Shown: positions 1 to 64,000 of the stretch, piece by piece
Layout: each line of letters opens with the position of its first letter
Position numbering within the stretch: position 1 is the first letter of the stretch
Assembly: GCA_021776825.1 (NCBI GenBank)
Contig: JAJFFG010000050.1
Span: 248,001 to 312,000, forward strand
Reading direction: 5' to 3'
Origin: Planctomycetota bacterium
GTDB lineage: Bacteria > Planctomycetota > JAJSAM01 > JAJVHW01
DNA length: 64,000 bases
The notes under the pieces: model-generated
Seen by the model: the letters and a program-made list of their open reading frames with translations, nothing else
Databases searched by the model: none
What the model was told of the DNA's origin: nothing
Made by a program: the position numbers and the translations under genes

Positions 1-2
1 CG

Positions 3-407
3 GAGACTCCTTTCCACGAGATCGTGGCTCCGATCCGCGACCGGGTCGACGGACTCTCCGTCCTCGGTGGAGCGCTGGACCGCGGCGGTATCTGTACGTA
101 CGAGGTCGCTGCGCACTGGTCGCTCTACGTCGAGAACTACCCATGGGGCGTCTCGCTGAACGTCGTCACGCCGCTTGCACCGGATCGCACCCGCGTGACG
201 TTCACGCCCTTCGTCGCGATCCCTGAACTGCGTGACAGCGGGGCCGGGGCCGGGCTCGATCTGGTGGAGGCTCAGGACGAGCGCATCGTCGAGCAGGTGC
301 AGCGCGGAGTGGTCTCCCGACTGGCTCGCCAGGGGCGACTGGTCCCGGGCGCCGAAAAGGGAATCGAATCGTTCCGCGAAGTCCTTCGGGCCTCACTCCG
401 CGTCTGA
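3..407 (+). CDS. Rieske-type ring-hydroxylating oxygenase alpha subunit, C-terminal part
   Basis: The reading frame is open to the left edge, so the true start lies outside the window; 134 residues are visible. The segment around 'HWSLYVENYPWGVSLNVV' followed by 'PLAPDRTRVTF' and a tail with 'DERIVEQVQRGVVSRL' matches the C-terminal catalytic (SRPBCC fold) domain of Rieske non-haem iron oxygenase alpha subunits, including the part that follows the iron ligands. The Rieske cluster domain itself would be upstream. Members hydroxylate aromatic rings or demethylate choline- and carnitine-like substrates; the substrate cannot be told from this fragment. It ends 42 bases before the helicase gene on the same strand. 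Confidence 0.75.
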   Translation, partial: ETPFHEIVAPIRDRVDGLSVLGGALDRGGICTYEVAAHWSLYVENYPWGVSLNVVTPLAPDRTRVTFTPFVAIPELRDSGAGAGLDLVEAQDERIVEQVQRGVVSRLARQGRLVPGAEKGIESFREVLRASLRV

Positions 408-449
408 GCCCCTCGCCGCTATCCTTCCGGGCCCGACAGCGGGAACACC

Positions 450-3400
450 ATGCCCCTACCCGCACAGTTGGTCGCCATGTTCCCGCGCGCTGCGCGCAAG
501 AGTGCGAGGACCCTCGTCTCCGCCGGCGCCGTCGCGGTCTGGCGTATGACCGAGGCGACCGTCGAGGCGACCGTCCACGACGACGGCAGTCACGAGGCGA
601 GTGCGGATCTCGAGCAGAGTGACTCACCCCAACTTGCGTGCTCGTGCGGCGACTTCGAGCGTTGGGGACCGTGCCGCCACATCTGGGCGACGTTGGTCGA
701 GGCGGATCGGCGTGGCCTGCCTGTGCTTCGGGCGCGTGATGGCGAGGCTCGCAGCCGGTCGCGACGCCCGGATGACTGGGAGGAACGCCTCCGATCGCTG
801 CGGGACGACTTCGACGAGAACGCGGGCGAGGCGGCTCGCCGGCCGGCCGTACGCCTCCGGCAGGACGTCGAGGTCCTGTACGTCGTTGACGTGCCGCGCG
901 CGCGTCGCACCGGGTCGCTCGCGCTGAACGTCTACGTGCGGCGGAGACTGAAGAGCGGTCGGTGGGGCACGATGCGCAGTTTCGCGGCTGCCGTTGACGA
1001 GGGGTTCTCCCTGACGGACGGGCATGACCGGGTCGCGTACGCGTCTCTGTGCGGCGGTGCCGCTGGGGTGACGTGGCCCGAGGCGTTCGTCCTGCCTCGC
1101 GAGAGCGCTGCGCTGGCGCTTCCGCTGCTCTGCGCCACCGGTCGCCTCTACCTCGACGAGCCGGGGAGCACCGGCGCGGAGCCGCTGCACCTCGACGCCG
1201 AGAGCGACTGGACGTTCGGGCTCGCGGCCGAGCGCGGTGAGGACCGTCGCACGACGCTGCGTGGCGTGCTCTCCCGCGCGGACGAGCGCTTGGCCCTCGA
1301 GGACGCCGCGCTCGTCGTTCCCGACGGATGGGTGGTGGTGGGTAGCGCCGTCGGCGCGGTCGACACCGGCGGGCTAGAACCGGCGCTGCGCGCGCTGCTC
1401 GTCGAGGGGCCACTGACGTTCCCGACCGACGAGGAGGCGGCGGCGTTGGAACTGCTGCTGGAGTTGCCCGTCGTTCCGCGCATCGATGGGCTCGACCCCG
1501 GCCTCGAGGAACTCATCGTTCCCGAGCCGGTACTGGTGGCTCGTACTGAGATCGATGGAGCGGGGCTCGTCGCTTGCGCGCTGTCGTTCCGCTACGGCGG
1601 CGCGAGCGTGTCACTCCGCACTCGCGCTGCGGTCCTGCTCGACGGCGAGGGGCGGCGACGTATCCCCCGCGATCGAGTTCGCGAGGATGCCGCCCTCACC
1701 GAGCTGTTGGCGCCTCCCGGCGCCACGCCCGCACCCCCAGGTGACGAGTCCGATGTCCTCGTCCCGGCCACGGCGCTGCGCGGGATCGTCCCGCGACTGC
1801 TCGCCTCGGGCTGGCAGGTCGAGATCGCGGGCAAGATGCATCGTCAGCCAGGTCGCTTCCGCGGCACGGTGGCGTCCGGCATCGACTGGTTCGGGCTCGA
1901 TGGATCGCTGGAGTTCGACGGCGAATCGGCCCCCCTGCCCGACGTCCTGAAGGCGCTGCGCTCCGGTCAGACCTCGGTGGTCCTCGCCGACGGGTCGGTC
2001 GGACTGCTGCCCGACGACTGGATGCGGCGGTGGTCGCTGCTCTCCGCTCTCGGTACGGCCGATGACGACACGCTCCGGTTCGGGCGTCACCAGGGCTGGG
2101 TCCTGGACGCCCTGCTCGGCGAGCGTGAGGGCGTCGAATTCGACACCGACTTCCAGGCCTATCGCGCGCGTTTGAAGGAGTTCGACGGGATCCGAGAGAT
2201 CCACGAGCCCGAGACGTTCCAAGGCGTGTTGCGTGGCTATCAGCGCGAGGGACTCGGCTGGTTCGAGTTCCTGCGTGACTTCGACTGCGGCGGCTGTCTC
2301 GCCGATGACATGGGTCTCGGCAAGACCGTGCAGGTGCTCGCCATGATCCAGGCGCGCCGGGACGCGGGCGAGGCGAAGGGACCCTCGCTCGTCGTTGCCC
2401 CGCGCTCCGTCGTCTTCAACTGGGTCGACGAGGCGGCGCGCTTCACGCCCGGGCTCCGCGTCCTCGAATACACCGGGACGACGCGGAAGCGGCTGCAGCC
2501 CGAGTTCGACGAGACGGACATCATCGTCACGACGTACGGCGTACTGCGGCGCGACATCGCCGAACTGAGCGCACGCGAGTTCGACTACGCCATCCTCGAC
2601 GAGTCGCAGGCGGTGAAGAACCACGCGAGCCAGTCGTCGCGCGCGGCGCGGGCTCTGCGGTCCCACCATCGTCTCGCGTTGTCCGGGACGCCGCTGGAGA
2701 ACCACGTCGAGGAGCTGTGGTCGCTCTTCGAGTTCCTCAATCCCGGCATGCTCGGGCGCTCGACCGCCTTCCGGCGCGCACTTCAGGGAAGCAAGACCGG
2801 CAACGACGACGCCGACGGGCGGCGGCTCCTTGCGCGTGCGCTACGCCCGTTCCTGCTGCGGCGCACCAAGGAAGAGGTGGCGCGCGATCTGCCTCCGAAG
2901 ACGGAGCAGACGCTGCACTGCGAGATGCCTCCCAAGCAGCGACGCACGTATCGCGAGCTCCAGGAGCACTACCGCCGGACCTTGCTCGGCGGAGGGGCCG
3001 GAGGGCGTGCCGACGGTCGCGTCGAGGGCTCGCGCATGCACGTCCTGGAGGCGCTGCTGCGACTCCGTCAGGCGGCGTGCCATCCGGGACTCCTCGACGT
3101 CACCCGACGCGACGAGCCGACCGCCAAGCTGGATGCACTGCTCCCGCTTCTCGAAGAGGTCGTCGCCGAGGGCCACAAGGCGCTCGTGTTCAGCCAGTTC
3201 ACGTCTCTGCTCTCGATCGTGCACGAGCATCTCGACCGCGCAGGCCTGGTCTACGAGGTGCTCGACGGCTCGACGCGGGATCGCAAGGCGCGTGTGCAGC
3301 GCTTCCAGACCGACCCGGATTGCAGCGTGTTCGTGATCAGCCTGAAGGCCGGTGGCCTCGGACTCAACCTGACCGCGGCGGACTACGTGTTCATTCTGGA

Positions 3401-3626
3401 TCCCTGGTGGAATCCGGCGGCAGAGACACAGGCCATAGACCGCACGTACCGAATCGGGCAAACTCGGCGTGTCATGGCATACCGACTCATCTGCAGCGAC
3501 ACCGTCGAGCAGAAGATCGTCGAACTGCAGCAGCAGAAGCGGGACCTCGCGAACGCGATCCTGACCCATGACAACGCCGTACTCCGCGACCTCACGTCCG
3601 CCGATCTGGAACTGCTTCTCGCGTGA
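450..3626 (+). CDS. SWIM zinc-finger SNF2/Rad54-like helicase
   Basis: The 1058-residue product has an N-terminal SWIM zinc finger (C64, C66, C75, H77), a long middle region, and a complete SNF2 ATPase in its C-terminal half. Motif I (MGLGKT) is near residue 620, motif II is DESQ near 718 rather than the usual DEAQ/DEAH, motif III is SGTPLEN near 750, and helicase C ends with the arginine-finger motif 'DRTYRIGQTRR' near 1000. Bacterial SNF2 proteins of this type (RapA/HepA-like and YqhH-like) are ATP-driven translocases that remodel DNA-bound proteins; the exact target is unknown. It overlaps the next gene by one base, so the two are probably cotranscribed. Confidence 0.9.
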   Translation: MPLPAQLVAMFPRAARKSARTLVSAGAVAVWRMTEATVEATVHDDGSHEASADLEQSDSPQLACSCGDFERWGPCRHIWATLVEADRRGLPVLRARDGEARSRSRRPDDWEERLRSLRDDFDENAGEAARRPAVRLRQDVEVLYVVDVPRARRTGSLALNVYVRRRLKSGRWGTMRSFAAAVDEGFSLTDGHDRVAYASLCGGAAGVTWPEAFVLPRESAALALPLLCATGRLYLDEPGSTGAEPLHLDAESDWTFGLAAERGEDRRTTLRGVLSRADERLALEDAALVVPDGWVVVGSAVGAVDTGGLEPALRALLVEGPLTFPTDEEAAALELLLELPVVPRIDGLDPGLEELIVPEPVLVARTEIDGAGLVACALSFRYGGASVSLRTRAAVLLDGEGRRRIPRDRVREDAALTELLAPPGATPAPPGDESDVLVPATALRGIVPRLLASGWQVEIAGKMHRQPGRFRGTVASGIDWFGLDGSLEFDGESAPLPDVLKALRSGQTSVVLADGSVGLLPDDWMRRWSLLSALGTADDDTLRFGRHQGWVLDALLGEREGVEFDTDFQAYRARLKEFDGIREIHEPETFQGVLRGYQREGLGWFEFLRDFDCGGCLADDMGLGKTVQVLAMIQARRDAGEAKGPSLVVAPRSVVFNWVDEAARFTPGLRVLEYTGTTRKRLQPEFDETDIIVTTYGVLRRDIAELSAREFDYAILDESQAVKNHASQSSRAARALRSHHRLALSGTPLENHVEELWSLFEFLNPGMLGRSTAFRRALQGSKTGNDDADGRRLLARALRPFLLRRTKEEVARDLPPKTEQTLHCEMPPKQRRTYRELQEHYRRTLLGGGAGGRADGRVEGSRMHVLEALLRLRQAACHPGLLDVTRRDEPTAKLDALLPLLEEVVAEGHKALVFSQFTSLLSIVHEHLDRAGLVYEVLDGSTRDRKARVQRFQTDPDCSVFVISLKAGGLGLNLTAADYVFILDPWWNPAAETQAIDRTYRIGQTRRVMAYRLICSDTVEQKIVELQQQKRDLANAILTHDNAVLRDLTSADLELLLA

Positions 3627-4333
3627 TGGTCGAGTGCGCCACCGTGACCGTCCTCGTGGTCGAGGATGATCCGGAGACCGCCTCGGTCCTGAGTCAGCTC
3701 GTCGATGGCCAAGGCTGGGAGTCACGGATCGCCACCACGGCCGCCGACGCGGCTGCGGCACTCGAGAGCAAGGTCCCGGACCTCGTCCTGCTGGACGTGG
3801 TGCTTCCGGACGGGGACGGCCGTGACATCTGCCGCGCGTGGCGCGACGCGGGAATCTCCGTGCCCGTGCTCTTCGTCACCGGGCTCACCGGACCGGACGA
3901 GGCGATCGCAGCGTTCGAGGCCGGCGGCGACGGATTTGTGTCGAAGCCGTTTCATGTCGACGTGCTCTGCGCTCACGTGCGCGCGCTGCTGCGGCGTCGT
4001 CCCGACAGTCGCTCGCCGCAGCTCACGTACGCCGACCTGCAGCTCGACGTTCCGGCTCGGAAGGTGGTTCGGGCGGGGAAGCCAGTGCGCCTCTCCGAGC
4101 GCGAGTTCCAGCTCCTGGCCTACATGGTGCAGCACTCGGAGCGCGTGGTCTCACGCGGCGAGATCACGGTCCGTGTCTGGGACATGGAGACGCCCCCGAC
4201 GAGCAACGTCGTGGACGTCTGCGTGTGGAGCCTGCGGCGGAAGATCGATCAGAGCTTCGACGAGCCGCTCATCCACACGGTGAAGGGTCTCGGGTACCGC
4301 CTCGGACTCGCGCAGGCCGAAGACGACCTCTGA
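3626..4333 (+). CDS. OmpR/PhoB-family response regulator
   Basis: Two domains are visible. A receiver domain (about residues 7-120) has the acidic pair in 'VVEDDPE', the phospho-acceptor D57 in 'LLDVVLPDGDG' and a conserved Lys in 'VSKPF'. A winged-helix DNA-binding domain (about 135-230) has 'LSEREFQLLAYM' and ends in 'HTVKGLGYRL'. The ATG at 3626 shares one base with the helicase stop codon; a GTG three bases upstream is a possible alternative. No cognate histidine kinase adjoins it. The hybrid kinase at 8517 is the nearest sensor but has its own receiver and HPt domains, so pairing is uncertain. Confidence 0.92.
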   Translation: MVECATVTVLVVEDDPETASVLSQLVDGQGWESRIATTAADAAAALESKVPDLVLLDVVLPDGDGRDICRAWRDAGISVPVLFVTGLTGPDEAIAAFEAGGDGFVSKPFHVDVLCAHVRALLRRRPDSRSPQLTYADLQLDVPARKVVRAGKPVRLSEREFQLLAYMVQHSERVVSRGEITVRVWDMETPPTSNVVDVCVWSLRRKIDQSFDEPLIHTVKGLGYRLGLAQAEDDL

Positions 4334-4372
4334 CAGCGTCCGGACCGGGGCGGAGATCCCGATCCCGGAACT

Positions 4373-4406
4373 CCCAGCCGAGAGATCCCAGCCGAGAGAT
4401 CCCAGC
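4373..4406 (+). repeat. 14-base tandem repeat, about 2.4 copies
   Basis: The unit CCCAGCCGAGAGAT is repeated twice perfectly and begins a third time. It lies between two convergent genes, where a transcription end would be expected. No hairpin with a T-tract is obvious. Confidence 0.6.
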
Positions 4407-4427
4407 TCAGGGGGGATCAGCGGTCGA

Positions 4428-6767
4428 CTACCCGATCCCGACGAGTCGTTCCCGCGCTCGCAAGATCGCTCGCACTCGGGTGCGTAGGCGCGCCGGCGGA
4501 ACGGGCTTCTGCAGATAGTCGTCCGCGCCGGCTTCGAGGCTGGCCTCTTCCATGATCTCGTCGCGAGAGCCCGTCAGCATCACGATCGGGAGCGCCGCTG
4601 TGACCAGATCCGAGCGGAGTGCCTGGATCACCTCGACTCCGGTGAGGCCCGGCATCATCTGATCGACGACGAGCACGTCGGGGACCTCGATCGCGATCGC
4701 GTCGAGGGCCGCCTGTCCACAGTCGACCTCCACGACGCGGGGGAACTCCGCCTCGAGTGCCCGCGCTGCGGTGCGGCGCGAGACGGGATCGTCGTCGCAG
4801 ACGATGGCGACCGGTCGCACGGGCTGCTGGGGTGCGGCCTCTCCGCAGTGGGGGCAGAAACTCCAATCCGCCGCGCGCTCCGCCTGACAGTTCGCGCAAA
4901 GCCCTGCGGCGGAGCGGCGCAGCACCTCCTCCGGCGATGGTGGAACTCTCTGCTGGCTCACGGTCGCTGTCGGCGTGGCCGTGGCGTCCGTCTCGGCGCC
5001 GGTCGCAGCGCCGGTCTCAGCGCCGCGCATCTCGCCGGCGGCGACACGGAGCACCTCGTCGGGTGTGGTCAGCCCCTGCGCGACCTTCGAGAGACCGGAC
5101 TGGACGAGCAGACGCGTTCCATCCTTGCGTGACTGCTCGAGCAACGCGCCATCCGCTGCGCCCGATGCGATGAGGGCCGACATCGACGGTGTGACGGCGA
5201 CCAGCTCGACCAACGCGGTTCGGCCCCGGTACCCCGTTCCCCGGCATGCCGGGCAGCCGGCCGCGGTACGTCCGAGCACCGGCTCGCCGCGGAAGTCCGC
5301 GCCGAGCGGGAGCAACACCGCGGACTCGTACGTGTGATCCGTCGCGCAGTCGGCGCAGAGTGTTCGGGCCAGCCGTTGGGCCATGACCCCGAGCAGGCAG
5401 CCCGCCACCAAGGTCGGATCTGCACCGAGATCGAGCAGTCGTGGGATCGCGCCGACCGCGTCGTTCGTGTGGAGCGTCGAGAGCACGAGGTGTCCCGTCA
5501 TCGCCGCCTGCAGACAGACGTTCGCCGTCTCGGCGTCGCGGATCTCGCCGACGAGAACGACGTCCGGGTCCTGGCGCAGGATGCTCCGCAGCGCCTTGGC
5601 GAACGTCATCCCGATCTTCGTCCGAACGGGCACGTGCACGATGCCTGGGAACTGGTACTCCACCGGATCCTCGACAGTGACGATGTTGCGGCTCGGGTCG
5701 CGCAGCTCGAGCAGCGAGGCGTAGAGCGTCGACGTCTTGCCGGACCCGGTGGGGCCCGTCATCAGCACCAGGCCGTTTGGCCGGTGCAGCATCTCGCGCC
5801 ACTGGGCGAGCACGTCGGCGTCGATACCACACGCGTTCAGGTCGAACGTCGCCGTCGTCGCATCGAGGATGCGGATGACCGCCTTCTCACCGAAGTAACA
5901 GGGCAACGTCGACACGCGCAGGTCGTACGCCTGCCCCGCACACGAGACCTTGGCGCGTCCGTCCTGCGGCATGCGGGTCTCGATGATGTCCAGCCCCGCG
6001 ACGATCTTCAGGCGCGAGACGACCGACGAGGCCGTCGAGACGGGAACGGCGAGCACCTCGCGGAGGAGTCCATCGATGCGGAACCGAATACGGAGCGCAT
6101 CCTTCTCCGGCTCGATGTGCACGTCACTGGCGCCGTGTCGGATCGCGTCGGCGAGGACGAGGTTCAACAGGCGCACGGCCGGGCCGTCCTGGTCGTTCGC
6201 CTGATCGAGCTCCATGGAACCGACGGAGCTGTCGTCCACGTCGCCGTCGGCCTCGAGCATCACGTCGTCGCCGATGACCGCGGCGTTCTTCAGCAGATCG
6301 TGCAGTGCCTCCTCTCCGGCACGTGCCGAGCGCATGGCACGCCGCACGTCGCTTGGCTTGGCGAAGAGCGCGCGCACCGGCATGCCGACCTGCTGCGCGA
6401 GCTCGTCCAGCGCCAGCACCTGGAGCGGATCTCCGGTTGCGACGACCAGTTCTCCGTCTTCTTCGCGGAGGGGGAGGAGCCCCAGTCGCTGTGCTGTCTC
6501 TGCCGGGACGAGTCCTTGTACTCCCGGATCTGGTAGCAGCTCGGATGCCTCGAGCACGCTCCGTCCGGTCACCGCGGCGAGTGCCGCGACCAGCTCGTCC
6601 TCGTCGACCGCCTCCTGCTCGAGAAGCACCTCGACGAGAGGTCGCTTGGCTCCGCGCTGTCGCGCCTTGGCTGCGTCGAGCGCCTCGATGCTCACCACGC
6701 CGCGGGCGACGAGCACGGTCTCGATCCGGTTCAGTCGGCGCTGTGTCGGCTGCACGTCGGCGGTCAT
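4428..6767 (-). CDS. PilB/GspE-type ATPase with C-terminal zinc ribbon and receiver domain
   Basis: This is the motor ATPase for type IV pilus or type II secretion assembly. It carries a GspE/PilB N-terminal domain (about residues 20-150), a Walker A motif GPTGSGKT near 337, 'EIRDAETANVCLQAAMTGH' with the following HT(L)HTND-type box, and the tetracysteine zinc site (CADC near 470, CPACRGTGYRGR near 504). A second zinc ribbon (CANC...CPHCGE, about 622-642) and a full receiver domain (about 652-770, with the DDD pocket, phospho-acceptor in 'VVDQMMPG' near 698, and 'QKPV') then follow. Family members normally end soon after the tetracysteine domain at about 560-600 residues, so this is a fusion. 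It is divergent from the pilin genes at 6932. Confidence 0.92.
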   Translation of the reverse strand: MTADVQPTQRRLNRIETVLVARGVVSIEALDAAKARQRGAKRPLVEVLLEQEAVDEDELVAALAAVTGRSVLEASELLPDPGVQGLVPAETAQRLGLLPLREEDGELVVATGDPLQVLALDELAQQVGMPVRALFAKPSDVRRAMRSARAGEEALHDLLKNAAVIGDDVMLEADGDVDDSSVGSMELDQANDQDGPAVRLLNLVLADAIRHGASDVHIEPEKDALRIRFRIDGLLREVLAVPVSTASSVVSRLKIVAGLDIIETRMPQDGRAKVSCAGQAYDLRVSTLPCYFGEKAVIRILDATTATFDLNACGIDADVLAQWREMLHRPNGLVLMTGPTGSGKTSTLYASLLELRDPSRNIVTVEDPVEYQFPGIVHVPVRTKIGMTFAKALRSILRQDPDVVLVGEIRDAETANVCLQAAMTGHLVLSTLHTNDAVGAIPRLLDLGADPTLVAGCLLGVMAQRLARTLCADCATDHTYESAVLLPLGADFRGEPVLGRTAAGCPACRGTGYRGRTALVELVAVTPSMSALIASGAADGALLEQSRKDGTRLLVQSGLSKVAQGLTTPDEVLRVAAGEMRGAETGAATGAETDATATPTATVSQQRVPPSPEEVLRRSAAGLCANCQAERAADWSFCPHCGEAAPQQPVRPVAIVCDDDPVSRRTAARALEAEFPRVVEVDCGQAALDAIAIEVPDVLVVDQMMPGLTGVEVIQALRSDLVTAALPIVMLTGSRDEIMEEASLEAGADDYLQKPVPPARLRTRVRAILRARERLVGIG

Positions 6768-6931
6768 GGCGTTCCTCGATTCGGGCGGTGTCTCTCGCTG
6801 CTAGTGATTCGGCACGCGACGAGTCCAGCCCAAGTGAGGAGCGACTAATGAACGCCCTCATGCGTCAACCGGTCCCTGCTAGACGCCGATCTTCCGAGAG
6901 CACCCGAACGGGGAACTGCAGGGAGGACGCG

Positions 6932-7579
6932 ATGACGAGCGAGGTAGCGCTGCGCTGTGCCGCAGACGACGGACGCACGGCCGTTGACGTGTGTGTCGTG
7001 TGCGACCGGCCCGCCTGCCGCGAGTGCGCCGGGGACGAAGCAGAGGGCGAGTTTCGATGCCGAGACTGTGCCTATGCGATCGCTCTCGGTCAGGTTGACG
7101 AGCAACACGCGTTGCGCGCCGCTGCGGCGGATGTGGAGGCTGAAGGCCCTGGCGCCCTTCGGACGTACGGCGCCCGAATCGCGCTCGTTGCTGCGGTCGT
7201 CGTGCTCTGCGGCTGGACCGGTCCGGGGGTCGCAGCGACGCTCGCCAAGGCACGTCCGTACGCGATCGGCCCGGTCGGAGACCCGGGGGAGGCGACCGAC
7301 CTGGACGACGCGGTGCGTGCCCTCTGGCAGGTCCGGGGGGGCCTGCAGGTCTACGCTGCGGCGAACGAGGGCCGCGTGCCGTCGTCGCTCTCGGAACTCA
7401 CGGACGTGCCGACCTCGTGCGGAGGCTGCGGCGGGACGTGGGCCTTCGAACGGACGAGCGAGCACTCGTATCGCATTGCGTGCCCGGCCCCGCGCCGGCA
7501 CGACCGCACGGGGGTGTTCCTCAATGACGTAGTCGGACCGCCTCAGGTCACGTTGGACGACACAGGAGGTGGACGATGA
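6932..7579 (+). CDS. B-box-like zinc-finger membrane protein with pseudopilin-like head
   Basis: The start ATG is preceded by a good ribosome site (GGGAGG, about 8 bases upstream); in-frame upstream codons overlap the divergent pilB promoter and are rejected. The 215-residue product has a Cys-rich N-terminus (CVVC...CREC...CRDC, about residues 21-50) like the B-box fingers found at the start of some bacterial membrane proteins. A single transmembrane helix (about 92-112) follows, then an outer domain beginning 'DDAVRALWQVRGGLQVY' with 'GRVPSSLSEL' and paired cysteines. That last part resembles a GspG-type pseudopilin head, but there is no prepilin leader. Its stop overlaps the pilin start by four bases (ATGA), implying translational coupling. 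Confidence 0.75.
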   Translation: MTSEVALRCAADDGRTAVDVCVVCDRPACRECAGDEAEGEFRCRDCAYAIALGQVDEQHALRAAAADVEAEGPGALRTYGARIALVAAVVVLCGWTGPGVAATLAKARPYAIGPVGDPGEATDLDDAVRALWQVRGGLQVYAAANEGRVPSSLSELTDVPTSCGGCGGTWAFERTSEHSYRIACPAPRRHDRTGVFLNDVVGPPQVTLDDTGGGR

Positions 7580-8520
7580 CCCCCAGATCACGGCGGCGCA
7601 GCGCCGGCTTCACGCTGGTCGAACTCATGATCGTCGTCGCCGTCATTGCGATCCTCAGCGGCCTGTTCGTGCAGAACGCTCAGTCCGCGGTGGAAGAGAC
7701 GAGGGCGATCGCCTGTGAGCGGAACCGCGTCCTGCTCGAGGACATGGAGAAGCATCTCGACCACGACCTCGGTCGCCCGAGTGTCTCGATTCACGAGCTG
7801 GTGGACGAGGGGTACGTCAACAAGGCCGTCTGCCCGCGCGGTGGCGTGCTCACGTGGACAGTCGAGGACCCGACTCTCAACTACGCGCACCAGGCGCTGG
7901 TGTGCTCGCTGCACGGTGAGAAGACTCGGATACGCAAGTGGCTGAAGGGCATGGCCGTTTCCGACGACCCGACCTTCGACCTCGCGTCGAACTTCGACGG
8001 CACGACCGCGGACGGCTGGTCCCAAGCGCGGGGGAAGTACTGGCAGGTCGTCGACGGGAAGTACCGCGCCGGCTCGCTTGCCCTGAACCGGAGTGGCCAC
8101 CATCAGTCGTTCTCCGGTGACGCGGCGTGGACGGACTACGAGCTCACGGGTAAGGCCAAACTGAACAAGGGCAACGGCTACGGCTTCTACTTCCGCACGG
8201 ACGTCTCGAACCCCAAGAAGATCGACGGCTACGTGCTCACGTACGAGCCGAACAACTCGCGCGGTTCCCTGGTCATCCGCAAGGTCACCAACGGTCGCAA
8301 CAGCCGCCCGATCGCCAAGGTGAAGGTCGGTCGGAAGGGCTGGGTCGGCACGGAGAAGGAGTTCCGGGTCGACGTCTCGGGCGACACGTTCACGGCGTAC
8401 GTGGACGGCGAGAAGATGCTGACCGCAACCGACTCAACGTACTCGTCCGGAGGTGTGGGACTGCGCTCGATGAACAAGAGCGTCACCGACTTCGACGACG
8501 TGAAGGTGAAGACGAAGTGA
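7576..8520 (+). CDS. Type IV pilin-like protein fused to a concanavalin-like domain
   Basis: The N-terminus is a textbook type III (prepilin) signal: basic residues, then GFTLVELMIVVAVIAILSG with the Gly-Phe cleavage site and Glu+5. A short pilin region follows, with 'CPRGGVLTW' and 'CSLHG', the paired-cysteine ending common in planctomycete pilins. The remaining half (about residues 138-314: NFDGTTADGW, YGFYFRTD, FRVDVSGDTFTAYVDGEKM) resembles a LamG/DUF1080 jelly-roll domain, often carbohydrate-binding. The whole is 314 residues, about twice a normal pilin. It overlaps both neighbours by four bases. Adhesive or substrate-sensing pilin is an inference. Confidence 0.82.
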   Translation: MTPRSRRRSAGFTLVELMIVVAVIAILSGLFVQNAQSAVEETRAIACERNRVLLEDMEKHLDHDLGRPSVSIHELVDEGYVNKAVCPRGGVLTWTVEDPTLNYAHQALVCSLHGEKTRIRKWLKGMAVSDDPTFDLASNFDGTTADGWSQARGKYWQVVDGKYRAGSLALNRSGHHQSFSGDAAWTDYELTGKAKLNKGNGYGFYFRTDVSNPKKIDGYVLTYEPNNSRGSLVIRKVTNGRNSRPIAKVKVGRKGWVGTEKEFRVDVSGDTFTAYVDGEKMLTATDSTYSSGGVGLRSMNKSVTDFDDVKVKTK

Positions 8521-11219
8521 GTAGCACGACCTCCAGCGCGCTCGACGCGGCTGCGTTGCCGCACGACCGGATCTTCGAGGCCACGGGTGAAGGCCTGCTG
8601 ATCCTCGACGTCGACGGCGTCGTCCATCACGCCAATGCGTTTGCGTTGGGACTCCTCAATCGTGAGATCGAGGACGTCCGCGGCAGGACGGTTTCCGATC
8701 TACTCGCCGTTCCGATCCCCGGCGACGATCCGGATGCCGCATTGCGAATGATCCTGCGCAGCGTCGGCGGGCCCGATGAGCCGGAGCACCTGATCGTCGG
8801 CGTGCCGCAGGCTACCGGGCGACCGCTGCCGATCGACGTCACGCTCACCGCCCTCGGCGAGGGCCTGCTCGTCGCCGTGATCCGCGATGCGATGGATCGG
8901 CTGCGCAACGAGAAGGAACTACGTCTCTACAAGCGCGCCGTCGACTTCACGTCGGAGGCGATCCTCTACACGTGCCGCAAGGGACTGATCCGCACGGTCA
9001 ACCGGGCGTTCGTGGATCTCACCGGATACGAGCTCGAGGAGGTCGAGGGTCGGACGCCCCGAGTGCTGAAGTCCGGGGAACACTCCGACGAGTTCTACGC
9101 AGACATGTGGGGCTCCATCGCCAACGGGGGACGCTGGCGCGGCGACCTCGTCAATCGCAGGAAGGACGGAACGACGTATCTCGCGAACCTCACGATCTCG
9201 CCCATCGTGCGCGACGACGGCTCGGTCCAGGGCTACGTCGGCATCCAGGAGGACGTCACACGCAAGCGAGCCGCGGAGAGAGAGCTGGCGGAGGCGAAGG
9301 AAGCCGCCGTGGCGGCGGGCCGCGCGAAGAGCGACTTCCTCGCGAACATGAGTCACGAGATCCGGACGCCGATGAATGCGATCATCGGCATGACGGAGCT
9401 GCTGGGTGACACGCGACTCGACGTCGAGCAGCGAGAGTTCGTCGACACTGTGTCGACGAGCGCCGACAGCCTGTTGCGACTCATCAACGACATCCTCGAC
9501 TTCTCGAAGATCGAGGCGCGCAAGCTCGAGATCGAGGAGGTCGAGTTCGACCTCGCCCGGCTCGTCGATCAGGTCGCCGGGATGGGTGCGCGCAAGGCGC
9601 ATCAGAAGCGCATTGAGCTCGCCTGCATGGTCTACGCCAACGTGCCTCCGCTCGTTCGCGGCGACCCCACGCGTGTGCGCCAGGTGCTTCTCAACCTGCT
9701 GACCAACGCCATCAAGTTCACGGGCGAGGGCGAGGTCGTGCTGCGTGCCCGCGTGGCGGAGCCAGGCGAAGATCGGGTCCGCGTTCGGTTCGAGGTGCAG
9801 GACACCGGGATCGGTATCCCGTCGGACCGCGCGAGCACGGTGTTCGATCCGTTCACCCAGGTGGATGCGTCGACGACCCGCAAGTACGGCGGTACCGGAC
9901 TCGGGCTTGCGATCGTCAAGCAACTCGTCGAACTGATGGGCGGAGAGATCGGCGTCGACACGATCGAGGGCCAGGGGTCCACGTTCTGGTTCGAACTGCC
10001 CTTCGATGTCGAGCACGGCTCGCCCGCGGAGCGACGTGCGCCGCGCGTGGACGTGCGCGGTCTCCGCGTTCTCGTCGTCGACGACAACGCCACGAATCGG
10101 CGCATCGTCGAGACGCATCTCAGTTCCTGGGGCTGCGATGCCGAGAGCTGCGCGGATGCCGAGACCGCGCTTCGTCGGGCGCGCGATGCGGCGGCCGCAG
10201 GGCAGCCGTTCGACGTCGGCGTCATCGACTTCCAGATGCCGGGCATGGACGGCGCGGAGCTCGGTCGCCACCTGAAGAGCGATCCAGCCACCGCGACCAC
10301 CGAGCTCATCATGCTCACGTCAATGACGCGCGGCGGAGAGCGCGAACGGATGGAGCAGGCCGGGTTCCGCAAGTGTCTGTCGAAGCCCGTCACGCGGCGC
10401 AGCCTGCTGCGTGCCTTCGAGGAAGCGGCTGCGCTCATCCGCCACACGGAGCTGAAGCGATCCAGCATGGTCGGGCGGAAGTCCGTCGTGGACGGCGACC
10501 TGGTCGGAGGACGCGTGCTCCTGGTCGAGGACAACCCGGTCAATCGACGCGTCGCCTGTCGGATGCTCCAGAAGCTCGGGTTCGAGTACGAGACGGCGGA
10601 GGACGGCGCACAGGCACTCAAGATTCTCGCCTCGTCCGGCTTCGACCTGATCATCTCGGACGTGCAGATGCCGGTCATGGACGGATTGGCGTTGGCCGCT
10701 GCCATTCGCGAACGGGAGCCCGAGGGGGTCCACGTGCCGATCATCGCCATGACCGCGCACGCGATGCAGGGAGATCGCGAGAAGTGCCTCGCGGCCGGGA
10801 TGGACGGCTACGTCGCCAAGCCCGTTCGCATCGCGGCGTTGAAGGAGGCCATCGACACCTGGCTGCGCCCGGTCTCTCCGCAGGGTGGGGAGTGGATTGA
10901 CGAAGACGCGTTGATGGCGGCGGCCGACGGTGACGTCGACTTCGCGCGCGAGCTCCTCGAGATGTTCCTCGGGGAGGCAGCGGCACGGATCGATGAGTTG
11001 GCCCAGGCCGTTGACGACGGCGACGGTGGCGTTCTGCGTCGAGCCGGACACCGCCTGAAGGGCGGGGCTGCGTGTCTCGGTGCCGAGCCGCTCCGCGCGC
11101 ACGCCGAGTCGCTCGAACTGATGGGCGCGGCAGACGATCTCAGCGGGGCAGCAGACGTGATCGAGCACCTACGTCGGGACTTCGAGCAGGCGAAGGGCGC
11201 GCTGGCGCGCCGCTCCTGA
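8517..11219 (+). CDS. Hybrid histidine kinase, PAS-PAS-HisKA-HATPase-REC-REC-HPt
   Basis: The GTG start overlaps the pilin stop by four bases (GTGA). In order there are two PAS domains (about residues 15-130 and 135-260), a dimerisation domain with the phospho-His in 'MSHEIRTPMNAI' (H about 280), and an ATPase domain with DTGIGIP and GGTGLGLAI. Two receivers follow (phospho-acceptors in 'VIDFQMPGMDG' about 571 and 'ISDVQMPVMDG' about 715), then an HPt domain with 'RAGHRLKGGAA' (H about 845). It has no transmembrane helix or periplasmic sensor, so it senses a cytoplasmic signal through its PAS domains. The phosphorelay could end on the PilB receiver or on the regulator at 3626; both are inferences from proximity. 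Confidence 0.93.
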   Translation: MSSTTSSALDAAALPHDRIFEATGEGLLILDVDGVVHHANAFALGLLNREIEDVRGRTVSDLLAVPIPGDDPDAALRMILRSVGGPDEPEHLIVGVPQATGRPLPIDVTLTALGEGLLVAVIRDAMDRLRNEKELRLYKRAVDFTSEAILYTCRKGLIRTVNRAFVDLTGYELEEVEGRTPRVLKSGEHSDEFYADMWGSIANGGRWRGDLVNRRKDGTTYLANLTISPIVRDDGSVQGYVGIQEDVTRKRAAERELAEAKEAAVAAGRAKSDFLANMSHEIRTPMNAIIGMTELLGDTRLDVEQREFVDTVSTSADSLLRLINDILDFSKIEARKLEIEEVEFDLARLVDQVAGMGARKAHQKRIELACMVYANVPPLVRGDPTRVRQVLLNLLTNAIKFTGEGEVVLRARVAEPGEDRVRVRFEVQDTGIGIPSDRASTVFDPFTQVDASTTRKYGGTGLGLAIVKQLVELMGGEIGVDTIEGQGSTFWFELPFDVEHGSPAERRAPRVDVRGLRVLVVDDNATNRRIVETHLSSWGCDAESCADAETALRRARDAAAAGQPFDVGVIDFQMPGMDGAELGRHLKSDPATATTELIMLTSMTRGGERERMEQAGFRKCLSKPVTRRSLLRAFEEAAALIRHTELKRSSMVGRKSVVDGDLVGGRVLLVEDNPVNRRVACRMLQKLGFEYETAEDGAQALKILASSGFDLIISDVQMPVMDGLALAAAIREREPEGVHVPIIAMTAHAMQGDREKCLAAGMDGYVAKPVRIAALKEAIDTWLRPVSPQGGEWIDEDALMAAADGDVDFARELLEMFLGEAAARIDELAQAVDDGDGGVLRRAGHRLKGGAACLGAEPLRAHAESLELMGAADDLSGAADVIEHLRRDFEQAKGALARRS

Positions 11220-11269
11220 GACTCGCTCGATCGACGAGACCGCGCGGCGCCCTCGTGGGCGATCCGGTC

Positions 11270-12664
11270 CTATGAGCGGATCCGAGAGAGGAGTTCGCGC
11301 ATCTCCGGCACGCCGCCCTGGAAGAGTAGGTACCCGTCGTGCGGCTCGCGCTCCGTCATCTCGCCGGTGACGTTCTCCTGCATGAGTGCCGCCACCGCGT
11401 CGGGATCGTCCGGGTGCATCGCGAGGGCCCAGCCCAGCTTGATGAACGCGACCTCGGGCAGCATGTTCGCGAGCGGCAGCACGCCGCGCGCCAGGATCTC
11501 GCGACCGGTCTCGTACACCTGCATCTGCACGAAGCCCCAGAGCGTCTGGAGCGTCATGTAGATCTGCACGCCCGCGGCCGTCGCGCGCTCGATGGCGGGG
11601 AACAGCTTCGTGTTGACGTGACCGAGTCCCGTGCCGGCGATGACGATCCCGCGATAGCCACACCCGACCAGCGCGTCGAGCACGTCCGGGTTCATGTGCG
11701 GGTAGTAGTAGAGAATCGTCACTCGCTCGTCCCACACCGCATGCAACTGCGGGGGGCGATCGCTGCGGCGTTCCCGCCATCCGGTCTTCAGCGGAGAGAG
11801 GTGGCCCTCGGTCACCATCGCGAGCGGGATGTCGCCGATCGTGCGGAACGTGCTGCGGTACGAGCTGTGCATCTTGCGGACGCGGGTCCCGCGGTGCAGC
11901 AGGTTGTACGTGTCGGACGTCGGCCCGAACATGCAGACCATGACCTCGGCGATGGGGCCGTGCGCCGCGGTCCACGTCGCCGCGAGCAGGTTGCGTGCGG
12001 CATCCGAGGACGGGCGGTCGGACGAGCGCTGGCTGCCGACCATCACGATCGGGATTGGCGTGTCCTGCACCATGAAGGAGAGTGCAGCAGCCGTGTGATG
12101 CATCGTGTCGGTGCCGTGGCCGACGACCACACCGTCGTAGCCCTCTTCGATCGCCTCGACGACGCGCTCGGCCAACGTGAGCCAGTGCTCTCGGCCGATG
12201 TTCTCGCTGAACACGCCGAACAGCTTCTCGGTCTCGAGGTTGCAGATGTCCGCCAGCTCCGGGACCGAGCCGTAGAGCTCGCCTGGAGTGAAGGCCGGGA
12301 TCACGGCGCCCGTGCGGTAGTCCAGACGCGATGCGATCGTGCCGCCCGTCCCGAAGAGCCGGACTCGCGGCTTCGTCGGATCGCTCGGGAACTCTTCCTC
12401 GGGCACGCGGTAGACCGCCTCGCGGTAGCCCAGTACCTCGATGTTCTCGATGGTGTCGTGGCGGAGGCCGACGTTGTAGCCACTCTGGAGTTTCAGAACG
12501 ACGTGCTCGGCATCGGCGATCTCGCTGCGAGGGAGCACGAGTCCTTCGAAGGTCCCGCGCGTCGTGTGGGCGCGCACCTTCGACCAGACCGTCGCCTCGA
12601 AGCGACGCATCGTCGAGAGCGTCGGGTCGCGATAGCCCTTGTAGGCGTCGTCGGGGGCGCTCAT
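11270..12664 (-). CDS. gatD: Glutamyl-tRNA(Gln) amidotransferase subunit D (archaeal type)
   Basis: GatD is the asparaginase-like subunit that frees ammonia from glutamine for GatE, which amidates Glu-tRNA(Gln). The 464-residue product has a short N-terminal domain and then an asparaginase domain starting 'LFGTGGTIASRLDYRTGAV'. The catalytic set seen in archaeal GatD is complete: T109 (GGT), T185 and D186 (HGTDT), and K264 in 'RVRKMHSSYRSTF'. The last motif separates GatD from plain L-asparaginases. I chose the ATG at 12664, which overlaps the gatE stop by four bases; a longer frame upstream only reads gatE sequence. GatDE is regarded as an archaeal enzyme, so its presence here is unusual. 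Confidence 0.93.
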   Translation of the reverse strand: MSAPDDAYKGYRDPTLSTMRRFEATVWSKVRAHTTRGTFEGLVLPRSEIADAEHVVLKLQSGYNVGLRHDTIENIEVLGYREAVYRVPEEEFPSDPTKPRVRLFGTGGTIASRLDYRTGAVIPAFTPGELYGSVPELADICNLETEKLFGVFSENIGREHWLTLAERVVEAIEEGYDGVVVGHGTDTMHHTAAALSFMVQDTPIPIVMVGSQRSSDRPSSDAARNLLAATWTAAHGPIAEVMVCMFGPTSDTYNLLHRGTRVRKMHSSYRSTFRTIGDIPLAMVTEGHLSPLKTGWRERRSDRPPQLHAVWDERVTILYYYPHMNPDVLDALVGCGYRGIVIAGTGLGHVNTKLFPAIERATAAGVQIYMTLQTLWGFVQMQVYETGREILARGVLPLANMLPEVAFIKLGWALAMHPDDPDAVAALMQENVTGEMTEREPHDGYLLFQGGVPEMRELLSRIRS

Positions 12665-14727
12665 GCGGCGAGCTCCGGCGCGTCGCCGAGCCAGGCATCG
12701 ACGGCACTCCCGACGACCTGCGCCGGCAGTCGCCCGAGAAGAGCCGGCATGACGAGGCCCATCGCGAGACGGTGCGCGGCATCGCGCGGGAGATTCGGAG
12801 CGCGCTCGGTGCGCACCCACTCGATCTCCGACAGCCGGCGCTCGAGCTCCGCCCGATCGACGTCACCGCGTGCGGCGTAGCGATTCACAACTTCGTCCGG
12901 CGCCACGCCGGCGTCGCGCATCAGGTCGTCAAGAGCCGTGGCGAACGCCTGCGGGTGAACCGACTCGGCTTCGACCGCGGCGACCAACGGCCGCAAGCGA
13001 TCGGCGGATGGGAGTTCCGCACCGAGTGTGCGGCGATGATGGGGGAGACGGGTCTCGAACGCGTGGGCCAGTGCACCGGCGGACTCAGGGCCGGTCGGCG
13101 AGAGCGCGTCGAAGAGGTCGGCCCATGGCGCATCGACCAGCCGCGCGGCCACCGATCGTGAGAGCCCGGTGGCGACGTAGCGATCCTCGCGATCCCACGG
13201 GAGTTCCCCGACCGCCTCGTCCGCCGCGACGATCCATGTCTCCGGCACGGGCAGCGGCGGAGTGTCCGTGTCCGGATACATGCGCTGCGGCCCGGGCAGG
13301 ATGCGCTCGAGGCCCGTCGTCAGGTCGCCGTACGACTGCCGCGTCTCGGAAGGGACGCCGTCGAGTGCGTCCTGAGCGCGGATCAGGATCTCGCGGACCG
13401 CCGTGTCGACATCGGCAGCGGCACCCCACACGACCAGCATCGCATCGCGACTCTCGGCGGAGAGCGCGGCGCGGACCCGCCGCCACGTCGACGCCTTCAG
13501 GCCATAGTCCTGGAGGTGCGAGGAGATCATGAACGGGCGAGCGGTGAGGCAGGCGATGACGCGCACTCGATCGGCGAACTCGTGCGCGAAGGTCATCCCT
13601 GGCTGAAGCCGACGGCCGAGTAGATCGTCGAAGCGCGGTAGACGCACGGCGGCGATGAAGTCCCCGCGCGCCAAGGCATCGGCCACGGGCGGGTAGCCAC
13701 AGCCGCGGAGCGCCCGCCGTGCATCGACGGCGAGTGACGACTCCCATGCGACGCCGACCTCGGGGATCGTGAGCTGATCCTTCGTGACGCCGCGGTCGAG
13801 CAGCTCGGCTCGCAGTTTCAGCAGCTCCAGTTGACGGAACGCCTCGATGTGCACGAGACGCGGTAGCCCACGGTGATGAGCGACGCCCTTGATCTCGACG
13901 CGGCGGCCGCCCGCGATCGACACGTTCACGTCCTGCCGCGCCGCACCCGGACCACGGCGGACGGCACCGCTCGTGTGGACGACTCGCGAGAGCAGTCGCC
14001 CCCCAGCCGCAACGTCGAGGGGCGTCAGCAGATCCGGCTCCGTCACCGTCTCGACCAGCGGCGTACCGAGCCGATCGGTGCGGAACGTGATGAGGTGACC
14101 GACGTCGGACACCTCGCGACAGGAGTCTTCCTCGAGCGTCAACTGCCGGATGCGGATCACTTGGTCGCGCCCGAGTTCACTCTCGCGGAACGGGATCTCG
14201 CCGCCGACGGCGATCATCGCCGAGCGCTGGAAGCCCGCGGGGATGGACCCGTCGAGGTACTGCTTGCGCATGACCTGCAGCTCGGAGACGAGCGAGAGTC
14301 CGAACAGGCGCGAAACGTGAAGCGCGACCCGCACGGCTTCCTCGTCGATCTCGAACGGCGGCGTGTCGTCCATCTCGTACGTACAGACGGTGCTCCGTTC
14401 GAGCAGGTAGACGATGTCCTTGCGCGTCTTGAACTCCATCAGCGCGCAGCCGTCGTACTGACCGAGCTCCGACAGCGTGGGCCGCATGTGACGCAGCACT
14501 TCGCCGTCGACGCGCGCCGTCGAGCGTCCTGCCGGACAGCGGCAGAACAGTTTGCTGCGCGTTGCGAGTTGCTGGTGCACCTCGAGCCCGCAGATGAAGC
14601 CGAGCCGGTCGTAGTCGTCCGGAGTGAGGTGCCCGTAGTCGTGGAACGGGAAGTCGAGTGGTGTGTCGGTCCGAGGGTTGAGGTCGAACGGGTCCGGTGG
14701 CGCGGCCTTGAAGAGGTTGCGGATCAT
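12661..14727 (-). CDS. gatE: Glutamyl-tRNA(Gln) amidotransferase subunit E (archaeal type)
   Basis: GatE phosphorylates and amidates Glu-tRNA(Gln) using ammonia from GatD. The 688-residue product opens with the family hallmark 'GLEVHQQL' near residue 46 and 'SKLFCRCP', shared with GatB. It continues through the kinase/amidotransferase cradle ('RQLTLEEDSCREVS', 'EIKGVAHHRGLP'), holds the extra GAD-type insertion (about residues 290-400) that distinguishes GatE from bacterial GatB, and ends with a YqeY-type helical tail (about 560-688). Length agrees with archaeal GatE (about 620-640) rather than GatB (about 480). Four-base overlaps on both sides tie it to glnS and gatD. Confidence 0.93.
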   Translation of the reverse strand: MIRNLFKAAPPDPFDLNPRTDTPLDFPFHDYGHLTPDDYDRLGFICGLEVHQQLATRSKLFCRCPAGRSTARVDGEVLRHMRPTLSELGQYDGCALMEFKTRKDIVYLLERSTVCTYEMDDTPPFEIDEEAVRVALHVSRLFGLSLVSELQVMRKQYLDGSIPAGFQRSAMIAVGGEIPFRESELGRDQVIRIRQLTLEEDSCREVSDVGHLITFRTDRLGTPLVETVTEPDLLTPLDVAAGGRLLSRVVHTSGAVRRGPGAARQDVNVSIAGGRRVEIKGVAHHRGLPRLVHIEAFRQLELLKLRAELLDRGVTKDQLTIPEVGVAWESSLAVDARRALRGCGYPPVADALARGDFIAAVRLPRFDDLLGRRLQPGMTFAHEFADRVRVIACLTARPFMISSHLQDYGLKASTWRRVRAALSAESRDAMLVVWGAAADVDTAVREILIRAQDALDGVPSETRQSYGDLTTGLERILPGPQRMYPDTDTPPLPVPETWIVAADEAVGELPWDREDRYVATGLSRSVAARLVDAPWADLFDALSPTGPESAGALAHAFETRLPHHRRTLGAELPSADRLRPLVAAVEAESVHPQAFATALDDLMRDAGVAPDEVVNRYAARGDVDRAELERRLSEIEWVRTERAPNLPRDAAHRLAMGLVMPALLGRLPAQVVGSAVDAWLGDAPELAA

Positions 14728-17066
14728 CCCTCGCCGGTTCCCTGTCCCGATTCTCGTCCCAGGCGTTCGACGACGAGACGCCGCACGAGGTCCGGTTTCG
14801 CGGTGCCGCGCGTCTCCTTCATGACCCGACCCACGAAGAAGCCGAGGAGACCCGTCTTGCCACCGCGATACCGCGCGACCTCGTCTGGGTGCGCCGCCAG
14901 AACGCCGTCGACGGCCGGCCCGAGCGTACCGGTGTCGCTGACCTGTTCGAGATGGCGCTGGCGAACGATTGCTTCGGGATCGGCGCCATCGGTGGCAACT
15001 GCCGCGAAGACCTCCTTGGCGGCCGTGGCCGAGATGCGGTCACTCGTCACCATCGTCACGATGGCAGCGAGCACCGTCGGCGCCATCCCGAGTGTGGACG
15101 GATCGTCGCCGTCGACGGCGGGAAGCACCTCGTTCACGACCCACTTGGCGACGGCGGATGTGTCGGCGGCGGATGCCGCAGCATCGAAGTAGTCGGCAAT
15201 CGCGGCGCTGCGCGTCAGCGTGTGCGCATCCTGCGGGTCCAGACCGAGCACGCCGGTGTAGCGGTCGAAGCGATCGGCGAGGTCCGGGTCGCCTGCTTCC
15301 CACACGCGCGCCGCCGCTGGCGCCGGCTTGGTCTTCGGGCGGCGGACTCGAGCAGCTGGCTTCGGCGCGTCGCGCTTGCCCCACGAGTCGCGGAGCGTGA
15401 CGGTGCGATTGAGGACCGGGGACCCGGGGCGCGAGTCCTCGGTGTCGGCAATGAAGTACCCGACGCGCTCGAGCTGGAAGCGATCACCCGGGCGCGCGTC
15501 GGCCAGTTCGGGCTCGGCCATCGCAGCGGGGATGACGGTCAGCGACTCGGGGTTGAGCTCGTCGACGAAGTCGACCTCGGGGTCACGACCTGGCCGTGCA
15601 ACGGCGAACAGTCGGTCGTAGAGGCGCAGCTCGAGCGAGCGCCCGTGCACCGCGGACACCCAGTGGATCGTGCCGCGAACGCGGCGATCGGTCGGCGCAC
15701 TCCCGAGCGTGTCGCGATCGGCGCTACACCTCAGTTCGACGATCTCGCCGGCACCGTCGAGCACCACGTCGTCGCAACGGATCACGTAGCCGTGGCGCAG
15801 GCGGACCTCGCCGCCCGGCGTGAGACGGTGCCAGCCCTTCGGCGGGTCCACGCGGAAGTCGTCGCGCTCGATCCAGATCTCGCGCGTGAGGTGCAAGGCG
15901 CGCGACCCCTCGTGCGGAACGTCATGCGGCCAGAGCGGAGCTTCGATGCGCTCGTCGTGATCCTCAGGCAGGTTCGTGAGAACGACGCGCAGGGGATGGA
16001 GCACACACATCAGACGCGGCGAGCGGAGATTCAGGTCCTCGCGCACGCAGTACTCGAGCTTGCCGAGGTCGATGACGCTGTTGGCCTTGCTGATGCCCAC
16101 GAGGGAGTTGAGCGCACGGAGCGCCTCGCTCGTCACGCCGCGGCGGCGCAGGCCGCGCAGCGTGGACATGCGGGGATCGTCCCACCCGCTGACGTGTCCC
16201 TCTTCGACGAGCCGGCGCATGTAGCGCTTGCTCATCAGCACGTAGTCGAGCTCGAGTCGTGCGAACTCGAACTGACGCGGTCGTGGCTCCGGCCAGACCG
16301 ACTCGAGGACCCAGTCGTACAGCGCCCGATTGATCTCGAACTCGAGCGTGCAGAACGAGTGGGTCACGCCCTCGATGGCGTCTTCGATGCAGTGCGCGAA
16401 GTCATACATCGGGTAGATGCACCACGCATCGCCCGTGCGGTGGTGCGTCGCGTGCCGAATGCGATAGAGCAGCGGATCGCGCAGGAGCATGTTGGGCGAC
16501 GCCATGTCGAGCTTCGCCCGCAGCACGTGCGTGCCATCCGCGAACTCGCCTGCCCGCATGCGGCGGAACAGATCGAGGTTCTCGTCGACGCTGCGATCGC
16601 GGTAGCGGCTCGCCGTGCCCGCCTCGGAGACGGTCCCACGATGCTCGCGGATCTCGTCGATCGACTCGCTGTCGACGTACGCCCGACCGTCCTGCACGAG
16701 GCGTTCGGCCAGCTCGTACATCTGTGCGAAGTAGTCCGACGCGAACCGCACCGGACCGTCCCACGTGCAGCCGAGCCAGGTGATGTCCGCCTGGATCGCC
16801 TCGACGAAGCGCGTGTCTTCGGCGAGCGGGTTCGTGTCGTCGAAGCGCAGGTGGAAGTGTCCACCGTGCTCCCGCGCCACGTCGTGGTCGAGAAGGATGG
16901 CCTTCGCGTGCCCGATGTGGAGGAAGCCGTTCGGCTCCGGGGGGAATCGCGTGACGACGCGCGCGAGGCCGGCGGCGACGTCCTTCGCGACAATGTCGCG
17001 GATGAAGTCGGAACGCCGCCGGCTCACGCCGTCGGATGGGGTGTCGGTCGAATCCGTCTCTGCCAT
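14724..17066 (-). CDS. glnS: Glutaminyl-tRNA synthetase with C-terminal YqeY domain
   Basis: This class I synthetase charges tRNA(Gln) directly with glutamine. It shows HIGH at residues 50-53 within 'PPEPNGFLHIGHAKAI', a KMSKS-type loop reduced to 'VLMSKRYM' near 275, and the GlnRS anticodon-binding beta barrels up to about 560. A linker rich in Pro/Ala/Lys then leads to a GatB/YqeY-type tail (about 595-775), an arrangement known from Deinococcus GlnRS. Its C-terminal tail is of the same family as the tail of GatE encoded next door. It is the first gene of the coupled glnS-gatE-gatD cluster, which therefore encodes both known routes to Gln-tRNA(Gln). Confidence 0.95.
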   Translation of the reverse strand: MAETDSTDTPSDGVSRRRSDFIRDIVAKDVAAGLARVVTRFPPEPNGFLHIGHAKAILLDHDVAREHGGHFHLRFDDTNPLAEDTRFVEAIQADITWLGCTWDGPVRFASDYFAQMYELAERLVQDGRAYVDSESIDEIREHRGTVSEAGTASRYRDRSVDENLDLFRRMRAGEFADGTHVLRAKLDMASPNMLLRDPLLYRIRHATHHRTGDAWCIYPMYDFAHCIEDAIEGVTHSFCTLEFEINRALYDWVLESVWPEPRPRQFEFARLELDYVLMSKRYMRRLVEEGHVSGWDDPRMSTLRGLRRRGVTSEALRALNSLVGISKANSVIDLGKLEYCVREDLNLRSPRLMCVLHPLRVVLTNLPEDHDERIEAPLWPHDVPHEGSRALHLTREIWIERDDFRVDPPKGWHRLTPGGEVRLRHGYVIRCDDVVLDGAGEIVELRCSADRDTLGSAPTDRRVRGTIHWVSAVHGRSLELRLYDRLFAVARPGRDPEVDFVDELNPESLTVIPAAMAEPELADARPGDRFQLERVGYFIADTEDSRPGSPVLNRTVTLRDSWGKRDAPKPAARVRRPKTKPAPAAARVWEAGDPDLADRFDRYTGVLGLDPQDAHTLTRSAAIADYFDAAASAADTSAVAKWVVNEVLPAVDGDDPSTLGMAPTVLAAIVTMVTSDRISATAAKEVFAAVATDGADPEAIVRQRHLEQVSDTGTLGPAVDGVLAAHPDEVARYRGGKTGLLGFFVGRVMKETRGTAKPDLVRRLVVERLGRESGQGTGEG

Positions 17067-17155
17067 GGTCTCGTTCCGCCAAACGAGCTGGCAGACACCC
17101 CGACGCGCCGGACGTCACACCATGGGCGGACGCGGGCGACGCATCGAACGGATGG

Positions 17156-17464
17156 CTACTTGGCCATCACCTCCGCGGGGGTCGTCCCGCGATAGCGATT
17201 GATGTACTCGCGAGCGCTACCGGGCTGTGCGCGCCGGGAGTTGAGATCGTCCATCGAGGCTGCGTCGTACGCGGCCTCGGGAGCTGCCTCTTCGGCGACC
17301 GTCTCGGTCGTCGAGGCCATGTCCTCGGTCATGGAGTCTCGGCTCATCGTCTCGATGGTCGTCTCGGCGGTCGCCTCGGCAGCCGGAGCGTCGTTCGACG
17401 CGGGCGGCGGCGACACGCACGCGGCGAGGAGCAGAACGCTCATCACGCTGAATGTCTTGCGCAT
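17156..17464 (-). CDS. Small acidic lipoprotein of unknown function
   Basis: The 102-residue product starts with a lipoprotein signal (MRKTFSVMSVLLLAAC, lipobox Cys 16). A low-complexity Ala/Glu/Thr-rich region follows (about 20-70), then a short conserved-looking end 'SAREYINRYRGTTPAEVMAK'. A clear AAAGGAG ribosome site lies about 7 bases before the ATG at 17464, which decides the start over longer upstream frames. The gene is 90 bases downstream of the glnS start on the same strand. The mature part would be anchored to a membrane. I recognise no family. Confidence 0.8.
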   Translation of the reverse strand: MRKTFSVMSVLLLAACVSPPPASNDAPAAEATAETTIETMSRDSMTEDMASTTETVAEEAAPEAAYDAASMDDLNSRRAQPGSAREYINRYRGTTPAEVMAK

Positions 17465-18129
17465 CGGTGTCTCCTTTCGGGCGTGGGGCTCCACGCCGCA
17501 ACCGCGGAGGATACGCTCCCGAGCAGAAAGTCGAGCGAGGATGTGCCGCGTAGCAGGCTGGCCGACCGTCGGAGTTGCAGCCTCGACGGGCCACGCAGGT
17601 TGGCGCGACAGCCTGCTAGCTGTAGGCCGACCGGGTGGTGAGTGGCGACGACTCACTGGTGCCCCGCGGGGGGCTATCCCGGACTATTCATGACGACTCA
17701 CGCAGCTGAGCGGTCCAGAGCGCCGATCTCGGCGTTGCGCCTCCTCCGAGACGGAACGACGTCGCAGTCGTCGTCGCGCCTTGATCTCGACACTCTGTCC
17801 TCGCTCAGGATGGGCCTCCCGGCGCGCGCCGTGGCCGCCGCATCCAGGCGGCTCCTGGACTTCCGGACGACGATCGTCACGGAGTGCGCGAGCCTCATGA
17901 ATAGGCCGGGCTAGATCTTCGCGCACTCTGTCCTCGCGCAGGATGGTTCTCAACGGGCGCGCGCGAGGCGCCGCATGCACCCCCGCGGTGGCACTCACGG
18001 CGTTCCTCGCGACGCGGAAATGAGCGCGCGGAGGTCCTCGACCGGCAACGCTGAGATCGGCAAGCGCGTGACGAGACCGAGCACGCTCCAGACAACAACC
18101 TCGTGCTGCCGTCGGTCCGCGGAACCCCT
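17465..18129. other. Intergenic region of 665 bases with a degenerate direct repeat
   Basis: No convincing gene is present; the frame at 17642-17914 has no ribosome site and an Arg/Ser-rich composition. A 23-base element occurs at 17791-17813 and again at 17924-17946 with one mismatch. The similarity continues weakly for about 40 bases downstream of each copy (GGCGCGCGCC-like and CCGCAT segments), suggesting an old tandem duplication. Confidence 0.6.
17791..17946 (+). repeat. 23-base direct repeat pair
   Basis: The two copies (17791-17813 and 17924-17946) are 22/23 identical, starting CACTCTGTCCTCGC and ending CAGGATGG, 133 bases apart. They lie upstream of the lipoprotein gene and downstream of fabF. 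Confidence 0.65.
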
Positions 18130-19365
18130 CTAAATGCTCGACAGCATGAGCACGGCGTTGTGCCCGCCGAAGCCCAGCGAGTTCGAGAGCGCGTGCCGGA
18201 TGTGCAGTTCGCGGGCGCCCTCGGACACGTAGTCCAGGTCGCACTCCGCGTCGGCCTCGGCGAGGTTGATCGTCGGGTGGATGCGGCCGGAGTGGATCGA
18301 CATCGCCATGACGACGAGCTCGACCGCGCCAGCGGCACCGAGCAGGTGGCCGAGCATCGACTTCGTCGACGACACGGCCAGACGCGATGCGTGGTCGCCG
18401 AACACCGTCTTGATGGCGAGCGTCTCGAGCGGATCGTTGACCGGCGTCGACGTGCCGTGCGCGTTGATGTAGTCGACCTCGGAGCGGTCCACGCCGCCGT
18501 CCTCGAGCGCCATGCGGATGGCGGCGGCGCCGCCGCGGCCCTCCGGCGCAGGGGCGGTGATGTGAAACGCGTCGGCCGTCATGCCAAAGCCGGTGACCTC
18601 GGCGTAGATCTTCGCGTCACGGCGACGCGCGTGGTTCAGCTCCTCGAGCACGAGGGCGCCGGCGCCCTCCCCCATCACGAAGCCGTCGCGGCCCTTGTCG
18701 AAGGGTCGGCTGGCGCCGTGGGGATCGTCGTTGCGCGTGCTGAGAGCGCGAAGCGCGCAGAAGCCGGCGATGCCGAGCGAGGTGATCGTCGCCTCGGCCC
18801 CACCCGTGACCATCAGGTCGGCGTCCCCGGAGCGGATGCTGCGGAACGCGAGCCCCACGGCGTGGTTGGACGATGCGCAGGCCGATGCGGTCACAAAGTT
18901 GGGTCCGCGGAGGTCGTAGCGCATCGACACGCGACCGGAGACCGCGTTCATCATGATCTTCGGGATGAAGTGCGGGCTCACGCGGCGGGGGCCGCGGGCG
19001 TCCATGAGTTCCTTGGTCGCCTCGATGCCCGTCAGGCCACCGATCCCGACGCCCATGATGCAGCCGCCGCGATCGGGGTCGAACCCGCCGTTGTGCAGGC
19101 CGGAGTCACGGAGGGCCTCGTCGGCCGCGCAGACCCCGAAGACCGTGAAGGGGTCGAGCTTGCGCATGTCCTTCGGGTCGACGACCGCGCTCGCGTCGAG
19201 GTCCTTGACCTCGGCCGCGATCTGACACGTCATCGCACTCGCATCGAAGTGCGTGATGCGATCGACGCCGGACTCGCCCTCGAGCAGCCGTCCCCACGTC
19301 TCGGGCACGTTGTGCGCGAGACCGTTCACGGTACCCAGGCCGGTGATGACGACGCGACGGCTCAT
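18130..19365 (-). CDS. fabF: Beta-ketoacyl-ACP synthase II
   Basis: FabF extends acyl-ACP with malonyl-ACP in fatty-acid synthesis. The 411-residue length is normal for the family. The catalytic Cys is in 'TASACASSNHAVG' (about residue 162), the two active-site His are in 'NAHGTSTPVND' and 'MLGHLLGAAG', and the Lys of 'SSTKSMLGH' is present. It is the last gene of a cluster in the classic order rpmF-plsX-fabD-fabG-acpP-fabF, 42 bases after acpP. The N-terminus 'SRRVVITGLGTVNGLAH' starts at an ATG with no competing upstream start. Confidence 0.95.
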   Translation of the reverse strand: MSRRVVITGLGTVNGLAHNVPETWGRLLEGESGVDRITHFDASAMTCQIAAEVKDLDASAVVDPKDMRKLDPFTVFGVCAADEALRDSGLHNGGFDPDRGGCIMGVGIGGLTGIEATKELMDARGPRRVSPHFIPKIMMNAVSGRVSMRYDLRGPNFVTASACASSNHAVGLAFRSIRSGDADLMVTGGAEATITSLGIAGFCALRALSTRNDDPHGASRPFDKGRDGFVMGEGAGALVLEELNHARRRDAKIYAEVTGFGMTADAFHITAPAPEGRGGAAAIRMALEDGGVDRSEVDYINAHGTSTPVNDPLETLAIKTVFGDHASRLAVSSTKSMLGHLLGAAGAVELVVMAMSIHSGRIHPTINLAEADAECDLDYVSEGARELHIRHALSNSLGFGGHNAVLMLSSI

Positions 19366-19379
19366 GTGGGGAGACCTAC

Positions 19380-19397
19380 GGCCCCGGCCGGGGGGCC
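19380..19397 (-). other. GC hairpin between acpP and fabF
   Basis: GGCCCC and GGGGCC form a six-pair stem with a six-base loop in the 42-base gap between acpP and fabF. No T-tract follows, so it is more likely a transcript-processing or attenuation element than a full terminator. It could help keep acpP mRNA more abundant than fabF mRNA; that role is inferred. Confidence 0.35.
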
Positions 19398-19407
19398 GGG
19401 AGTCGCT

Positions 19408-19653
19408 CTAGGTGTTCGACTCGATGTAGCCGATGGCGTCGCCGACGGTCTGGATCTTCTCCGCATCCTCGTCCGGGATGTTGAGGTCGAACTCGTCCTC
19501 GAACTCCATCACGAGTTCGACGGTGTCGAGGCTGTCGGCCCCGAGGTCGTTGATGAACGAGGTCTCGTCCGTGATCTTGTCGCGCGTCGCACCCATCTGC
19601 TCGCAGACGATGTCGATCACCTTCTCACGGATGTTGCTCTTGTCGTCCGCCAC
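19408..19653 (-). CDS. acpP: Acyl carrier protein
   Basis: The 81-residue acidic protein carries the 4'-phosphopantetheine attachment serine in the conserved '[17 protein letters not shown]' motif (S41 of DSL). Length and sequence are those of the fatty-acid-synthesis ACP rather than a polyketide carrier. The start is GTG. It sits between fabG and fabF, its usual position. A 472-base gap upstream suggests that acpP-fabF also has its own promoter. Confidence 0.96.
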
Positions 19654-20125
19654 TGGGGAGTCTCCCGCCTGTTGCGTGCTGTTGTTGCCAGGTCGCTGAC
19701 CGACCTGCGCTGAGTGGATCTAACTCGGTGGAAGTCATCGCGCGACGGCGCCGATCGAAGCCGCGCTCGCGCGCCCCGTGTGGGACGGTCCGAGGGCGGG
19801 TCTCGACCCCGGCTCGAAGGCGTCGTTCTAAAGGGCGCTCCGGCAGGTAGTCCAATTGATAGAGAGGGTCCGCGAGAGCGATGCGGGCTAGCCCGACCCT
19901 CTCACCACGTCGCCACGCCTGACACATCGCGGGGACCACGATCTCTGCGTTGACACAGCTCGTTGGGGGGATGGGCCCCTGACCACGCAGCGTCCGCCTT
20001 GATCTCGCGGCCCCCGCTCGGTCAGGACACACTGTCGTTGGTCCAGCACCAGTCTTCACGTCGACCATCCCTCGCCGTTCGTGCCTTCCGGCCGCAGGCC
20101 GCGCCGACGTGGTGAGAAGGCCGGG
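19654..20125. other. Intergenic region of 472 bases between fabG and acpP
   Basis: No gene could be supported here. An inverted repeat CAGGTCG-CTGAC-CGACCTG at 19689-19707 lies 36 bases upstream of the acpP start and could be an operator or a leader hairpin. The rest shows no recognisable RNA or repeat. Frames crossing it are Arg-rich shadows. Confidence 0.5.
19689..19707 (-). promoter_or_regulatory. Inverted repeat upstream of acpP
   Basis: Seven-base arms CAGGTCG / CGACCTG flank CTGAC, centred about 45 bases upstream of the acpP start codon. The position suits a repressor site or a 5' leader hairpin. No known operator consensus is matched, so this is only a candidate. Confidence 0.3.
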
Positions 20126-20875
20126 CTACGTCATCCCGCCGTCGACGGCGAGCACCTGACCGGTGATGTACGCAGCGCGCGCCGAGAGGAGGAACGAGAC
20201 GGCCGGAGCGATCTCCGTGGGCTCGGCTGCACGCCCGAGTGGTACGCCGCCGAGCATGGCGGTCTGCGCCTCGTCCGGAAGGTCCGCCGTCATGTCGGTG
20301 CGAACGAAGCCCGGAGCGACGGCGTTGCAGCGGACGCTGCGTCCACCGAGTTCCTTCGCAACCGACTTCGTGAAGCCGATGAGGCCCGATTTGCTCGCGG
20401 CGTAGTTCGTCTGGCCGGCGTTCCCGGTGATGCCCACCACGCTCGTGATGTTGACGATCGACCCGCCGCGGGCCTTGACGAACGTCCGCGTCAGCGCGCG
20501 CACGAAGTAGATCGGGCCCTTCAAGTTGACGTCGAGCACGCGAGCGATGTCGTCGTCGCTCATGCGCATCAGCAGGCCATCGCGCGTGATGCCCGCGTTG
20601 TTGACCAGCCCGTGGCAGGTGCCGTGGACACCGAGGGCCTCCTTGACGGCGGCCTTGACGGACTCCGAGCTGCCGGCATCGACCGCGTGTCGGGAGATGG
20701 ACGTCGCACCGAGCTCGCGGCACGCCGCCTCGGTGGCTTCGGTTCCGTCGACCGACGTGGCGAACAGCGCTAGCGCAGCGCCCTGCCGCGCACACTCTTC
20801 GGCAATCGCACGGCCGATCCCGCGCGACGCACCGGTCACGAACACAACCTTCTCGCTCAGCTCGCCGGTTGCCAT
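20126..20875 (-). CDS. fabG: 3-oxoacyl-ACP reductase
   Basis: This NADPH-dependent short-chain dehydrogenase reduces beta-ketoacyl-ACP. It has 249 residues with the cofactor motif 'TGASRGIGRAIA' (TGxxxGIG) near residue 14, 'NNAGITRDGLLMRM' (FabG-typical), the catalytic Ser in 'NITSVVGITGN', the YxxxK pair in 'TNYAASKSG', and 'PGFVRTDMT'. The ATG at 20875 gives the normal length; the upstream extension of the frame only reads through the fabD 3' end. It follows fabD by 19 bases. Confidence 0.95.
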   Translation of the reverse strand: MATGELSEKVVFVTGASRGIGRAIAEECARQGAALALFATSVDGTEATEAACRELGATSISRHAVDAGSSESVKAAVKEALGVHGTCHGLVNNAGITRDGLLMRMSDDDIARVLDVNLKGPIYFVRALTRTFVKARGGSIVNITSVVGITGNAGQTNYAASKSGLIGFTKSVAKELGGRSVRCNAVAPGFVRTDMTADLPDEAQTAMLGGVPLGRAAEPTEIAPAVSFLLSARAAYITGQVLAVDGGMT

Positions 20876-20894
20876 GTCGTTCTCCGTCTCGCCG

Positions 20895-21833
20895 CTACGA
20901 CGCGGCGCCCTCGATGCTGTCTGCGGTCTCCAGTGCGCGCGCACGGATCCCTCGGTCGATCTTGCGAAGGAAACCGCCGAGCGTCTTGCCGGGGCCCGGC
21001 TCGACGAAGTCAGGCGTGCCCTCTGCATCCGCGAGCACGCGGCGCAACGAGCGCTCGAACAGGACCGGCGCGACGACCTGTCGCGCAAGCGTCTCGCGTG
21101 CCTCGTCGGCGGTGGTCACGGGCGCTCCGGTGACGTTCGACACCACGGGCACTCGTGGCGCAGCGAACGTGACATCGGCCAGGTCGGCGGCGAGCTGATC
21201 TGCCGCGGTCTGCATCACGGGCGAGTGGAACGCCCCGGCCACCTTCAGCGGCACGACGCGCCGCGCGCCCAGCTCATCGAGGCGTGAGCAGCAGGTCGCC
21301 AGAGCGACGTTCTCTCCGCTGATCACGACCTGTCCCGGCGCGTTCAGGTTGGCGACGACGACGATCCCGCCGTCGTTCCGGATGGATGCGCACACGCCCT
21401 CGATCTCGTCGACCGACGGCCCCATCACGGCAGCCATCCCGGATGGCGTGGCATCCGAGGCCTCCTGCATGTAGCGACCGCGACGTCGCACGAGCCGGAC
21501 GGCGTCCTCGAACTCGAGGGAGCCGGCGACGACGTGGGCCGTGTACTCACCCAGCGAGAGGCCGAGAGCTGCGCTGAGCTGCGATGGATCGACGACGCCG
21601 CGAGCTGCTGCGGCCTCCCAAATCGCGATCGACACGGTCAGGATGCCCGGTTGGCAGATGTCCGTGCGCTCGACGTCCTCGGCGCTGCCGTCGAACACGA
21701 TGCGCGTGAGCCCTAGATCGAGCGCCGCGTCGGCACGTTCGAAGATCGCGGCTGATTCGGGGAAGCGCTCCGCGACGTCGCGACCCATTCCGGGGAACTG
21801 GGCACCTTGGCCCGGACACAGCAGGACCGTCAT
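20895..21833 (-). CDS. fabD: Malonyl-CoA:ACP transacylase
   Basis: FabD loads malonyl groups onto ACP. The 312-residue protein starts 'LLCPGQGAQFPGMGRDV'. The nucleophile is S93 in 'GLSLGEYTAH' and the partner His is in 'AGAFHSPVMQ'; the Arg that binds the malonyl carboxylate is in 'RRRGRYMQEA'. Its ATG overlaps the plsX stop by four bases, so plsX and fabD are translationally coupled. Confidence 0.95.
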   Translation of the reverse strand: MTVLLCPGQGAQFPGMGRDVAERFPESAAIFERADAALDLGLTRIVFDGSAEDVERTDICQPGILTVSIAIWEAAAARGVVDPSQLSAALGLSLGEYTAHVVAGSLEFEDAVRLVRRRGRYMQEASDATPSGMAAVMGPSVDEIEGVCASIRNDGGIVVVANLNAPGQVVISGENVALATCCSRLDELGARRVVPLKVAGAFHSPVMQTAADQLAADLADVTFAAPRVPVVSNVTGAPVTTADEARETLARQVVAPVLFERSLRRVLADAEGTPDFVEPGPGKTLGGFLRKIDRGIRARALETADSIEGAAS

Positions 21834-22915
21834 GCGTTGCCTCCCATCGCTCGCGTCACGTCGGAGTTGGACGCCAGCGCAGCCAACCCGGCGGCGATCC
21901 GAGCGTTGACGTCGTGCGACACGTACGAGCGAGCGGCTCTCACCGCGTTGCGAATGGCGACTGCCGGGCTGCGACCGTGGCAGATGAGGATCGCGCCGTC
22001 GTGCCCCATCAACGGTGCCCCGCCGTAGCGCGTGTAGTCGGTCCGCTGACGCAACTCGTCGAGCGCGTCCGCGACCGTGGAGCCGCCATCGTCGGTGACG
22101 GTGTCGGAGAGATCCTCCTCGAGCCGGCCGAGCATGTGGTGCACGAACGCCTCGAGGAGGCCCTCGGACGCCTTCAGGATCACGTTGCCGACGAACCCTT
22201 CACAGATGATGACGTCGACGTCTCCGGCGAAGATCTCCTGGCCCTCGACGTTGCCGACGCAGCGAGTCCCGAGCAGCGCGCGCAACCCGTCCGCCGCCTG
22301 CCGCACAAGAGGGCGGCCCTTGTCCTCCTCGCCCCCCACGGACAGGACGCCGACCCGCGGGACGCCCACGCCGAGCACGGCTCGGGCGTACTCGCTGGCC
22401 ATGACCGCGTACTCGACGAGATCGGTCGCCTTCGGCTGAAGGTTGGCGCCGACGTCCATGAGCACGCAATGCCCGCGGCGCGTCGGAAACGGCGCCGCGA
22501 TGCCGGCGCGACGGGCTCCGGGAAGCTTCGCGAGTCCGAGGGCGGCGGCCGCGACGGCGCCGCCGGTGTTCCCAGCCGAGACCACGGCGTCGGCCTCACC
22601 GTCCGCGAGCAGTCGGATGGAGCGGGCGATCGACGTGTCGGGTTTGCGCCGCAGCGCTTCGACCGGCGACTCGTGCATCTCCAGAACGTCCGCTGCCGGG
22701 ACGATCCGCACGCGACTCGGTGCGCCGCTCCTCGGCAGGCGCTGGCGGATCTCGTCCTCGCGGCCGACGAGGATCACCTCGATCCCGGCATCGACGCGGA
22801 CGGCATCGAGGGCACCGCGAACGGCGACGCCCGGGGCGTGGTCGCCTCCCATCGCGTCGACGACGACCCGCACCGGAGCGGCGGCGTCACGCGGTGGAAC
22901 AGTCGGAGTCGTCAC
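21830..22915 (-). CDS. plsX: Phosphate acyltransferase PlsX
   Basis: PlsX makes acyl-phosphate from acyl-ACP for phosphatidic acid synthesis, linking FAS II to phospholipids. Visible motifs are 'VVVDAMGGDHAPGV' near the start, 'SAGNTGGAVAAAALGL', 'CVLMDVGAN', 'VGNVEGQEIFAGDVDVIICEGFVGN' (in part) and 'YGGAPLMG'. No strong ribosome site marks the start. I give the GTG at 22915 (361 residues); the GTG at 22873 (347 residues) fits the family length slightly better. Starts further upstream would run into rpmF, 57 bases away. Confidence 0.93.
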   Translation of the reverse strand: MTTPTVPPRDAAAPVRVVVDAMGGDHAPGVAVRGALDAVRVDAGIEVILVGREDEIRQRLPRSGAPSRVRIVPAADVLEMHESPVEALRRKPDTSIARSIRLLADGEADAVVSAGNTGGAVAAAALGLAKLPGARRAGIAAPFPTRRGHCVLMDVGANLQPKATDLVEYAVMASEYARAVLGVGVPRVGVLSVGGEEDKGRPLVRQAADGLRALLGTRCVGNVEGQEIFAGDVDVIICEGFVGNVILKASEGLLEAFVHHMLGRLEEDLSDTVTDDGGSTVADALDELRQRTDYTRYGGAPLMGHDGAILICHGRSPAVAIRNAVRAARSYVSHDVNARIAAGLAALASNSDVTRAMGGNA

Positions 22916-22971
22916 GGACGGCGCCGGACGCGCGCGGACGGGCTCAGCCGTCGGGCGCGCGGGAAGGGGCT

Positions 22972-23178
22972 CTAGCCCCCGTCCTTGACGATCACGGCGC
23001 GCGTGCGCGCACCGCCCTTGCCACGGCTCGGGTAGTGACCGCAGTCGGGGCAGATCCGGTGTGACGGGATCGAGAGACCGCAGTTGCGGCACGGAGCCAG
23101 GCTCACCGGAATGAGCTTGTCATGCGTACGACGCTTGCGCTTCTTGGACTTCGAGGTCTTGAACTTCGGAACCGCCAT
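22972..23178 (-). CDS. rpmF: Ribosomal protein L32
   Basis: A basic 68-residue protein starting MAVPKFKTSKSKKRKRRTH with two CxxC pairs (CRNC and CPDC), the zinc-binding form of L32. The rpmF-plsX-fab order is conserved widely in bacteria and links ribosome and membrane synthesis. Confidence 0.95.
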   Translation of the reverse strand: MAVPKFKTSKSKKRKRRTHDKLIPVSLAPCRNCGLSIPSHRICPDCGHYPSRGKGGARTRAVIVKDGG

Positions 23179-23310
23179 CGGGTCCTCCGCGTGTGCCTGG
23201 CGCGACCCCGGACCGACCGTCCGGATGGGTTGGCGCCCCGATCCGGGAGCGCAAGCCGCTGATTGTGCTTGGCCGCCCGGCCCGGTCAAGGAAGCGAGCG
23301 GCGGAAGGTC

Positions 23311-25968
23311 CTACGAGAGTGCCGACGAGATCGCGGCCGCTAGGTCGTCGCGCGTCGGATTCCCGGGGATCGTGCCTTGGGCCAGCGGTGGACGTCCACC
23401 GCCTCGCCCCCCCGCTCCACGGAGGAGTGCCACCGCATCGAGCCCGGCGGCCACCGCGCTCTCGTTGAGCACGGCGAGCGCCGCGACCTTGCCGCCGTGC
23501 GTGCTCACCATCAGCGCTCCGACCGGGTCGCCGGATGCCTTCTTCACGGCTTCGGCCGCCTTCGCGAGCGCCTCGCGTGGGAGCTCGAGCACATGGACGT
23601 GGATGCGGGCACCCCCTGCCTGGACAGGCTCGCCCGTGAGCGCGTCGAACACCGGCGTCGCGGCTACGGCCTGCTTCCGGAGGGACTTGACGTCCTTCTG
23701 CAGCTTGGCGACGCGCTCGGCGATCTCTCGCACGGGCACGCCGAGCTGGCGCGCCAGAGTGCCGAGGACCGCGCGCTCGTCCTGCATCTGGTGCAGCGCA
23801 TCCGCGCCGGTGATCGCCTCGATGCGGCGAATGCCCGCCGCGATCGAACTCTCGCTGGTGATCCGCAGCGACCCGATGTCGCCGGCTGCACGACAGTGCG
23901 TGCCGCCGCAGAGCTCACGGCTGTACTCCCCCACCGCGACCACGCGCACCGGCTCAGGGTACTTCTCGCCGAAGAGCGCCATCGCACCGCTCGCCTTGGC
24001 GGCCTCGACGGTCATGAGCGCCGTCTCGAGCGGGGCGTTCGCGAGAACCTGGTCGTTCACCGCGCTCTCGAGAGCGGCGATCTGCTCGGGCGTGAGCGCG
24101 CGATCCACCGTGAAGTCGAAGCGCAGGCGATCCGGTGCCACAAGCGATCCGGCCTGCTGGACCGAGTCGCCCAGCAGTTCCTTCAGAGCGCGGTGCAGGA
24201 GGTGGGTCGCCGTGTGGTTGCGGCGGACCGCGTCGCGGCGGACCTCATCGACGAGCGCGCGACAGGCCTGGCCGATTCGGGCTGGGGTGCTGCCGGCATA
24301 GGTGCCGTGATGGAGCACGTAGTCCTCGCGCGAGTCGACGCCCGTCACCTGGAAGCGACCGTCGTCGAACTGGATCGCACCGGTGTCGGAGACCTGTCCG
24401 CCGCACTCGGCGTAGAACGGGGAGCGATCCAGTACGAGCGTCGCCGTCTCTCCGTCGCGCACCTCGTTGTGCAGCGATCCGTCCTTCTCGAGGAACACTC
24501 CGACCAGCTTCGTGTCCGCCGCCACGCCACGCCGCTCTTCGGCCGTCGCCCGCGCCGGGTCGTCGTAGCCGACGAACTCCGAGCTTGTCGTGCCCCGATC
24601 GATCAGTTCGCCGATCGGACCACGCTCGAAGATCTCGTCGCTCATCTTCTGGCCCGCGCGACTGCGCGTGCGCTGCTCCTCCATGAGCTCGTCATAGCGG
24701 TCTCGATCGAATGTCAGGCCGCGCTCGTCGAGAATCTCGGCCGTCACGTCCACGGGAAACCCGAACGTGTCGTGCAGTTGGAAGACGACCTCGGCGGGCA
24801 TCTCGCTGCTCTCGTCGCCGATGAGTTCCTCGATCGCGCCCTCGAGTCGACGCATCCCCTTGCGGAACGTGCGGCGGAAGAGCTCCTCCTCGGCGCGCAC
24901 CACGCTCTCGAGCAGCTCACGTCCCGCGCGGAGGTCCGGATACGCACCGCCCATGGCCTCAACCACGCCCGGGACCACGTCGGCGAGGAATGGACGCTCG
25001 ATGCCGAGACCCGCGCCGTCACGGATCGCTCGGCGCATGATCCGTCGCAGGACGTAGCCACGGCCCTCGTTGCCGGGGCGCACTCCGTCTCCGACGAGGA
25101 AGCACGCGGCGCGCACGTGATCGGCGATCCGACGCATGCGGACCCCGTCCTCCCCTTCGCGCTCGTAGTGATCCCGCCCGGCGGCAATCGCGACGGCCGA
25201 GAGGATCGGACGAAAGAGGCTGGTCTCGATGTTCGTGGGCGCCTGCTCGAGGACGCGAACCAGGCGCTCGAACCCGGCACCGGTGTCGATGTTCTTCTGC
25301 GGCAGCGGTACGAGAACGCCGCCATCCTTGCGCTCGAATTGGGTGAAGACGAGGTTCCAGATCTCTTCGTAGCGGCGGCAGTCGCACTCGGGATCGCACG
25401 CTGTGGGGTCCGCGCACTGATCCTGAGGGCCGTAGTCGAAGAAGATCTCCGAACACGGACCGCACGGTCCGTTCGGACCCGCCTCCGGCGCGTTTGCCGG
25501 CCAGAAGTTCGACTTGGCCCCGAAGCGGTAGATGCGGTCGTCGCTCAGTCCGATCTCGTCCCGCCAGATCGATGCCGCCTCGTCGTCGTCCTCGTAGACG
25601 GTGACGCGCAGCCGGTCCGCCTCGAAGCCGACGACGTCCGTCAGGAACTCCCACGCCCAGCGGATGGTGTCCTGCTTGAAGTAGTCGCCGAAGCTGAAGT
25701 TGCCGAGCATCTCGAAGAACGACTGATGACCGGCGGTGCGCCCGACGTTCTCCAGATCGCCCGTCCGCAGGCACTTCTGCGACGAGGTCGCGCGCACCAA
25801 CCCGCGCTGCCCCTTGCCCAGGAACTCGTCCTTGAACTGGTTCATCCCGGCGCCGGTGAACAACAGGCTCGGGTCGTTCTCCGGGACCAGAGACGCCGAG
25901 TTCACACGGGTGTGGTTCCGCTCCTCGAAGAAGCGGAGATAGGCCTCGCGGAGTTCGTCGGGAGTCAT
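23311..25968 (-). CDS. alaS: Alanyl-tRNA synthetase
   Basis: The 885-residue enzyme charges tRNA(Ala). The class II core begins 'LREAYLRFFEERNHTRV' and holds 'AGMNQFKDEFLG' and the 'GNFSFGDYFK' region. An insertion with CGPCSEIFFDYG and a CADPTACDPECDC cluster is present. The editing domain has the zinc ligands HTATHLLH (near 582) and CGGTHC (near 688). A C-Ala domain with 'GGRGGGRPPLAQG' ends the protein. The start ATG at 25968 gives a standard N-terminus; codons upstream in frame are not conserved. Confidence 0.96.
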   Translation of the reverse strand: MTPDELREAYLRFFEERNHTRVNSASLVPENDPSLLFTGAGMNQFKDEFLGKGQRGLVRATSSQKCLRTGDLENVGRTAGHQSFFEMLGNFSFGDYFKQDTIRWAWEFLTDVVGFEADRLRVTVYEDDDEAASIWRDEIGLSDDRIYRFGAKSNFWPANAPEAGPNGPCGPCSEIFFDYGPQDQCADPTACDPECDCRRYEEIWNLVFTQFERKDGGVLVPLPQKNIDTGAGFERLVRVLEQAPTNIETSLFRPILSAVAIAAGRDHYEREGEDGVRMRRIADHVRAACFLVGDGVRPGNEGRGYVLRRIMRRAIRDGAGLGIERPFLADVVPGVVEAMGGAYPDLRAGRELLESVVRAEEELFRRTFRKGMRRLEGAIEELIGDESSEMPAEVVFQLHDTFGFPVDVTAEILDERGLTFDRDRYDELMEEQRTRSRAGQKMSDEIFERGPIGELIDRGTTSSEFVGYDDPARATAEERRGVAADTKLVGVFLEKDGSLHNEVRDGETATLVLDRSPFYAECGGQVSDTGAIQFDDGRFQVTGVDSREDYVLHHGTYAGSTPARIGQACRALVDEVRRDAVRRNHTATHLLHRALKELLGDSVQQAGSLVAPDRLRFDFTVDRALTPEQIAALESAVNDQVLANAPLETALMTVEAAKASGAMALFGEKYPEPVRVVAVGEYSRELCGGTHCRAAGDIGSLRITSESSIAAGIRRIEAITGADALHQMQDERAVLGTLARQLGVPVREIAERVAKLQKDVKSLRKQAVAATPVFDALTGEPVQAGGARIHVHVLELPREALAKAAEAVKKASGDPVGALMVSTHGGKVAALAVLNESAVAAGLDAVALLRGAGGRGGGRPPLAQGTIPGNPTRDDLAAAISSALS

Positions 25969-26115
25969 GGCAGCACCGTGGGTTGGGGAGTTCGGGTCGA
26001 GTCGAGCCCGGAATCCTCCCGCACGTCGTGATGACCCGGGCGGAATCTGCGAGCGGAGTCGGCGACGGGCTCGCCGCGGCGTCGTACGGGCGCGCGGCTC
26101 GAGATCGGATTCACC

Positions 26116-26147
26116 ACGGCGACACGGCGACACGGCGACACGGCGAG
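26116..26147 (+). repeat. 8-base tandem array (ACGGCGAC)x4
   Basis: Three perfect copies and one with a final base change. It is related by inversion to the array at 26473-26496. Confidence 0.8.
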
Positions 26148-26382
26148 GGATGCGCGCAGCACAGGTTGCCGCCGCAGCTCACGGACCCGGGGACCGGGAA
26201 CGCTTAGAGGAAGGGCCCAGAGAAAGGGACCAGAGGACGGGCCCAGAGGACGGGCCAGCACGATCGCCTCGCGAGAGCCGCGGAGGCGGCCAGGTGGGGG
26301 CTCAGAGAACCGCCACGTGCGGTGAAGCGAAGCGCGGCGCCGTCCCCCGCGGGCACGCTGTGGCGGTCGATGGCGAGTACAC

Positions 26383-26408
26383 GGCTGCACGCAGCGGTGC
26401 GTGCAGCC
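26383..26408 (+). other. Perfect 10-pair hairpin
   Basis: GGCTGCACGC, loop AGCGGT, GCGTGCAGCC. No T-tract on either side. It sits between the two inverted 8-base arrays and may belong to the same degenerate element. Confidence 0.5.
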
Positions 26409-26472
26409 CATCCACGGCAAGAGTCCGGGGCGCGACATGCGCTCCGGGCTGTCCATCGCTTCTGTGGCTCTC

Positions 26473-26496
26473 TGCCGTGTTGCCGTGTTGCCGTGT
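26473..26496 (+). repeat. 8-base tandem array (TGCCGTGT)x3
   Basis: Three perfect copies. The reverse complement ACACGGCA differs by one base from the frame-shifted unit ACACGGCG of the array at 26116. Confidence 0.8.
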
Positions 26497-26575
26497 CGGC
26501 TTCTGGTCCGGTTGACGCCTCGGCCAACGCATCCGCCGACGACACATCGCGACTCGTGCGGAGGTGGCTTCGTCT

Positions 26576-27727
26576 CTACGCCTCGGCCGGCTCCGGGGAC
26601 GGTGTCCCTGCGGCCGGTATCCCGGCGGCCGGTGGCTTGTCGGCGACGACGGCCGGTGCCGCGGCGCGGAGGACCTCGTCGCGGATCGTCTGCAGCAGGT
26701 CGGGGTTCGACTCGAGCAGCTCGCACGACCGCTCGCGGCCCTGCCCGAGGCGCTCGCCGCGGTAGCTGTACCAAGAGCCCGACTTCTCGACGACGTTGTG
26801 GAGCACACCGAGATCGATCACCTCGCCAACGTGGTGAATGCCGTGGTTGAAGCGGATTTCGAACTCCACACGGCGGAATGGAGGCGCGACCTTGTTCTTC
26901 ACGACGGTCGCCTTCACGCGGCTGCCGATCACCTCGTCGCGATCCTTCACCTGGCCGATGCGGCGTAGGTCGATGCGCACCGAGGAGTAGAACTTCAGCG
27001 CGCGGCCACCCGGCTGCGTCTCGGGGCTACCGAACATGACGCCGATCTTCTCGCGGATCTGGTTCGTGAAGACGACGGTCGTCGTGCTGCGGGCGATGGC
27101 GCCCGTCAGCTTGCGAAGCGCCTGCGACATCAGGCGGGCCTGCAGACCCACGAAGCTGTCCCCCATCTCGCCTTCGAGCTCGGCACGCGGCACAAGGGCC
27201 GCGACTGAGTCGATCACGACGATGTCGACGGCGTTCGAGCGCACCAGCATCTCGACGATCTCGAGGGCTTGCTCACCGGAGTCGGGCTGGGAGATCAGCA
27301 GGTTCTCGATGTCCACGCCGATGCGAGCGCCGTAGACCGGGTCGTACGCGTGCTCGGCGTCGACGAAGGCCGCCGTGCCGCCGGTCTTCTGGACCTCGGC
27401 CACGATGTGCGACGTGAGCGTCGTCTTGCCGGAGCTCTCCGGCCCGAAGATCTCGATGACACGTCCACGCGGCAGGCCCTTGCCACCGAGCGCGAGATCG
27501 AGCGCGAGGCTGCCCGTCGACACGCAGTCGATGTTCATCCGGGATGCTTCGTTCATGCGCATGATCGCGCCCTTGCCGAACTGCCGTTCGATCTGGGCGA
27601 TCGTGGTCTCGAGCGCCTTGGCGCGCTTGTCGCCGCTCAGGCCGACACCCCCGGCCAGGCCGATGCCGTCCGAGGACTTCGACGAGGTGCTGCTGTTGCC
27701 GCTGTTGCGCTTGCCTCTGCTGATCAT
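26576..27727 (-). CDS. recA: Recombinase RecA
   Basis: RecA drives strand exchange in homologous recombination and triggers LexA self-cleavage. The 383-residue protein has Walker A GPESSGKT near residue 95, Walker B '[16 protein letters not shown]', loop L2 '[17 protein letters not shown]' and '[18 protein letters not shown]'. The N-terminal 30 residues are an unusual Ser/Gly-rich extension and the C-terminus is a Pro/Ala-rich tail ([17 protein letters not shown]) instead of the usual acidic tail. A run of ten G residues lies about 25 bases upstream of the start codon. Confidence 0.96.
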
Positions 27728-27750
27728 GTGCGCTCTCCGTTCGTTCTGCC

Positions 27751-27760
27751 GGGGGGGGGG
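27751..27760 (+). repeat. Homopolymer of ten G upstream of recA
   Basis: Ten consecutive G on the + strand (C on the recA mRNA strand), 24 bases upstream of the recA ATG. Such tracts are prone to slippage; whether length varies cannot be seen here. Confidence 0.7.
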
Positions 27761-27803
27761 CTTGGTCGAGCCCCTATCGCGAGTTCAAGGTTGCTGTGCG
27801 AGT

Positions 27804-28679
27804 TCAGGGTTGTGAGTTCGGGGGATCGATGGACGCCGCGTCCTGCGTCGCCGCGTCCGGGATCGTCGTGTCCGGGATCGCCGTGCCCGGGATCGCCGTG
27901 CCCGGAGCGCCAGCTAGGGGAAGGCCGGCGAGCGGCAGACGTGCCAGCACGGTGTAGCGCGGCCCTTCGGGAGTGAGCTCACTGCCGAACACGGTCAAGT
28001 GCTCGACGGTGAAGGCACCGTCGTGAGCAGTGCCATCCTGAGCGGCACTGTCCTGAGCGGCACTGTCCTGAGCAGCACTGTCCTGAGCAGCACCGTCCTG
28101 AGCAGCGCTGTCCGAACCCGGCCCTTCCAGATCCGTGCTGTCCAGATCCGTGCTGTCCAGATCAGCGCCGTCCAGATCAGCGCCGTCCTGCCCATCGCTA
28201 ACGTTCCCGTGCAGTTCCTCGAGGGCCGCCCGCAGGACGTTGGCTCCACGTCCGTCGCGGGCGCGGGCCAGCGTGACGTGGGGCCTGTACGCCCGCTTCT
28301 CGGGCGGTACACCGTGCGTCGTCAGCAGGGGGGAGATCCGTCGCTCGATCTCCGTCAGCGTGCCGGCCGGCTCGTCCACGCCGATCCAGAGGACGCGTGC
28401 TCGTCCCTTGCCGCGAGACGGGAACGTACCGGGATAGGCGAGTCGGATCGAGGCGGCGGGCACCGGGGCGACCGCCGTCCCGAGGTCTTCGAGAAGGCCG
28501 GGGAGCTTGGCTTCGTCGATGTCGCCGAGGAAGCGCACCGTGACGTGCAGGTGCTCCGCGGCTACGGCACGCACGCCGCCCTGGCCTTGGAGGAACTGCC
28601 CTTCGAGGAGCGGCGCCATGCGGGCGCCGATGCGTCCGCGCAGCGCTTCCGGGATCTCGACGGCGGTGAATGTGCGCAT
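27804..28679 (-). CDS. thpR: RNA 2',3'-cyclic phosphodiesterase (LigT/ThpR family) with repeat insertions
   Basis: This 2H phosphoesterase shows both HxTx motifs: H45 in 'HLHVTVRFLG' and H134 in 'YRPHVTLARA'. Family members are about 180-190 residues; this one has 291. The excess is an insert of about 55 residues (roughly 165-220) made of five-residue repeats such as DSAAQ and DSTDL, and a C-terminal tail of PGTAI-like repeats. Both are encoded by 15-base tandem repeats, so they stay in frame. It starts 5 bases after the PfkB gene and follows it in the same transcript, with recA downstream. Confidence 0.85.
   Translation of the reverse strand: MRTFTAVEIPEALRGRIGARMAPLLEGQFLQGQGGVRAVAAEHLHVTVRFLGDIDEAKLPGLLEDLGTAVAPVPAASIRLAYPGTFPSRGKGRARVLWIGVDEPAGTLTEIERRISPLLTTHGVPPEKRAYRPHVTLARARDGRGANVLRAALEELHGNVSDGQDGADLDGADLDSTDLDSTDLEGPGSDSAAQDGAAQDSAAQDSAAQDSAAQDGTAHDGAFTVEHLTVFGSELTPEGPRYTVLARLPLAGLPLAGAPGTAIPGTAIPDTTIPDAATQDAASIDPPNSQP
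27855..27905 (+). repeat. 15-base tandem repeat in thpR (C-terminal tail)
   Basis: About 3.4 copies of GTCCGGGATCGTCGT with scattered C/T changes, encoding the Ile/Pro/Thr-rich tail on the opposite strand. Confidence 0.75.
28036..28110 (+). repeat. 15-base tandem repeat array A in thpR
   Basis: Five units of TCCTGAGCGGCACTG with one or two substitutions in later units. On the minus strand it encodes repeats of the type QDSAA. Period 15 preserves the reading frame. Confidence 0.85.
28126..28185 (+). repeat. 15-base tandem repeat array B in thpR
   Basis: Four units: two of TCCAGATCCGTGCTG and two of TCCAGATCAGCGCCG. On the minus strand it encodes repeats of the type DSTDL/DGADL. It lies 15 bases from array A. 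Confidence 0.85.
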
Positions 28680-28684
28680 GGGGA

Positions 28685-29584
28685 TCAGCGGAGGAAGTTC
28701 ATGAACTCGTTGAAGCGGATCTCGATGTCCTCGCGCGTCGCCGCACGGAGGGAGCGCGTGCCGAAGTCGGCGACGGTGAACGACGCCGCAACGGTGCCGT
28801 AGGCCATGCCGCGCTTCAGGTTGCCGATGCTGACGCGACCCGCGCGGGCCAGGTAGCCCATCAAGCCACCGGCGAACGAGTCGCCGGCGCCCGTCGGATC
28901 GACCACCTCGGTCACCGGGTAGGCCGGGAGCGCATGGAACATGTAGGTCGAGAACAGGAACGCGCCGTGCTCGCCCTTCTTGATCACCACGACCTTGGGC
29001 CCGAGCTCCAGTGCCTTGTTGCCGGCGCGGATCAGGTTGCGCTCGCCGGTCAGGCTGCGCGCCTCCTCGTCGTTCATGACGACGGCATCCACGCGGCGCA
29101 GGACCTCGAGCAGGGCGTCGCGCTCGTGCTCGATCCAGAGGTTCATGGTGTCGGTCATCGCGAAGCGCCGGTCGGGCGTCTGGTCGAGGACCTCGAGCTG
29201 GACTCGTGGCTCCGCGTTCGCCAGGAACACGAACGGTGTGCTGCGGTACGACTCGGGCAGCTTCGGGGAGAACGTGGCCAGCACGTTCAGCTGCGTGTCG
29301 AGCGTCTCGGCCACGTTCATGTCGCCCTCGTACTTGCCGGACCACCGGAAGGTCTTCCCATCGGCGACCACGTCCAGCCCCTCGGTGTCGATCGTCCGCC
29401 CGTCGAAGAGCGCAAGGCGATCCCGCGGGAAGTCCGTACCCACCGCGGCCACGAGCCGCACCGGTGCGAACGCCGACGCGGCGAGGGAGAAGAACGTGGC
29501 GCTGCCGCCGGTCTCCTCCTCCACCAGGCCATGGGGTGTCTGGATGGAGTCGAAGGCAACAGTGCCGACTACAAGCAAGGACAT
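28685..29584 (-). CDS. PfkB-family sugar or nucleoside kinase
   Basis: The 299-residue ribokinase-fold kinase phosphorylates a sugar or nucleoside. The C-terminal signature 'VVDPTGAGDSFAGGLMG' holds the anion hole and the catalytic Asp, and 'MNDEEARSLTG' is the PfkB middle motif. The N-terminus 'MSLLVVGTVAFDSI' with 'EEETGGSATFFSLAAS' gives the substrate-side Gly-Gly motif. The ATG at 29584 sets a normal family length; the longer upstream frame adds an unconserved leader. The substrate is not identifiable from sequence, though the form resembles adenosine/ribokinase-like proteins common in planctomycetes. Confidence 0.88.
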   Translation of the reverse strand: MSLLVVGTVAFDSIQTPHGLVEEETGGSATFFSLAASAFAPVRLVAAVGTDFPRDRLALFDGRTIDTEGLDVVADGKTFRWSGKYEGDMNVAETLDTQLNVLATFSPKLPESYRSTPFVFLANAEPRVQLEVLDQTPDRRFAMTDTMNLWIEHERDALLEVLRRVDAVVMNDEEARSLTGERNLIRAGNKALELGPKVVVIKKGEHGAFLFSTYMFHALPAYPVTEVVDPTGAGDSFAGGLMGYLARAGRVSIGNLKRGMAYGTVAASFTVADFGTRSLRAATREDIEIRFNEFMNFLR

Positions 29585-29752
29585 GCGAAGAGCCTTCCCG
29601 GTTACATGCGGGTTCGAAAAAAGCTCTCTCGCCACACCGGTAGACGCGGCGGGAGAGCGGATTGAGGGAGCGCATCGTACGCCCGGGAGGGGACATGCAC
29701 AGAACACTAACAAACACCTACGACAAGCCGGAGCAGATCCGGGGCGGAGGGG

Positions 29753-31003
29753 TCAGGACACGTCGGTGAGCGGCGTCTCCGGCTCGGCGCCAGCCTCGGA
29801 AGCAGTCTCTGCGGCATGGGCGGCCACCTCGGTGACCTTGCCGCGGTCGAGGATCGTGTACACGCCACCGAGGGCGCCCCAGACCATCGCGTTCATTCCC
29901 GCCACGACCGAGAGCGCGACGGCGGGATTGCGGTCGACACCGACGAGGTGGAAGCCGACGGCAAAGGCCGTCTCGCGCAGTCCCCAGCCGCCCGGAAGGA
30001 CCGGCAGCGCTGCGACCATCCACGCGACGGGCAGCACGACCATGTAGTCACCGACCGGCAGGGGGCCACCGGCGCGCGTCGTGACGTGGAGCGCGCCCGC
30101 AAAGAGGACCACGATGAGCTGGATGCAGAACTGATTCGCGAACGAGATCAGCATCGCGATGACGAGCTCGCCCTTGCGGTAGCGGTACGTGAAGAGCGCC
30201 TGATCCACCTTCTTGATGAGCCCGCTGCCGGGAAGCCGTCCGATCAGAGAGTCGAAGCGGACGAACCGCCGAACGGTCGTGCTGAAGAAGAGGACCGATC
30301 CCACGGCCACCGCGCCGAGGAAGCCAAAGATGAACAGGGCGAGTTCGCGGTACTCGGGCTGATCGAGCCGCGGGATCAGGAAACCGGCCGCGATCATCGC
30401 CAGCGCGACGATGCCCGTGACGCGATCGATCAGAACCGTGATCACGGCCTCTGCGCGCAGCGTCGTTCGCCGTGTCACGTAGACGGCCTTCACCAGATCG
30501 CCGCCCGTGGCACCGGGTACGAAGTTGTTGAAGAACAGCCCGATGAACGTGAGTCGGTGCGCGAGCCAGAAGGAGACGTGGATGCCCTGTCCGCGCAAGA
30601 GCAGCCACCACCGCAGAACGCTGAAGTGCATCAGGACGATCCCGAGGAGCACGCCCACGATCAGCAGAGCCTTGTCCGAGCGCCGGACGATGCGGATCAG
30701 GCCCTCGTTGACGATCGGCACGCTCCGGTCCCGGATGACCTCCTGCTCGAGGTCGTCCGAGGCTAGATCTCGCGCGGTGCTCTCGCCCTCCACCGCGAAC
30801 TGAACCGTCGCACCGTCGCTCCAGTCGGTCGGGACGGTGTCGACGATCTCGCCGTGCAGCACCGTGCCGTCGACAAGGGTGACCGAGTCACGCCAGCCGA
30901 CCTGCCAGAGGACGAACGCGAGGAGTGCCACGCCGAGGACGCGGAGCACGATCATGCCGATGCGGCGCGCTGGGGACGGTCGATCGCCGGGAGCGTCGCT
31001 CAC
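29753..31003 (-). CDS. Flippase-like membrane protein (LPG synthase TM-region family)
   Basis: A 416-residue multi-pass protein of the UPF0104/AglD2/MprF-TM family. After the first helix it has an insert of about 80 residues predicted outside the membrane (about 40-115), then about seven helices. Family hallmarks are 'RWWLLLRGQGI', 'GLFFNNFVPGATGGDLVKA' and 'LPGGWGLRETAFAVG'. Members move or modify lipids; the substrate is unknown. The GTG start overlaps the stop of the HEAT-repeat lipoprotein by four bases. Confidence 0.85.
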   Translation of the reverse strand: MSDAPGDRPSPARRIGMIVLRVLGVALLAFVLWQVGWRDSVTLVDGTVLHGEIVDTVPTDWSDGATVQFAVEGESTARDLASDDLEQEVIRDRSVPIVNEGLIRIVRRSDKALLIVGVLLGIVLMHFSVLRWWLLLRGQGIHVSFWLAHRLTFIGLFFNNFVPGATGGDLVKAVYVTRRTTLRAEAVITVLIDRVTGIVALAMIAAGFLIPRLDQPEYRELALFIFGFLGAVAVGSVLFFSTTVRRFVRFDSLIGRLPGSGLIKKVDQALFTYRYRKGELVIAMLISFANQFCIQLIVVLFAGALHVTTRAGGPLPVGDYMVVLPVAWMVAALPVLPGGWGLRETAFAVGFHLVGVDRNPAVALSVVAGMNAMVWGALGGVYTILDRGKVTEVAAHAAETASEAGAEPETPLTDVS

Positions 31004-32148
31004 TTGGATTCGGGCTGCTCAGAGTCGGACGGGCCAGACTCGGACGGGCCAGATTCGGGCTGACTCGGCTTGCTCGCCTGGTGCTCGTCCCACCATCGCA
31101 GCCATGCGGCGCGGTCGTCGGAGAACGACTCGCCCGAGACGCGAGACAACGAGCGAGACGCCGCACCTCGAACGTCGGACATGTCGTCGTGGAGCGCGTC
31201 GAGCAGCGGCGGCACCGCCATCTCGGCAGGCAGTCCGCCCAGGGCGATGGCCGCCTCGCGGCGAACCGAAGAGTTGCGGTCGGTGCCGACGGAAAGAGCG
31301 AGCGTCGCGCCATTCGGATCGAGCCCGAGACCGCCGAGCTGTCTCACGGCAGCCGCGCGCGTCGTCGGGGAACGATCCCCCGTCGCGGCCGCCAGCAGCG
31401 AGAGGCGCACCGAGGACGCCGAGAGATGCACGTAACTGCGATCGAGCGCGTCGTTGATCTCCGGATCGCCTCGGAAGCCGTCGAGGGCCCGCTGCGTGAA
31501 CGAGGTCAGCACGCTGCGCGCCATGCGGAGCGCCGAACGATGTCCCCGCGCGGTCGACGAGAGGCTGGCACCCGGCTCCGGCCCGGCCGTGCCGCCAAAC
31601 GCGTAGGCGGCGATATCGCGCACCGCCACGAGCACGGCGGCCGTCAGCGCGGGGTCCGTGTCGTCCTTGCCGGTGGCGTCGCGAATGACCTTCAACGCCT
31701 CGATGACGTCCGCCTCGGTCGGCGAGTGCTCGGGCTGGTCATCGGCGTCCAGCAGCCAGGGCGCCATGCGTCCCATCGTGTCGATGGCGTCGGCGCGAAC
31801 CAGCGCGGACGGATGATCGAGACCCATCGACGAGAGCACGCTGACCACGACGCCGGTATCGGCCCACGTGGCGTAGTCAGCCTCGCCGAGCAGTCGCACG
31901 GCCTCGCGGGTCCGCTCGAGAGGAGCGTCTGCTCCGGGGCGGAACCGCCAGGTGGTCGGATCGTTGATGGCGTTGATCGTCTCGAGATGCTTCGACGGAA
32001 GATCGGTGCCAGAGAGCAACTGGGAGACGTCATCCAGGACGCCACGGACCCCCGAGTTGATTCGCTCCGCGGGGTTGGTGGCGCAGGCCGTGAGTTGGCC
32101 CCCGAGTGCCAGACCCACCAGTGCAAGCGCTGCGAGAGCCGACCTCAC
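31000..32148 (-). CDS. HEAT-repeat lipoprotein
   Basis: The 382-residue product has a lipoprotein signal peptide with lipobox LTAC (Cys 22). Its helical body contains HEAT/PBS-type repeats, clearest near the C-terminus ('AAAVRQLGGLGLD', 'RREAAIALGGLPAEMAVPPL', 'VRGAASRSLSRVSG'). It ends in a Ser/Pro/Glu-rich tail built from PSESG/PSDSE repeats. A scaffold role at the membrane is inferred. It overlaps fabI upstream and the flippase-like gene downstream by four bases each, so all three are coupled. Confidence 0.8.
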   Translation of the reverse strand: MRSALAALALVGLALGGQLTACATNPAERINSGVRGVLDDVSQLLSGTDLPSKHLETINAINDPTTWRFRPGADAPLERTREAVRLLGEADYATWADTGVVVSVLSSMGLDHPSALVRADAIDTMGRMAPWLLDADDQPEHSPTEADVIEALKVIRDATGKDDTDPALTAAVLVAVRDIAAYAFGGTAGPEPGASLSSTARGHRSALRMARSVLTSFTQRALDGFRGDPEINDALDRSYVHLSASSVRLSLLAAATGDRSPTTRAAAVRQLGGLGLDPNGATLALSVGTDRNSSVRREAAIALGGLPAEMAVPPLLDALHDDMSDVRGAASRSLSRVSGESFSDDRAAWLRWWDEHQASKPSQPESGPSESGPSDSEQPESK

Positions 32149-32948
32149 TCTGCGGTCTCCGCCTCGTCGAGGCCGTGCGTCACGCCCATCACCGTGTAGC
32201 CGCAGTCGATGGGGAGATGCGTGCCCGTCACGCCCGTCGCGAGATCCGAAACGAGGAAGGCGACGACGTTGCCGACCTCCTCACCGGTCACGTTGCGCCG
32301 CAGCGGCGCGACCCTCTTCACGTGATCGAGCATCTTCGCGAAGTCCCCCACCGCCGACGCACTGACCGTTCGGACGGGGCCGGGCGCCACGCTGTTCACG
32401 CGAATGCCCTGCGGACCGAGGTCGAAGGAAAGGTAGCGGATCGCTGCGTCGAGCGCGGCCTTGGCCACGCCCATCACGTTGTAGTTCGGCACCACGCGCT
32501 CGCCACCGAGGTACGACAGAGCGACGATCGAGCCGCCGTCGGTCATGAGCTCGGCGAACTCACGCGACACCGAAACGAGCGAGTAGGCCGAGATCTCCAG
32601 CGCGTCGCTGAAGCCCTGGCGCGTGGTGTCCCGGAAGCGCCCCTTCAGCTCCGCCGGGTTCGCGTAGGCGATCGAGTGCACGACAAAGTCGAGCTTGCCC
32701 CATCGCTCGCGCAGGTCGTCGGCCACGGCCTTGATCTGCTCCGGGTCCGTGACGTCGAGGCGCAGGACCGGGACGTCGTCCGAGGTGTCGAGACCCGTCG
32801 CGAGATCCCGGGTGGTCTGCTCGAAACGCTCACCCTGGACGGTCAGCGCGAGCGAAGCGCCCTGCGCCGCGCACGCCTGGGCGATGCGCCAGGCGAGGCT
32901 GCGTTTGTTGGCGACACCGAGAACGATGCCGCGCTTCCCTTCGAGCAT
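32145..32948 (-). CDS. fabI: Enoyl-ACP reductase [NADH]
   Basis: FabI performs the last reduction of each fatty-acid elongation round. The 267-residue protein has the FabI-type cofactor site 'GKRGIVLGVANKRSLAW', 'VVHSIAYANPAELKGRF', the catalytic Tyr/Lys of 'PNYNVMGVAKAALDAA', and 'GIRVNSVAPGPVRT'. It lies 11 kb from the other fab genes, as the first gene of a coupled trio with the HEAT lipoprotein and the flippase-like protein. Confidence 0.94.
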   Translation of the reverse strand: MLEGKRGIVLGVANKRSLAWRIAQACAAQGASLALTVQGERFEQTTRDLATGLDTSDDVPVLRLDVTDPEQIKAVADDLRERWGKLDFVVHSIAYANPAELKGRFRDTTRQGFSDALEISAYSLVSVSREFAELMTDGGSIVALSYLGGERVVPNYNVMGVAKAALDAAIRYLSFDLGPQGIRVNSVAPGPVRTVSASAVGDFAKMLDHVKRVAPLRRNVTGEEVGNVVAFLVSDLATGVTGTHLPIDCGYTVMGVTHGLDEAETAE

Positions 32949-33044
32949 GGGGTCCTCCCGAGGCGGAGCATAGCGACGGATCGAGCGCCGCCGGAAAGGA
33001 TCGAGAGCATGTTGTTGTCAGACTCCGGCGGTCTGACTCTTGCG

Positions 33045-33092
33045 GTCCGAGTCTGGCGATCCGCCGGCGGCGGACCACCAGAGTCGGACCGC
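33045..33092. other. Long imperfect hairpin upstream of fabI
   Basis: CGGTCCGAGTCTGG and CCAGAGTCGGACCG-type arms (one mismatch) enclose an inner CCGCC-GGC-GGCGG stem. It lies between the fabI start and tRNA-Leu. It could be the tRNA terminator region or a fabI leader element. Confidence 0.4.
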
Positions 33093-33117
33093 CGGGACTA
33101 CGGACTACATCGGCCGG

Positions 33118-33139
33118 CCCGCCGGTTCGCTCCGGCGGG
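33118..33139 (-). terminator. Hairpin downstream of tRNA-Leu
   Basis: CCCGCCGG, loop TTCGCT, CCGGCGGG: a perfect 8-pair stem ending 6 bases beyond the tRNA CCA end on the minus strand. There is no T-tract, so intrinsic termination is plausible but not certain. Confidence 0.5.
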
Positions 33140-33144
33140 TCCGG

Positions 33145-33232
33145 TGGTGCGGAGGGGGGGATTCGAACCCCCACGCCCGTAAAGGGCACAAGAACCTGAA
33201 TCTTGCGCGTCTGCCAATTCCGCCACCCCCGC
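33145..33232 (-). tRNA. tRNA-Leu, anticodon CAG, CCA encoded
   Basis: The minus-strand sequence folds as a class II tRNA. The acceptor GCGGGGG pairs with CCTCCGC (one G-U), the anticodon stem CAAGA/TCTTG frames a loop TTCAGGT with anticodon CAG (33196-33198), and a long variable arm around TGCCCTTTACGGGC follows. The T arm has GGTTCGAAT. The CCA end is encoded at 33145-33147. Confidence 0.95.
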
Positions 33233-33333
33233 ACGGGGTTGGAAGGGCAGAGCATGACCTCTGGCCCGAGCGTGTCAACTTCCCTCGGAGAAAGATGCCG
33301 AGCCCGACGACGAGCGCCGATCCTCCGCGACCG

Positions 33334-33339
33334 AGGAGG
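33334..33339 (+). promoter_or_regulatory. Ribosome binding site deciding the smpB start
   Basis: AGGAGG lies 9 bases before the ATG at 33349. The in-frame ATG at 33340 directly abuts this motif and so is too close to use it. Confidence 0.7.
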
Positions 33340-33348
33340 ATGGACGTC

Positions 33349-33822
33349 ATGGCCCAACGGAAGGGCAAGGCTCCCGAGGCGCAGCCCGAGATCGGGAACC
33401 CGCGGGCGCGCTACAAGTTCGAGATCCTCGAGACGCTCGAGTGCGGCATCGCCCTCGAGGGGCCGGAGGTCAAGAGTCTCCGTGAGGGGCAGGCCAGCCT
33501 CGAGGAGGGGTACGCCCGATTCCGCAAGGGCGAGCTCTGGCTCTACGGAGTCCACATCGCCGAGTACTCGCGGAAGGGCTACGCGACGCACGAGCCCCTG
33601 CGGCCCCGGAAACTGCTGGTCCGACGGCGCGAGATCGAGCATCTGAAGAAGCTCGTCGAGCGCAAGGGACTGACCCTCGTGCCGCTCCGCCTGTACTTCA
33701 CCGAGCGTCACCTCGCGAAGGTCGAGATCGCGTTGGCGAAGGGCCGGAAGGTGGCCGACAAGCGCCAGGCAGCCAAGGAGAAGGACGCGAAGCGCGAGAT
33801 GCGACGGGCCGGCGGGCGGTAA
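33349..33822 (+). CDS. smpB: SsrA-binding protein SmpB
   Basis: SmpB binds the tRNA-like end of tmRNA and brings it to stalled ribosomes. The 157-residue basic protein has the family core 'NPRARYKFEILETLECGIAL', 'GPEVKSLREGQASLEEGYA', 'HIAEYSRKGYATHEPLRPRK' and a Lys/Arg-rich C-terminal tail that reads into the mRNA channel. The ribosome site at 33334 supports the ATG at 33349. Its RNA partner ssrA starts 1.9 kb downstream. Confidence 0.95.
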   Translation: MAQRKGKAPEAQPEIGNPRARYKFEILETLECGIALEGPEVKSLREGQASLEEGYARFRKGELWLYGVHIAEYSRKGYATHEPLRPRKLLVRRREIEHLKKLVERKGLTLVPLRLYFTERHLAKVEIALAKGRKVADKRQAAKEKDAKREMRRAGGR

Positions 33823-33878
33823 GGCGCGGGACAGGCGCCCCCCGTGTCGCTCGGCAGGCGCGATGGCCGACCTCGTTC

Positions 33879-34143
33879 GTACGGGCGGATCTCCTGATCC
33901 GCCCCGCCCGCTCTGGTCGCGCGGTCGAGGTCGGGCCGATGGCGCTCAGCGCGCGATGCCGCCGGCGCGGACCGCTGCCGGACGGGAACGGTGGCTGCTC
34001 CTCGCGAGCGCGACGGTTCTCCGGGCCGCAACACGAGTCGCCCGGCGTCGTCCGAACGATCGCGATGGTCCGCTGACCGCCGTCCACCCGACGGGAGCGA
34101 GCCACCCCAGTCGGCGCGGGCGGATCAGGAGATCCGCCCCTAC
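33879..34143 (+). mobile_element. MITE-like element with terminal inverted repeats (copy 1)
   Basis: A left arm at 33879-33905 (GTACGGGCGGATCTCCTGAT...) and a right arm at 34118-34143 are inverted copies over about 26 bases with one mismatch. Each arm is itself a palindrome centred on GGATCTCCTGATCC. The 265-base interior has no coding frame. The right 115 bases recur at about 36237-36350, with 23 bases (34068-34090) identical. The outer sequence GTAGGGGCGG-type is common in dispersed bacterial repeats. Confidence 0.7.
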
Positions 34144-34177
34144 AGGGCGCTGCCGGCCTGGCGGCCGTCAGCGCAGG

Positions 34178-34214
34178 GCCTCAAGTAGGGCCGCGGAGCG
34201 GCCCTACTTGAGGC
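34178..34214 (-). terminator. Perfect 17-pair hairpin over the stop codon of the 34204 gene
   Basis: The arms 34178-34194 and 34198-34214 are perfect inverted copies (GCCTCAAGTAGGGCCGC) with a 3-base loop. The right arm includes the last codons and the TAG of the minus-strand gene, so the gene end is mirrored just beyond itself. No T-tract follows; it may act as a bidirectional barrier between convergent transcripts. Confidence 0.55.
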
Positions 34215-35487
34215 TCTTGCCCCACGCCTTCAGGTCTTCGAGCATCTTCCCGAAGTCCGTCCCGTCCCAGACCGCATGGGCCGCAGCCGGATCGCCGGTC
34301 TCGCGCAGCGTGGCGATGCACAGCTCGTACGTCTTTCGGTACTTCTTGCCCTGCTTCGCGTGGCGCAGGAACCAGTGGTAGGCCCAGAGCTCCTGGAAGC
34401 CGGCATCCATGTCCGGAACCTCGTTCGAGCGGAGAGTGAACCACTGATCGAGCGTGCGCGACGTGCGCGCGACCACGCCCCGGGTGCGGGACAGTCGATC
34501 CTTCGCTGGCTTCTTCGGCTTGCCGCCGTCCTCGAAGGCGTTGTTCACGTAGACCATCAGGCCGCCGCGTAGCCAGAGCGGCACCGAGCCCCCGAAGAAC
34601 TGGGTGACGTACTGCGCTGCCACCATCTGCTGGAGCGAGTTGTCGAAGCCCTGCGACCTACGACTCATCCACTTGACGGCGACGCTGCCGGTCGTCGAGT
34701 CGAGAGCGGCGTTGTCCGGCGCCTCCCCCATGCTGGACTTGCAGAACGTCTCGTAGTGGGTGCCGTTGAAGAAGACGCGTAGGACCGGCGTGGACTCATC
34801 GAACGGATCGCCGTCGAGCGCGGACTCGGCGATCTTCCGAACGTCGGCGAGCGTCCCGCCCAGCGCGGTCGCTCCCTTCACCTTGTCCTTCTTCTCTTCG
34901 TCCGCGTGCCAGACCACGAACGGCTTGGACTTGGCGGTGAGCCAGCCCTTCGGCGGATCCGTGTCCAGGCCACCGCCCGGTACGCGGAACGTCGCGAGGC
35001 ACGTCTTCGCGAGGGCGTCGACGTCGTCTTGGTACTTGTAGTAGGTGATGAAGCGCGCCATGTAGACGCGGCCATCCTTCTCGATGTAGCGATCCCAGTA
35101 GACGCGCTCGGCCTCCTCGTCGATGCCCACGCCCTGCGCCCAGCCGTCTCCGGCGCTGGTCTCGCCGTCGACCATCTGCAGCGTGCCCATCTGCGTGTGA
35201 CGTGCCATCAGGGCGCGCTGGGTCCCGTTGACCGTCTGGATCACGCATCCAGCCTGCTTGCCCGCACCGCCTGGCCCGAGCCAGAAGCCGAACTGTCCGG
35301 CCGACTCGTTGTGCTTCTCGGCCTTCCAGTTCCGCGGTAGGTCGATCGCGACGGTATCGGCGCGGTCGCTGAACTTGATCGGCTCCCCCGGCTCCGGCGC
35401 CTCCTCCTGAGCCACCGCGGGCGGCGCGGCGGACACGAACGGAAGCAGGGCAAGGGCGAGAGCAAGGACGGTGGTGCGAAGCTGCAT
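34204..35487 (-). CDS. Secreted protein related to DUF1570 metallopeptidases, active site lost
   Basis: The 427-residue product has a cleavable signal peptide (LALLPFVSAAPPAVAQ). Its C-terminal half lines up with the DUF1570 gluzincin at 55032. Where that protein has HEAFHQYIDYFVAG and then WFNEGQGEY, this one has 'MVAAQYVTQFFGG' and 'LWLRGGLMVY'. Both zinc His and the third ligand Glu are therefore absent. The alignment is by eye. The N-terminal half (about 40-200) starts with a 'VAIDLPRNW' segment and resembles no family I can name. If the alignment holds it is a pseudo-peptidase, perhaps a binding protein. Confidence 0.7.
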   Translation of the reverse strand: MQLRTTVLALALALLPFVSAAPPAVAQEEAPEPGEPIKFSDRADTVAIDLPRNWKAEKHNESAGQFGFWLGPGGAGKQAGCVIQTVNGTQRALMARHTQMGTLQMVDGETSAGDGWAQGVGIDEEAERVYWDRYIEKDGRVYMARFITYYKYQDDVDALAKTCLATFRVPGGGLDTDPPKGWLTAKSKPFVVWHADEEKKDKVKGATALGGTLADVRKIAESALDGDPFDESTPVLRVFFNGTHYETFCKSSMGEAPDNAALDSTTGSVAVKWMSRRSQGFDNSLQQMVAAQYVTQFFGGSVPLWLRGGLMVYVNNAFEDGGKPKKPAKDRLSRTRGVVARTSRTLDQWFTLRSNEVPDMDAGFQELWAYHWFLRHAKQGKKYRKTYELCIATLRETGDPAAAHAVWDGTDFGKMLEDLKAWGKSLK

Positions 35488-35721
35488 GGAAGACTCTCCG
35501 GGCCGCAGAGGGAAGACGCCCAGTCTAGCGTGCGCCCCTCCCGACACCGCGAGTGCCGTGCCGGTCCGGCTTCGTGCTGCCTGACTCTCGATCCCATTTA
35601 GGATCCTCCGATCACACCTGCGGCGCGACCGCACGTGTGTCCCCCAGCGGGGACTGACAACCGACGGTGGATGCGAATGCGCTCTCGCGGCGTCGGTCGG
35701 CACACGTCCGCTCGACGCCTT
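35488..35721. other. Intergenic region upstream of ssrA
   Basis: This 234-base divergent gap must hold the promoters for ssrA and for the gene starting at 35487. I see no clear -35/-10 pair and no repeat. Confidence 0.4.
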
Positions 35722-36085
35722 GGGGGCGAATGGAATCGACCGGGTGATTCGACTCTCCTTGTGGCGCGTCGAGGTTCCAGGTGGCCTCGTAAAACCCTGG
35801 ACCACCTTTAGGTGCCAACCGCACTTACTCTCTCGCGGCCTAGCTGAAACTAGGATCCGTGACGTCCCCCACTCCCCCGCCCACAGGGAGTGAAGGGGCG
35901 CCGATTACGTGGGCTGGCCTGGTGTGGCGCCGATCTGCACCAGGCGAGATGAAACGGTCGGCTGGCCTCCTCGTGAGCGCGCCCTCACGCGCACGTTGAG
36001 GTAAGACCCAAACAGAGGGATACACGCGTAGATGCACGGAGAGAGACGCCGCGGGACGGGGGTTCGATACCCCCCGCCTCCACCA
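35722..36085 (+). ncRNA. ssrA: tmRNA (transfer-messenger RNA), one-piece
   Basis: tmRNA rescues stalled ribosomes and tags the nascent peptide. The 5' end GGGGGCG followed by AATGGAATCGAC matches the bacterial tmRNA start. The 3' end CGCCTCC pairs with it (one G-U), preceded by a T arm GGGGGTTCGATACCCCC and followed by A and an encoded CCA. The 364-base length is normal. A tag frame at 35814-35843 reads ANRTYSLAA followed by TAG, after the resume codon GCC; the Leu-Ala-Ala end is the ClpXP/ClpAP degradation signal. SmpB is encoded nearby. No protein prediction covers this region. Confidence 0.93.
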
Positions 36086-36098
36086 AGACTCGCTGCTC

Positions 36099-36126
36099 GA
36101 AGCCCGTACTCCCGAGTGCGGGCTTC
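36099..36126 (+). terminator. Hairpin terminator candidate for ssrA
   Basis: GAAGCCCGTACTC and GAGTGCGGGCTTC form a 13-pair stem with one G-U pair, starting 13 bases after the tmRNA CCA. Only a weak T content follows. Confidence 0.6.
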
Positions 36127-36236
36127 GCTGATTCGGGACGGCCTCGACCGCGGGGGATGCCCGTCACGCGGACGGCGGCCGGTCTCGGATGTGACGGCCC
36201 ACGCGCGTCCCATCGACCCGCCGCGCCGTCCGGAGG

Positions 36237-36350
36237 CAACGCGACTCGCCCGTGGCCGTCCGAGCGAACCGGATCGTCCGCTGACCGCCGTCCACCCGTC
36301 GGCCCCGAGCGACTCCCGTCGGCGGGGCGGACCAGGGGGTCCGCCCCTAC
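36237..36350 (+). repeat. Truncated copy 2 of the MITE-like repeat
   Basis: About 115 bases matching the right part of the element at 33879-34143. It includes the 23-base identity GTCCGCTGACCGCCGTCCAC... at 36276-36298 and a palindromic right end at 36324-36350 (GGGGCGGACC...GGTCCGCCCCTAC). No left inverted repeat is found, so this copy is incomplete. Confidence 0.7.
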
Positions 36351-36498
36351 GGCCGTCTTTGGCTCCCCGCGCGACGAAACTCACACACGCGCCCGATCTC
36401 TCGCGTGACCGTGGTCTCCCCCATCGCGCTGGACCCCTTGATCCTGCTACGCTTCGCCCTCACGACATTCTCGATGAGGCCCCAACCGGGAGGCGGCG

Positions 36499-38451
36499 AT
36501 GACCCTTTCGTCGAACCGCGGATCCACGGGTCAGGCGAGGGCGTTCCGCGGGCTCGCGGTTGTCGCGGTGCTCTGCGGTCTGGCTCTCGGCCTCCCGCGT
36601 GCCGACGCACAGGAGACCCCTGCTACGCCGGGGGTTGGGGACGAGCCGGCGGTGCCGGCTCCCGTGAAGACAGCGACGTCGACGCAGCCCGTCGTGCTCG
36701 GAGAGCCGAGCGCGGTCTCCGCTGTCGGCTGGAACGGTCGCACCGCCAACGTGCTGCACGTCGAGGGCGCCGTTCGTGACGCACCGCTCACGCCGGCCAC
36801 CAAGCCGCGGCCCCAGAACGACTGGTTCGTGCAGCGACTCCGCGCTCCGGTGCCGACGATCCTCAATCCGTTCGTGAACGACGCGCCGGACCTCCCTGGG
36901 ATCGCACGCCACGTGCTCGGCCGGCTCCTCGAGGTCGATCCGGACGCGCCGCCGCAGGCCGCGCCGGCGCTCGCCGTCTCCTGGACCGTCTCGGAGGGGG
37001 GACGCGTCTGCACGTACCGACTGCGCAAGGGCGTGCAGTTCGCCGACGGGCGGCCCTTCACTGCGGCCGACGTCGTCTTCAGCTACGAGGCGGCGCAGGA
37101 CCCTGCGGTCCACGCCGATCACCTGCGATCCTCGCTCGAGGAGATCGCGTCGATGGAGGCGACGGACGACCACACCGTCGTCGTCCGCTTCAAACACGTG
37201 CTCTGGAAGGCGCGCTACGTCGTGGGACGCGCGTTGCCGATCCTCAACTCCGGGTGGTACGCGGAGCGCATCCCCGACGTCGCGGCGAAGCTCGGCGTAG
37301 CCGACGCGTCGGCGCAGCCGGGGAAGCCGGGCTTCGCGACCGTCTTCAATCAGATGCCGGAGATCTGCCCGGGCACTGGTGCGTACTACCTCGCGTCCAT
37401 GGAGGCCGCGAACAGCGACACGGTCGACCTCGTGGCGAACCCGTTCTCGTGGCGCATGCAGGTCCAGCCGGAGCGGCACAACTTCACCGGACTTCGCTGG
37501 CGCTACCTGCTGACAGTGGCCCACGCGTTCCATGCGTTCGTGAACGGCGAACTCGACGTCTGGGTCGTACCCCACGCTCTCTCGGAGGGGCAGCTCTCCC
37601 GTGACCCGCGCGTCGCAGCGGCGGGCCGCCACTACGTGTACGACCACATCGGGATCGACTGCTCGACGATCGCGTGGAACTGTCGCAAGGCGCCGTTCGA
37701 CGACGCCAATGTTCGGCGCGCAATGACGCACCTGACCGACCGAGAGCGCATCCTGCACAGCATCGAGCAGGGGCACGGGGCGATCGCGTCGTGCAAGTCG
37801 AAGCGCTCGTATCCGACGTACTCCACAGACATCGCGCCGCACGCCTACGACTCCGACCAAGCCGAGGTGCACCTCATCCGGGCGGGCTGGACCCGCGATA
37901 CCGACGAGGACGGGATCCTCGACCGCAAGGGCAAGCCGTTCACGTTCAAGCTGACGTACCCGGACGGCGCGCGGAGCCTGCGAGAGATCGCGGAGCGGCT
38001 GCAGCTCAAGTGCCGCAGCGTGGGACTGGACATGCAGCTCGACCCGGTCGGGCCGGAGGAGTTCCACCGCGCAGTCCGCTCGCGCCGTTTCGACGCGATC
38101 ATCGGCTACTCGGCGTGGCCGGACCCGTGGATCGACCTGTATGGCGGGTTCCACAAGTCGCAGGACAAGCGGGGCGGCGGCAACGTCAGCGGATGGGATC
38201 ACCCGCGCGCCAACGAGCTCCTCGAGCAGATGCGGCGCGAGCCGGACGACGCGGCACGCACGAAGCTGCACCACGAGTTCAACCGCATCTTCCACGAGGA
38301 GCAGCCGCACACGCTGCTGATCCACGGCAAGGTCGGTGTGTGGCTCTCGAAGCGCATGCGCGGCGTCAGCATCCGCCCCACGGGTCTGCAGTCGTTCGAC
38401 CTCTGGGTGCATCCCGAGGACGTGCAGCACGGGGAGCCGCTGCCGAAGTAG
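36499..38451 (+). CDS. ABC transporter substrate-binding protein, peptide/nickel family
   Basis: The 650-residue exported protein belongs to SBP family 5 (DppA/OppA/NikA). A signal peptide (about residues 15-37, ending LPRADAQ) precedes a Pro/Thr-rich linker, and the solute-binding fold runs from about 105 to 640: 'GRVCTYRLRKGVQFADGRPF', 'FDDANVRRAMTHLTDRERIL', 'KAEVHLIRAGW'-type repeat and 'PDPWIDLYGGFHKSQ'. A GGGAGG site lies about 5 bases before the ATG. No permease or ATPase genes adjoin it, so its transporter must be elsewhere. The substrate is unknown. Confidence 0.9.
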   Translation: MTLSSNRGSTGQARAFRGLAVVAVLCGLALGLPRADAQETPATPGVGDEPAVPAPVKTATSTQPVVLGEPSAVSAVGWNGRTANVLHVEGAVRDAPLTPATKPRPQNDWFVQRLRAPVPTILNPFVNDAPDLPGIARHVLGRLLEVDPDAPPQAAPALAVSWTVSEGGRVCTYRLRKGVQFADGRPFTAADVVFSYEAAQDPAVHADHLRSSLEEIASMEATDDHTVVVRFKHVLWKARYVVGRALPILNSGWYAERIPDVAAKLGVADASAQPGKPGFATVFNQMPEICPGTGAYYLASMEAANSDTVDLVANPFSWRMQVQPERHNFTGLRWRYLLTVAHAFHAFVNGELDVWVVPHALSEGQLSRDPRVAAAGRHYVYDHIGIDCSTIAWNCRKAPFDDANVRRAMTHLTDRERILHSIEQGHGAIASCKSKRSYPTYSTDIAPHAYDSDQAEVHLIRAGWTRDTDEDGILDRKGKPFTFKLTYPDGARSLREIAERLQLKCRSVGLDMQLDPVGPEEFHRAVRSRRFDAIIGYSAWPDPWIDLYGGFHKSQDKRGGGNVSGWDHPRANELLEQMRREPDDAARTKLHHEFNRIFHEEQPHTLLIHGKVGVWLSKRMRGVSIRPTGLQSFDLWVHPEDVQHGEPLPK

Positions 38452-38472
38452 CAGCCACCGCATCGACGAGGT

Positions 38473-39435
38473 TTACCTCGACGAGAGGAGTTGGGCGAGC
38501 CGCGCGGGCTCGACGTTGCCGCCGCTGACGACGACGCCGACGCGGGCATCGGAGGCGACGCTGCAGCCCCCGTGCAGGAGTCCGGCCAAGGCCGCGGCTC
38601 CGCTCGGCTCCGACACGATGCGGACGCGCTCCACGAGCAGTCGGAGCGCGTCGATGATCTGCTCGTCCGAGACGGTCACGATCTCGTGCAGGTGCTGTGA
38701 GAGCACGGCCAAGTTCTGCTCGCCGATCATGCGTGTGCGGAGACCGTCGGCAATCGTCGCGGGGACCTCGTCCAACGTGACGATCTGCCCGGTGGCGAGG
38801 GAGCGTCGCGCATCGTCGGCACCGACCGGTTCCACGCCCACGACGCGACACCGGGGACTCTGCGCAGCAGCCGCGAGCGCGCTGCCACTCGAGAGTCCGC
38901 CGCCGCCGACGGGGACGAACAGCCAGTCCAACTCGCCGACGTCGTCGAAGAGTTCCCACGCCGCTGTCCCGGCACCGGCGATGATCCGTTCGTCGTCATA
39001 CGGGTGCACGAGCACGTGTCCGCGTTCCGCGATGAGCTCCGCGCACACCGTCTCTCGATCGCGCGCGTCGCACGGCACCACGCGCGCTCCATACCCCTCG
39101 GTGGCACGACGCTTCACCGCCGGGGCGTCGTGTGGCATCACGATCGTGGCATCGATGCCGAGGATGCGCGCCGCGAGAGCCAGGCCTTGAGCGTGATTTC
39201 CGCTGGAGTGCGTGATGACCCCGCGCGCGGCCTCCTTGACGCTCAACTGATGCACGGCGTTGTACGCGCCGCGGAACTTGAACGCGCCGACGCGCTGCAG
39301 GTTCTCGCACTTCAGGTGCACGCGGGCGCCGCCGGCAGCGACGTCGACGGCGCGAGAGGTGAGCACGGGCGTGCGGTGCACGACGCCCTCGAGGCGTTGC
39401 GCCGCTTCGGCGACCAGGTCGGGAGTGAGCGTCAC
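38473..39435 (-). CDS. Threonine ammonia-lyase / serine-threonine dehydratase
   Basis: A PLP enzyme of fold type II that deaminates threonine to 2-oxobutanoate. The cofactor Lys is K53 in 'LQRVGAFKFRGAYN'. The Asn loop 'SSGNHAQGLALAARILG' and the phosphate-binding Gly loop 'PVGGGGLSSGSALAA' are present. At 320 residues it has no C-terminal ACT regulatory domain, so it is of the short catabolic TdcB/serine-racemase-like type rather than the feedback-inhibited IlvA. It starts with GTG and converges on the binding-protein gene. Confidence 0.88.
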   Translation of the reverse strand: MTLTPDLVAEAAQRLEGVVHRTPVLTSRAVDVAAGGARVHLKCENLQRVGAFKFRGAYNAVHQLSVKEAARGVITHSSGNHAQGLALAARILGIDATIVMPHDAPAVKRRATEGYGARVVPCDARDRETVCAELIAERGHVLVHPYDDERIIAGAGTAAWELFDDVGELDWLFVPVGGGGLSSGSALAAAAQSPRCRVVGVEPVGADDARRSLATGQIVTLDEVPATIADGLRTRMIGEQNLAVLSQHLHEIVTVSDEQIIDALRLLVERVRIVSEPSGAAALAGLLHGGCSVASDARVGVVVSGGNVEPARLAQLLSSR

Positions 39436-39454
39436 GGGGGCAGGATACCGACGA

Positions 39455-41182
39455 CTACTGCAGTCGCAGGAGGTCGATCACGGTGCCGTGGCCGCGATCC
39501 GGCGCGTCGTACACCACGAGCACCTCGTCGGTCGCTCCGTCGAGTCGCGCGATCGTGAGAGGACGGCGCTCCCAGACCCCGGGATCACGCAGCTGCACGC
39601 TGGCGTCCGGCGCCCGTCCGCCGGTGAGGCTCGCGGCTCGCCGATCCAGTTCGGAACCGAGCCAACCGAGAATGCGATCGAGATCCCACACGCGGTCGCC
39701 GTCTCCGAACAGCAGCTTCGCGAGCGCCTGCTCGGAAGCACTGTCGTCGGGGTTCGAGCCCGCTGTCCCGCGCCACGCCCGCAGCCGCGGACCGTCGTCG
39801 CTCGGTGCCACGATCAGCGCGTCCGCCGTGCCATCTCCGTCCAGGTCGCCGGTCAGCGTCGACTGCGCGCGGGTGCCGAGATCCTCGAAGCGTCGGATCA
39901 GAGCATCGGGGTCGCGGAGGACGCCGAGCAGCGCGGGCAGGCGTGCGGTCACGCCGCCTTCCCACGTCGGAGCGCGACCGAAGCGGCCGTCCGGCCCGGT
40001 GCGGTAGCCCACCGCGCCGACTTCGACATCCCACTCGGCAAGGAGACCGCGTACGAGGCCCGCAACGGACGGCACGTCGACGCGCACGAGAACGAGATCG
40101 GGTCGGAGGTCGCCGTCGGCGCGCACGAGCAACATCGCCGAGATGTCGTCGGCGACCTTCAGTACCTGGGCCGGATCTTCGAACTGCGGGCCGGCTGCTG
40201 TGCCGTGGAAGACCCAGACCTTGCGACGGTGCGTCAACACGTAGTCCGGGATCCCGTCCTCGTTCAGATCACGGCTCTCGATGCGATGGTCGTCGCCCCC
40301 CGCCAGCGTACGGCCGAGACGCAGCTCCGCTTCCGGGGTCGTGTCCTGGAAGAGCGCTAGGTCCACTCGCACGGTCGCGTCTTCGGGTAGCGAGCCATCG
40401 GCGCCCTGCAGGTGGAACGCGCGCACGTCTCCGTCCTCGACCAAGAGGTCGTCGCGACCATCGCCGTTGACGTCCGCGAAGCGAAGATCCGGGACGCGGA
40501 ACGAACTCTCGAGCACGTCGGTGAGCGCGCCGGTGTCGGTCCGCACATCGCGCTCGACCTCGACGTTGACCGTCGTGCTCCGCGTGAAGCGCGGGCGTCC
40601 ATCGTCGTCGGCCGGAAGCCGGAGCCAGAGCTCGCACGCAGAGTGCTGTGGCACGACGACGTCGAGCAGTTCATCTCCGTTCACATCGCGGGCGAAGCGC
40701 GCGAACGCGGGGCGACCGGTCCGCAGAGCGAGCCGTGCGCGCGGAGCGACGTCGATCGCGCGTGCAGCGAACGCTCCGTCTGCGCCCGCGGGATACGCGC
40801 GCAGGCCTGCCGGGCCGAGCACGAGGAGATGACGTGGGCCGTCCGCCCCGTCCTGGTCAGGTCCGTCGAGGTCGGCGATCGTCAGCAGCGCTCGCGCCGG
40901 CGTCGCCAGATCGAGCGTGCCGTGTGGACCCGAGAGCGAACCGTCGACGGCGCGCCGCCACGTCCGCACCTCGCCAAGAACTCCGATGACCACGATCTCG
41001 TCGCGACCGTCGCCGTCGACGTCGATGACGCGGTGCGTCGCTACGGCGAACTCCGGCTCGATCGTTCCGGCCTTCACGAGTCGTGACGCAGCAGCGGCCG
41101 CGGCCGGACTCGGCGGCGTTGCGAGTGTCGACCCCACAGCGAGCACCGTGGCCAGAGCGAGCAGGAGAACGCGCGCCTTCAT
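39455..41182 (-). CDS. Secreted FG-GAP/VCBS-repeat protein
   Basis: The 575-residue product has a signal peptide (to about residue 30, AAAAAA) and many VCBS/FG-GAP calcium-binding repeats of the form D-hydrophobic-(D/N)-G-D-G-x-D-E/D, for example DVDGDGRDEIVV, DVNGDELLDVVV, DVNGDGRDDLLV and DLDGDGTADALI. These build a beta propeller, usually in surface or exported proteins. Its ATG overlaps the stop of the second FG-GAP gene by four bases. It is the last member of a four-gene coupled cluster with an ABC transporter and a PDZ lipoprotein. Confidence 0.85.
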   Translation of the reverse strand: MKARVLLLALATVLAVGSTLATPPSPAAAAAASRLVKAGTIEPEFAVATHRVIDVDGDGRDEIVVIGVLGEVRTWRRAVDGSLSGPHGTLDLATPARALLTIADLDGPDQDGADGPRHLLVLGPAGLRAYPAGADGAFAARAIDVAPRARLALRTGRPAFARFARDVNGDELLDVVVPQHSACELWLRLPADDDGRPRFTRSTTVNVEVERDVRTDTGALTDVLESSFRVPDLRFADVNGDGRDDLLVEDGDVRAFHLQGADGSLPEDATVRVDLALFQDTTPEAELRLGRTLAGGDDHRIESRDLNEDGIPDYVLTHRRKVWVFHGTAAGPQFEDPAQVLKVADDISAMLLVRADGDLRPDLVLVRVDVPSVAGLVRGLLAEWDVEVGAVGYRTGPDGRFGRAPTWEGGVTARLPALLGVLRDPDALIRRFEDLGTRAQSTLTGDLDGDGTADALIVAPSDDGPRLRAWRGTAGSNPDDSASEQALAKLLFGDGDRVWDLDRILGWLGSELDRRAASLTGGRAPDASVQLRDPGVWERRPLTIARLDGATDEVLVVYDAPDRGHGTVIDLLRLQ

Positions 41183-42762
41183 CGGACGAACCCCACGTGC
41201 AGCACTCGGTTGCGACTCGCGAGGACCAGGTCGGGGGAGCCCCCTTCGAGCCGAGGAAGGATGTGCAGTTCGGCGCCCGGATCGACGCTCGTCGCGAAGA
41301 GTGGACGCTCGACGACGGCGAGCTTGTCGCGGGCGCGTCGAACCATCAGCACGCGCAGTTGCTCGGGCCGGTCGCGGAGGAGAAGGTCGAGGATGCCGTC
41401 GCCGGTCACGTCTCCAAAGAAGCGAGCGGCGAGCGTCTCGCGGGCCTTGCGCATGCCCTTCGCCGGCATCGAGAGCGGCACCGTGAGATCCGGCGTGCGG
41501 GAGAAGCGTCCATTCGTGTTCCGGTACACGTACAGCTCGGCGTCGAGCGTGCCACCACCCGCCGCGCGCAGCACGTCCAGCGCGTCCAGTCGCAGCGATC
41601 CGAGAACCAGATCGGGCCGACCGTCGGCATCGACGTCGCGGAGCCTCGGGTCTCCGGCGATGCCGGCCACCAGCAGGAGCTGCCGCGGCCGTCCCTTCGC
41701 ACCGAAGAGCGGCGTGTCGTCGGAGGAGCCCGCCGCTCCCTGGAGGTAGACCGCGACCTGAGCGCGCACGTCCTCGGAGCGTTGGTCTCCCGCGACGAGT
41801 ACGTAGTCGCTCCGTCCGTCGCCATCGAGATCCGCAGCCTGGGCGCTGTACGACACGTCGAGCAAGCGGCGTCGGTCGACTTCGAGCGGCAGCTCGATGA
41901 TCACATCCGGCGACGTCGAGAAACCGTCTGCGCGGGACTGAAGCCAGACGTGGAGTGCGTCCGGCGTCTGCGCCAGGAGGTCGGCGAGTCCGTCGCCGTT
42001 CCAGTCGGTCAGAACGGGAGCCGGCGTGCTCTCGTGCACGGCGAGCAGATCGTCGGCCTCGTCGTCCGAGCGGATGCCGACGCGCACGGCGATCTGACGT
42101 CGTTCGCTGCGACTCTTGCGACGCGTCGAGCCACGCGAGGCCGGCCCTCCTGCGACCGTCTCGGGTAGCTCGAGCCGCGAGACGTCGAACGTCGCGCCGT
42201 TGCTGGGTGAACGCTTCTGTCGCGCGACCACGTAGCCGCTCGGCTCCGGGATGAGCACGTCGAGGAGACCGTCGTCGTCGACGTCGCGCACTCCCTGCGA
42301 CCACGCGACGATCCGCCGCTCGTGCGGGAGCTGCCAGAGGAACTCCGCAGCAGCGATCTTGGCGTAGCGCTCACGTTCGTTCTCGGCCGTCGGTCGGAGT
42401 GCGAACGCGCCCTTCGCGGTGAAGAGCACGATCTCACCGCCGGGGTCCGCGTGGACGTCCCCCACCGCGAATGCCGTGACGTCCGGCAAGAGGTCGAACG
42501 TCTGGTCCGGCTCCGGTCCGAACACCGCCGGGCCGTCACGTCGGAAGTGCACGTAGAGCATCCGCCGACCGCGGCGGCCGCGAGAGCACGCGAGAACGAG
42601 GTCGCTGGCGCCGTCGCCGTTCACGTCGCCGGACGCCACAGCCTCGACGCGCACGCCGCGTGGCATCGCGATGGACGTCGTGCGCGCGATGGAACGCCCC
42701 TGCGCATCCCCGTTGGAGGCGAGCACGAGCAGTCCGAGGGCGACGAAGCCGACGCGTCTCAC
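41179..42762 (-). CDS. Secreted FG-GAP/VCBS-repeat protein
   Basis: A 527-residue relative of the gene at 39455, with a signal peptide (MRRVGFVALGLLVLASNGDAQ) and repeats such as DVNGDGASDLVL, DVDDDGLLDVLI, DWNGDGLADLLA, DLDGDGRSDYVL, DVDADGRPDLVL and DVTGDGILDLLL. The GTG start at 42762 overlaps the PDZ lipoprotein stop by four bases; upstream parts of the same frame are shadow sequence. The two propeller proteins probably arose by duplication and may act together. Confidence 0.85.
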   Translation of the reverse strand: MRRVGFVALGLLVLASNGDAQGRSIARTTSIAMPRGVRVEAVASGDVNGDGASDLVLACSRGRRGRRMLYVHFRRDGPAVFGPEPDQTFDLLPDVTAFAVGDVHADPGGEIVLFTAKGAFALRPTAENERERYAKIAAAEFLWQLPHERRIVAWSQGVRDVDDDGLLDVLIPEPSGYVVARQKRSPSNGATFDVSRLELPETVAGGPASRGSTRRKSRSERRQIAVRVGIRSDDEADDLLAVHESTPAPVLTDWNGDGLADLLAQTPDALHVWLQSRADGFSTSPDVIIELPLEVDRRRLLDVSYSAQAADLDGDGRSDYVLVAGDQRSEDVRAQVAVYLQGAAGSSDDTPLFGAKGRPRQLLLVAGIAGDPRLRDVDADGRPDLVLGSLRLDALDVLRAAGGGTLDAELYVYRNTNGRFSRTPDLTVPLSMPAKGMRKARETLAARFFGDVTGDGILDLLLRDRPEQLRVLMVRRARDKLAVVERPLFATSVDPGAELHILPRLEGGSPDLVLASRNRVLHVGFVR

Positions 42763-43736
42763 GGCGTCTCCTCCAGCCGGTTGGCGTCTCCGCCGGAGAA
42801 CGTGAACAGCCAGAACAGGCTGAGCTCCCACGCCGCCGCCGTCCGGTGGTAGCGAATGAGTCCGAGGAGGATCGACAGTTCGGACTCCCCGCGCTCGCTG
42901 CCATAGTCGAACAGGGGATTCAGCGCGACGCGCCGCACCTCCTGCTCGCGTCGACTGACCGGTGCGACGGTCTCGATCACGTCGCCGTTGCGGGCCACGC
43001 GAAGGCTGAGGTCCGCGCCGGGTTCGGCGTCGCGGATCGCGTCGAGGAGCACCTGCGGGTGCGCCACTGGGGCGCCGTCGACGGAGAGCACGAGATCGCC
43101 GAACTTCAGGCCCACGGTGCGCCACGGACTCTCTCGCGTCAGCCCGACAACCACGGCGCCACCGCCCGCGCCGAGCTCGTGCGCGCGGGCCTCGGCCTCG
43201 GTTGCCGTACGCAGAACGACACCGATGCGCTCCTCCTCGCGAAAGCGCTCGGCCGCCTTGCGATCGCGCGGTCGTACGCGGGGCGCCGTCCGCAGCGTCG
43301 CCGAGTGATCGCGCCCCGCACGGTCGAGCACCAGATCGAGTCCCGAGCCGGGAGCGGTCGCATCCTCGAGCGCACGCCACTCGCTCGGCCACGCCAGCGG
43401 CCGTTCGACGCCATCGACGTCACGAACGGCCACGAGCAGGTCGCCCTCGACCAGTCCCGCGGCATCACCCGGGGAGTTCTCGATCACCTTCTGGATCAGC
43501 ACGCCCTCGGGAGCGTCATCGAGACCGCTGAGCGACGTGCGGCCGTCGGTCACGTGGACGCCCGTGAACGAGCCGAGTGAGAGCGCAACGCGGGCCTCCT
43601 CGTCGTCCGGCTCGGCGTGGAGCGCGGGCGGCTCCTCCATCGCCAAGAGCGGCGGGCTCTCCTCGGGGAGGTCGGATCCGAGCGACGCACAGGCGCTCAG
43701 GACGAGCGACAGGCCGACGGCGACGATGGACTTCAT
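42759..43736 (-). CDS. Lipoprotein with two PDZ-like domains
   Basis: The 325-residue product has a lipobox (LSAC, Cys 16). Two PDZ-like segments follow: about residues 75-150 ('VLIQKVIENSPGDAAGLVEGD') and about 195-265 ('AVVVGLTRESPWRTVGLKFGDL' with 'SVDGAPVAHPQVLLDAI'). No protease domain is attached. The C-terminal 50 residues contain a hydrophobic stretch ending 'LSLFWLFTFSGGD'. Overlaps of four bases on both sides link it to the ABC transporter and the FG-GAP gene. A substrate-presenting or scaffold role is inferred. Confidence 0.82.
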   Translation of the reverse strand: MKSIVAVGLSLVLSACASLGSDLPEESPPLLAMEEPPALHAEPDDEEARVALSLGSFTGVHVTDGRTSLSGLDDAPEGVLIQKVIENSPGDAAGLVEGDLLVAVRDVDGVERPLAWPSEWRALEDATAPGSGLDLVLDRAGRDHSATLRTAPRVRPRDRKAAERFREEERIGVVLRTATEAEARAHELGAGGGAVVVGLTRESPWRTVGLKFGDLVLSVDGAPVAHPQVLLDAIRDAEPGADLSLRVARNGDVIETVAPVSRREQEVRRVALNPLFDYGSERGESELSILLGLIRYHRTAAAWELSLFWLFTFSGGDANRLEETP

Positions 43737-45559
43737 CGAATGGACCTCCGAGCGAGGGCGATGCACGAGATGACGGTGGCGACGACGATCCAGATGAGCG
43801 GGACCTCGAGGAAGCCTGCTGCGGCCTCCGTCGGATTGCTGATCCCTTGCGCGAGATCCAGGAACGAGCGGACGACCGACGTGTCGCGCAGAGGCGTCGG
43901 GAGGTGGTCCACCGGCAGACGACCCTCGAGCGCGGTGCCTTGCAGCATGGCCCGTGCGCCGTCGAGCAGGATCAGACCGAGAGCCGAGACCCCCAGCGCC
44001 GCTGCGGGACCTCGCACCAGGGCACCGACCATCAGCCCGACGGCTCCGCAACCGAGCACGGCCGGCAGCGTCCTGGCGAGCGCCTGCCGGAGCGGCGCGT
44101 GCAGTTCCTCGGCGGCGACGAGAGGGAACAGCTCGCCGTTGAAGAGCACTTCGGAGACGTCGGTGAAGTCGAACAAGAGAGCGGCCGCGCCGAGCGTGAC
44201 GGCCGCGAGCAGGGCGTGCGACATCACGGCGGAGACCAGCAGCGCCACGGCCTTGCCGACCGCCACCTGCGTGCGACTCACAGGACGCAGCAGGACGTTG
44301 CGAAGCGTCCCGCGGGCGTCCTCGCCGGCGAGGCTCTGACTGGCCAGGGCGGCGAGAACGAGTGCGAGAACCGGCAGACCGGCGCGCAGTCCGTACGCCA
44401 CGCCCTCGAATGCCGTAACCGTCGTCGTGGTGGCGACGGCGCCACCCTCGACCTCCGCCGCAGCGGCGGCTGCAGACGACCACCGAGAAACGACAGCGGC
44501 CGCCGCGACCAGGGCCGGTAGCGCGAGTGCAGCGATCGCTCCGCGACTCCGCACGATGCGTCCCAGGTCGTAGCGGGCCATGCGTAGGATCGGGGCGCGT
44601 GGAGCGCGTCGCGCGGTTGGCGCGATCGGCGTCGGGGGGCTGTCGACTGCCGTGGCCTCCCCACCGTTGCGCGTGAGCTCGAGATAGACGTCCTCGAGCG
44701 ACCGACGGCGCGGAGCGAATGTGCGCGGCCCGGCTTCCGCGACGACGAGAGCGCTGAGCGCACCGTCGGGTGAGACCTCGCCGAGGTCGACGTGCAAGCG
44801 GTCCCCGCGTTCGGTGGTCGTGCAGCCGAGTCCATCGAGGACCCGCCGCGCGACGACCGGGTCGGACGCGTCGAGCTCGTGCACGCCGCCGCGGAGCAGC
44901 TCGCCGGTCGGGGCCTCCACCAGCAGTCGACCCTGACGCAGGATGCCGACGCGGTCGGCGACGCCCTCGATCTCGTGCAGGCGGTGGCTGGAGACGAGCA
45001 CGGTGACGCCGTCCTCGCGTGTCAACCGTCGCAGGAGCACGCGGATCTCCTCGATCCCCTCGGGGTCGAGGCCGTTCGTCGGCTCGTCGAGGAGCACGAT
45101 CGGCGGCGCCCCCAGCAGCGCTTGCGCGATGCCGAGTCGTTGACGCATGCCCTGCGAGTACGCACCGACCGGCTTGCTTGCGACGTCCCGCAGTCCGACG
45201 GACTCGAGCACGCGAGCGCTCTCCGATCGGGCTGCCGAGGCCGAGAGCCCCTGCAGACGTCCCAGCAGTCGGAGGTTGGTGGTGCCGTCCAGGTGGTCGT
45301 GGAACCCAGGGCGCTCGATGAGGCCCCCGAGCCGGGCGCGGGCCTCGAGCGGGTGCCGGGCGGCGTCGAAGCCAGAGACCAGGACCGTCCCCGATCGAGG
45401 ACGCAAGAGTCCCAGCGCGATGCGCATCGCCGTGGTCTTGCCGGCGCCGTTGTGCCCGAGGAACCCGTAGCACTCGCCCTCACGCACGTGGATCGAGACA
45501 TCCTCGAGCGCAGCCTGCTGGCCGTAGTGGTGGGTTACCCGGTGAAGTCGGAGTGCCAT
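43733..45559 (-). CDS. ABC transporter, ATPase fused to permease
   Basis: The 608-residue protein joins a complete ABC ATPase (about 1-300) to an ABC-2 type membrane domain (about 330-608). ATPase motifs are Walker A GHNGAGKTT (K41), signature 'YSQGMRQRLGIAQAL', Walker B 'IVLLDEPTNGLDPEG' and the switch His in 'VLVSSHRLHEIE'. The membrane part has about six helices, including 'GEDARGTLRNVLLRPVSRTQ', typical of export permeases with the ATPase normally encoded separately. The substrate is unknown. It leads the coupled cluster of PDZ and FG-GAP genes. Confidence 0.9.
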   Translation of the reverse strand: MALRLHRVTHHYGQQAALEDVSIHVREGECYGFLGHNGAGKTTAMRIALGLLRPRSGTVLVSGFDAARHPLEARARLGGLIERPGFHDHLDGTTNLRLLGRLQGLSASAARSESARVLESVGLRDVASKPVGAYSQGMRQRLGIAQALLGAPPIVLLDEPTNGLDPEGIEEIRVLLRRLTREDGVTVLVSSHRLHEIEGVADRVGILRQGRLLVEAPTGELLRGGVHELDASDPVVARRVLDGLGCTTTERGDRLHVDLGEVSPDGALSALVVAEAGPRTFAPRRRSLEDVYLELTRNGGEATAVDSPPTPIAPTARRAPRAPILRMARYDLGRIVRSRGAIAALALPALVAAAAVVSRWSSAAAAAAEVEGGAVATTTTVTAFEGVAYGLRAGLPVLALVLAALASQSLAGEDARGTLRNVLLRPVSRTQVAVGKAVALLVSAVMSHALLAAVTLGAAALLFDFTDVSEVLFNGELFPLVAAEELHAPLRQALARTLPAVLGCGAVGLMVGALVRGPAAALGVSALGLILLDGARAMLQGTALEGRLPVDHLPTPLRDTSVVRSFLDLAQGISNPTEAAAGFLEVPLIWIVVATVISCIALARRSIR

Positions 45560-45630
45560 GGTGTTCGAGACTCGTGGAGCCGAAGTCAGGCTCCGCCCTC
45601 TGTTCGCATGCGGCGTGCCGGGCGCATCCG

Positions 45631-45672
45631 CCCCGTCTCTCCCGCCCCGTCTCTCCCGCCCCATCTCGCCCG
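45631..45672 (+). repeat. 14-base tandem repeat, three copies
   Basis: CCCCGTCTCTCCCG repeated twice and once with two changes, in the leader of the ABC transporter gene. Confidence 0.65.
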
Positions 45673-45695
45673 CCCAGAGTCTCAGGTCCGGTGCC

Positions 45696-46406
45696 TCAGG
45701 TCCCGAGAGCCTGGATGGCGAGGCCGCTCAGCACGATCGCCCCGCCGGCGAGTCCGTGGCTCCAACGCTCCAGCCGCGGAGCCGACAGAAGGCCCAGCCC
45801 GCTCCAACCCAGCGCCGCCATCCCGACCATCGCTCCGATCGTCACGACGCCGAACACACTCGCGACGAGCGTTGCCTCGACCCAACCGTGGAGCGCGGCC
45901 GGAGCCATCAGGAGCGGCACCAGCGGCTCGCAGGGCCCGAGCACGAAGATGACGAACAGCGACCAGAACGTGACCGTCGCCGGACTCCCGTGCGCGTGCG
46001 CGTGCTCGTTCCGGTGTCCGTGCTCGTGGCGATGCACCGTGCCGTCGCCGTGCGCATGCACATGCTCGTGTCGGCGGGCCCGCAGTCCGCGGCGCACACC
46101 CCATGCGGCGTACGCGAGGCCGAACCCGATCAAGAGCCAGGCCGCGAGCGAGCCGCGATGCGCGTCGAGCGCCTCGATCTCCCCCACCGCAGCACCGAGC
46201 CCGAGGCCCAGGCCGCCGAGGAGCACCGATGCGAGGACATGGCCGAGCCCGCAGATGGCGGTCACGCCGAGCACGCGCCGCAGTGACCAGCCCCGGGCAC
46301 GCCCCAGGACGACGAACGGCACGTAGTGGTCGGCACCGATCAGCGTGTGGAGCAGGCCGATGCCGACGGCCGCGCTGACGAGGACGGCGAGCGTCATCTC
46401 GTTCAT
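45696..46406 (-). CDS. Probable nickel transporter with His-rich loop (SodN-associated)
   Basis: A 236-residue, roughly six-helix membrane protein. The first helix carries 'LLHTLIGADHYVPFVVLGRA', a His/Asp motif as in UreH/HupE/RcnA-like metal transporters. A central cytoplasmic loop (about 108-142) holds about a dozen His (RRHEHVHAHGDG, HRHEHGHRNEHAHAHG), and a later helix has 'VLGPCEPLVPLLM'. It overlaps sodX by four bases and ends the sodN-sodX transcript, which makes nickel the likely metal. Family naming is less certain than the metal-transport role. Confidence 0.78.
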   Translation of the reverse strand: MNEMTLAVLVSAAVGIGLLHTLIGADHYVPFVVLGRARGWSLRRVLGVTAICGLGHVLASVLLGGLGLGLGAAVGEIEALDAHRGSLAAWLLIGFGLAYAAWGVRRGLRARRHEHVHAHGDGTVHRHEHGHRNEHAHAHGSPATVTFWSLFVIFVLGPCEPLVPLLMAPAALHGWVEATLVASVFGVVTIGAMVGMAALGWSGLGLLSAPRLERWSHGLAGGAIVLSGLAIQALGT

Positions 46407-46708
46407 GGCACCTCCACGCGTCCGAGGATCGCGTCCGGCCGCAACGGGCCGAACGAGCGGCTGTCGGTGCTCTCGATCGGTTCGTCCCCGCGCACCTCGA
46501 TCGAGCCGTCGGGATGCACGCGCGTGACGCGCTTCAAGATCTCGACGTCACGCTGGTACGGGTGCCGGGCCAGGACCACGTCTCCCGGAGCGGGAGTCGT
46601 CGTCGTGTAGGCGTCGAGGTCGACCCAGATCTCGTCGCCATCCCGCAGCGTCGGGTACATGCTCCCGCCGGCGACGCGCAGACGGCGCCGGCGGGAACTG
46701 GATGTCAC
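46403..46708 (-). CDS. sodX: Nickel-type superoxide dismutase maturation protease
   Basis: A 101-residue S26 signal-peptidase-like protease that removes the SodN propeptide so that the nickel hook is exposed. The Ser/Lys dyad is visible: S16 in 'GGSMYPTLRDGD' and K59 in 'VEILKRVTRV', followed by 'VRGDEPIESTDSRSFGPL', the usual second box. There is no membrane anchor, as in other SodX proteins. The GTG start overlaps the sodN stop by one base. Confidence 0.9.
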   Translation of the reverse strand: MTSSSRRRRLRVAGGSMYPTLRDGDEIWVDLDAYTTTTPAPGDVVLARHPYQRDVEILKRVTRVHPDGSIEVRGDEPIESTDSRSFGPLRPDAILGRVEVP

Positions 46709-47148
46709 TAGGAGGCCGTGTACCAGGCGATCTCGCGGCCCTTGATCGCCCAGAACATGTTGTGGATCGACTCGATCGCCTCCATCAACTCACCGCAGTG
46801 CACGAGGCTGACCTCGACCTTGACGGCCGAGCAGAGCTTCGCGGCCTTCCAGAAGGTCGTGTGGAGGTCGGGGTGCGCCTCGAGATGCTGCGGCTTGAAG
46901 AAGTCGGTCCAGAGGACCAGCAGCTCCGTCTTCGCGAGGTGCGCCTGCTCTTCCTTGATCGCGATGTAGCGCGAGAGCGTGTTGTTGTAGGCGAGCGTCG
47001 CGGCGGCGTTGTCGGCCGACGGCACCTCGAGGGCGACCATCTTCTTCGTCATCGAGACGGCGGCCTCGGCGGCGATGCGCGCGGAGGCGGGATCGTAGAC
47101 GCCGCAAGGGCCATCGCAGTGAGCGTGGGCAACGGGAATGGTGGTCAC
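46708..47148 (-). CDS. sodN: Nickel superoxide dismutase
   Basis: SodN converts superoxide to hydrogen peroxide and oxygen with a nickel ion. The nickel hook HCDGPCGVYDP is at residues 10-20, after a 9-residue propeptide (MTTIPVAHA). Cleavage before H10 gives the His N-terminus that, with both Cys, binds the metal. The remainder is the expected four-helix subunit of 137 residues with the Tyr after the hook present. Start is GTG with a GGAG-containing leader. The enzyme is hexameric and cytoplasmic in known examples. The adjoining protease and His-rich transporter complete a maturation module. Confidence 0.95.
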   Translation of the reverse strand: MTTIPVAHAHCDGPCGVYDPASARIAAEAAVSMTKKMVALEVPSADNAAATLAYNNTLSRYIAIKEEQAHLAKTELLVLWTDFFKPQHLEAHPDLHTTFWKAAKLCSAVKVEVSLVHCGELMEAIESIHNMFWAIKGREIAWYTAS

Positions 47149-47315
47149 AGGGGCTCTCCTTCTCCGGGCCGCGCGGCTGTCTGCGCGACCGATCGGTAGG
47201 TGTCGTCGGTAGCTCGCCCGGACGCTCGGTCCGGGGAGGCTGACGGTAGCCCGAGCGTGCGGCCGCGGCCACGAATCCGAAGGGCGACTGCGGTCTCAGA
47301 CCGTCTCGGTCGACC

Positions 47316-47894
47316 TCAGTTCCAGGATGGGTCCGGCGGCACGTCGGCAAGCTGCGCGTAGGCGCCTCCGAGACGTCGCAGGACGCGCCTCCAGAGCGTG
47401 GTCGGTTCAGCGTCGAACACGAGGTCCTCGGTCGCGGGGCAGACAACCCACGCGCCCTCGCGCAACTCCTCGTCCAACTGGCCGGACCCCCACCCGCTGT
47501 AGCCGAGCACGAAGCGCACGAGCTCACGGCCCTCCTTGCGGCGCGTGAGCGCCGCGTGGATCACCGTCGGATCGCCGCCGAGATGGACGTCGTCGACCAC
47601 GTGCAGCGAGCCGGGGACGCTGCTGCCCAGACGATGCAGCACCTGCACGGTGTCCTGCTGCACGGGCCCGCCGACCCACAGCGGATCGTCACGCCCCTCG
47701 AGCAGCTCGACCTTCGCCTCGAGATTGGCCACGGTCAGCGACGCGAGATGGTTCAGCACGACGCCGTACGATCCGTCGCTGTTGTGGTCGCAGAGCAGGA
47801 CCACGCTGTGCATGAAGTTGGGGTCCATCAGTCGGGGTGCCGACACGAGAAACGTGCCGGGTCCGGGGTCGCAGGGCGCGAAGGCTGGCGACAT
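47316..47894 (-). CDS. YqgE/AlgH family protein (UPF0301)
   Basis: The 192-residue protein shows the family pattern 'GTFLVSAPRLMDPNFMHSVV', 'DGSYGVVLNHLASLTV', 'DPLWVGGPVQQDTVQVLH' and 'LGYSGWGSGQLDEELREGAW'. Homologues are widespread, and the biochemical role remains unsettled. The frame extends far upstream, but the ATG at 47894 matches the usual N-terminus. It is divergent from the amidohydrolase gene with 64 bases between start codons. Confidence 0.92.
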   Translation of the reverse strand: MSPAFAPCDPGPGTFLVSAPRLMDPNFMHSVVLLCDHNSDGSYGVVLNHLASLTVANLEAKVELLEGRDDPLWVGGPVQQDTVQVLHRLGSSVPGSLHVVDDVHLGGDPTVIHAALTRRKEGRELVRFVLGYSGWGSGQLDEELREGAWVVCPATEDLVFDAEPTTLWRRVLRRLGGAYAQLADVPPDPSWN

Positions 47895-47958
47895 GCTCCC
47901 GTTTTGGCAGATCCGCCCACCGCATCCGAGTTCTTCGGCCGCTTGGTACGCTGCCCGC

Positions 47959-49278
47959 ATGCCTGGCCCCGAACCCTGCGATCTGCTCGTCCGCGGTGAC
48001 GTCGTGCTGACCATGACCGACGGCCTGCCCGAGATCGCCGATGGCGCAGTGGCCGTGACGGACGGCCGCATCGTCGCGGTGGGCGCGTCGAACGACCTGG
48101 CCGCTCGCTTCGATCCGGCCGACGAACTCGTCGGTGGCATCGTGATGCCCGGGCTCGTGAACACGCACGGCCACGCCGGGATGACCCTCTACCGCGGGCT
48201 CGGCGACGACATGCCGCTCGAGCGCTGGCTGCATGAATTTGTGTGGCCTGCCGAGCAGCGCTTCACCACCCCGGAGAACGTTGCGCTCGGCACACGCTTG
48301 GCGATCGCCGAGATGCTCGCGTCCGGCACGACGACGTTCACCGACATGTACTTCTTCCAGGCCACGGTTGGCGAGGTCGCCGCCGAGGCCGGAATCCGCG
48401 CACTCCTCGGCCAGGCCGTCATCGGCTTCCCCGTGCCGGGCTGCCCGGACATCGAGACGTCGTTCCGCAAGGCGGACGAACTGGCCGCGACGTATCGAGA
48501 TCACCCGCTCATCGACGTCTCGATGGCGCTCCACGCGGTCTACACCCTCTCGCCCGATCAGCTCCGCGCGGGTGCCGAGCACGCCGCGCGTCTGGGTGTG
48601 CCGCTGCAGATCCACGTGTCCGAGACCACGACCGAGGTCGCGAACTGTCGCGAGACCCACGGCATGTCGCCGCCTGAGTTGCTGGCCGAGACCGGCGTGC
48701 TGCGGGCCGGGACGATCTGTGCGCACGGCGTTCACATGACGGAGTCGGACATCGCACTGCTCCGCGAGACCGGAGCCGGCGTCTCGCTCAATCCAGAGAG
48801 CAACATGAAACTCGGTTCCGGCATCCCCGACGTTGCGGGCCTGCTCGCCTCGGGGATTGGGCTCGGACTCGGCACGGACGGCGCGGCAAGCAACAACGAC
48901 CTCGACCTCTGGGACTCCGTGCGGCTCGCTGCGTTGCTCCCGAAGGGCACGGGCATGGATCCGGAGGCCGTCCCCGCTGCCGAGGCTGTGCGTCTCGCGA
49001 CGCGCGGCGGCGCCGAGCTGCTCGGGCTTGGGGACGAGATCGGCACGCTGGAGCCCGGCAAGCGGGCTGATCTCTGCGTAATCGACACCGACGCCGCCCA
49101 TCTGACCCCCGCCTACCACCCCACCTCCCTGTTGGCGTACGCCGTCCACGGCTCCGACGTCGTTCACACCGTCGTCGACGGTCGCCCCGTCTACCGCGAC
49201 CGCCGCCATCTCACGCTGGACCTGCCCGCGACGCGCGCAGCCGTCAACAAGCTCGCACGCGACATCGCCTCCGCGTAG
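47959..49278 (+). CDS. Amidohydrolase, MTA/SAH deaminase-like
   Basis: A 439-residue member of the metal-dependent amidohydrolases closest to 5-methylthioadenosine/S-adenosylhomocysteine deaminase and chlorohydrolases. Metal ligands are visible as HGH in 'GLVNTHGHAGMTLYRG' (near 70), His in 'LQIHVSE' (near 218), His in 'CAHGVHMTESD' and Asp in 'GLGTDGAASNNDLDLW' (near 305), the last being the MtaD signature. The ATG at 47959 is chosen since earlier codons overlap the divergent yqgE gene. Exact substrate is not proven; 8-oxoguanine or guanine deaminase are less likely from the TDGAASNN motif. Confidence 0.88.
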   Translation: MPGPEPCDLLVRGDVVLTMTDGLPEIADGAVAVTDGRIVAVGASNDLAARFDPADELVGGIVMPGLVNTHGHAGMTLYRGLGDDMPLERWLHEFVWPAEQRFTTPENVALGTRLAIAEMLASGTTTFTDMYFFQATVGEVAAEAGIRALLGQAVIGFPVPGCPDIETSFRKADELAATYRDHPLIDVSMALHAVYTLSPDQLRAGAEHAARLGVPLQIHVSETTTEVANCRETHGMSPPELLAETGVLRAGTICAHGVHMTESDIALLRETGAGVSLNPESNMKLGSGIPDVAGLLASGIGLGLGTDGAASNNDLDLWDSVRLAALLPKGTGMDPEAVPAAEAVRLATRGGAELLGLGDEIGTLEPGKRADLCVIDTDAAHLTPAYHPTSLLAYAVHGSDVVHTVVDGRPVYRDRRHLTLDLPATRAAVNKLARDIASA

Positions 49279-49316
49279 CGCTGCGCGTATCCTCCTCCGC
49301 TCACCCCGAGGACCTC

Positions 49317-51929
49317 ATGAACGATCACCGCGCCTGCCGCCACGCCCACCGTTCGGATTTCACGATGCCGGGCGCCGACGTCCACTACCCGCCGGACCTC
49401 GAGCTCGAGCCGATCCACCTCGAGATCGAGTACCGCTTCGATCTGGAAGCGCAGACTGTCGACGGCAGCGTCACGCACACGATCCGCGCCTGCCGTGCCG
49501 GCCCCACGCGACTGACGCTGCACGCGGTCGGCTTCTTGGACGTCGCTGCGACCGATCCCGCCGGCCGCGCACTCGCGTGCGCGTACGACGGACGCGAGAT
49601 CACTCTCGACTGGGCGGACGAGTTCGGTGAGAGCGAGGAACGCCACGCCGCGATCACGTTCCGTCTCTCCGATCCGGCCACCGGGCTCTTCTTCTCGAGG
49701 CCGTCGGAGCAGTTCCCGCAGCGCGCCTGGTACGCCGCCACGGATAACGAGACGGAGCGCGCACGCTACTGGCTGCCGACGATCGACCTTCCGAGCGTTC
49801 GTCCGACGCTGACGTTCCGGATCACGGCCGAGGAGCGCTTCACGATCCTGGCGAACGGCGCGCTCGAAGGCGAGACGTCGAACGGCGACGGGACGAAGAC
49901 CGCGGTGTGGAAGCTCGAGCAGCCGTGTCCGAGCTACCTGACGTGCATCGCGATCGGCGACTTCGTGTCGTTCGAGGACGGTGAGTTCGGTGGCCGCCCG
50001 GTGGCGTCGTTCACGTCTCGCAAGTTCTCGTCGGAGGACCTCGAGCGCTCCTTCGGTCGCACCAAGGAGATCCTCGCGTGGATGCAGGCGAAGCTCGGCT
50101 ACGAGTTCCCGTATCCGAAGTACTTCCAGTTCGCGCTGCCGGGCTACGGCGGTGCGATGGAGAACATCTCGCTCGTCTCGTGGGACGACATCTTCGTGCT
50201 CGACGAGACGCTGTCGCGTGAATGGACCTGGCTGGTCGACCAGATCAACGTCCACGAGATGGCGCACAGCTACTTCGGCGACCTCCTCGTGTGTCGCGAC
50301 TTCGCGCACGCGTGGCTGAAGGAGAGCTGGGCGACGTACATGGAGACGCTCTGGCTCGAGGACAAGCGCGGTCTCGACGAGTTGCACTACGACGTCTTCA
50401 CCAACGTCCAGGCGTACTGCGGCGAGGCCGACAATCGCTATCTGCGCCCGATCGTCACGCGCAACTTCAACCACTCGTGGCAGATGTACGACCGGCACCT
50501 CTACCCCGGCGGCGCATCGCGCCTGCACATGCTGCGCAAGGAACTTGGCGACGAGACGTTCTTCGCCGGAGTGCGCGAGTACGTGAAGCGCTACGCGTTC
50601 AAGACGGTCGAGACGGCCAACTTCCGACGCACGTTGGAGGAGGTCTCTGGCCGCTCGCTCGGCAAGTGGTTCGACCAGTGGATCCATGGCAAGGGCTACC
50701 CCAAGCTGAAGGTCGGCTTCGACTGGAACGAGAAGCGCAAGGAAGGCACGTTCAGCATCGAGCAGACGCAGGAGGACGCGAAGAAGGGCGTCCCCATCTT
50801 CGATCTGCCGCTCGACGTCTCGTGGACGATCGGCGACGCGACGGAGCGACGCACGCTGCGGATCGAGAAGGCCAAGCACGTCTTCGTGATCCCCATGGCC
50901 GCCGACCCGGTTCAGGTGCGCGTGGACCCCGACATGCGAACTGTGATGCGCCTCGAGATGGACCCGGGCAAGAAGCGCCTGAAGGCCCAGCTCACCGATG
51001 CGCCGGACGTCGTCGGGCGCATTCGTGCGGCGCGTGTGCTAGTCAAGGACGGACGTCGCGAGGGCGTCGACGCTGTGCTCGCCGCGTATGGCAACGAGTC
51101 GTTCTGGGGTGTGCGCCTGCGCATGGCCGAGGCGCTCGCGGGCTCCGGCAGCCAGGCGGCGCTCGATGCGCTCGCACAGATGATCGCGTCCGAAGAGGAC
51201 GGCATGGTGCTCGAGTCGCTGCTGCGCAACGCGGGCAAACATCGCGACGCCGGCATCGTGGCGGCCATCGAGGCGCGACTGGACGCCGGCATCGGCCTGT
51301 ACCGAGCCACCCAGGCCGCGTACGAGGCCCTCGGGGCGCAGCGCGATCACGCTCCGCTCGAACGCCTGACCGCCGCGGCCGCGCGCTCCGATCCGTACGG
51401 CATCGAGCAGTCGGGTGCGTTGCGGGCGCTGGCCGCATCGCGTCAGGGTGCCGCTCTGGATACGCTCGCTGAGGCAGCGCGCCCCGGCGGAGCGTCCAAC
51501 CGCGCGCGTCCTTCCGCGGCCAGGTCGCTGGGAGCACTCGGACGTTCGCTCGAGCGGCATCGTCGGCCCGCCGTGCGGGAGCAGCTCGAAGACCTGCTCC
51601 GCGATCCCATCGACCGTGTTCGTGCTGCCGCCGCAGGCGGACTCGCGGCGCTCGGCGAAGGCGCGGCAATCCGGGCGTTGCAGGCCTACGGCAAGCGGCT
51701 CTCCGATCAGGAGCAGACCGACGTGCGCCGACACGTCGAGACGATCCGCGGAGCACAGAATCCGGCGCCCGCCGCGCGCACCAAGGAACTCGACGAACTG
51801 CGCGAGAAGGTGCGCAAGCTCGACGACGCGCTCGAACGGTTGACGGCTCGCGTGGACGCACAGAGTGAGTCGGGGGGCGAGTCCGAGGCGGAGCCGACAG
51901 GCGAACCTGCGAAAGGCTCCGCGGAGTAG
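49317..51929 (+). CDS. M1-family aminopeptidase with HEAT-like C-terminal region
   Basis: An 870-residue zinc aminopeptidase. It shows the exopeptidase motif GGAMENISLVSWDD near residue 280, the zinc site HEMAH near 313 and the third ligand Glu in 'WLKESWATYME' near 336. No signal peptide is seen, so it is probably cytoplasmic. After the catalytic part (about 1-560) a helical region resembling HEAT repeats (about 565-800, e.g. 'AARVLVKDGRREGVDAVLAAYG', 'DRVRAAAAGGLAALGEGAA') replaces the usual C-terminal domain. A short coiled coil and an acidic tail end it. Confidence 0.92.
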   Translation: MNDHRACRHAHRSDFTMPGADVHYPPDLELEPIHLEIEYRFDLEAQTVDGSVTHTIRACRAGPTRLTLHAVGFLDVAATDPAGRALACAYDGREITLDWADEFGESEERHAAITFRLSDPATGLFFSRPSEQFPQRAWYAATDNETERARYWLPTIDLPSVRPTLTFRITAEERFTILANGALEGETSNGDGTKTAVWKLEQPCPSYLTCIAIGDFVSFEDGEFGGRPVASFTSRKFSSEDLERSFGRTKEILAWMQAKLGYEFPYPKYFQFALPGYGGAMENISLVSWDDIFVLDETLSREWTWLVDQINVHEMAHSYFGDLLVCRDFAHAWLKESWATYMETLWLEDKRGLDELHYDVFTNVQAYCGEADNRYLRPIVTRNFNHSWQMYDRHLYPGGASRLHMLRKELGDETFFAGVREYVKRYAFKTVETANFRRTLEEVSGRSLGKWFDQWIHGKGYPKLKVGFDWNEKRKEGTFSIEQTQEDAKKGVPIFDLPLDVSWTIGDATERRTLRIEKAKHVFVIPMAADPVQVRVDPDMRTVMRLEMDPGKKRLKAQLTDAPDVVGRIRAARVLVKDGRREGVDAVLAAYGNESFWGVRLRMAEALAGSGSQAALDALAQMIASEEDGMVLESLLRNAGKHRDAGIVAAIEARLDAGIGLYRATQAAYEALGAQRDHAPLERLTAAAARSDPYGIEQSGALRALAASRQGAALDTLAEAARPGGASNRARPSAARSLGALGRSLERHRRPAVREQLEDLLRDPIDRVRAAAAGGLAALGEGAAIRALQAYGKRLSDQEQTDVRRHVETIRGAQNPAPAARTKELDELREKVRKLDDALERLTARVDAQSESGGESEAEPTGEPAKGSAE

Positions 51930-51931
51930 CG

Positions 51932-52291
51932 TTGAGCTGCCACGGCCGCCTGCGCGTACGTCGCGGAGACGAGCAGAACGACCTCGGTCGGCGCTATCCG
52001 ATCTTCGTGAACGACGAGCAGGTGGCCGAACTCAAGCGCGGTGCCTTCTGGGAACGGAGCGTCGAGCCGGGACGCTACACCGTGCAGGCGCGACTGGACT
52101 GGTGCTCCAGCCCCGCCGTGACTGTGGACGTCATGCCCGGAGAAACCGTGACGCTTCACGTCGAGAACTCGCTGCACGGGTGGCGCGCCTGGCTGTTCCC
52201 CTTCGTGATCACGAACAGTCGCGACCACTACCTGAAGATGCGCGTCCTCGGTGCGGTGGAACTGCCGCCCCAGCGCGCGCGCCATGGCTGA
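51932..52291 (+). CDS. Small beta-rich conserved protein of unknown function
   Basis: A 119-residue protein starting at TTG two bases after the aminopeptidase stop, so probably translated by coupling. The core reads 'RYPIFVNDEQVAEL', 'VEPGRYTVQARLDWC' and 'VTVDVMPGETVTLHVEN', a pattern seen in small conserved proteins that look like a single beta sandwich. The end has a Trp/Phe-rich stretch 'HGWRAWLFPFVITNSRDHY' that may contact a membrane. I cannot assign a function. Confidence 0.7.
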   Translation: MSCHGRLRVRRGDEQNDLGRRYPIFVNDEQVAELKRGAFWERSVEPGRYTVQARLDWCSSPAVTVDVMPGETVTLHVENSLHGWRAWLFPFVITNSRDHYLKMRVLGAVELPPQRARHG

Positions 52292-52440
52292 TCGACGCGA
52301 GCATCGGATCCTGCCACGCCCCGGTGCCGATCGGTTGTTCCGCGCGCGCGGCGGTGACGTCTCACGCGTCGGTGGCCTGACAGCCTGACTCGCCCGGCGC
52401 GCGGCATGGCACCTGCGCAGGGACTCGTGGAGGTGTCCCC

Positions 52441-52665
52441 ATGTCCCTGCTCGCATCGTTCCTCGGCATCGTCGTCTTTCTGTCGGCTGTCGTTCTGTCG
52501 GTCGTCGTCCTGCTGCAATCGCCCAAGGGCGGCGGCTTCGCGGGCATCCTCGGCGCCGCTGGCGAACAGGCGATCGGAACAGCCGAGGCTCCCGTCCGTC
52601 GCTTCACCGCCGGCGTCGCCGCCCTGTTCGCCTCGGCCGCGCTCGTTCACTCGTTCGTGATCTGA
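52441..52665 (+). CDS. secG: Preprotein translocase subunit SecG
   Basis: SecG is the small accessory subunit of the SecYEG channel. The 74-residue protein has two transmembrane helices (about 3-25 and 52-72) joined by the conserved cytoplasmic loop 'LLQSPKGGGFAGILGAAGEQ'. Its length and loop motif are typical. A GGAGG site lies about 8 bases before the ATG. Confidence 0.92.
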   Translation: MSLLASFLGIVVFLSAVVLSVVVLLQSPKGGGFAGILGAAGEQAIGTAEAPVRRFTAGVAALFASAALVHSFVI

Positions 52666-52754
52666 ACGCGTTGATCCGACGCGCGTACCCGATCCGCGGG
52701 CCGGGTCGCGTACGCTCTCTCCGTGTCATATCGACAACTCGGGAGGGCGGATCC

Positions 52755-52880
52755 GTGTCGAACAAGAAGGGCTGGCACTACCACGGTTTGATGGGCATCT
52801 GCTACGGCAACATCCCGGTCGGGATCATCGTCGGCGTTGGTGTGTTCGTGCAGGTGATGCTCTTCTTCTTCTTCAACTAG
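52755..52880 (+). CDS. Very small membrane protein
   Basis: A 41-residue product from a GTG preceded by GGGAGG at 8 bases. A short hydrophilic start (SNKKGWHYHG) is followed by one long hydrophobic helix ending in Phe-Phe-Phe-Phe-Asn. Position after secG suggests cotranscription, and a role with the translocon is possible but unproven. No family is recognised. Composition and the ribosome site argue that it is real. Confidence 0.55.
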   Translation: MSNKKGWHYHGLMGICYGNIPVGIIVGVGVFVQVMLFFFFN

Positions 52881-52904
52881 GCGACGCATCCGCGCCGCGA
52901 GCGA

Positions 52905-54431
52905 TCAGAGCCCGGGGACCTTGCGCAGCCGGTAGACGTGGGGCGCTCCTTGCGGTCCGTTGTCGTGAACAATGAGCACCTCGTACGCGGACTCCGTGTC
53001 ATCGACGATGCAGAGCCCCTCGGGAGTCCCGTGTCCGTGGGCGGGGACGGTGCCGAGCAGCGTGACGCGCCCGAGGGGCTCATCGTTCTCGTCGCGCACT
53101 CCCGGCAGCATGTCGCCGCCGTCCCAGTGGACGATGCGCGCCGAGCCGACCGCGTCGCCGACGGGTCCCGTGAGGATCAGGAAGCCAGTCGCGCAGCGCG
53201 CGAGACCGCGCACACCCTGACCGTCGAGGTCGACGAACAGGACGCGGTGGTCCTTCACCGACTTCCACTTCTTGCTGGGATGCACGCGCACGATCGGCGT
53301 GAGGTTGCCGCGCAGGACCGGCCCGCGCAGGCCGAGATACAACTGCTCGCCGTCGACGGCCAGCCCCTCGATGTCGACGCCGTTCTCCTTGCTCGGGACG
53401 CCCGTCGCGTGACCGAGCATCGGGTCGTTCTCGAGCAGCGAACTCAGGTCGAGCGCATCGACGTCGCCCCCCCGCAGCATCCCCGACTCGTCGATGGAAA
53501 CGCGGAAGAGACGGTTGCGCTGATCGTGCCCGCCGCGCGTCACTGTGCCGAGCCGGTCGCGGTTCTCCTTGTAGGGCTTGCCGCGTCGCGCGCGGCGACG
53601 TACGGCACTGTGCGATCCGACGACGTAGACGTGCTTCTCGTCCGACGCCAGGCCCTCGAGATCCAACTCGTCCACGAGCAACGGGTCCGCGGGGAGGTCG
53701 AGCGCGGGACGCGCACTCCAGCTCTGTTCGTCCGCGGTCTGGGCCCAGCGTTGGATCGCGGTGCCCTCGTCCCCGCACACGACGATGCCGCCCGCCGCGA
53801 GGGTCACGCCGCTCACGTTGTCGCGGCCGTCCTTGCCCTTGCCGGCGACCGAGCCCGTGACGACGAGTCCGCCGAGGTCCGTCACCGGGCCGTATCGATG
53901 TCGGCGGACCGTCGTCGTCTCATCGGTCACGTGCAGGACGATCAGGTTGTCGAACTCGTCGCGCTCGACTTCGAACGCTCCGTTGCCACCGAGGTGTTCG
54001 ACGATGCGCGGGACCGTGTTGGAGTGCCCCACCACGAGCACGGCGCGCCCGTCGAACGCAGCCAGCAACTCCTCGCGCGCCGGAAGGGGATCTCCGTCGC
54101 CACGCCGCCCGGCGCGGTACGAAGTGGTCTCGAGTCCAGCGCTTCCGGCGGTCGGCCCCGCCGTCATCTGGGTGCGGCGGTACGACGTCGCAAACACCGC
54201 TGCCAAGTCGACGCCGCGCAGCGTGTCGCGCAGGTCGGCGGCGCGCGCCATCCCGAGCTCCGAGAGCGGCGGATCACGGTCGCTCTCGTCGGTCGTCGCC
54301 TTCTCGGCGTGGCGGACGACATAGATCGTCACCTCCGCATCGTGCTCGGCCATGGCGGACGACGAGCCAACGAGAACGCTACTGGCGCAGGCGAGCAATA
54401 GAGCGAGTCGAGTCGGTGCGTTCATGCGCAA
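52905..54431 (-). CDS. Secreted histidine-phosphatase/DUF3616 fusion protein
   Basis: The 508-residue product starts with a signal peptide (to about residue 28). A SixA-like histidine-phosphatase domain follows (about 34-180): RHG motif in 'YVVRHAEKATT', the second catalytic His in 'VLVVGHSNTVPRIVEHLGG', and Arg in 'ATSYRRTQMTA'. The remainder (about 195-508) resembles DUF3616, a beta-propeller-like domain ('DELDLEGLASDEKHVYVVGSHS', 'NGVDIEGLAVDGEQLYLGLRGP'). The two domains are normally separate proteins. Export suggests a periplasmic phosphatase; its substrate is unknown. Confidence 0.85.
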   Translation of the reverse strand: MRMNAPTRLALLLACASSVLVGSSSAMAEHDAEVTIYVVRHAEKATTDESDRDPPLSELGMARAADLRDTLRGVDLAAVFATSYRRTQMTAGPTAGSAGLETTSYRAGRRGDGDPLPAREELLAAFDGRAVLVVGHSNTVPRIVEHLGGNGAFEVERDEFDNLIVLHVTDETTTVRRHRYGPVTDLGGLVVTGSVAGKGKDGRDNVSGVTLAAGGIVVCGDEGTAIQRWAQTADEQSWSARPALDLPADPLLVDELDLEGLASDEKHVYVVGSHSAVRRRARRGKPYKENRDRLGTVTRGGHDQRNRLFRVSIDESGMLRGGDVDALDLSSLLENDPMLGHATGVPSKENGVDIEGLAVDGEQLYLGLRGPVLRGNLTPIVRVHPSKKWKSVKDHRVLFVDLDGQGVRGLARCATGFLILTGPVGDAVGSARIVHWDGGDMLPGVRDENDEPLGRVTLLGTVPAHGHGTPEGLCIVDDTESAYEVLIVHDNGPQGAPHVYRLRKVPGL

Positions 54432-54450
54432 ACGCTACTCGTGGACCGGC

Positions 54451-55026
54451 TCACCCGCGGCCAGAGTTCCCGCCGGTCGTTGGCTCGCTCGGCGCGCCCG
54501 CGAGGAGGATCTCGTCGAGCACCCGGCTCGCGATGTTGATCTTCTTGGTGTAGCGCCACCCGTCGCGCCCGCGCTCGAGCTCGACGAACCAACGGTGGTG
54601 GCAGCGGTCCGCCAGCACGTAGGCCATCATGACTCCGCGACCCATCTTCTCGCTTCCGCCGCTCACCCAGAACAGCGACGAGCCGGGAGTGGCGTCGGCC
54701 ACGATCGGTCCGTACTTCTTCCCGACGTGAACGCGCGCGTGCGGTGAGACGACGTAGCGACTCGAGAGCTCATCGCGGTCGTACGCGAGTTCCTGTGGAA
54801 CGCGGTTCGGCATGATCGGCGGCAACCTGAGCCCACCGCTGGCCGCCCATCCGCCGAAGCCAAGCCAGCGATCTCCGAACCAGGTGTCGACCCGCACGAT
54901 GTACGCGTGTCCGGGAGCCGAGGTGCGAACGGCACCGAGCACCAGCGTGCGGACGATGCCTAGGAACGTCTCGTCGTCGCCAGGCAGGCGCGTGAGGAGG
55001 TCGTCGATCTCGAACACCTGGTTCAC
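54451..55026 (-). CDS. Protein of unknown function
   Basis: A 191-residue protein from a GTG five bases after the stop of the upstream metallopeptidase gene, so likely cotranscribed. The sequence 'VDTWFGDRWLGFGGWAASGG', 'LPPIMPNRVPQELAYDRDE' and 'SSLFWVSGGSEKMGRGVMMAY' shows a soluble globular protein rich in aromatic residues with no signal peptide. I do not recognise a family. A longer frame upstream overlaps the neighbour and is not favoured. Confidence 0.65.
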   Translation of the reverse strand: MNQVFEIDDLLTRLPGDDETFLGIVRTLVLGAVRTSAPGHAYIVRVDTWFGDRWLGFGGWAASGGLRLPPIMPNRVPQELAYDRDELSSRYVVSPHARVHVGKKYGPIVADATPGSSLFWVSGGSEKMGRGVMMAYVLADRCHHRWFVELERGRDGWRYTKKINIASRVLDEILLAGAPSEPTTGGNSGRG

Positions 55027-55031
55027 CGTGG

Positions 55032-56780
55032 CTACTTCGGCATCGGTGGGACTTCCGTCCCCTTTGCCTCGGCCTGCGCTCGCGTGACCAGCCACTGGCA
55101 GTGCGCGCGCCACTGCTTGTTGAACTTGTCCCACTTCACGCGGCCCCACGCCGTCTGGAACGCGTCGGCATGCGTGGCGCCGGAGGAGAGTTCCTTGAAG
55201 TACTTCAGCAGTGACTTCGCGTAGCGCTTCTTCGCGCCCTCGATGCAGAAGTGCACGAGTGTCCAGGACGCGGCGTAGTTCTCACCCGGCGAGTTCGGCG
55301 GCTTGCCGCCGTAGCGTGGATCGCTCGATGGGTGCCCCATGAAGACGCGCGCCGAACGCTGCATCAGATCCTCGGCGCGTGGCCACCGGCCGTTACCAAG
55401 CATCTTGCGGACAAGTCCGATGCGCCACGGGTTCGTCTGTCCCACCTTGACCGACTTGCCGCTCTTCTTCAGCGTGCTCGCGCCGAAGTACTCGCCCTGA
55501 CCCTCGTTGAACCAGTGCGGCGCTCCGGCGACGAAGTAGTCGATGTACTGATGGAACGCCTCGTGCCACGCGACGAGCTGCGTGTCCTCGAAGGTCTTGT
55601 TCTCGAAGAACACGAGGTGCTTCACGAGCGACACGTAGACGCCGCCCGTCTGGCGAGCCAACTGTGGCTGGCGTAGCACGCGTGTGAACCAGTCGACGTA
55701 GCCCGCGCGGTCCTTGAACACGAGCACCGGGAAGCGCAGTTTCTTGCCGCGCGTCTTCGACTTGCCCGTCTTCGAGAACGAGTACTGGCGGTCGTACTCC
55801 TTGTAGATGAGCTCGAGGCGCTCCCCCATGAGCTCGGCGTACTCCTGCGAGATGTCCGTCATCACGCGGTAGTGATCGGTCTCCGCGACGAACTCGGTGC
55901 CCCAGCCGGGACCGTTCACGATGCCCTTGATGATCGGGCGCAGGTCGTTGCCCTGGATGAGCGTCGAGTCGGCCCACCGCTCCCATGCCTCCTGCTGCGT
56001 GGCGGGCTTCTCCTCGGCCTCCTTCAGACGCTTGGCGAACTCGGCGCGCGTGGCGACCTGGCCCTCCTCCGGCGGCAGCGTCAGCAGGCGATCGAGGCCT
56101 TCGATGCAGCCCTGGAAGTCGAGCTCGAGGAGGTCGAGGTAGGCTTCGTTGAACAGCGCGTCCTTGCAGGCGGGATCGAGCTCGATGGCCATCTCGACGT
56201 ACTCGCGCGCGTCGCCCAGCCGGCGCATGTAGAAGTACGCCTCGCCGACGCCGTTCGTCGCCTCGGCACTGTCGGGCTCGAGCTTCAGCGCATCCCGGAA
56301 CCGGCCCAGCGCCTGCAGCCAGTTCTTCTCCGCGATGTAGGCCGTCGCTCGCTCGATCAGGTCCTGGGCCTCGCCGACTCGCAGCGTGTCGATCTGACGT
56401 TGGACCGGGGCCGCGCGGGGTTCGAGCCCGGGGTCGGCCCGCAGTGCGGCAGCCAGTAGCTGCTCGGCCTCGAGCCGCAGACTGTGGTCGCCGGCGTACA
56501 CCGCGAGTTCGAACAGCTTCGGCCCCGCGTCGAGCGGCGTGATCGAACGCTGCGCCGCGAGCCACGAGGGTGCGTCGAGGTCCTTCCAGAGCAGGCGGAA
56601 CTCGCCACCGCCACTGCGCTTCAGCGTGAAGCCGTCGGCGTCCTCGGCCGTGACCGAACCCGTGAACTCACCACCGCTGTCGAGCTTGATCGTGACGTCC
56701 TCGGCCAGGGCGCTGGCACCGAGGCCCCAGAGGAAGATCGCGGCGAGGAGCGCGGGCAGGAGAGTGGTGCGGAACGACAT
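55032..56780 (-). CDS. Secreted DUF1570 zinc metallopeptidase with TPR region
   Basis: The 582-residue product has a signal peptide (to about residue 26), a small beta domain (about 28-75), TPR-like helices (about 80-235: 'WLQALGRFRDALKLEPDSAE', 'ARE'-type second helix), and a gluzincin catalytic domain. The zinc site HEAFHQYIDYF is near 402 and the third ligand Glu sits in 'HWFNEGQGEYFG' near 423. Family members are mostly planctomycete and little studied. The gene at 34204 is a relative that has lost these residues. Confidence 0.85.
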   Translation of the reverse strand: MSFRTTLLPALLAAIFLWGLGASALAEDVTIKLDSGGEFTGSVTAEDADGFTLKRSGGGEFRLLWKDLDAPSWLAAQRSITPLDAGPKLFELAVYAGDHSLRLEAEQLLAAALRADPGLEPRAAPVQRQIDTLRVGEAQDLIERATAYIAEKNWLQALGRFRDALKLEPDSAEATNGVGEAYFYMRRLGDAREYVEMAIELDPACKDALFNEAYLDLLELDFQGCIEGLDRLLTLPPEEGQVATRAEFAKRLKEAEEKPATQQEAWERWADSTLIQGNDLRPIIKGIVNGPGWGTEFVAETDHYRVMTDISQEYAELMGERLELIYKEYDRQYSFSKTGKSKTRGKKLRFPVLVFKDRAGYVDWFTRVLRQPQLARQTGGVYVSLVKHLVFFENKTFEDTQLVAWHEAFHQYIDYFVAGAPHWFNEGQGEYFGASTLKKSGKSVKVGQTNPWRIGLVRKMLGNGRWPRAEDLMQRSARVFMGHPSSDPRYGGKPPNSPGENYAASWTLVHFCIEGAKKRYAKSLLKYFKELSSGATHADAFQTAWGRVKWDKFNKQWRAHCQWLVTRAQAEAKGTEVPPMPK

Positions 56781-56879
56781 CGGTCGTCATGCTACGGGAT
56801 CGCCCGAACGCGCCGCCGGAACGGCCCAGCCGGAACAGAGCAGCCAGAACAGAGCAGCCGAGGCGTCCAAGGATGTGAC

Positions 56880-58475
56880 GTGAGTAGAGGGACCCGCCGC
56901 AGCGTCTTCGTCCGCAAGGTCTTCGTCCGCACAGGCGTCGTGATCGCACTCGTTGCGGTCGGACTGATCGCTGCGTGGTGCTCCGACGCGTGGGTGATCA
57001 GGAACGACGGACCGATCACGTCCGACGACGTAGTCGTGCCTCCGGATCCTCCGCCCGCGCCCCGTGTGCGCGCCGCGACGCCGGTCGTCCAACCGGAGCC
57101 GCCTGCGACCCCGACCGCGATCCCGAACGATCCGCCACCACCTCCGGCCCCGGCGCAGTCCCTCGTGCGCGTTCGCGTGCTTGATGCCACCGGCGCCCCC
57201 GCAGCGGACGCGATGGTTTCTGTGGTCGATCGTCGCGTCTCGCACAACGAGGGCGGCGGTGAGCTGACGTCGGGGCGGACGGACGCAGAGGGAACCGCCG
57301 AACTGCGCATCGACGGCGATCAGAGCATCGCGGTCGTCGCACGGAAGGGTGCGTGGGCAGCCGTTCGCGGCAACTACGCGGCGCGCACGAAGGCGCCGCT
57401 CGACGTCGAGCTCCGCCTCGTCGAGGCGCCGCCGATCCGTGGTGTCGTGCGCTACCGCGACGGTGTGCCGGTGGCGGGAGCACCGGTCATCGGGTGGTTC
57501 CAAACAGCGCCGCTCTCTCACTGGCAGCACTCCGTCGTCACGGTCACCGACCACGACGGCCGCTTCGCTCTGCACGGAGTACCCCTCGACCACCGGGCAC
57601 GGGAGGCGCCTGTCAAGGTGCCCCATGAGATGGGCGTTCGCTGGGGTACGTCGACCACGATCTCTCCCGGGGCGTTCGACGAGTTGGTCGTACTCGAGAT
57701 GCCGCGGCTGTGCCGACTTCGCGCGCGCTTCGTCGACGCTGATGGAGACGCGGTCGAACCGGCGCGGCTGACCTGGGTCTCGTCGTCGAACTCGTACGAC
57801 ACGGCGACGGATCGCGACGGTCGGGTGGAGATCTTCGTGCCGTACGCCACGTACTCCGTCGATCTCCGTTCGATGGACACGGTCGGCTGGTCTCGCAGCG
57901 ACATCGACCTGGCTCGCGCGGAACTGGATCTGGGGACGATCACGCTGGAAGAGGGCGTGGCAGTGCGCGGCGTCGTCCAGAACCCCGACGGCACGCCGGC
58001 CGAACGCGCGCAGGTCAGCGTCGATGGCGCGTGGTGGAACGTCGGGACCGACGCCGAGGGGCGCTTCGAGATCCTCCACTTGCATCCTGGCGCGCGCACG
58101 TTGACGGCACGATCGTCGGACGGATGGGCGTGGGAGGAGGACTACCACACCGTTCACCAGGTCGCCGCCCCCTCCGAAGGACTCGTCGTGCGGCTGGAGT
58201 CGGGGCGATTTCTCAGCATCTCGTTCGTGACGACCTCGGGCGAGCCGATCGCGGTGCGCAAGGTCCAACTCACCGTGCGCGACGTGGACGGATCGCGGGT
58301 CTTCGGCGCGACATTCGAGGGATTGGGCGAGGCCGTGCGACGGCGGATCAGCCGCGCCGGGACGTTCGACGTCGAGGTCACGGTCGACGACGACGAGCCG
58401 GTGCTCTTCGCGGGGGTGACCATCGACGACACGGGCGAGACCACGCTGAGCGTCCCGGTCACCCTGCTCGAGTAG
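56880..58475 (+). CDS. Membrane-anchored protein with carboxypeptidase-regulatory-like domains
   Basis: The 531-residue product (GTG start, AAGGATGTG-rich leader) has one N-terminal transmembrane helix (about 18-38) and a Pro-rich stalk (about 52-95). At least three beta-sandwich domains of the CarboxypepD_reg/transthyretin-like type follow: 'VRVRVLDATGAPAADAMVSV', 'IRGVVRYRDGVPVAGAPVIGW' and 'VRGVVQNPDGTPAERAQVSV'. Domains like these occur in surface adhesion or binding proteins; a function cannot be assigned. The longer upstream frame is antisense to the 55032 gene and rejected. The gene at 58536 looks like a damaged relative. Confidence 0.8.
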   Translation: MSRGTRRSVFVRKVFVRTGVVIALVAVGLIAAWCSDAWVIRNDGPITSDDVVVPPDPPPAPRVRAATPVVQPEPPATPTAIPNDPPPPPAPAQSLVRVRVLDATGAPAADAMVSVVDRRVSHNEGGGELTSGRTDAEGTAELRIDGDQSIAVVARKGAWAAVRGNYAARTKAPLDVELRLVEAPPIRGVVRYRDGVPVAGAPVIGWFQTAPLSHWQHSVVTVTDHDGRFALHGVPLDHRAREAPVKVPHEMGVRWGTSTTISPGAFDELVVLEMPRLCRLRARFVDADGDAVEPARLTWVSSSNSYDTATDRDGRVEIFVPYATYSVDLRSMDTVGWSRSDIDLARAELDLGTITLEEGVAVRGVVQNPDGTPAERAQVSVDGAWWNVGTDAEGRFEILHLHPGARTLTARSSDGWAWEEDYHTVHQVAAPSEGLVVRLESGRFLSISFVTTSGEPIAVRKVQLTVRDVDGSRVFGATFEGLGEAVRRRISRAGTFDVEVTVDDDEPVLFAGVTIDDTGETTLSVPVTLLE

Positions 58476-58535
58476 ACCCCGCTCGAGTAGACCGTTCGCT
58501 CCCCCACCGCGTCGACGTCCCAGCCAATCCGTGCG

Positions 58536-59102
58536 ATGCTGGACACCGGGTCGCTCGACGAGATGCGCGCGAACGAACACCTGTCCTCTCTGCTCGCGGT
58601 GATGGCGGTCCTCGCCGTCCCGGTGATCGTCGTCGTGGCGATCGGGCGTCACGGCCCCGGAGCCGATGGTTCGCGTCGTCGCCACGACTCCTCCGACACT
58701 GGCTCCTCCGTCGACTCTGCCGGAGATCGCGCCACCGTCGACGCTGGCCATCCGCACTGGTCCGGCGACCGTCCACGTGGTCGGCACCGCGCTGCGCGAA
58801 GACGGCAGACCGTGCGCCGGTTCGCCCGTGCTCGCGGTCCCCCAGTCACCGGCACCGTCGTCGACAGCCGCGGCCGTCCGGTGGTGAACGCGCTCATCCG
58901 GTACGGAGTCGGCAAGCGGAGGTGGGACGTCTTCTGTGACGAGAACGGTCACTTCGAGATTGCTGCTACCCCGTCGCGGCGCACGCGCATCTGGGCCGAC
59001 ACGTTCGCGCCCGGATTTGACCGGGACGATCGAGAGACCGCGGTGGTCGACGTCTCGCCGCCCGTCTCCGATCTCCGCATCCAGCTCACTCCGCAGGACT
59101 AA
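58536..59102 (+). pseudogene. Probably frameshifted relative of the 56880 protein
   Basis: The open frame has a plausible start and transmembrane helix ('SSLLAVMAVLAVPVIVVVAI') and a plausible end ('VTGTVVDSRGRPVVNALIRY' through 'DLRIQLTPQD'), but its middle (about 58660-58835) is Arg/His-rich nonsense. In that stretch the +1 frame instead gives a Pro/Thr stalk and 'VHVVGTALREDGRPCAGSPV', the start of a carboxypeptidase-regulatory domain. Two compensating shifts, near 58655 and 58830, would explain this. The domains would then be too close together to be whole, which suggests decay rather than only sequencing error. Confidence 0.5.
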
Positions 59103-59180
59103 CCCTCCGGCGTCGCCCATTCCTTTCCCGGGCCAGCACCCTGCCGAGAATGTCGGGCTCGCCGGCGTCCTGCCTGCTCG

Positions 59181-59237
59181 AAGCGGAAGGACAGCCCGGA
59201 CGCGGAAGGACATCCCCGAAGCGGAAGGACATCATGG
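59181..59237 (+). promoter_or_regulatory. Triplicated 19-base unit carrying the gcvT ribosome site
   Basis: Three copies of a 19-base unit (AAGCGGAAGGACAGCCCGG and two variants) lie head to tail, the third ending in the gcvT ATG. Each contains GGAAGGA, a ribosome-binding motif. Only the third copy is at a working distance (about 6 bases) from the ATG at 59234. Confidence 0.75.
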
Positions 59238-60373
59238 CCAAGACCACCCCTCTTCACTCGACGCACGTCTCTCTCGATGCGCGGATGATCGACTTCGGCG
59301 GCTGGGACATGCCCATCCAGTACGAGGGCATCGTCTCGGAGTGCGCCACCACGCGCCAGCGGGTCGGCATCTTCGACATCGGCCACATGGGGCGGCTCGA
59401 GTTCTCCGGTCCGCAGGCGGTGGAGGCCCTGGACTACTGCGTGTCCTGCAACGTCGCGGCGCTCACGGACGGTCGCGTGAAGTACGGCCTGATCCTGACC
59501 GAGCGCGGCACGGCGATCGACGACGTGCTCGTCTACAAGGACATCGATCGAGTGCACGTCGTCGTCAACGCGGGCAACCGCGACGTCGACCGCGAGCACT
59601 TCCGCAAGATCGTCGCCGAGAAGGGCTTCGACTGCCTGGTCATCGACGCCGCCTGCCCCCAGGAGCCTCACCAGGGGCACTCGTTCCTGGGTGTTCCGCA
59701 GACGATGCTGGCGCTCCAGGGCCCGAACTCGGAGACGCTGCTGCAGCGTGTCGTCAACACCGACACCGTGGTCTCGGAGCTGCGCTACTACCGCATGATG
59801 CGCACGACGATCCTCGGGCTGAACTGCCTCGTGAGCCGCACCGGCTACACTGGCGAGGACGGCTTCGAGATCTTCTTCGATCTGCGCGAGGCGCAGCGCA
59901 TGTGGGATCTGCTGCTCTCGCAGGGCGAGGACCTCGGGATCAGCCCGGTCGGACTCGGCGCCCGCGACACCCTGCGCACCGAGGCTGGGATGCCGCTCTA
60001 CGGCAACGAGATCGACCTCGAGACCACCCCCATTGAGGCTGGACTGCGCTTCGGCGTGGCGCTCAAGGGCGGCGACTACATCGGCAAGTCGGTGCTCGCG
60101 GACCAGGTCGAGAACGGCGTCTCGAAGAAGCTCGTCGGTCTCGAAGTGGACACGCGGCGCGTCCCGCGGCAGGGTTGCGCTCTGATGGACGGCGAGACGA
60201 CTCTCGGCGCAGTGACGTCGGGCACGTTCGCCCCCACGCTCGACAAGAACATCGCCATGGGCTTCGTACCCCCCTCGCACGCCGAGGTGGGCACGACGTT
60301 CGAGGTGGACATCCGCGGCAAGCGGCACGGGTGCACCGTGGTGCCTATGCCCTTCTACAAGCGCTCGAAGTAG
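59234..60373 (+). CDS. gcvT: Glycine cleavage system aminomethyltransferase (T protein)
   Basis: GcvT takes the aminomethyl group from lipoyl-GcvH, releases ammonia and forms 5,10-methylene-THF. The 379-residue protein starts 'TTPLHSTHVSLDARMIDFGG' and has 'GIFDIGHMGRLEFSGP' and 'SRTGYTGEDGFEIF', the folate-site motif with the conserved Asp. 'GLGARDTLRTEAGMPLYGNE' and 'GFVPPSHAEVGTTFEVDIRG' follow. The start is fixed by the adjoining GGAAGGA. gcvH follows by 27 bases. No gcvP lies in the window, so glycine decarboxylase is encoded elsewhere. Confidence 0.95.
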   Translation: MAKTTPLHSTHVSLDARMIDFGGWDMPIQYEGIVSECATTRQRVGIFDIGHMGRLEFSGPQAVEALDYCVSCNVAALTDGRVKYGLILTERGTAIDDVLVYKDIDRVHVVVNAGNRDVDREHFRKIVAEKGFDCLVIDAACPQEPHQGHSFLGVPQTMLALQGPNSETLLQRVVNTDTVVSELRYYRMMRTTILGLNCLVSRTGYTGEDGFEIFFDLREAQRMWDLLLSQGEDLGISPVGLGARDTLRTEAGMPLYGNEIDLETTPIEAGLRFGVALKGGDYIGKSVLADQVENGVSKKLVGLEVDTRRVPRQGCALMDGETTLGAVTSGTFAPTLDKNIAMGFVPPSHAEVGTTFEVDIRGKRHGCTVVPMPFYKRSK

Positions 60374-60400
60374 CCGGCTCGCCGGCACCGGAGGAGTTTG

Positions 60401-60784
60401 ATGCGTCCAGAGGGACTGAGGTTTTCGAAGAGCCACGAGTGGGTTCTGATCGAGAAGGACATCGCCACGACCGGCATCTCAGACTTCGCCGTGAAGGCGT
60501 TGTCGGACCTGGTCTTCGTGGACCTGCCGGCCGAGACGGACCTGCTCGAGCAGGGCCAACCGTACGCAGAGGTCGAGTCGGTCAAGGCCGTCTCCGACAT
60601 CTACGCGCCGCTCTCCGGTGAGGTGGTCGAGGTCAACGAGGAGGTCGGCGACGATCTCGACAAGGTCTCGAAGGACCCCTTCGGCGCCGGCTGGTTCGTG
60701 AAGTTCCGCATCAGCCACCCGAACGAGCTTGAGTCGCTGATGGACGAGGCCGCCTACAAGAAGCACTGCAAGGCCAACGGCTAG
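60401..60784 (+). CDS. gcvH: Glycine cleavage system H protein
   Basis: GcvH carries the aminomethyl group on a lipoyl arm between the P, T and L proteins. The 127-residue protein has 'SHEWVLIEKDIATTGISDFA' and the lipoyl Lys K62 in 'AEVESVKAVSDIYAPLSGEV', then 'GAGWFVKFRISHPNELESLM'. The ATG at 60401 follows a GGAGGAG site by about 4 bases; a TTG just before it is the only other option. Confidence 0.96.
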   Translation: MRPEGLRFSKSHEWVLIEKDIATTGISDFAVKALSDLVFVDLPAETDLLEQGQPYAEVESVKAVSDIYAPLSGEVVEVNEEVGDDLDKVSKDPFGAGWFVKFRISHPNELESLMDEAAYKKHCKANG

Positions 60785-60920
60785 CCCCGCTGATCGGGCG
60801 TGAACGAACGCCGCGTGGCAACCCGCCGCGCGGCGTTCGTGATTCCACCTGTTCTCTCCGCGAAGCGAGCTGAGCGCGTCACTGCCGAGGTCTCCGAGCC
60901 CGGCGCGTTAGATTGCGCGC

Positions 60921-62873
60921 ATGACCGCAGTTCGCGACCGCCTCCCGAACCCGCCGCTGGCGGCGGTCTGGCTCGTGGCGGCGGTCCTGCTGATCTACCT
61001 CCCGTCGTGCTTCACGAACCAGTGGGTCATCGACGACTACCGGTTCATCGTGAACAACGCGTTCCTCGAGTCCGCTTCGGGGCTCGGGGACTGGCTTCGC
61101 ATCTTCTCGGATCCCTACACCGCCGATCCGACCGCCGGCGACGGCATCGTTCGCCCGCTCCGGACAGCGAGTTTCCTCCTCGACCTGCGGCTGTTCGGAC
61201 CGGAACCGATCGCGTTCCATCTGCACTCGTTGGCGTGGCACTGCGCTGCGGTCCTTCTCGGCCATCGATTGCTCACCCGACTCGTCGGTCCCGCTGCGGC
61301 GTTCTGGGGAGCGCTCGTCTGGGCGCTGCATCCCATGCAGGTCGAGTCGGTGGCGTGGGTCTCCAGCCGCGGCGATCTCGCCATGGGCGCGTTCACGATC
61401 GGGGCGCTGCTGCTGGAACTGCGCAGTCGGGGCCGGGACAGCTGGCTCGCCGGAGCGCTCGCCGCTGGTCTGATCGCGTTGCTCTGGAAGGAGACGGCGG
61501 TTGTGCTACCGCTGCTCGTCGTCGCCGTGCATCGGTTCGGCCCGGACGAACGCCACCGCATGGGACTGCGGGACGCTCTAGTGCGAGCCGTCCCGTATCT
61601 CGTCGTCGTCGCTGCGTACCTGGTCTACCGGCAGAGCGTTCTCAGTGGGCCGATCGAGCACACGCGCGGGTTCGTGCTCGGCGGGTCGACTGCGGGCACG
61701 TTCGCGACGATGTTCCGCGGCTTCGCTGCCTACGTCGGCTTCGCCGCGCTGCCGGTCGCGCCGGCGAACGAGTGGTACCTGCCCGTCTCCACGTCGCTGC
61801 TGAGCCCGACGGTGCTGCTCTGCCTCGCGCTCCACGTGGCCCTGATCGTCGGCGCGTGGCGCTGGCGTGTGACGCGTCCGGTCCTCGCCTTGTGCGCAGC
61901 GCTCTTCTACGTGCCGCTGATCCCGGTAGCAAACTGGCCGTTCCAGCTCGGCATCCCCACCGCAGAGAGGTTCCTCTACCTATCGCTGCTCGGACTGGCC
62001 CTGCTCGTGGCGACGCTCCTCCGTCGTGCGCCGCGCGCGTGGCCCGCCGTCGCGCTCGCGGTCCTCGCCTGTGGCGTCGGGTCGGTGGTGCGCACCGCGG
62101 ACTGGAAGGACGACGCGGCGGCACAGGCCGTCGCCGCCCGACACGGCCGCAGTCCGCAGGTCCACGCGCTACGCGCAGTGCACACTCGTCTCGCTGCACT
62201 CGAAGCGCAGGCGGACGGAGATGACGAGGCCGCGCAGCGCCTGTTCGAGTCGGCTCTTGCCTCGGCACACGCGTCGCTCGACCTCTGGCACGAGATCGAG
62301 GTCGTCAGTCACTCCCGCAGTCACGTCGTGCTGTCCGCGCACACGAACGCCGCCGACCTCTGCATCCGACTCGGCCGTCCGGGCGAAGCGCTCTGGCATG
62401 CCGACCAGTGCGCCGCGATCGGCGACGCCATCTTCCCGCAGACGCAGCTCAATCGAGCTCGCGCGCTCGTGGACCTGCGACGGGGTCCAGCGGCACGGCG
62501 AGCACTCATCCGACTGGCGGAGGTCACGACCGAGTTCAAGTCCGCGGTGGCGCTTGGGCGGCGGGCGGTGGCGATGGCGGGGCACGAGCACAAGGCGTTG
62601 TTCGAAGCCGGAGCGCCGCGCCGCATCGCCGGCGGGCCGCCGGAGGGATACCGCGCGGCTCTGGAGAGCGCCGACCTCACCGACTTCCAGCGAGCTGCCT
62701 GCCATGAGGAGATCGGGGAGGAGCAGCGCGCCGCCGAGCTCTTCGCCAGTGCGATCGCGGCCGGCGGGCTCGAACGCGAGCAACTCGAACGCGCGACTCT
62801 GGCGATCCGCCGCATCCGTGAGGGATGCCCGGACTGGCGCGATCACGGACTCGGCGGCGACTCCGAACGGTAG
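60921..62873 (+). CDS. TMTC-like multi-pass membrane protein (DUF1736 type)
   Basis: The 650-residue product has about ten transmembrane helices in its first two thirds, with 'WVIDDYRFIVNN' in the first outer loop (the DD of GT-C glycosyltransferases), 'HLHSLAWHCAAVLLGHRLL', 'HPMQVESVAWVSSRGDL' and 'TAERFLYLSLLGLALLV'. These are the hallmarks of the TMTC/O-mannosyltransferase-like family common in planctomycetes. The C-terminal third (about 415-650) is a soluble helical part in the place of the TPR repeats usual in the family. Protein glycosylation is inferred from the family, not shown. Confidence 0.8.
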   Translation: MTAVRDRLPNPPLAAVWLVAAVLLIYLPSCFTNQWVIDDYRFIVNNAFLESASGLGDWLRIFSDPYTADPTAGDGIVRPLRTASFLLDLRLFGPEPIAFHLHSLAWHCAAVLLGHRLLTRLVGPAAAFWGALVWALHPMQVESVAWVSSRGDLAMGAFTIGALLLELRSRGRDSWLAGALAAGLIALLWKETAVVLPLLVVAVHRFGPDERHRMGLRDALVRAVPYLVVVAAYLVYRQSVLSGPIEHTRGFVLGGSTAGTFATMFRGFAAYVGFAALPVAPANEWYLPVSTSLLSPTVLLCLALHVALIVGAWRWRVTRPVLALCAALFYVPLIPVANWPFQLGIPTAERFLYLSLLGLALLVATLLRRAPRAWPAVALAVLACGVGSVVRTADWKDDAAAQAVAARHGRSPQVHALRAVHTRLAALEAQADGDDEAAQRLFESALASAHASLDLWHEIEVVSHSRSHVVLSAHTNAADLCIRLGRPGEALWHADQCAAIGDAIFPQTQLNRARALVDLRRGPAARRALIRLAEVTTEFKSAVALGRRAVAMAGHEHKALFEAGAPRRIAGGPPEGYRAALESADLTDFQRAACHEEIGEEQRAAELFASAIAAGGLEREQLERATLAIRRIREGCPDWRDHGLGGDSER

Positions 62874-62879
62874 TCTCGC

Positions 62880-64000
62880 TCAGCGCTCCCGCGGCGGCGG
62901 AGGCGGATCGTACGGCTCCGACGGTTGCCGCGGTGGAGGCGGATCGTGCGGTGGCGGCCCGTGACGCTCCGGATCGTGGTCGGGAGGATCGACGTAGTCC
63001 GGCGCGTCCCTGGCGATCCGAGGCGGGAGCGTCGTCGCGCGGCGCGGCTTCGGGACGATGCACTTGATCCACGTGTTCGGCGCTGTGCCCCAAATCGGCT
63101 CGCCGCTGAACTCGGCGCCGAGGTGCTTGCGCCAGATGCCGGCCGCATCGTGCCAGGGCTTCGTCGGTGCAACGGCCAGGCGGTCGGCTCCCGGATCGAG
63201 CTCGGCGATGAACTCGGCCACGTCGGAGGTGTCATCACATGCTGACCAGTTGCCCTGCGTCGTCGATGCGAACGCGACGCCGCCGTCGGGCGCCTCGGCG
63301 CTGACGCCGAAGTACGACGCTCCGCCCCAACGCATGCGGTTGGCGACCACGTTGAACACGACCCAGTCGCCCTCATGGAGCTCGACGTTGACGCGCTCGG
63401 TGATCGCGCCGTGGACGTCTTCCAGCATCGACCGATGTGAGGTCGGAACACGCTTCCCGTTGACCCAGATGTCCACCACGAAGTCATCCGCGACGAGGAG
63501 GAGCGAGGTGGCGATCGGCGGCGGCGGGATCGGCCGCTCCGCACCTGACACACGGACGACCTGATCAGCGTGCGTGATGTAGACGGAGCCATCCGGACCG
63601 ACCGACGGACGCCAGCGATGCGGTGCCGCGCCGGTCGCGATCGAGCCGCTCACGTCCCCCATCCGGTCGACCAGGTAGAGCGTGCCGTCGGCGTCGACGG
63701 TCAGGGTGTCGCCCCCGAGTGCGGTCGCCGGGCGAGTGAGTGACGATGCCGCCAGCCGCGACTGCCAGCGCACCCGCCCGTTGAGGTCGAGGCAGGACAG
63801 GTGTCCAGAGGAGTGCGTGACGCGCAGATGTCCGTCGTCGGAGAGCGCCATGCCCGTGAGCCCCTTGCCGAGCCGCTTGGTCCACAGAAACTTGCGTGTG
63901 CGTAGGCTGACGCAGCGCACCTCGCCGGTCGACGTGGCGCCGAGCAGCCGGTCTCCCAGCACCATCAGCTGGCGCATGCCGTTCTTCAGCTGCCAGAGCT
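62880..64000 (-). CDS. PQQ-like repeat protein, C-terminal part
   Basis: The frame is open to the right edge, so the N-terminus lies outside; about 373 residues are visible. The first part reads as beta-propeller blades of the PQQ-like type ('VRCVSLRTRKFLWTKRLG', 'LSCLDLNGRVRWQSRL', 'LTVDADGTLYLVDRMG'). A second domain (about 'DDFVVDIWVNGKRVP' to 'WIKCIVPK') looks like a beta-sandwich found in planctomycete proteins. The end is a Pro/Asp/His-rich tail with repeats of PPPHDPPPPR type. The last 120 residues carry no known catalytic motif. It converges on the TMTC-like gene, 6 bases away. Confidence 0.7.
   Translation of the reverse strand, partial: LWQLKNGMRQLMVLGDRLLGATSTGEVRCVSLRTRKFLWTKRLGKGLTGMALSDDGHLRVTHSSGHLSCLDLNGRVRWQSRLAASSLTRPATALGGDTLTVDADGTLYLVDRMGDVSGSIATGAAPHRWRPSVGPDGSVYITHADQVVRVSGAERPIPPPPIATSLLLVADDFVVDIWVNGKRVPTSHRSMLEDVHGAITERVNVELHEGDWVVFNVVANRMRWGGASYFGVSAEAPDGGVAFASTTQGNWSACDDTSDVAEFIAELDPGADRLAVAPTKPWHDAAGIWRKHLGAEFSGEPIWGTAPNTWIKCIVPKPRRATTLPPRIARDAPDYVDPPDHDPERHGPPPHDPPPPRQPSEPYDPPPPPRER

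Follow-up and report, generated by a model that had tools for sequence, protein, structure and literature searches.

The window, a stretch of 64,000 nucleotides from a contig of a Planctomycetota bacterium, encodes at 4428-6767 on the (-) strand a PilB/GspE-type assembly ATPase of 779 aa, which carries a zinc ribbon and a receiver domain (REC) at its C-terminus. The fusion is real, conserved and functionally coherent, and it is best read as a motor of known type, in which a phosphorelay has its output on a pilus-type ATPase encoded in a compact cassette. Conservation of the gene neighbourhood is a stronger result than the fusion itself. The original prediction, that phosphorylation controls the motor directly and that a nearby HPt kinase is involved, is partly supported, and much better so than it was from the window sequence alone.

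The combination of a PilB/GspE ATPase, a zinc ribbon and a receiver in one protein, as originally claimed, was confirmed by a single uninterrupted ORF (ATG start, 779 codons, zero internal stops), by Pfam and by full-length orthologues. From the N-terminus, and all on the (-) strand, the protein consists of an MshEN domain (residues 70-153, 6309-6560, Pfam E 6e-16), a T2SSE ATPase domain (residues 192-574, 5046-6194, Pfam E 7e-126), a low-complexity linker (residues 575-623, 4899-5045), a zinc ribbon of the form C624-x2-C627-x10-C638-x2-C641 (4842-4898) and a receiver domain (residues 655-766, 4470-4805, Pfam Response_reg E 4e-24) with the phospho-acceptor D702. The T2SSE score of 420 bits lies far over the cut-off of 24.9 and makes the protein a member of that family, an assignment also based on invariant columns and a PilB fold match. 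The domain contains the Walker A motif GPTGSGKT and a tetracysteine site (C471/C474/C505/C508), which is invariant in all seven aligned proteins, while Walker B and the His-box fall within invariant columns of the ATPase alignments. This site is distinct from the ribbon (C624/C627/C638/C641), and both cysteine sets are unchanged in an alignment of the four Planctomycetota fusion proteins. The complete motor with its own tetracysteine site plus a second zinc ribbon was correctly predicted. The Zn_Ribbon_1 match (residues 624-642) scores 20.0 bits, which is under the 25-bit Pfam cut-off, and the homologous double ribbon of another Planctomycetota carrier (G022) clears the Pfam cut-offs with 49.5 bits. 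As expected of a full phospho-acceptor receiver, D659, D702, T732 and K754 are all intact.

An AlphaFold model, built from 40 aligned rows, has a mean pLDDT of 85 and shows MshEN, ATPase, ribbon and REC folding separately; MshEN and the ATPase are well folded, the ribbon and the receiver are fair, and residues 586-607 between ATPase and ribbon are unfolded (pLDDT <50), within the stretch listed as linker. The top matches in a fold search with this model were PilB and GspE structures, with a TM-score by target of up to 0.93, and none of 60 examined among the 66 PDB sequence matches held an ATPase and a receiver in one entry. Compared with known PilB/GspE ATPases (PF00437; Geobacter PilB 5TSG/5TSH/5ZFR), the window protein has the whole core and the tetracysteine site in common but differs by the second zinc ribbon and the receiver, and by equivalog scores that stay below the curated cut-offs, namely 535.6 bits versus 675.65 for PilB (TIGR02538) and 525 bits versus 630.25 for GspE (TIGR02533). 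In the N-terminal part, both c-di-GMP motifs of MshEN are degenerate, the window copy having been judged by eye against the published motif (PMC5013675). No relaxed match to the tandem 24-residue motif of that paper was found in the G049 or G022 fusions, and the tandem is present in 12 of 152 PilB-type ORFs. The fused ATPase, like most of this set, has a degenerate motif, so that its control by c-di-GMP appears unlikely. The idea that a c-di-GMP role of MshEN was traded away for the receiver was rejected as a special feature, since most PilB-type ORFs are also without the tandem.

Beyond a spacer of 164 bases (6768-6931), three genes on the (+) strand, divergent from the ATPase gene, overlap in series from 6932 to 11219. 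The first (6932-7579) encodes a membrane-anchored pilin-like protein of 215 aa, in which an N-terminal B-box-like zinc finger, a membrane helix and a pilin-like domain were recognised by eye; Pfam gave no match over a cut-off, and the structure model (pLDDT 43) is too poor for a fold reading. Matches to it below 1e-10 occur in three of 392 Planctomycetota genomes (G000, which is the host, G049 and G022), each adjoining a fusion, and at E 0.001 in seven of the 392, the other four being weak. The second gene (7576-8520) encodes a prepilin of 314 aa with an N-methylation motif and, according to Pfam, a C-terminal PF06439 (3-keto-disaccharide hydrolase) domain, and a 53% identical homologue is found at the G049 locus. 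The third (8517-11219) encodes a hybrid histidine kinase of 900 aa with the Pfam architecture PAS-HisKA-HATPase-REC-REC-Hpt, the Hpt domain lying at 10950-11195. The kinase begins 1,750 bases from the ATPase start, in agreement with the 1.7 kb originally given for an HPt hybrid kinase. Its start overlaps the prepilin stop (GTGA, 8517-8520), and as read from the sequence, translation of the kinase is coupled to that of the prepilin. No PilC-like platform, secretin or GspL/F gene was seen with Pfam among the neighbouring genes examined, and some components of the machine may be common to other loci of the host genome (6.9 Mb, 133 contigs), which has 11 T2SSE matches.

Among the alternatives to the preferred reading, the one that survives best concerns the output, which would be a type II-like secretion pseudopilus exporting the PF06439-domain protein or other enzymes, with the receiver gating secretion. 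It is favoured by the near-equal scores against the PilB and GspE equivalogs, both under cut-off, and by the carbohydrate-type domain borne by the prepilin, but the neighbourhood examined shows no secretin or GspL/F genes, and we regard this output as possible though rather unlikely. It is compatible with control by a phosphorelay, and the regulatory logic would be the same if the output were a secretion pseudopilus.

On the other side of the ATPase gene and convergent to it, an OmpR-type response regulator is encoded at 3623-4333 (+), which is overlapped by four bases by a large helicase-like gene, SNF2-like by eye, the pair spanning 450-4333 (+). Downstream of the kinase, overlapping genes for GatD, GatE and GlnRS-YqeY occupy 11270-17066 (-). 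GatDE is regarded as archaeal, and the GatE of the window passes the archaeal gatE_arch equivalog (367.5 bits versus a cut-off of 319.55); GatDE beside GlnRS is unusual in a bacterial genome.

A domain search for PilB-receiver fusions, as had been proposed with the original prediction, recovered C-terminal REC fusions to a PilB/GspE-type ATPase in at least 13 genomes of four phyla, the host included. Full-length orthologues were found in at least four of 392 Planctomycetota genomes (the host and three others, whose proteins are 61% (G049), 54% (G200) and 40% (G022) identical to the window ATPase), and fusions in at least six of 297 Acidobacteriota genomes (G1048 being recognised only on reading its locus), at least two of 198 Nitrospirota genomes and at least one of 47 Candidatus Eisenbacteria genomes (G784). 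Cross-phylum searches used a profile of four Planctomycetota proteins, or seven proteins for Acidobacteriota, and all fusion counts are lower bounds, since match lists were truncated and few candidates per genome were scored in the large searches. The absence of the architecture from relatives had been named as an argument against the fusion; it is indeed missing from the eight nearest relatives of the host (family and order), which have no full-length match to the window ATPase, but it is present at the level of the phylum. As well, G200 is the sole carrier among 12 genomes of its own family. In Chloroflexota, a full-length match occurred in none of 121 genomes among the matches listed, and this phylum was rejected as a fusion host because matches covering residues 19-772 were adjacent separate genes. 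Chloroflexota PilBs of ~800 aa were rejected as fusions too, as their N-terminal domain is other than REC; at L191-L194 this N-terminal region resembles, by eye, a duplicated nuclease-like domain and not MshEN.

In a search-biased set of 222 distinct PilB-type ORFs, 185 lacked both ribbon and REC, the double ribbon alone occurred in 28, and a REC was C-terminal in seven and N-terminal in two. The double ribbon thus characterises a wider PilB-like group (e.g. L181, L182 and L269), onto which the receiver appears to have been added, C-terminally in the window protein and N-terminally in some Nitrospirota. The receivers of the four Planctomycetota proteins cluster together in the REC tree (support 96), and a single origin of the C-terminal fusions is neither established nor rejected, with a p-AU of 0.173 for all 13 and 0.764 for the first seven only. 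All 13 fusions retain the Walker A motif GPTGSGK[ST] and the receiver residues D659, D702, T/S732 and K754, and this conservation of the catalytic residues speaks against a merely structural receiver.

Conservation of the active site also bears on the next alternative, in which the receiver would be a docking or localisation module that ties the ATPase to the pole or to a partner, instead of a phosphorylation switch. The available part of a review reports that the REC of FimX, although devoid of the acceptor aspartate, is important for localisation (PMC11656802), and in G049 the fusion persists with no kinase beside it. However, the catalytic residues are kept in all 13 fusions across four phyla, and REC-REC kinases, together with an Hpt gene, are enriched next door, and we consider a docking module improbable.

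The gene neighbourhoods speak for a phosphorelay. The order membrane pilin-like protein, prepilin and REC-REC kinase beside PilB-REC is found in the window, in G784 (Eisenbacteria) and in G820 and G804 (Acidobacteriota), and the ATPase gene is divergent from the pilin-kinase operon in the window, G820 and G804. In G784, PilB-REC, the membrane pilin-like protein, the prepilin and an HK-REC-REC-Hpt follow in succession; the two junctions that overlap in the window do so here as well, by 4 bases each, and the prepilin/kinase overlap is GTGA in both. The G820 locus has the layout of the window, with PilB-REC divergent from the membrane protein, prepilin and HK-REC-REC, and the contig ends inside the kinase. 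The divergent operon of G804 encodes the membrane protein, two prepilins and an HK-REC-REC without an Hpt match, and an Hpt is encoded there by a gene of its own (Pfam 1e-9), which overlaps the called PilB-REC ORF at the 5' end of the latter. A kinase layout like that of the window stands beside PilB-REC in G784, G822 and G972; in G822 (Acidobacteriota), the HK-REC-REC-Hpt gene starts on the PilB-REC stop codon (TGATG overlap), and in G972 it lies one gene away. Two Nitrospirota loci have kinases of the GAF type and regulators ahead of the fusion. No kinase was found at the locus of G049, the nearest relative with neighbouring genes to compare, or within the one-sided 6.4 kb flank of G200, and in G022 and G1098 the sequence around the fusion does not reach far enough to judge the presence of a kinase.

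A further, operon-like run of genes was read at L245 (1-10607, G668), with some names given by eye, where a GAF kinase, a REC-REC-GGDEF regulator, PilB-ribbon-REC and a DnaJ-like protein are followed by a degenerate PilB-like protein, a PilT-like ATPase and a CheY-like receiver.

The membrane proteins of the window, G049, G022, G820 and G804 were supported by leave-one-out profiles (E 2e-24 to 2e-12), in which those of G820 and G804 presumably find each other. These profiles did not connect the G784 and G809 proteins with the rest, and G784 is counted as a match by its layout for this reason. In G809 (Acidobacteriota; L269, 5550-8546), a B-box membrane protein, linked at 7e-6 by the Planctomycetota profile, a prepilin and a double-ribbon PilB occur without REC or kinase. 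This trio is possibly the ancestral form of the cassette, and its lack of REC and kinase suggests that the signalling parts were later additions to an existing small machine. The B-box-like finger is present on the membrane protein at three of four loci with a ribbon-bearing ATPase (G000, G049 and G809, not G022) versus none of three loci with a ribbonless one (G784, G820 and G804). As the finger tracks the ribbon-bearing ATPases, the zinc modules may form a joint between motor and platform, although the pattern is suggestive only.

Over the 10 fusion loci with usable flanks (G200, G022 and G1098 were dropped as short or one-sided), a kinase of any type flanked nine, versus 21 of 79 ordinary PilB loci (Fisher p 1.7e-4), and a two-REC kinase flanked six of 10 versus none of 79 (Fisher p 3.6e-7), these tests being post hoc, with unequal flank lengths and the discovery locus included. 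In three of five cassette genomes (G784, G972 and G804), the protein most similar to the window kinase is the kinase of the cassette, and the adjoining kinase is not the best match in G822 or in G820, where it is cut by the contig end. A single lineage of cassette kinases is neither shown nor rejected by the kinase tree (p-AU 0.247).

It is quite improbable, in our view, that the switch is real but served by other kinases, the 8517 kinase controlling something else, such as expression of the pilin operon. The host genome contains 74 matches to this kinase, which gives many candidates, an OmpR-type regulator stands nearby (3623-4333), and the G049 locus is without a kinase; against this, the prepilin-kinase order and its overlaps are conserved between the window and G784, an Hpt kinase starts on the PilB-REC stop in G822, and an Hpt gene sits at the PilB-REC start in G804. 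Direct phospho-control with the nearby HPt kinase is supported by the coupling of prepilin and kinase, by REC-REC kinases at six of 10 loci and by the Hpt gene of G804, but not by the kinase-free locus of G049. That two genes were joined by a frameshift or an assembly error has a practically negligible probability in spite of the missing full-length match in the nearest family and order relatives, because the frame is open throughout and the same architecture is repeated in 12 further genomes across the four phyla, which makes the fusion neither chance nor an assembly join.

Receivers acting on extension ATPases have been described as separate proteins. EmvR of Xanthomonas oryzae, a single-domain response regulator, binds PilB and reduces its ATPase activity by ~40%, according to the accessible part of the report (PMC11973254). 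It resembles the fused domain in being a phosphorylatable REC that acts on an extension ATPase, an action which is predicted here, but in that text it is a separate protein in trans, paired with ColS, with no fusion and no pilin cassette (PMC11973254). Likewise, in the portions of the papers available, PilG of the Pseudomonas Pil-Chp system affects PilB localisation (PMC12632253), and PixE, a PATAN-CheY protein of Synechocystis, was hypothesised to bind PilB1 (PMC7690835). PilG/PilH and PixE are thus comparable as CheY-like regulators that control PilB localisation or activity (PMC12632253, PMC7690835), but they are separate proteins of chemotaxis-type or photoreceptor systems. In its accessible sections, a 2024 review of PilB cofactors treats receivers only in FimX and as separate regulators (PMC11656802), and Wang et al. 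(2016), as far as the text is available, name an association of MshEN with REC in some proteins without going beyond naming the pairing (PMC5013675). Within the open-licence PMC literature, judged mostly from listings, no paper was recognised as describing a PilB-REC fusion.

Three Nitrospirota genomes (G697, G701 and G743) also have a receiver fused to the same type of ribbon-bearing ATPase with adjoining kinases, but their REC is N-terminal and their zinc ribbon is a double, C-terminal one. Since this REC sits at the other end and clusters in the REC tree with receivers that nearby genes of these loci encode, the N-terminal fusion was apparently a separate event. These PilBs are located at L247 (5280-7730), L250 (4173-6656) and L248 (5339-7768), the copy of G743 being split by a stop, and their loci also contain kinases, further REC genes and, by eye, an MglA-type GTPase. 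In the Dehalococcoidia loci L130, L132 and L145, a kinase gene, a separate receiver gene and a PilB gene directly follow one another as an unfused counterpart.

Taken as a whole, the locus probably encodes a small dedicated machine that assembles a pilus or pseudopilus and whose motor is gated by a phosphorelay. In the mechanism that we propose, the hybrid kinase (8517-11219) would sense a signal via its PAS region, phosphorylate its own receivers and hand the phosphoryl group to its Hpt, which would pass it on to D702 of the receiver, tethered by the flexible linker to the hexameric ATPase. Phosphorylation would alter docking of the receiver on the ATPase or on the membrane platform and thereby start or stop polymerisation of the prepilin encoded next door, while the filament would be connected to its motor by the membrane-anchored pilin-like protein. 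The cell could then turn fibre building on or off directly, with gene expression unchanged. Phosphotransfer and the sequence of its steps, what it does to ATPase activity and in which direction, the function of the membrane protein and the type of filament are inferred. A broader proposal, which we make tentatively and rate somewhat short of an even chance, is that of a pilus cassette which is complete in itself and gated by a kinase, and whose age or mobility would account for its occurrence in Planctomycetota, Acidobacteriota and Eisenbacteria. Its parts would be the REC-bearing ATPase, a dedicated prepilin, a kinase of the REC-REC-Hpt type and a membrane-anchored pilin-like protein that stands in for some of the customary platform, and it would carry a signal straight from sensor to filament motor.

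To our knowledge, two-component systems act on pilus motors through transcription, via second messengers or by way of free-standing CheY-like proteins, and the docking of such proteins on PilB is difficult to isolate. In the protein described here, switch and motor are covalently joined, and the kinase that probably serves the switch is encoded together with the pilins. Such a single-polypeptide system would allow a direct measurement of what receiver phosphorylation does to an assembly ATPase. Moreover, the natural series of ribbon only, N-terminal REC, C-terminal REC and separate Hpt may show how a regulator is grafted onto a secretion motor.

Follow-up and report, generated by a model that had tools for sequence, protein, structure and literature searches.

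A Planctomycetota bacterium encodes a glutaminyl-tRNA synthetase (GlnRS) with a YqeY tail, GatE and GatD, in that order on the minus strand, as one coupled operon (Table 1) in the window analysed here (a stretch of 64,000 nucleotides of contig JAJFFG010000050.1, assembly GCA_021776825.1), and this observation is confirmed. With confidence a little better than even, we consider that the operon supplies a working bacterial GatDE amidotransferase, which would run in parallel with GlnRS on Glu-tRNAGln formed by the single GluRS of the genome.

Table 1. Features of the glnS-gatE-gatD operon (positions in the window)
Feature	Position	Strand	Model, structure or score
glnS, glutaminyl-tRNA synthetase with C-terminal YqeY domain, 780 aa	14724..17066	-	NF011291, TIGR00440
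YqeY (PF02637) tail of GlnRS, residues 625-769	14760..15194	-	E 1.3e-35
glnS/gatE junction, 4-base ATGA overlap (glnS stop / gatE start)	14724-14727	-	
gatE, tRNA-binding/transamidase subunit, 688 aa	12661..14727	-	TIGR00134, 1zq1_C
GAD insertion of GatE, residues 350-443	13399..13680	-	PF02938, 27 bits (cut-off 23.4)
Helical tail of GatE, residues 496-681, diverged from YqeY	12685..13242	-	confident model helices
gatE/gatD junction, 4-base ATGA overlap (gatE stop / gatD start)	12661-12664	-	
gatD, glutaminase/asparaginase-like subunit, 464 aa	11270..12664	-	TIGR02153, 1zq1_A

Enzymes encoded by the operon

GatD, a homologue of type I asparaginase, scores 492 bits against TIGR02153 (cut-off 324) and matches PDB 1zq1_A at E 4e-113; it consists of GatD_N and asparaginase domains with the T-T-D-K set characteristic of the subunit, and the catalytic residues T109, T185, D186 and K264 lie where the sequence-only reading placed them. 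A longer gatD reading frame (start 12820) is not needed. GatE, with a GatB_N domain, the GAD insert and a helical tail, has the domain composition of a GatE subunit; it scores 367 bits against TIGR00134 (cut-off 319.55), matches 1zq1_C at E 1e-84, and has an AlphaFold model (pLDDT 88) that Foldseek aligns to the same chain at E 6.6e-45. All three proteins exceed the curated family cut-offs except with one of the two GatE models, PRK04028, for which GatE scores 447 bits, slightly below the cut-off of 456. GlnRS possesses the catalytic domain, anticodon domain and YqeY tail of the GlnRS/YqeY fusion family (NF011291, 1059 bits, cut-off 681), scores 660 bits against TIGR00440, and aligns with PDB 5bnz and the E. 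coli enzyme across the entire GlnRS part. Its motifs HSFCTLEF, PRQFEF and YPMYDF are intact, and from the family and these conserved active-site motifs we infer that it loads glutamine directly onto tRNAGln; on the same motifs, a tRNAGln-specific GluRS in the guise of a GlnRS was rejected.

The two YqeY-type tails described from the sequence differ in clarity: that of GlnRS is the only match to PF02637 in the whole genome, whereas that of GatE is present (E 1e-24 against a profile of other GatE tails) but too diverged for the Pfam YqeY model, which gives no match on it. The idea that GatE lost its tail and is supplied with one by GlnRS was rejected, as the GatE tail is diverged yet present, and tail-bearing GlnRS does not follow GatE subtype across genomes.

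Integrity of the locus

The three-gene operon with both 4-base overlaps is found again in the sister genomes G027 and G052, in which the glnS/gatE junction is GTGA and the gatE/gatD junction is ATGA as here; the overlapping operon is thus shared by three genomes, which represent two genera. Gene identities and 4-base coupling stand as originally read. The 369-kb contig is bacterial, on the evidence of a tmRNA within the window and of the reading frames adjoining the operon (FabF, FabG, FabD and PlsX, assigned by eye), and the operon genes have a GC content of 67-69%, against 68.8% for the window. Because the contig is bacterial and the operon recurs with both overlaps in two sister genomes, it is not an assembly chimera. 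The source assembly is in 133 contigs, which would leave room for archaeal contamination or a chimeric contig; that explanation, which the sequence-only reading had itself named as one that would overturn it, has a negligible probability in view of the features above and of the presence of the same GatDE clade in bacteria that are cultured or have closed genomes.

GatDE among bacteria

GatDE is described in a review as archaeal (PMC9499178), and the sequence-only reading repeated this correctly as what reviews say. The statement itself does not stand: a search of species genomes gave at least 585 GatE loci, and the 80 best matches are without exception bacterial, come from many phyla and include a cultured myxobacterium and closed genomes. 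That GatDE is restricted to archaea is an outdated statement and not a functional criterion. A literature search on bacterial GatD and GatE found no paper on the subject. Of 56 bacterial genomes with GatE, 45 also carry GlnRS, and 25 of these 45 are without GatB, among them a complete Ignavibacteria genome, although in incomplete metagenome-assembled genomes absence of GatB may reflect an assembly gap. Within the source phylum GatDE is not enriched with GlnRS (10 of 22 genomes with GatE carry GlnRS, against 203 of 392 overall). Viral contigs and plasmids were rejected as carriers of GatDE or as places to obtain archaeal reference sequences: viral contigs yielded no GatE, and plasmids no full-length GatD, the listed plasmid matches being asparaginases of about 30% identity.

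In trees of GatD and GatE that took in just two archaeal references, the source pair falls inside a bacterial GatDE clade distant from both references. The same main groups appear in both trees, as expected of subunits that are encoded and evolve together. Recent transfer from archaea, one of the origins first proposed, is not supported, since the bacterial sequences group apart from the two archaeal references and the GC content of the genes matches that of the window. Two distinct GatDE lineages seem, from the trees, to exist within a single GlnRS-bearing family (G000, G027 and G052 in one, G090 in the other), and the YqeY-GlnRS tree of this source family is consistent with one inherited gene. 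It looks as if GatDE was gained more than once beside a pre-existing GlnRS.

Other tRNA-charging genes of the source genome

Searches of the 133-contig assembly identify AsnRS, one GluRS, GluQRS and both tRNAGln isoacceptors. GatE is the sole GatB_N protein found in this genome, no GatB YqeY domain is found there, and GatB models score at most 137 bits against cut-offs of at least 315, which does not qualify as the GatB of a GatCAB; with neither a second GatB_N protein nor a GatB YqeY domain, no amidotransferase of the GatB/GatE type other than GatDE was detected. Since AsnRS is present, an amidotransferase is not needed for asparagine. These searches address the points on GatB and AsnRS that the original reading had left to the rest of the genome. 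The source GluRS carries arginine at the equivalent of E. coli Arg350; the same residue occurs in G012, G062, G099, G108 and G146, in which no GlnRS was detected, so the anticodon-reading arginine is not diagnostic and was rejected as a guide to discrimination by GluRS.

Features of tRNAGln

The tRNAGln(CUG) of the source genome has U11-A24, U13-G22 and A46 and is missing residue 47, the set given for tRNAGlu (PMC9976931). The same paper reports one GluRS that acts on augmented-D tRNAs, a tRNAGln among them. When the genomes of the phylum that have GlnRS are compared, nine of the 10 with GatE possess a tRNAGln whose D-stem resembles that of tRNAGlu, as against one of the 14 without GatE (Fisher 7e-5), an association found post hoc among comparison genomes hand-picked from the more complete ones; counted by family, the contrast is 6/6 with GatE against 1/10 without (Fisher 9e-4), the families being phylogenetically non-independent. 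Among genomes without GlnRS the association is gone (3/7 against 4/9). What separates the D-stem classes is the 12-23 pair, which is not among the known determinants for GluRS; U11-A24 and U13-G22 are also present in many tRNAGln of the other class. In the source genome the tRNAGln of the Glu-like class is the CUG isoacceptor. We regard the association of D-stem and GatE as a lead.

Predicted function and alternatives

In the parallel operation that we favour, GlnRS would put glutamine directly on tRNAGln, as its family and motifs indicate, and the single GluRS would also glutamylate some tRNAGln, most plausibly tRNAGln(CUG), whose D-arm and variable loop bear known tRNAGlu determinants. Ammonia would be freed from glutamine or asparagine at the T-T-D-K site of GatD, and GatE would recognise tRNAGln by its D-loop, activate the glutamate and amidate it to Gln-tRNAGln; the catalytic residues are in place, and the reaction would be that of the archaeal homologues. 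Both tRNAGln of the source genome have the same 7-base D-loop (AATGGCA), unlike the 11-base loop of tRNAGlu(CUC), and GatDE reportedly reads the D-loop (PMC9499178). The overlapping operon co-produces the three proteins, which may serve to keep Glu-tRNAGln scarce at the ribosome. The suggestion from the sequence of a hedge between two charging routes comes close to this reading, which the frequency of GlnRS in GatE-positive genomes favours.

How the two routes would share their substrates is more tentative. The D-stem lead could mean that one cell uses two chemistries, GlnRS charging tRNAGln(UUG) directly while GluRS and then GatDE serve the Glu-like tRNAGln(CUG), decoder of the main glutamine codon, with GatDE co-translated and perhaps complexed with GlnRS; this is possible, though we hold it with low confidence. 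Of similarly low probability is a role of GatDE in general proofreading that makes no distinction between isoacceptors, in which it would correct the occasional mischarging of any tRNAGln by GluRS and GlnRS would carry almost the entire load. The D-loop, which GatE is reported to recognise, is identical in both source tRNAGln, and GatDE co-occurs with GlnRS both with and without GatB. Proofreading would, however, leave the D-stem association unexplained, and GatDE is missing from most GlnRS-bearing genomes of the source phylum. Retention of the overlapping operon would also suit the physical association of GlnRS-YqeY with GatDE, a complex having been among the possibilities named from the sequence. 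In such a transamidosome with GlnRS as a member, tRNAGln might be held for both enzymes by the YqeY tail, or Glu-tRNAGln might come from GlnRS itself; an archaeal GluRS:GatDE complex is known (PMC9499178), and the YqeY tail of Deinococcus GlnRS increases affinity for tRNAGln (PMC3927822). Such a complex is nevertheless unlikely: the active-site motifs of GlnRS look standard for glutamine, the YqeY tail is uncoupled from GatE subtype (G090 has the tail with the other GatDE and no linkage; G393, G396, G397, G398, G400 and G044 have no tail), and most bacterial GatDE loci have no adjoining GlnRS within the DNA fetched.

Three genomes of the phylum (G108, G248 and G073) have GatDE with no GlnRS or GatB detected, as would be expected if one route were vestigial, GatDE being a relic or GlnRS being inactive with GluRS-GatDE as the sole route; retention of the catalytic motifs of both enzymes and of the overlaps, and a GatE intact across phyla at 38-62% identity, make this quite improbable. 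The kinship of GatD with type I asparaginase raises the prospect of a role unrelated to tRNAGln, such as asparaginase or glutaminase activity, or nitrogen metabolism. We give this very little credence, as gatE lies next to gatD at nearly every bacterial locus, the trees of the two proteins broadly agree, and the operon contains GlnRS; no role of GatE without tRNA is known.

Comparison with known systems

The archaeal GatDE of Pyrococcus abyssi (1zq1) and Methanothermobacter (2d6f, with tRNAGln) resembles the enzyme described here in full-length subunits, all domains, catalytic residues and fold. The bacterial clade differs in being set off from the two references by a long branch of its own and in its diverged tail, and here GatDE is encoded with GlnRS, which archaea reportedly lack. 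The source tRNAGln has U1-A72, whereas archaeal GatDE reportedly uses A1-U72. Domain order is shared with the Deinococcus-type YqeY-tailed GlnRS (2hz7; NF011291); the Deinococcus enzyme is paired with GatCAB, whereas the source GlnRS shares its operon with GatDE, in a genome where searches detected no GatB. Bacteria with GlnRS and GatCAB (Thermus, Deinococcus, Pseudomonas, Bdellovibrio) likewise combine enzymes of direct and indirect amide aminoacylation, and their GatCAB is usually explained by synthesis of Asn-tRNAAsn. That explanation is inapplicable here because archaeal GatDE acts on Glu-tRNAGln only.

Reviews infer co-evolution of tRNAGln, GlnRS and amidotransferases since the last common ancestor from the premise that GatDE occurs only in archaea and GlnRS never occurs there; a broad bacterial GatDE clade, mostly alongside GlnRS, breaks this rule. 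It also raises the question of why cells keep two ways to the same loaded tRNA, and the bacteria with both routes, one of them cultured, are organisms for testing direct and indirect charging together. A division between isoacceptors, if true, would offer a direct case in which the tRNAs of a single amino acid are shared between a direct and an indirect route. In Acidithiobacillus ferrooxidans, GluRS1 and GluRS2 divide tRNAGln, and a tRNAGln with an augmented D-stem goes to the ordinary GluRS (PMC9976931), as is proposed here; the second enzyme in that species is GluRS2, whereas here it is GlnRS, with GatDE as the amidotransferase.

An amidotransferase operon with GlnRS

The window encodes a catalytically complete bacterial GatDE in one operon with GlnRS, the enzyme of direct glutamine charging. 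The three genes and 4-base overlaps described in the sequence-only reading were confirmed by minus-strand coordinates, ATGA junctions and curated family models, and its catalytic set for GatD (T109, T185, D186, K264) was correct. The nearest solved structures are archaeal GatDE (1zq1 and 2d6f) for GatD and GatE, and 5bnz together with E. coli GlnRS for the synthetase. An AlphaFold model of GatE (pLDDT 88, pTM 0.87; input alignment of 51 bacterial sequences) has 1zq1_C as its top Foldseek match (E 6.6e-45) and a confidently modelled helical tail at residues 496-681. The idea of two YqeY-type tails holds broadly, in that the GatE tail is homologous to the tails of other GatE proteins (E 1e-24), but this tail is too diverged to match the Pfam YqeY model; the GlnRS tail is the sole YqeY domain found by genome search.

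Features of the three-gene operon and the tRNAGln genes of the same genome (G000)
Feature	Coordinates	Strand	Remarks
GlnRS-YqeY	14724-17066	minus	curated family models, scores above cut-offs
GatE	12661-14727	minus	curated family models; PRK04028, one of two GatE models, just under cut-off (447 bits, cut-off 456)
GatD	11270-12664	minus	curated family models, scores above cut-offs
ATGA overlap, GlnRS-YqeY/GatE	14724-14727	minus	
ATGA overlap, GatE/GatD	12661-12664	minus	
tRNAGln(CUG)	G000:C78:7774-7844 (L189)		tRNAGlu-like; A73, encoded CCA
tRNAGln(UUG)	G000:C129:111270-111340 (L185)		archaeal/eukaryote-like; U73

The window comes from a 369-kb contig; the genome measures 6.88 Mb and is 93.6% complete. 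Whether GatB or AsnRS is encoded elsewhere in it, a question left by the sequence-only reading, was answered by genome searches: the only GatB_N protein is the window GatE, making GatDE the sole GatB/GatE-type amidotransferase found, and AsnRS is present, so that asparagine needs no amidotransferase. Family searches also recovered one GluRS, a GluQRS and GlnRS. In the family of AsnRS they gave three further proteins: an AspRS of bacterial type, EpmA and a 502-aa frame taken to be LysRS.

The three-gene operon and both overlaps are kept in two sister genomes (G027 and G052), with GTGA in place of ATGA at the first junction. In Paraliomyxa miuraensis (Myxococcota), GatE and GatD are followed by a GlnRS in the same orientation (L073); this GlnRS is tail-less and the genome also encodes GatB. 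This cultured species is a possible laboratory model.

Distribution and history of bacterial GatDE

GatDE is still stated to be archaea-only (PMC9499178, PMC8007984), and the sequence-only reading followed this view; however, at least 585 GatE relatives were detected when 84,980 species genomes were scanned, and the best 80 all bear bacterial record titles. These 80 represent Myxococcota (including P. miuraensis), Gemmatimonadota, Acidobacteriota, Krumholzibacteriota, Ignavibacteria, Kapabacteria, Caldithrix, Latescibacterota, Neomarinimicrobiota, Aminicenantes, Fermentibacteria, Elusimicrobia and Planctomycetota; in some of them the locus sits on a closed chromosome. GatD adjoins GatE at nearly all bacterial loci. 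GatE occurs in about 22 of 392 genomes of the window's phylum, scattered across many families, and in 6 of 9 of its order.

Of 56 genomes with GatE, 27 encode GatB as well, and in the other 29 GatE is the sole GatB_N protein; GlnRS occurs in 45 (43 above cut-off, two partial), 25 of them without GatB, including a complete Ignavibacteria genome. In the window's phylum, however, GlnRS is not enriched with GatE (10/22 GatE genomes versus 203/392 overall). Bacterial GatDE is real and conserved, and in all likelihood works alongside GlnRS; the window GatDE would perform the amidation reaction.

In the GatE tree, the window falls inside a 15-row clade (SH-aLRT 100) of Planctomycetota, Myxococcota, Gemmatimonadota, Acidobacteriota and Krumholzibacteriota, and the GatD tree has the same main groups. 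Neither tree keeps the phyla apart, a pattern pointing to transfer between bacteria. Transfer from archaea, one of the possibilities listed in the sequence-only reading, is unsupported as a recent event, as long branches divide the clade from the two archaeal references in the tree. The window's family holds two GatDE lineages (G000, G027 and G052 versus G090) and a single supported group of YqeY-GlnRS sequences; thus GatDE appears to have joined an inherited GlnRS at least twice. G090 (L057, L358) combines a related YqeY-GlnRS, GatDE of the different bacterial lineage, unlinked to glnS, and GatB.

Another genome of the phylum, G248 (L049, L244), has GatDE, no detected GlnRS or GatB, and both tRNAGln genes in tandem, both of archaeal-like D-stem class; it may run a purely archaeal-style route. 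In many other GatDE bacteria (G403, G412 at L374, G418, G422, G424, G425, G426, G429) glnS lies within about 1-3 kb of a gltX-like gene, a second synthetase linkage that may be relevant to the dual route.

Source of Glu-tRNAGln

The GatDE substrate is Glu-tRNAGln, so some enzyme must produce it; the genome's single GluRS, the sole candidate found, would do so. Its discrimination Arg, a marker in some GluRS, is kept equally in GluRS of genomes without detected GlnRS and therefore cannot decide the matter. tRNA searches found one tRNAGln(UUG), one tRNAGln(CUG), tRNAGlu(CUC) and tRNAGlu(UUC), and the two tRNAGln isoacceptors fall in different D-stem classes. tRNAGln(CUG) shares its D-stem with the tRNAGlu of this genome and carries U11-A24, U13-G22, A46 and no residue 47, exactly the major tRNAGlu determinants listed in a study that reports one GluRS charging augmented-D tRNAs, a tRNAGln included (PMC9976931); in tRNAGln(UUG) the D-stem is different and includes U13-A22. 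In the phylum sample, this full set occurs on tRNAGln in the window's family only. CAG is the Gln codon used most in the operon's genes. A 7-base D-loop, an element reportedly read by GatDE (PMC9499178), is common to the two tRNAGln, whereas tRNAGlu(CUC) has a different one of 11 bases. Genes, operon, residues, trees and distribution are direct findings; the amidation reaction, the origin of Glu-tRNAGln, any isoacceptor split and any complex are matters that we infer.

Within the phylum, the Glu-like class of D-stem, defined on the window's own tRNA, occurs in 9/10 GlnRS-positive genomes with GatE versus 1/14 without, the comparison genomes having been picked by hand (Fisher 7e-5; relatedness controlled in part, and a single isoacceptor recovered in each of three genomes, one of them with GatE) or, by family, in 6/6 versus 1/10 (p 9e-4); the contrast is absent in phylum genomes without GlnRS (3/7 versus 4/9). 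The 12-23 pair, which is not among the known determinants, separates the classes. This association is an exploratory lead. In the window itself, ARAGORN called an unusual tRNA, its anticodon four bases long (gagg), at 33341-33440, about 100 bases from an opposite-strand tRNA-Leu(cag); the call is probably spurious.
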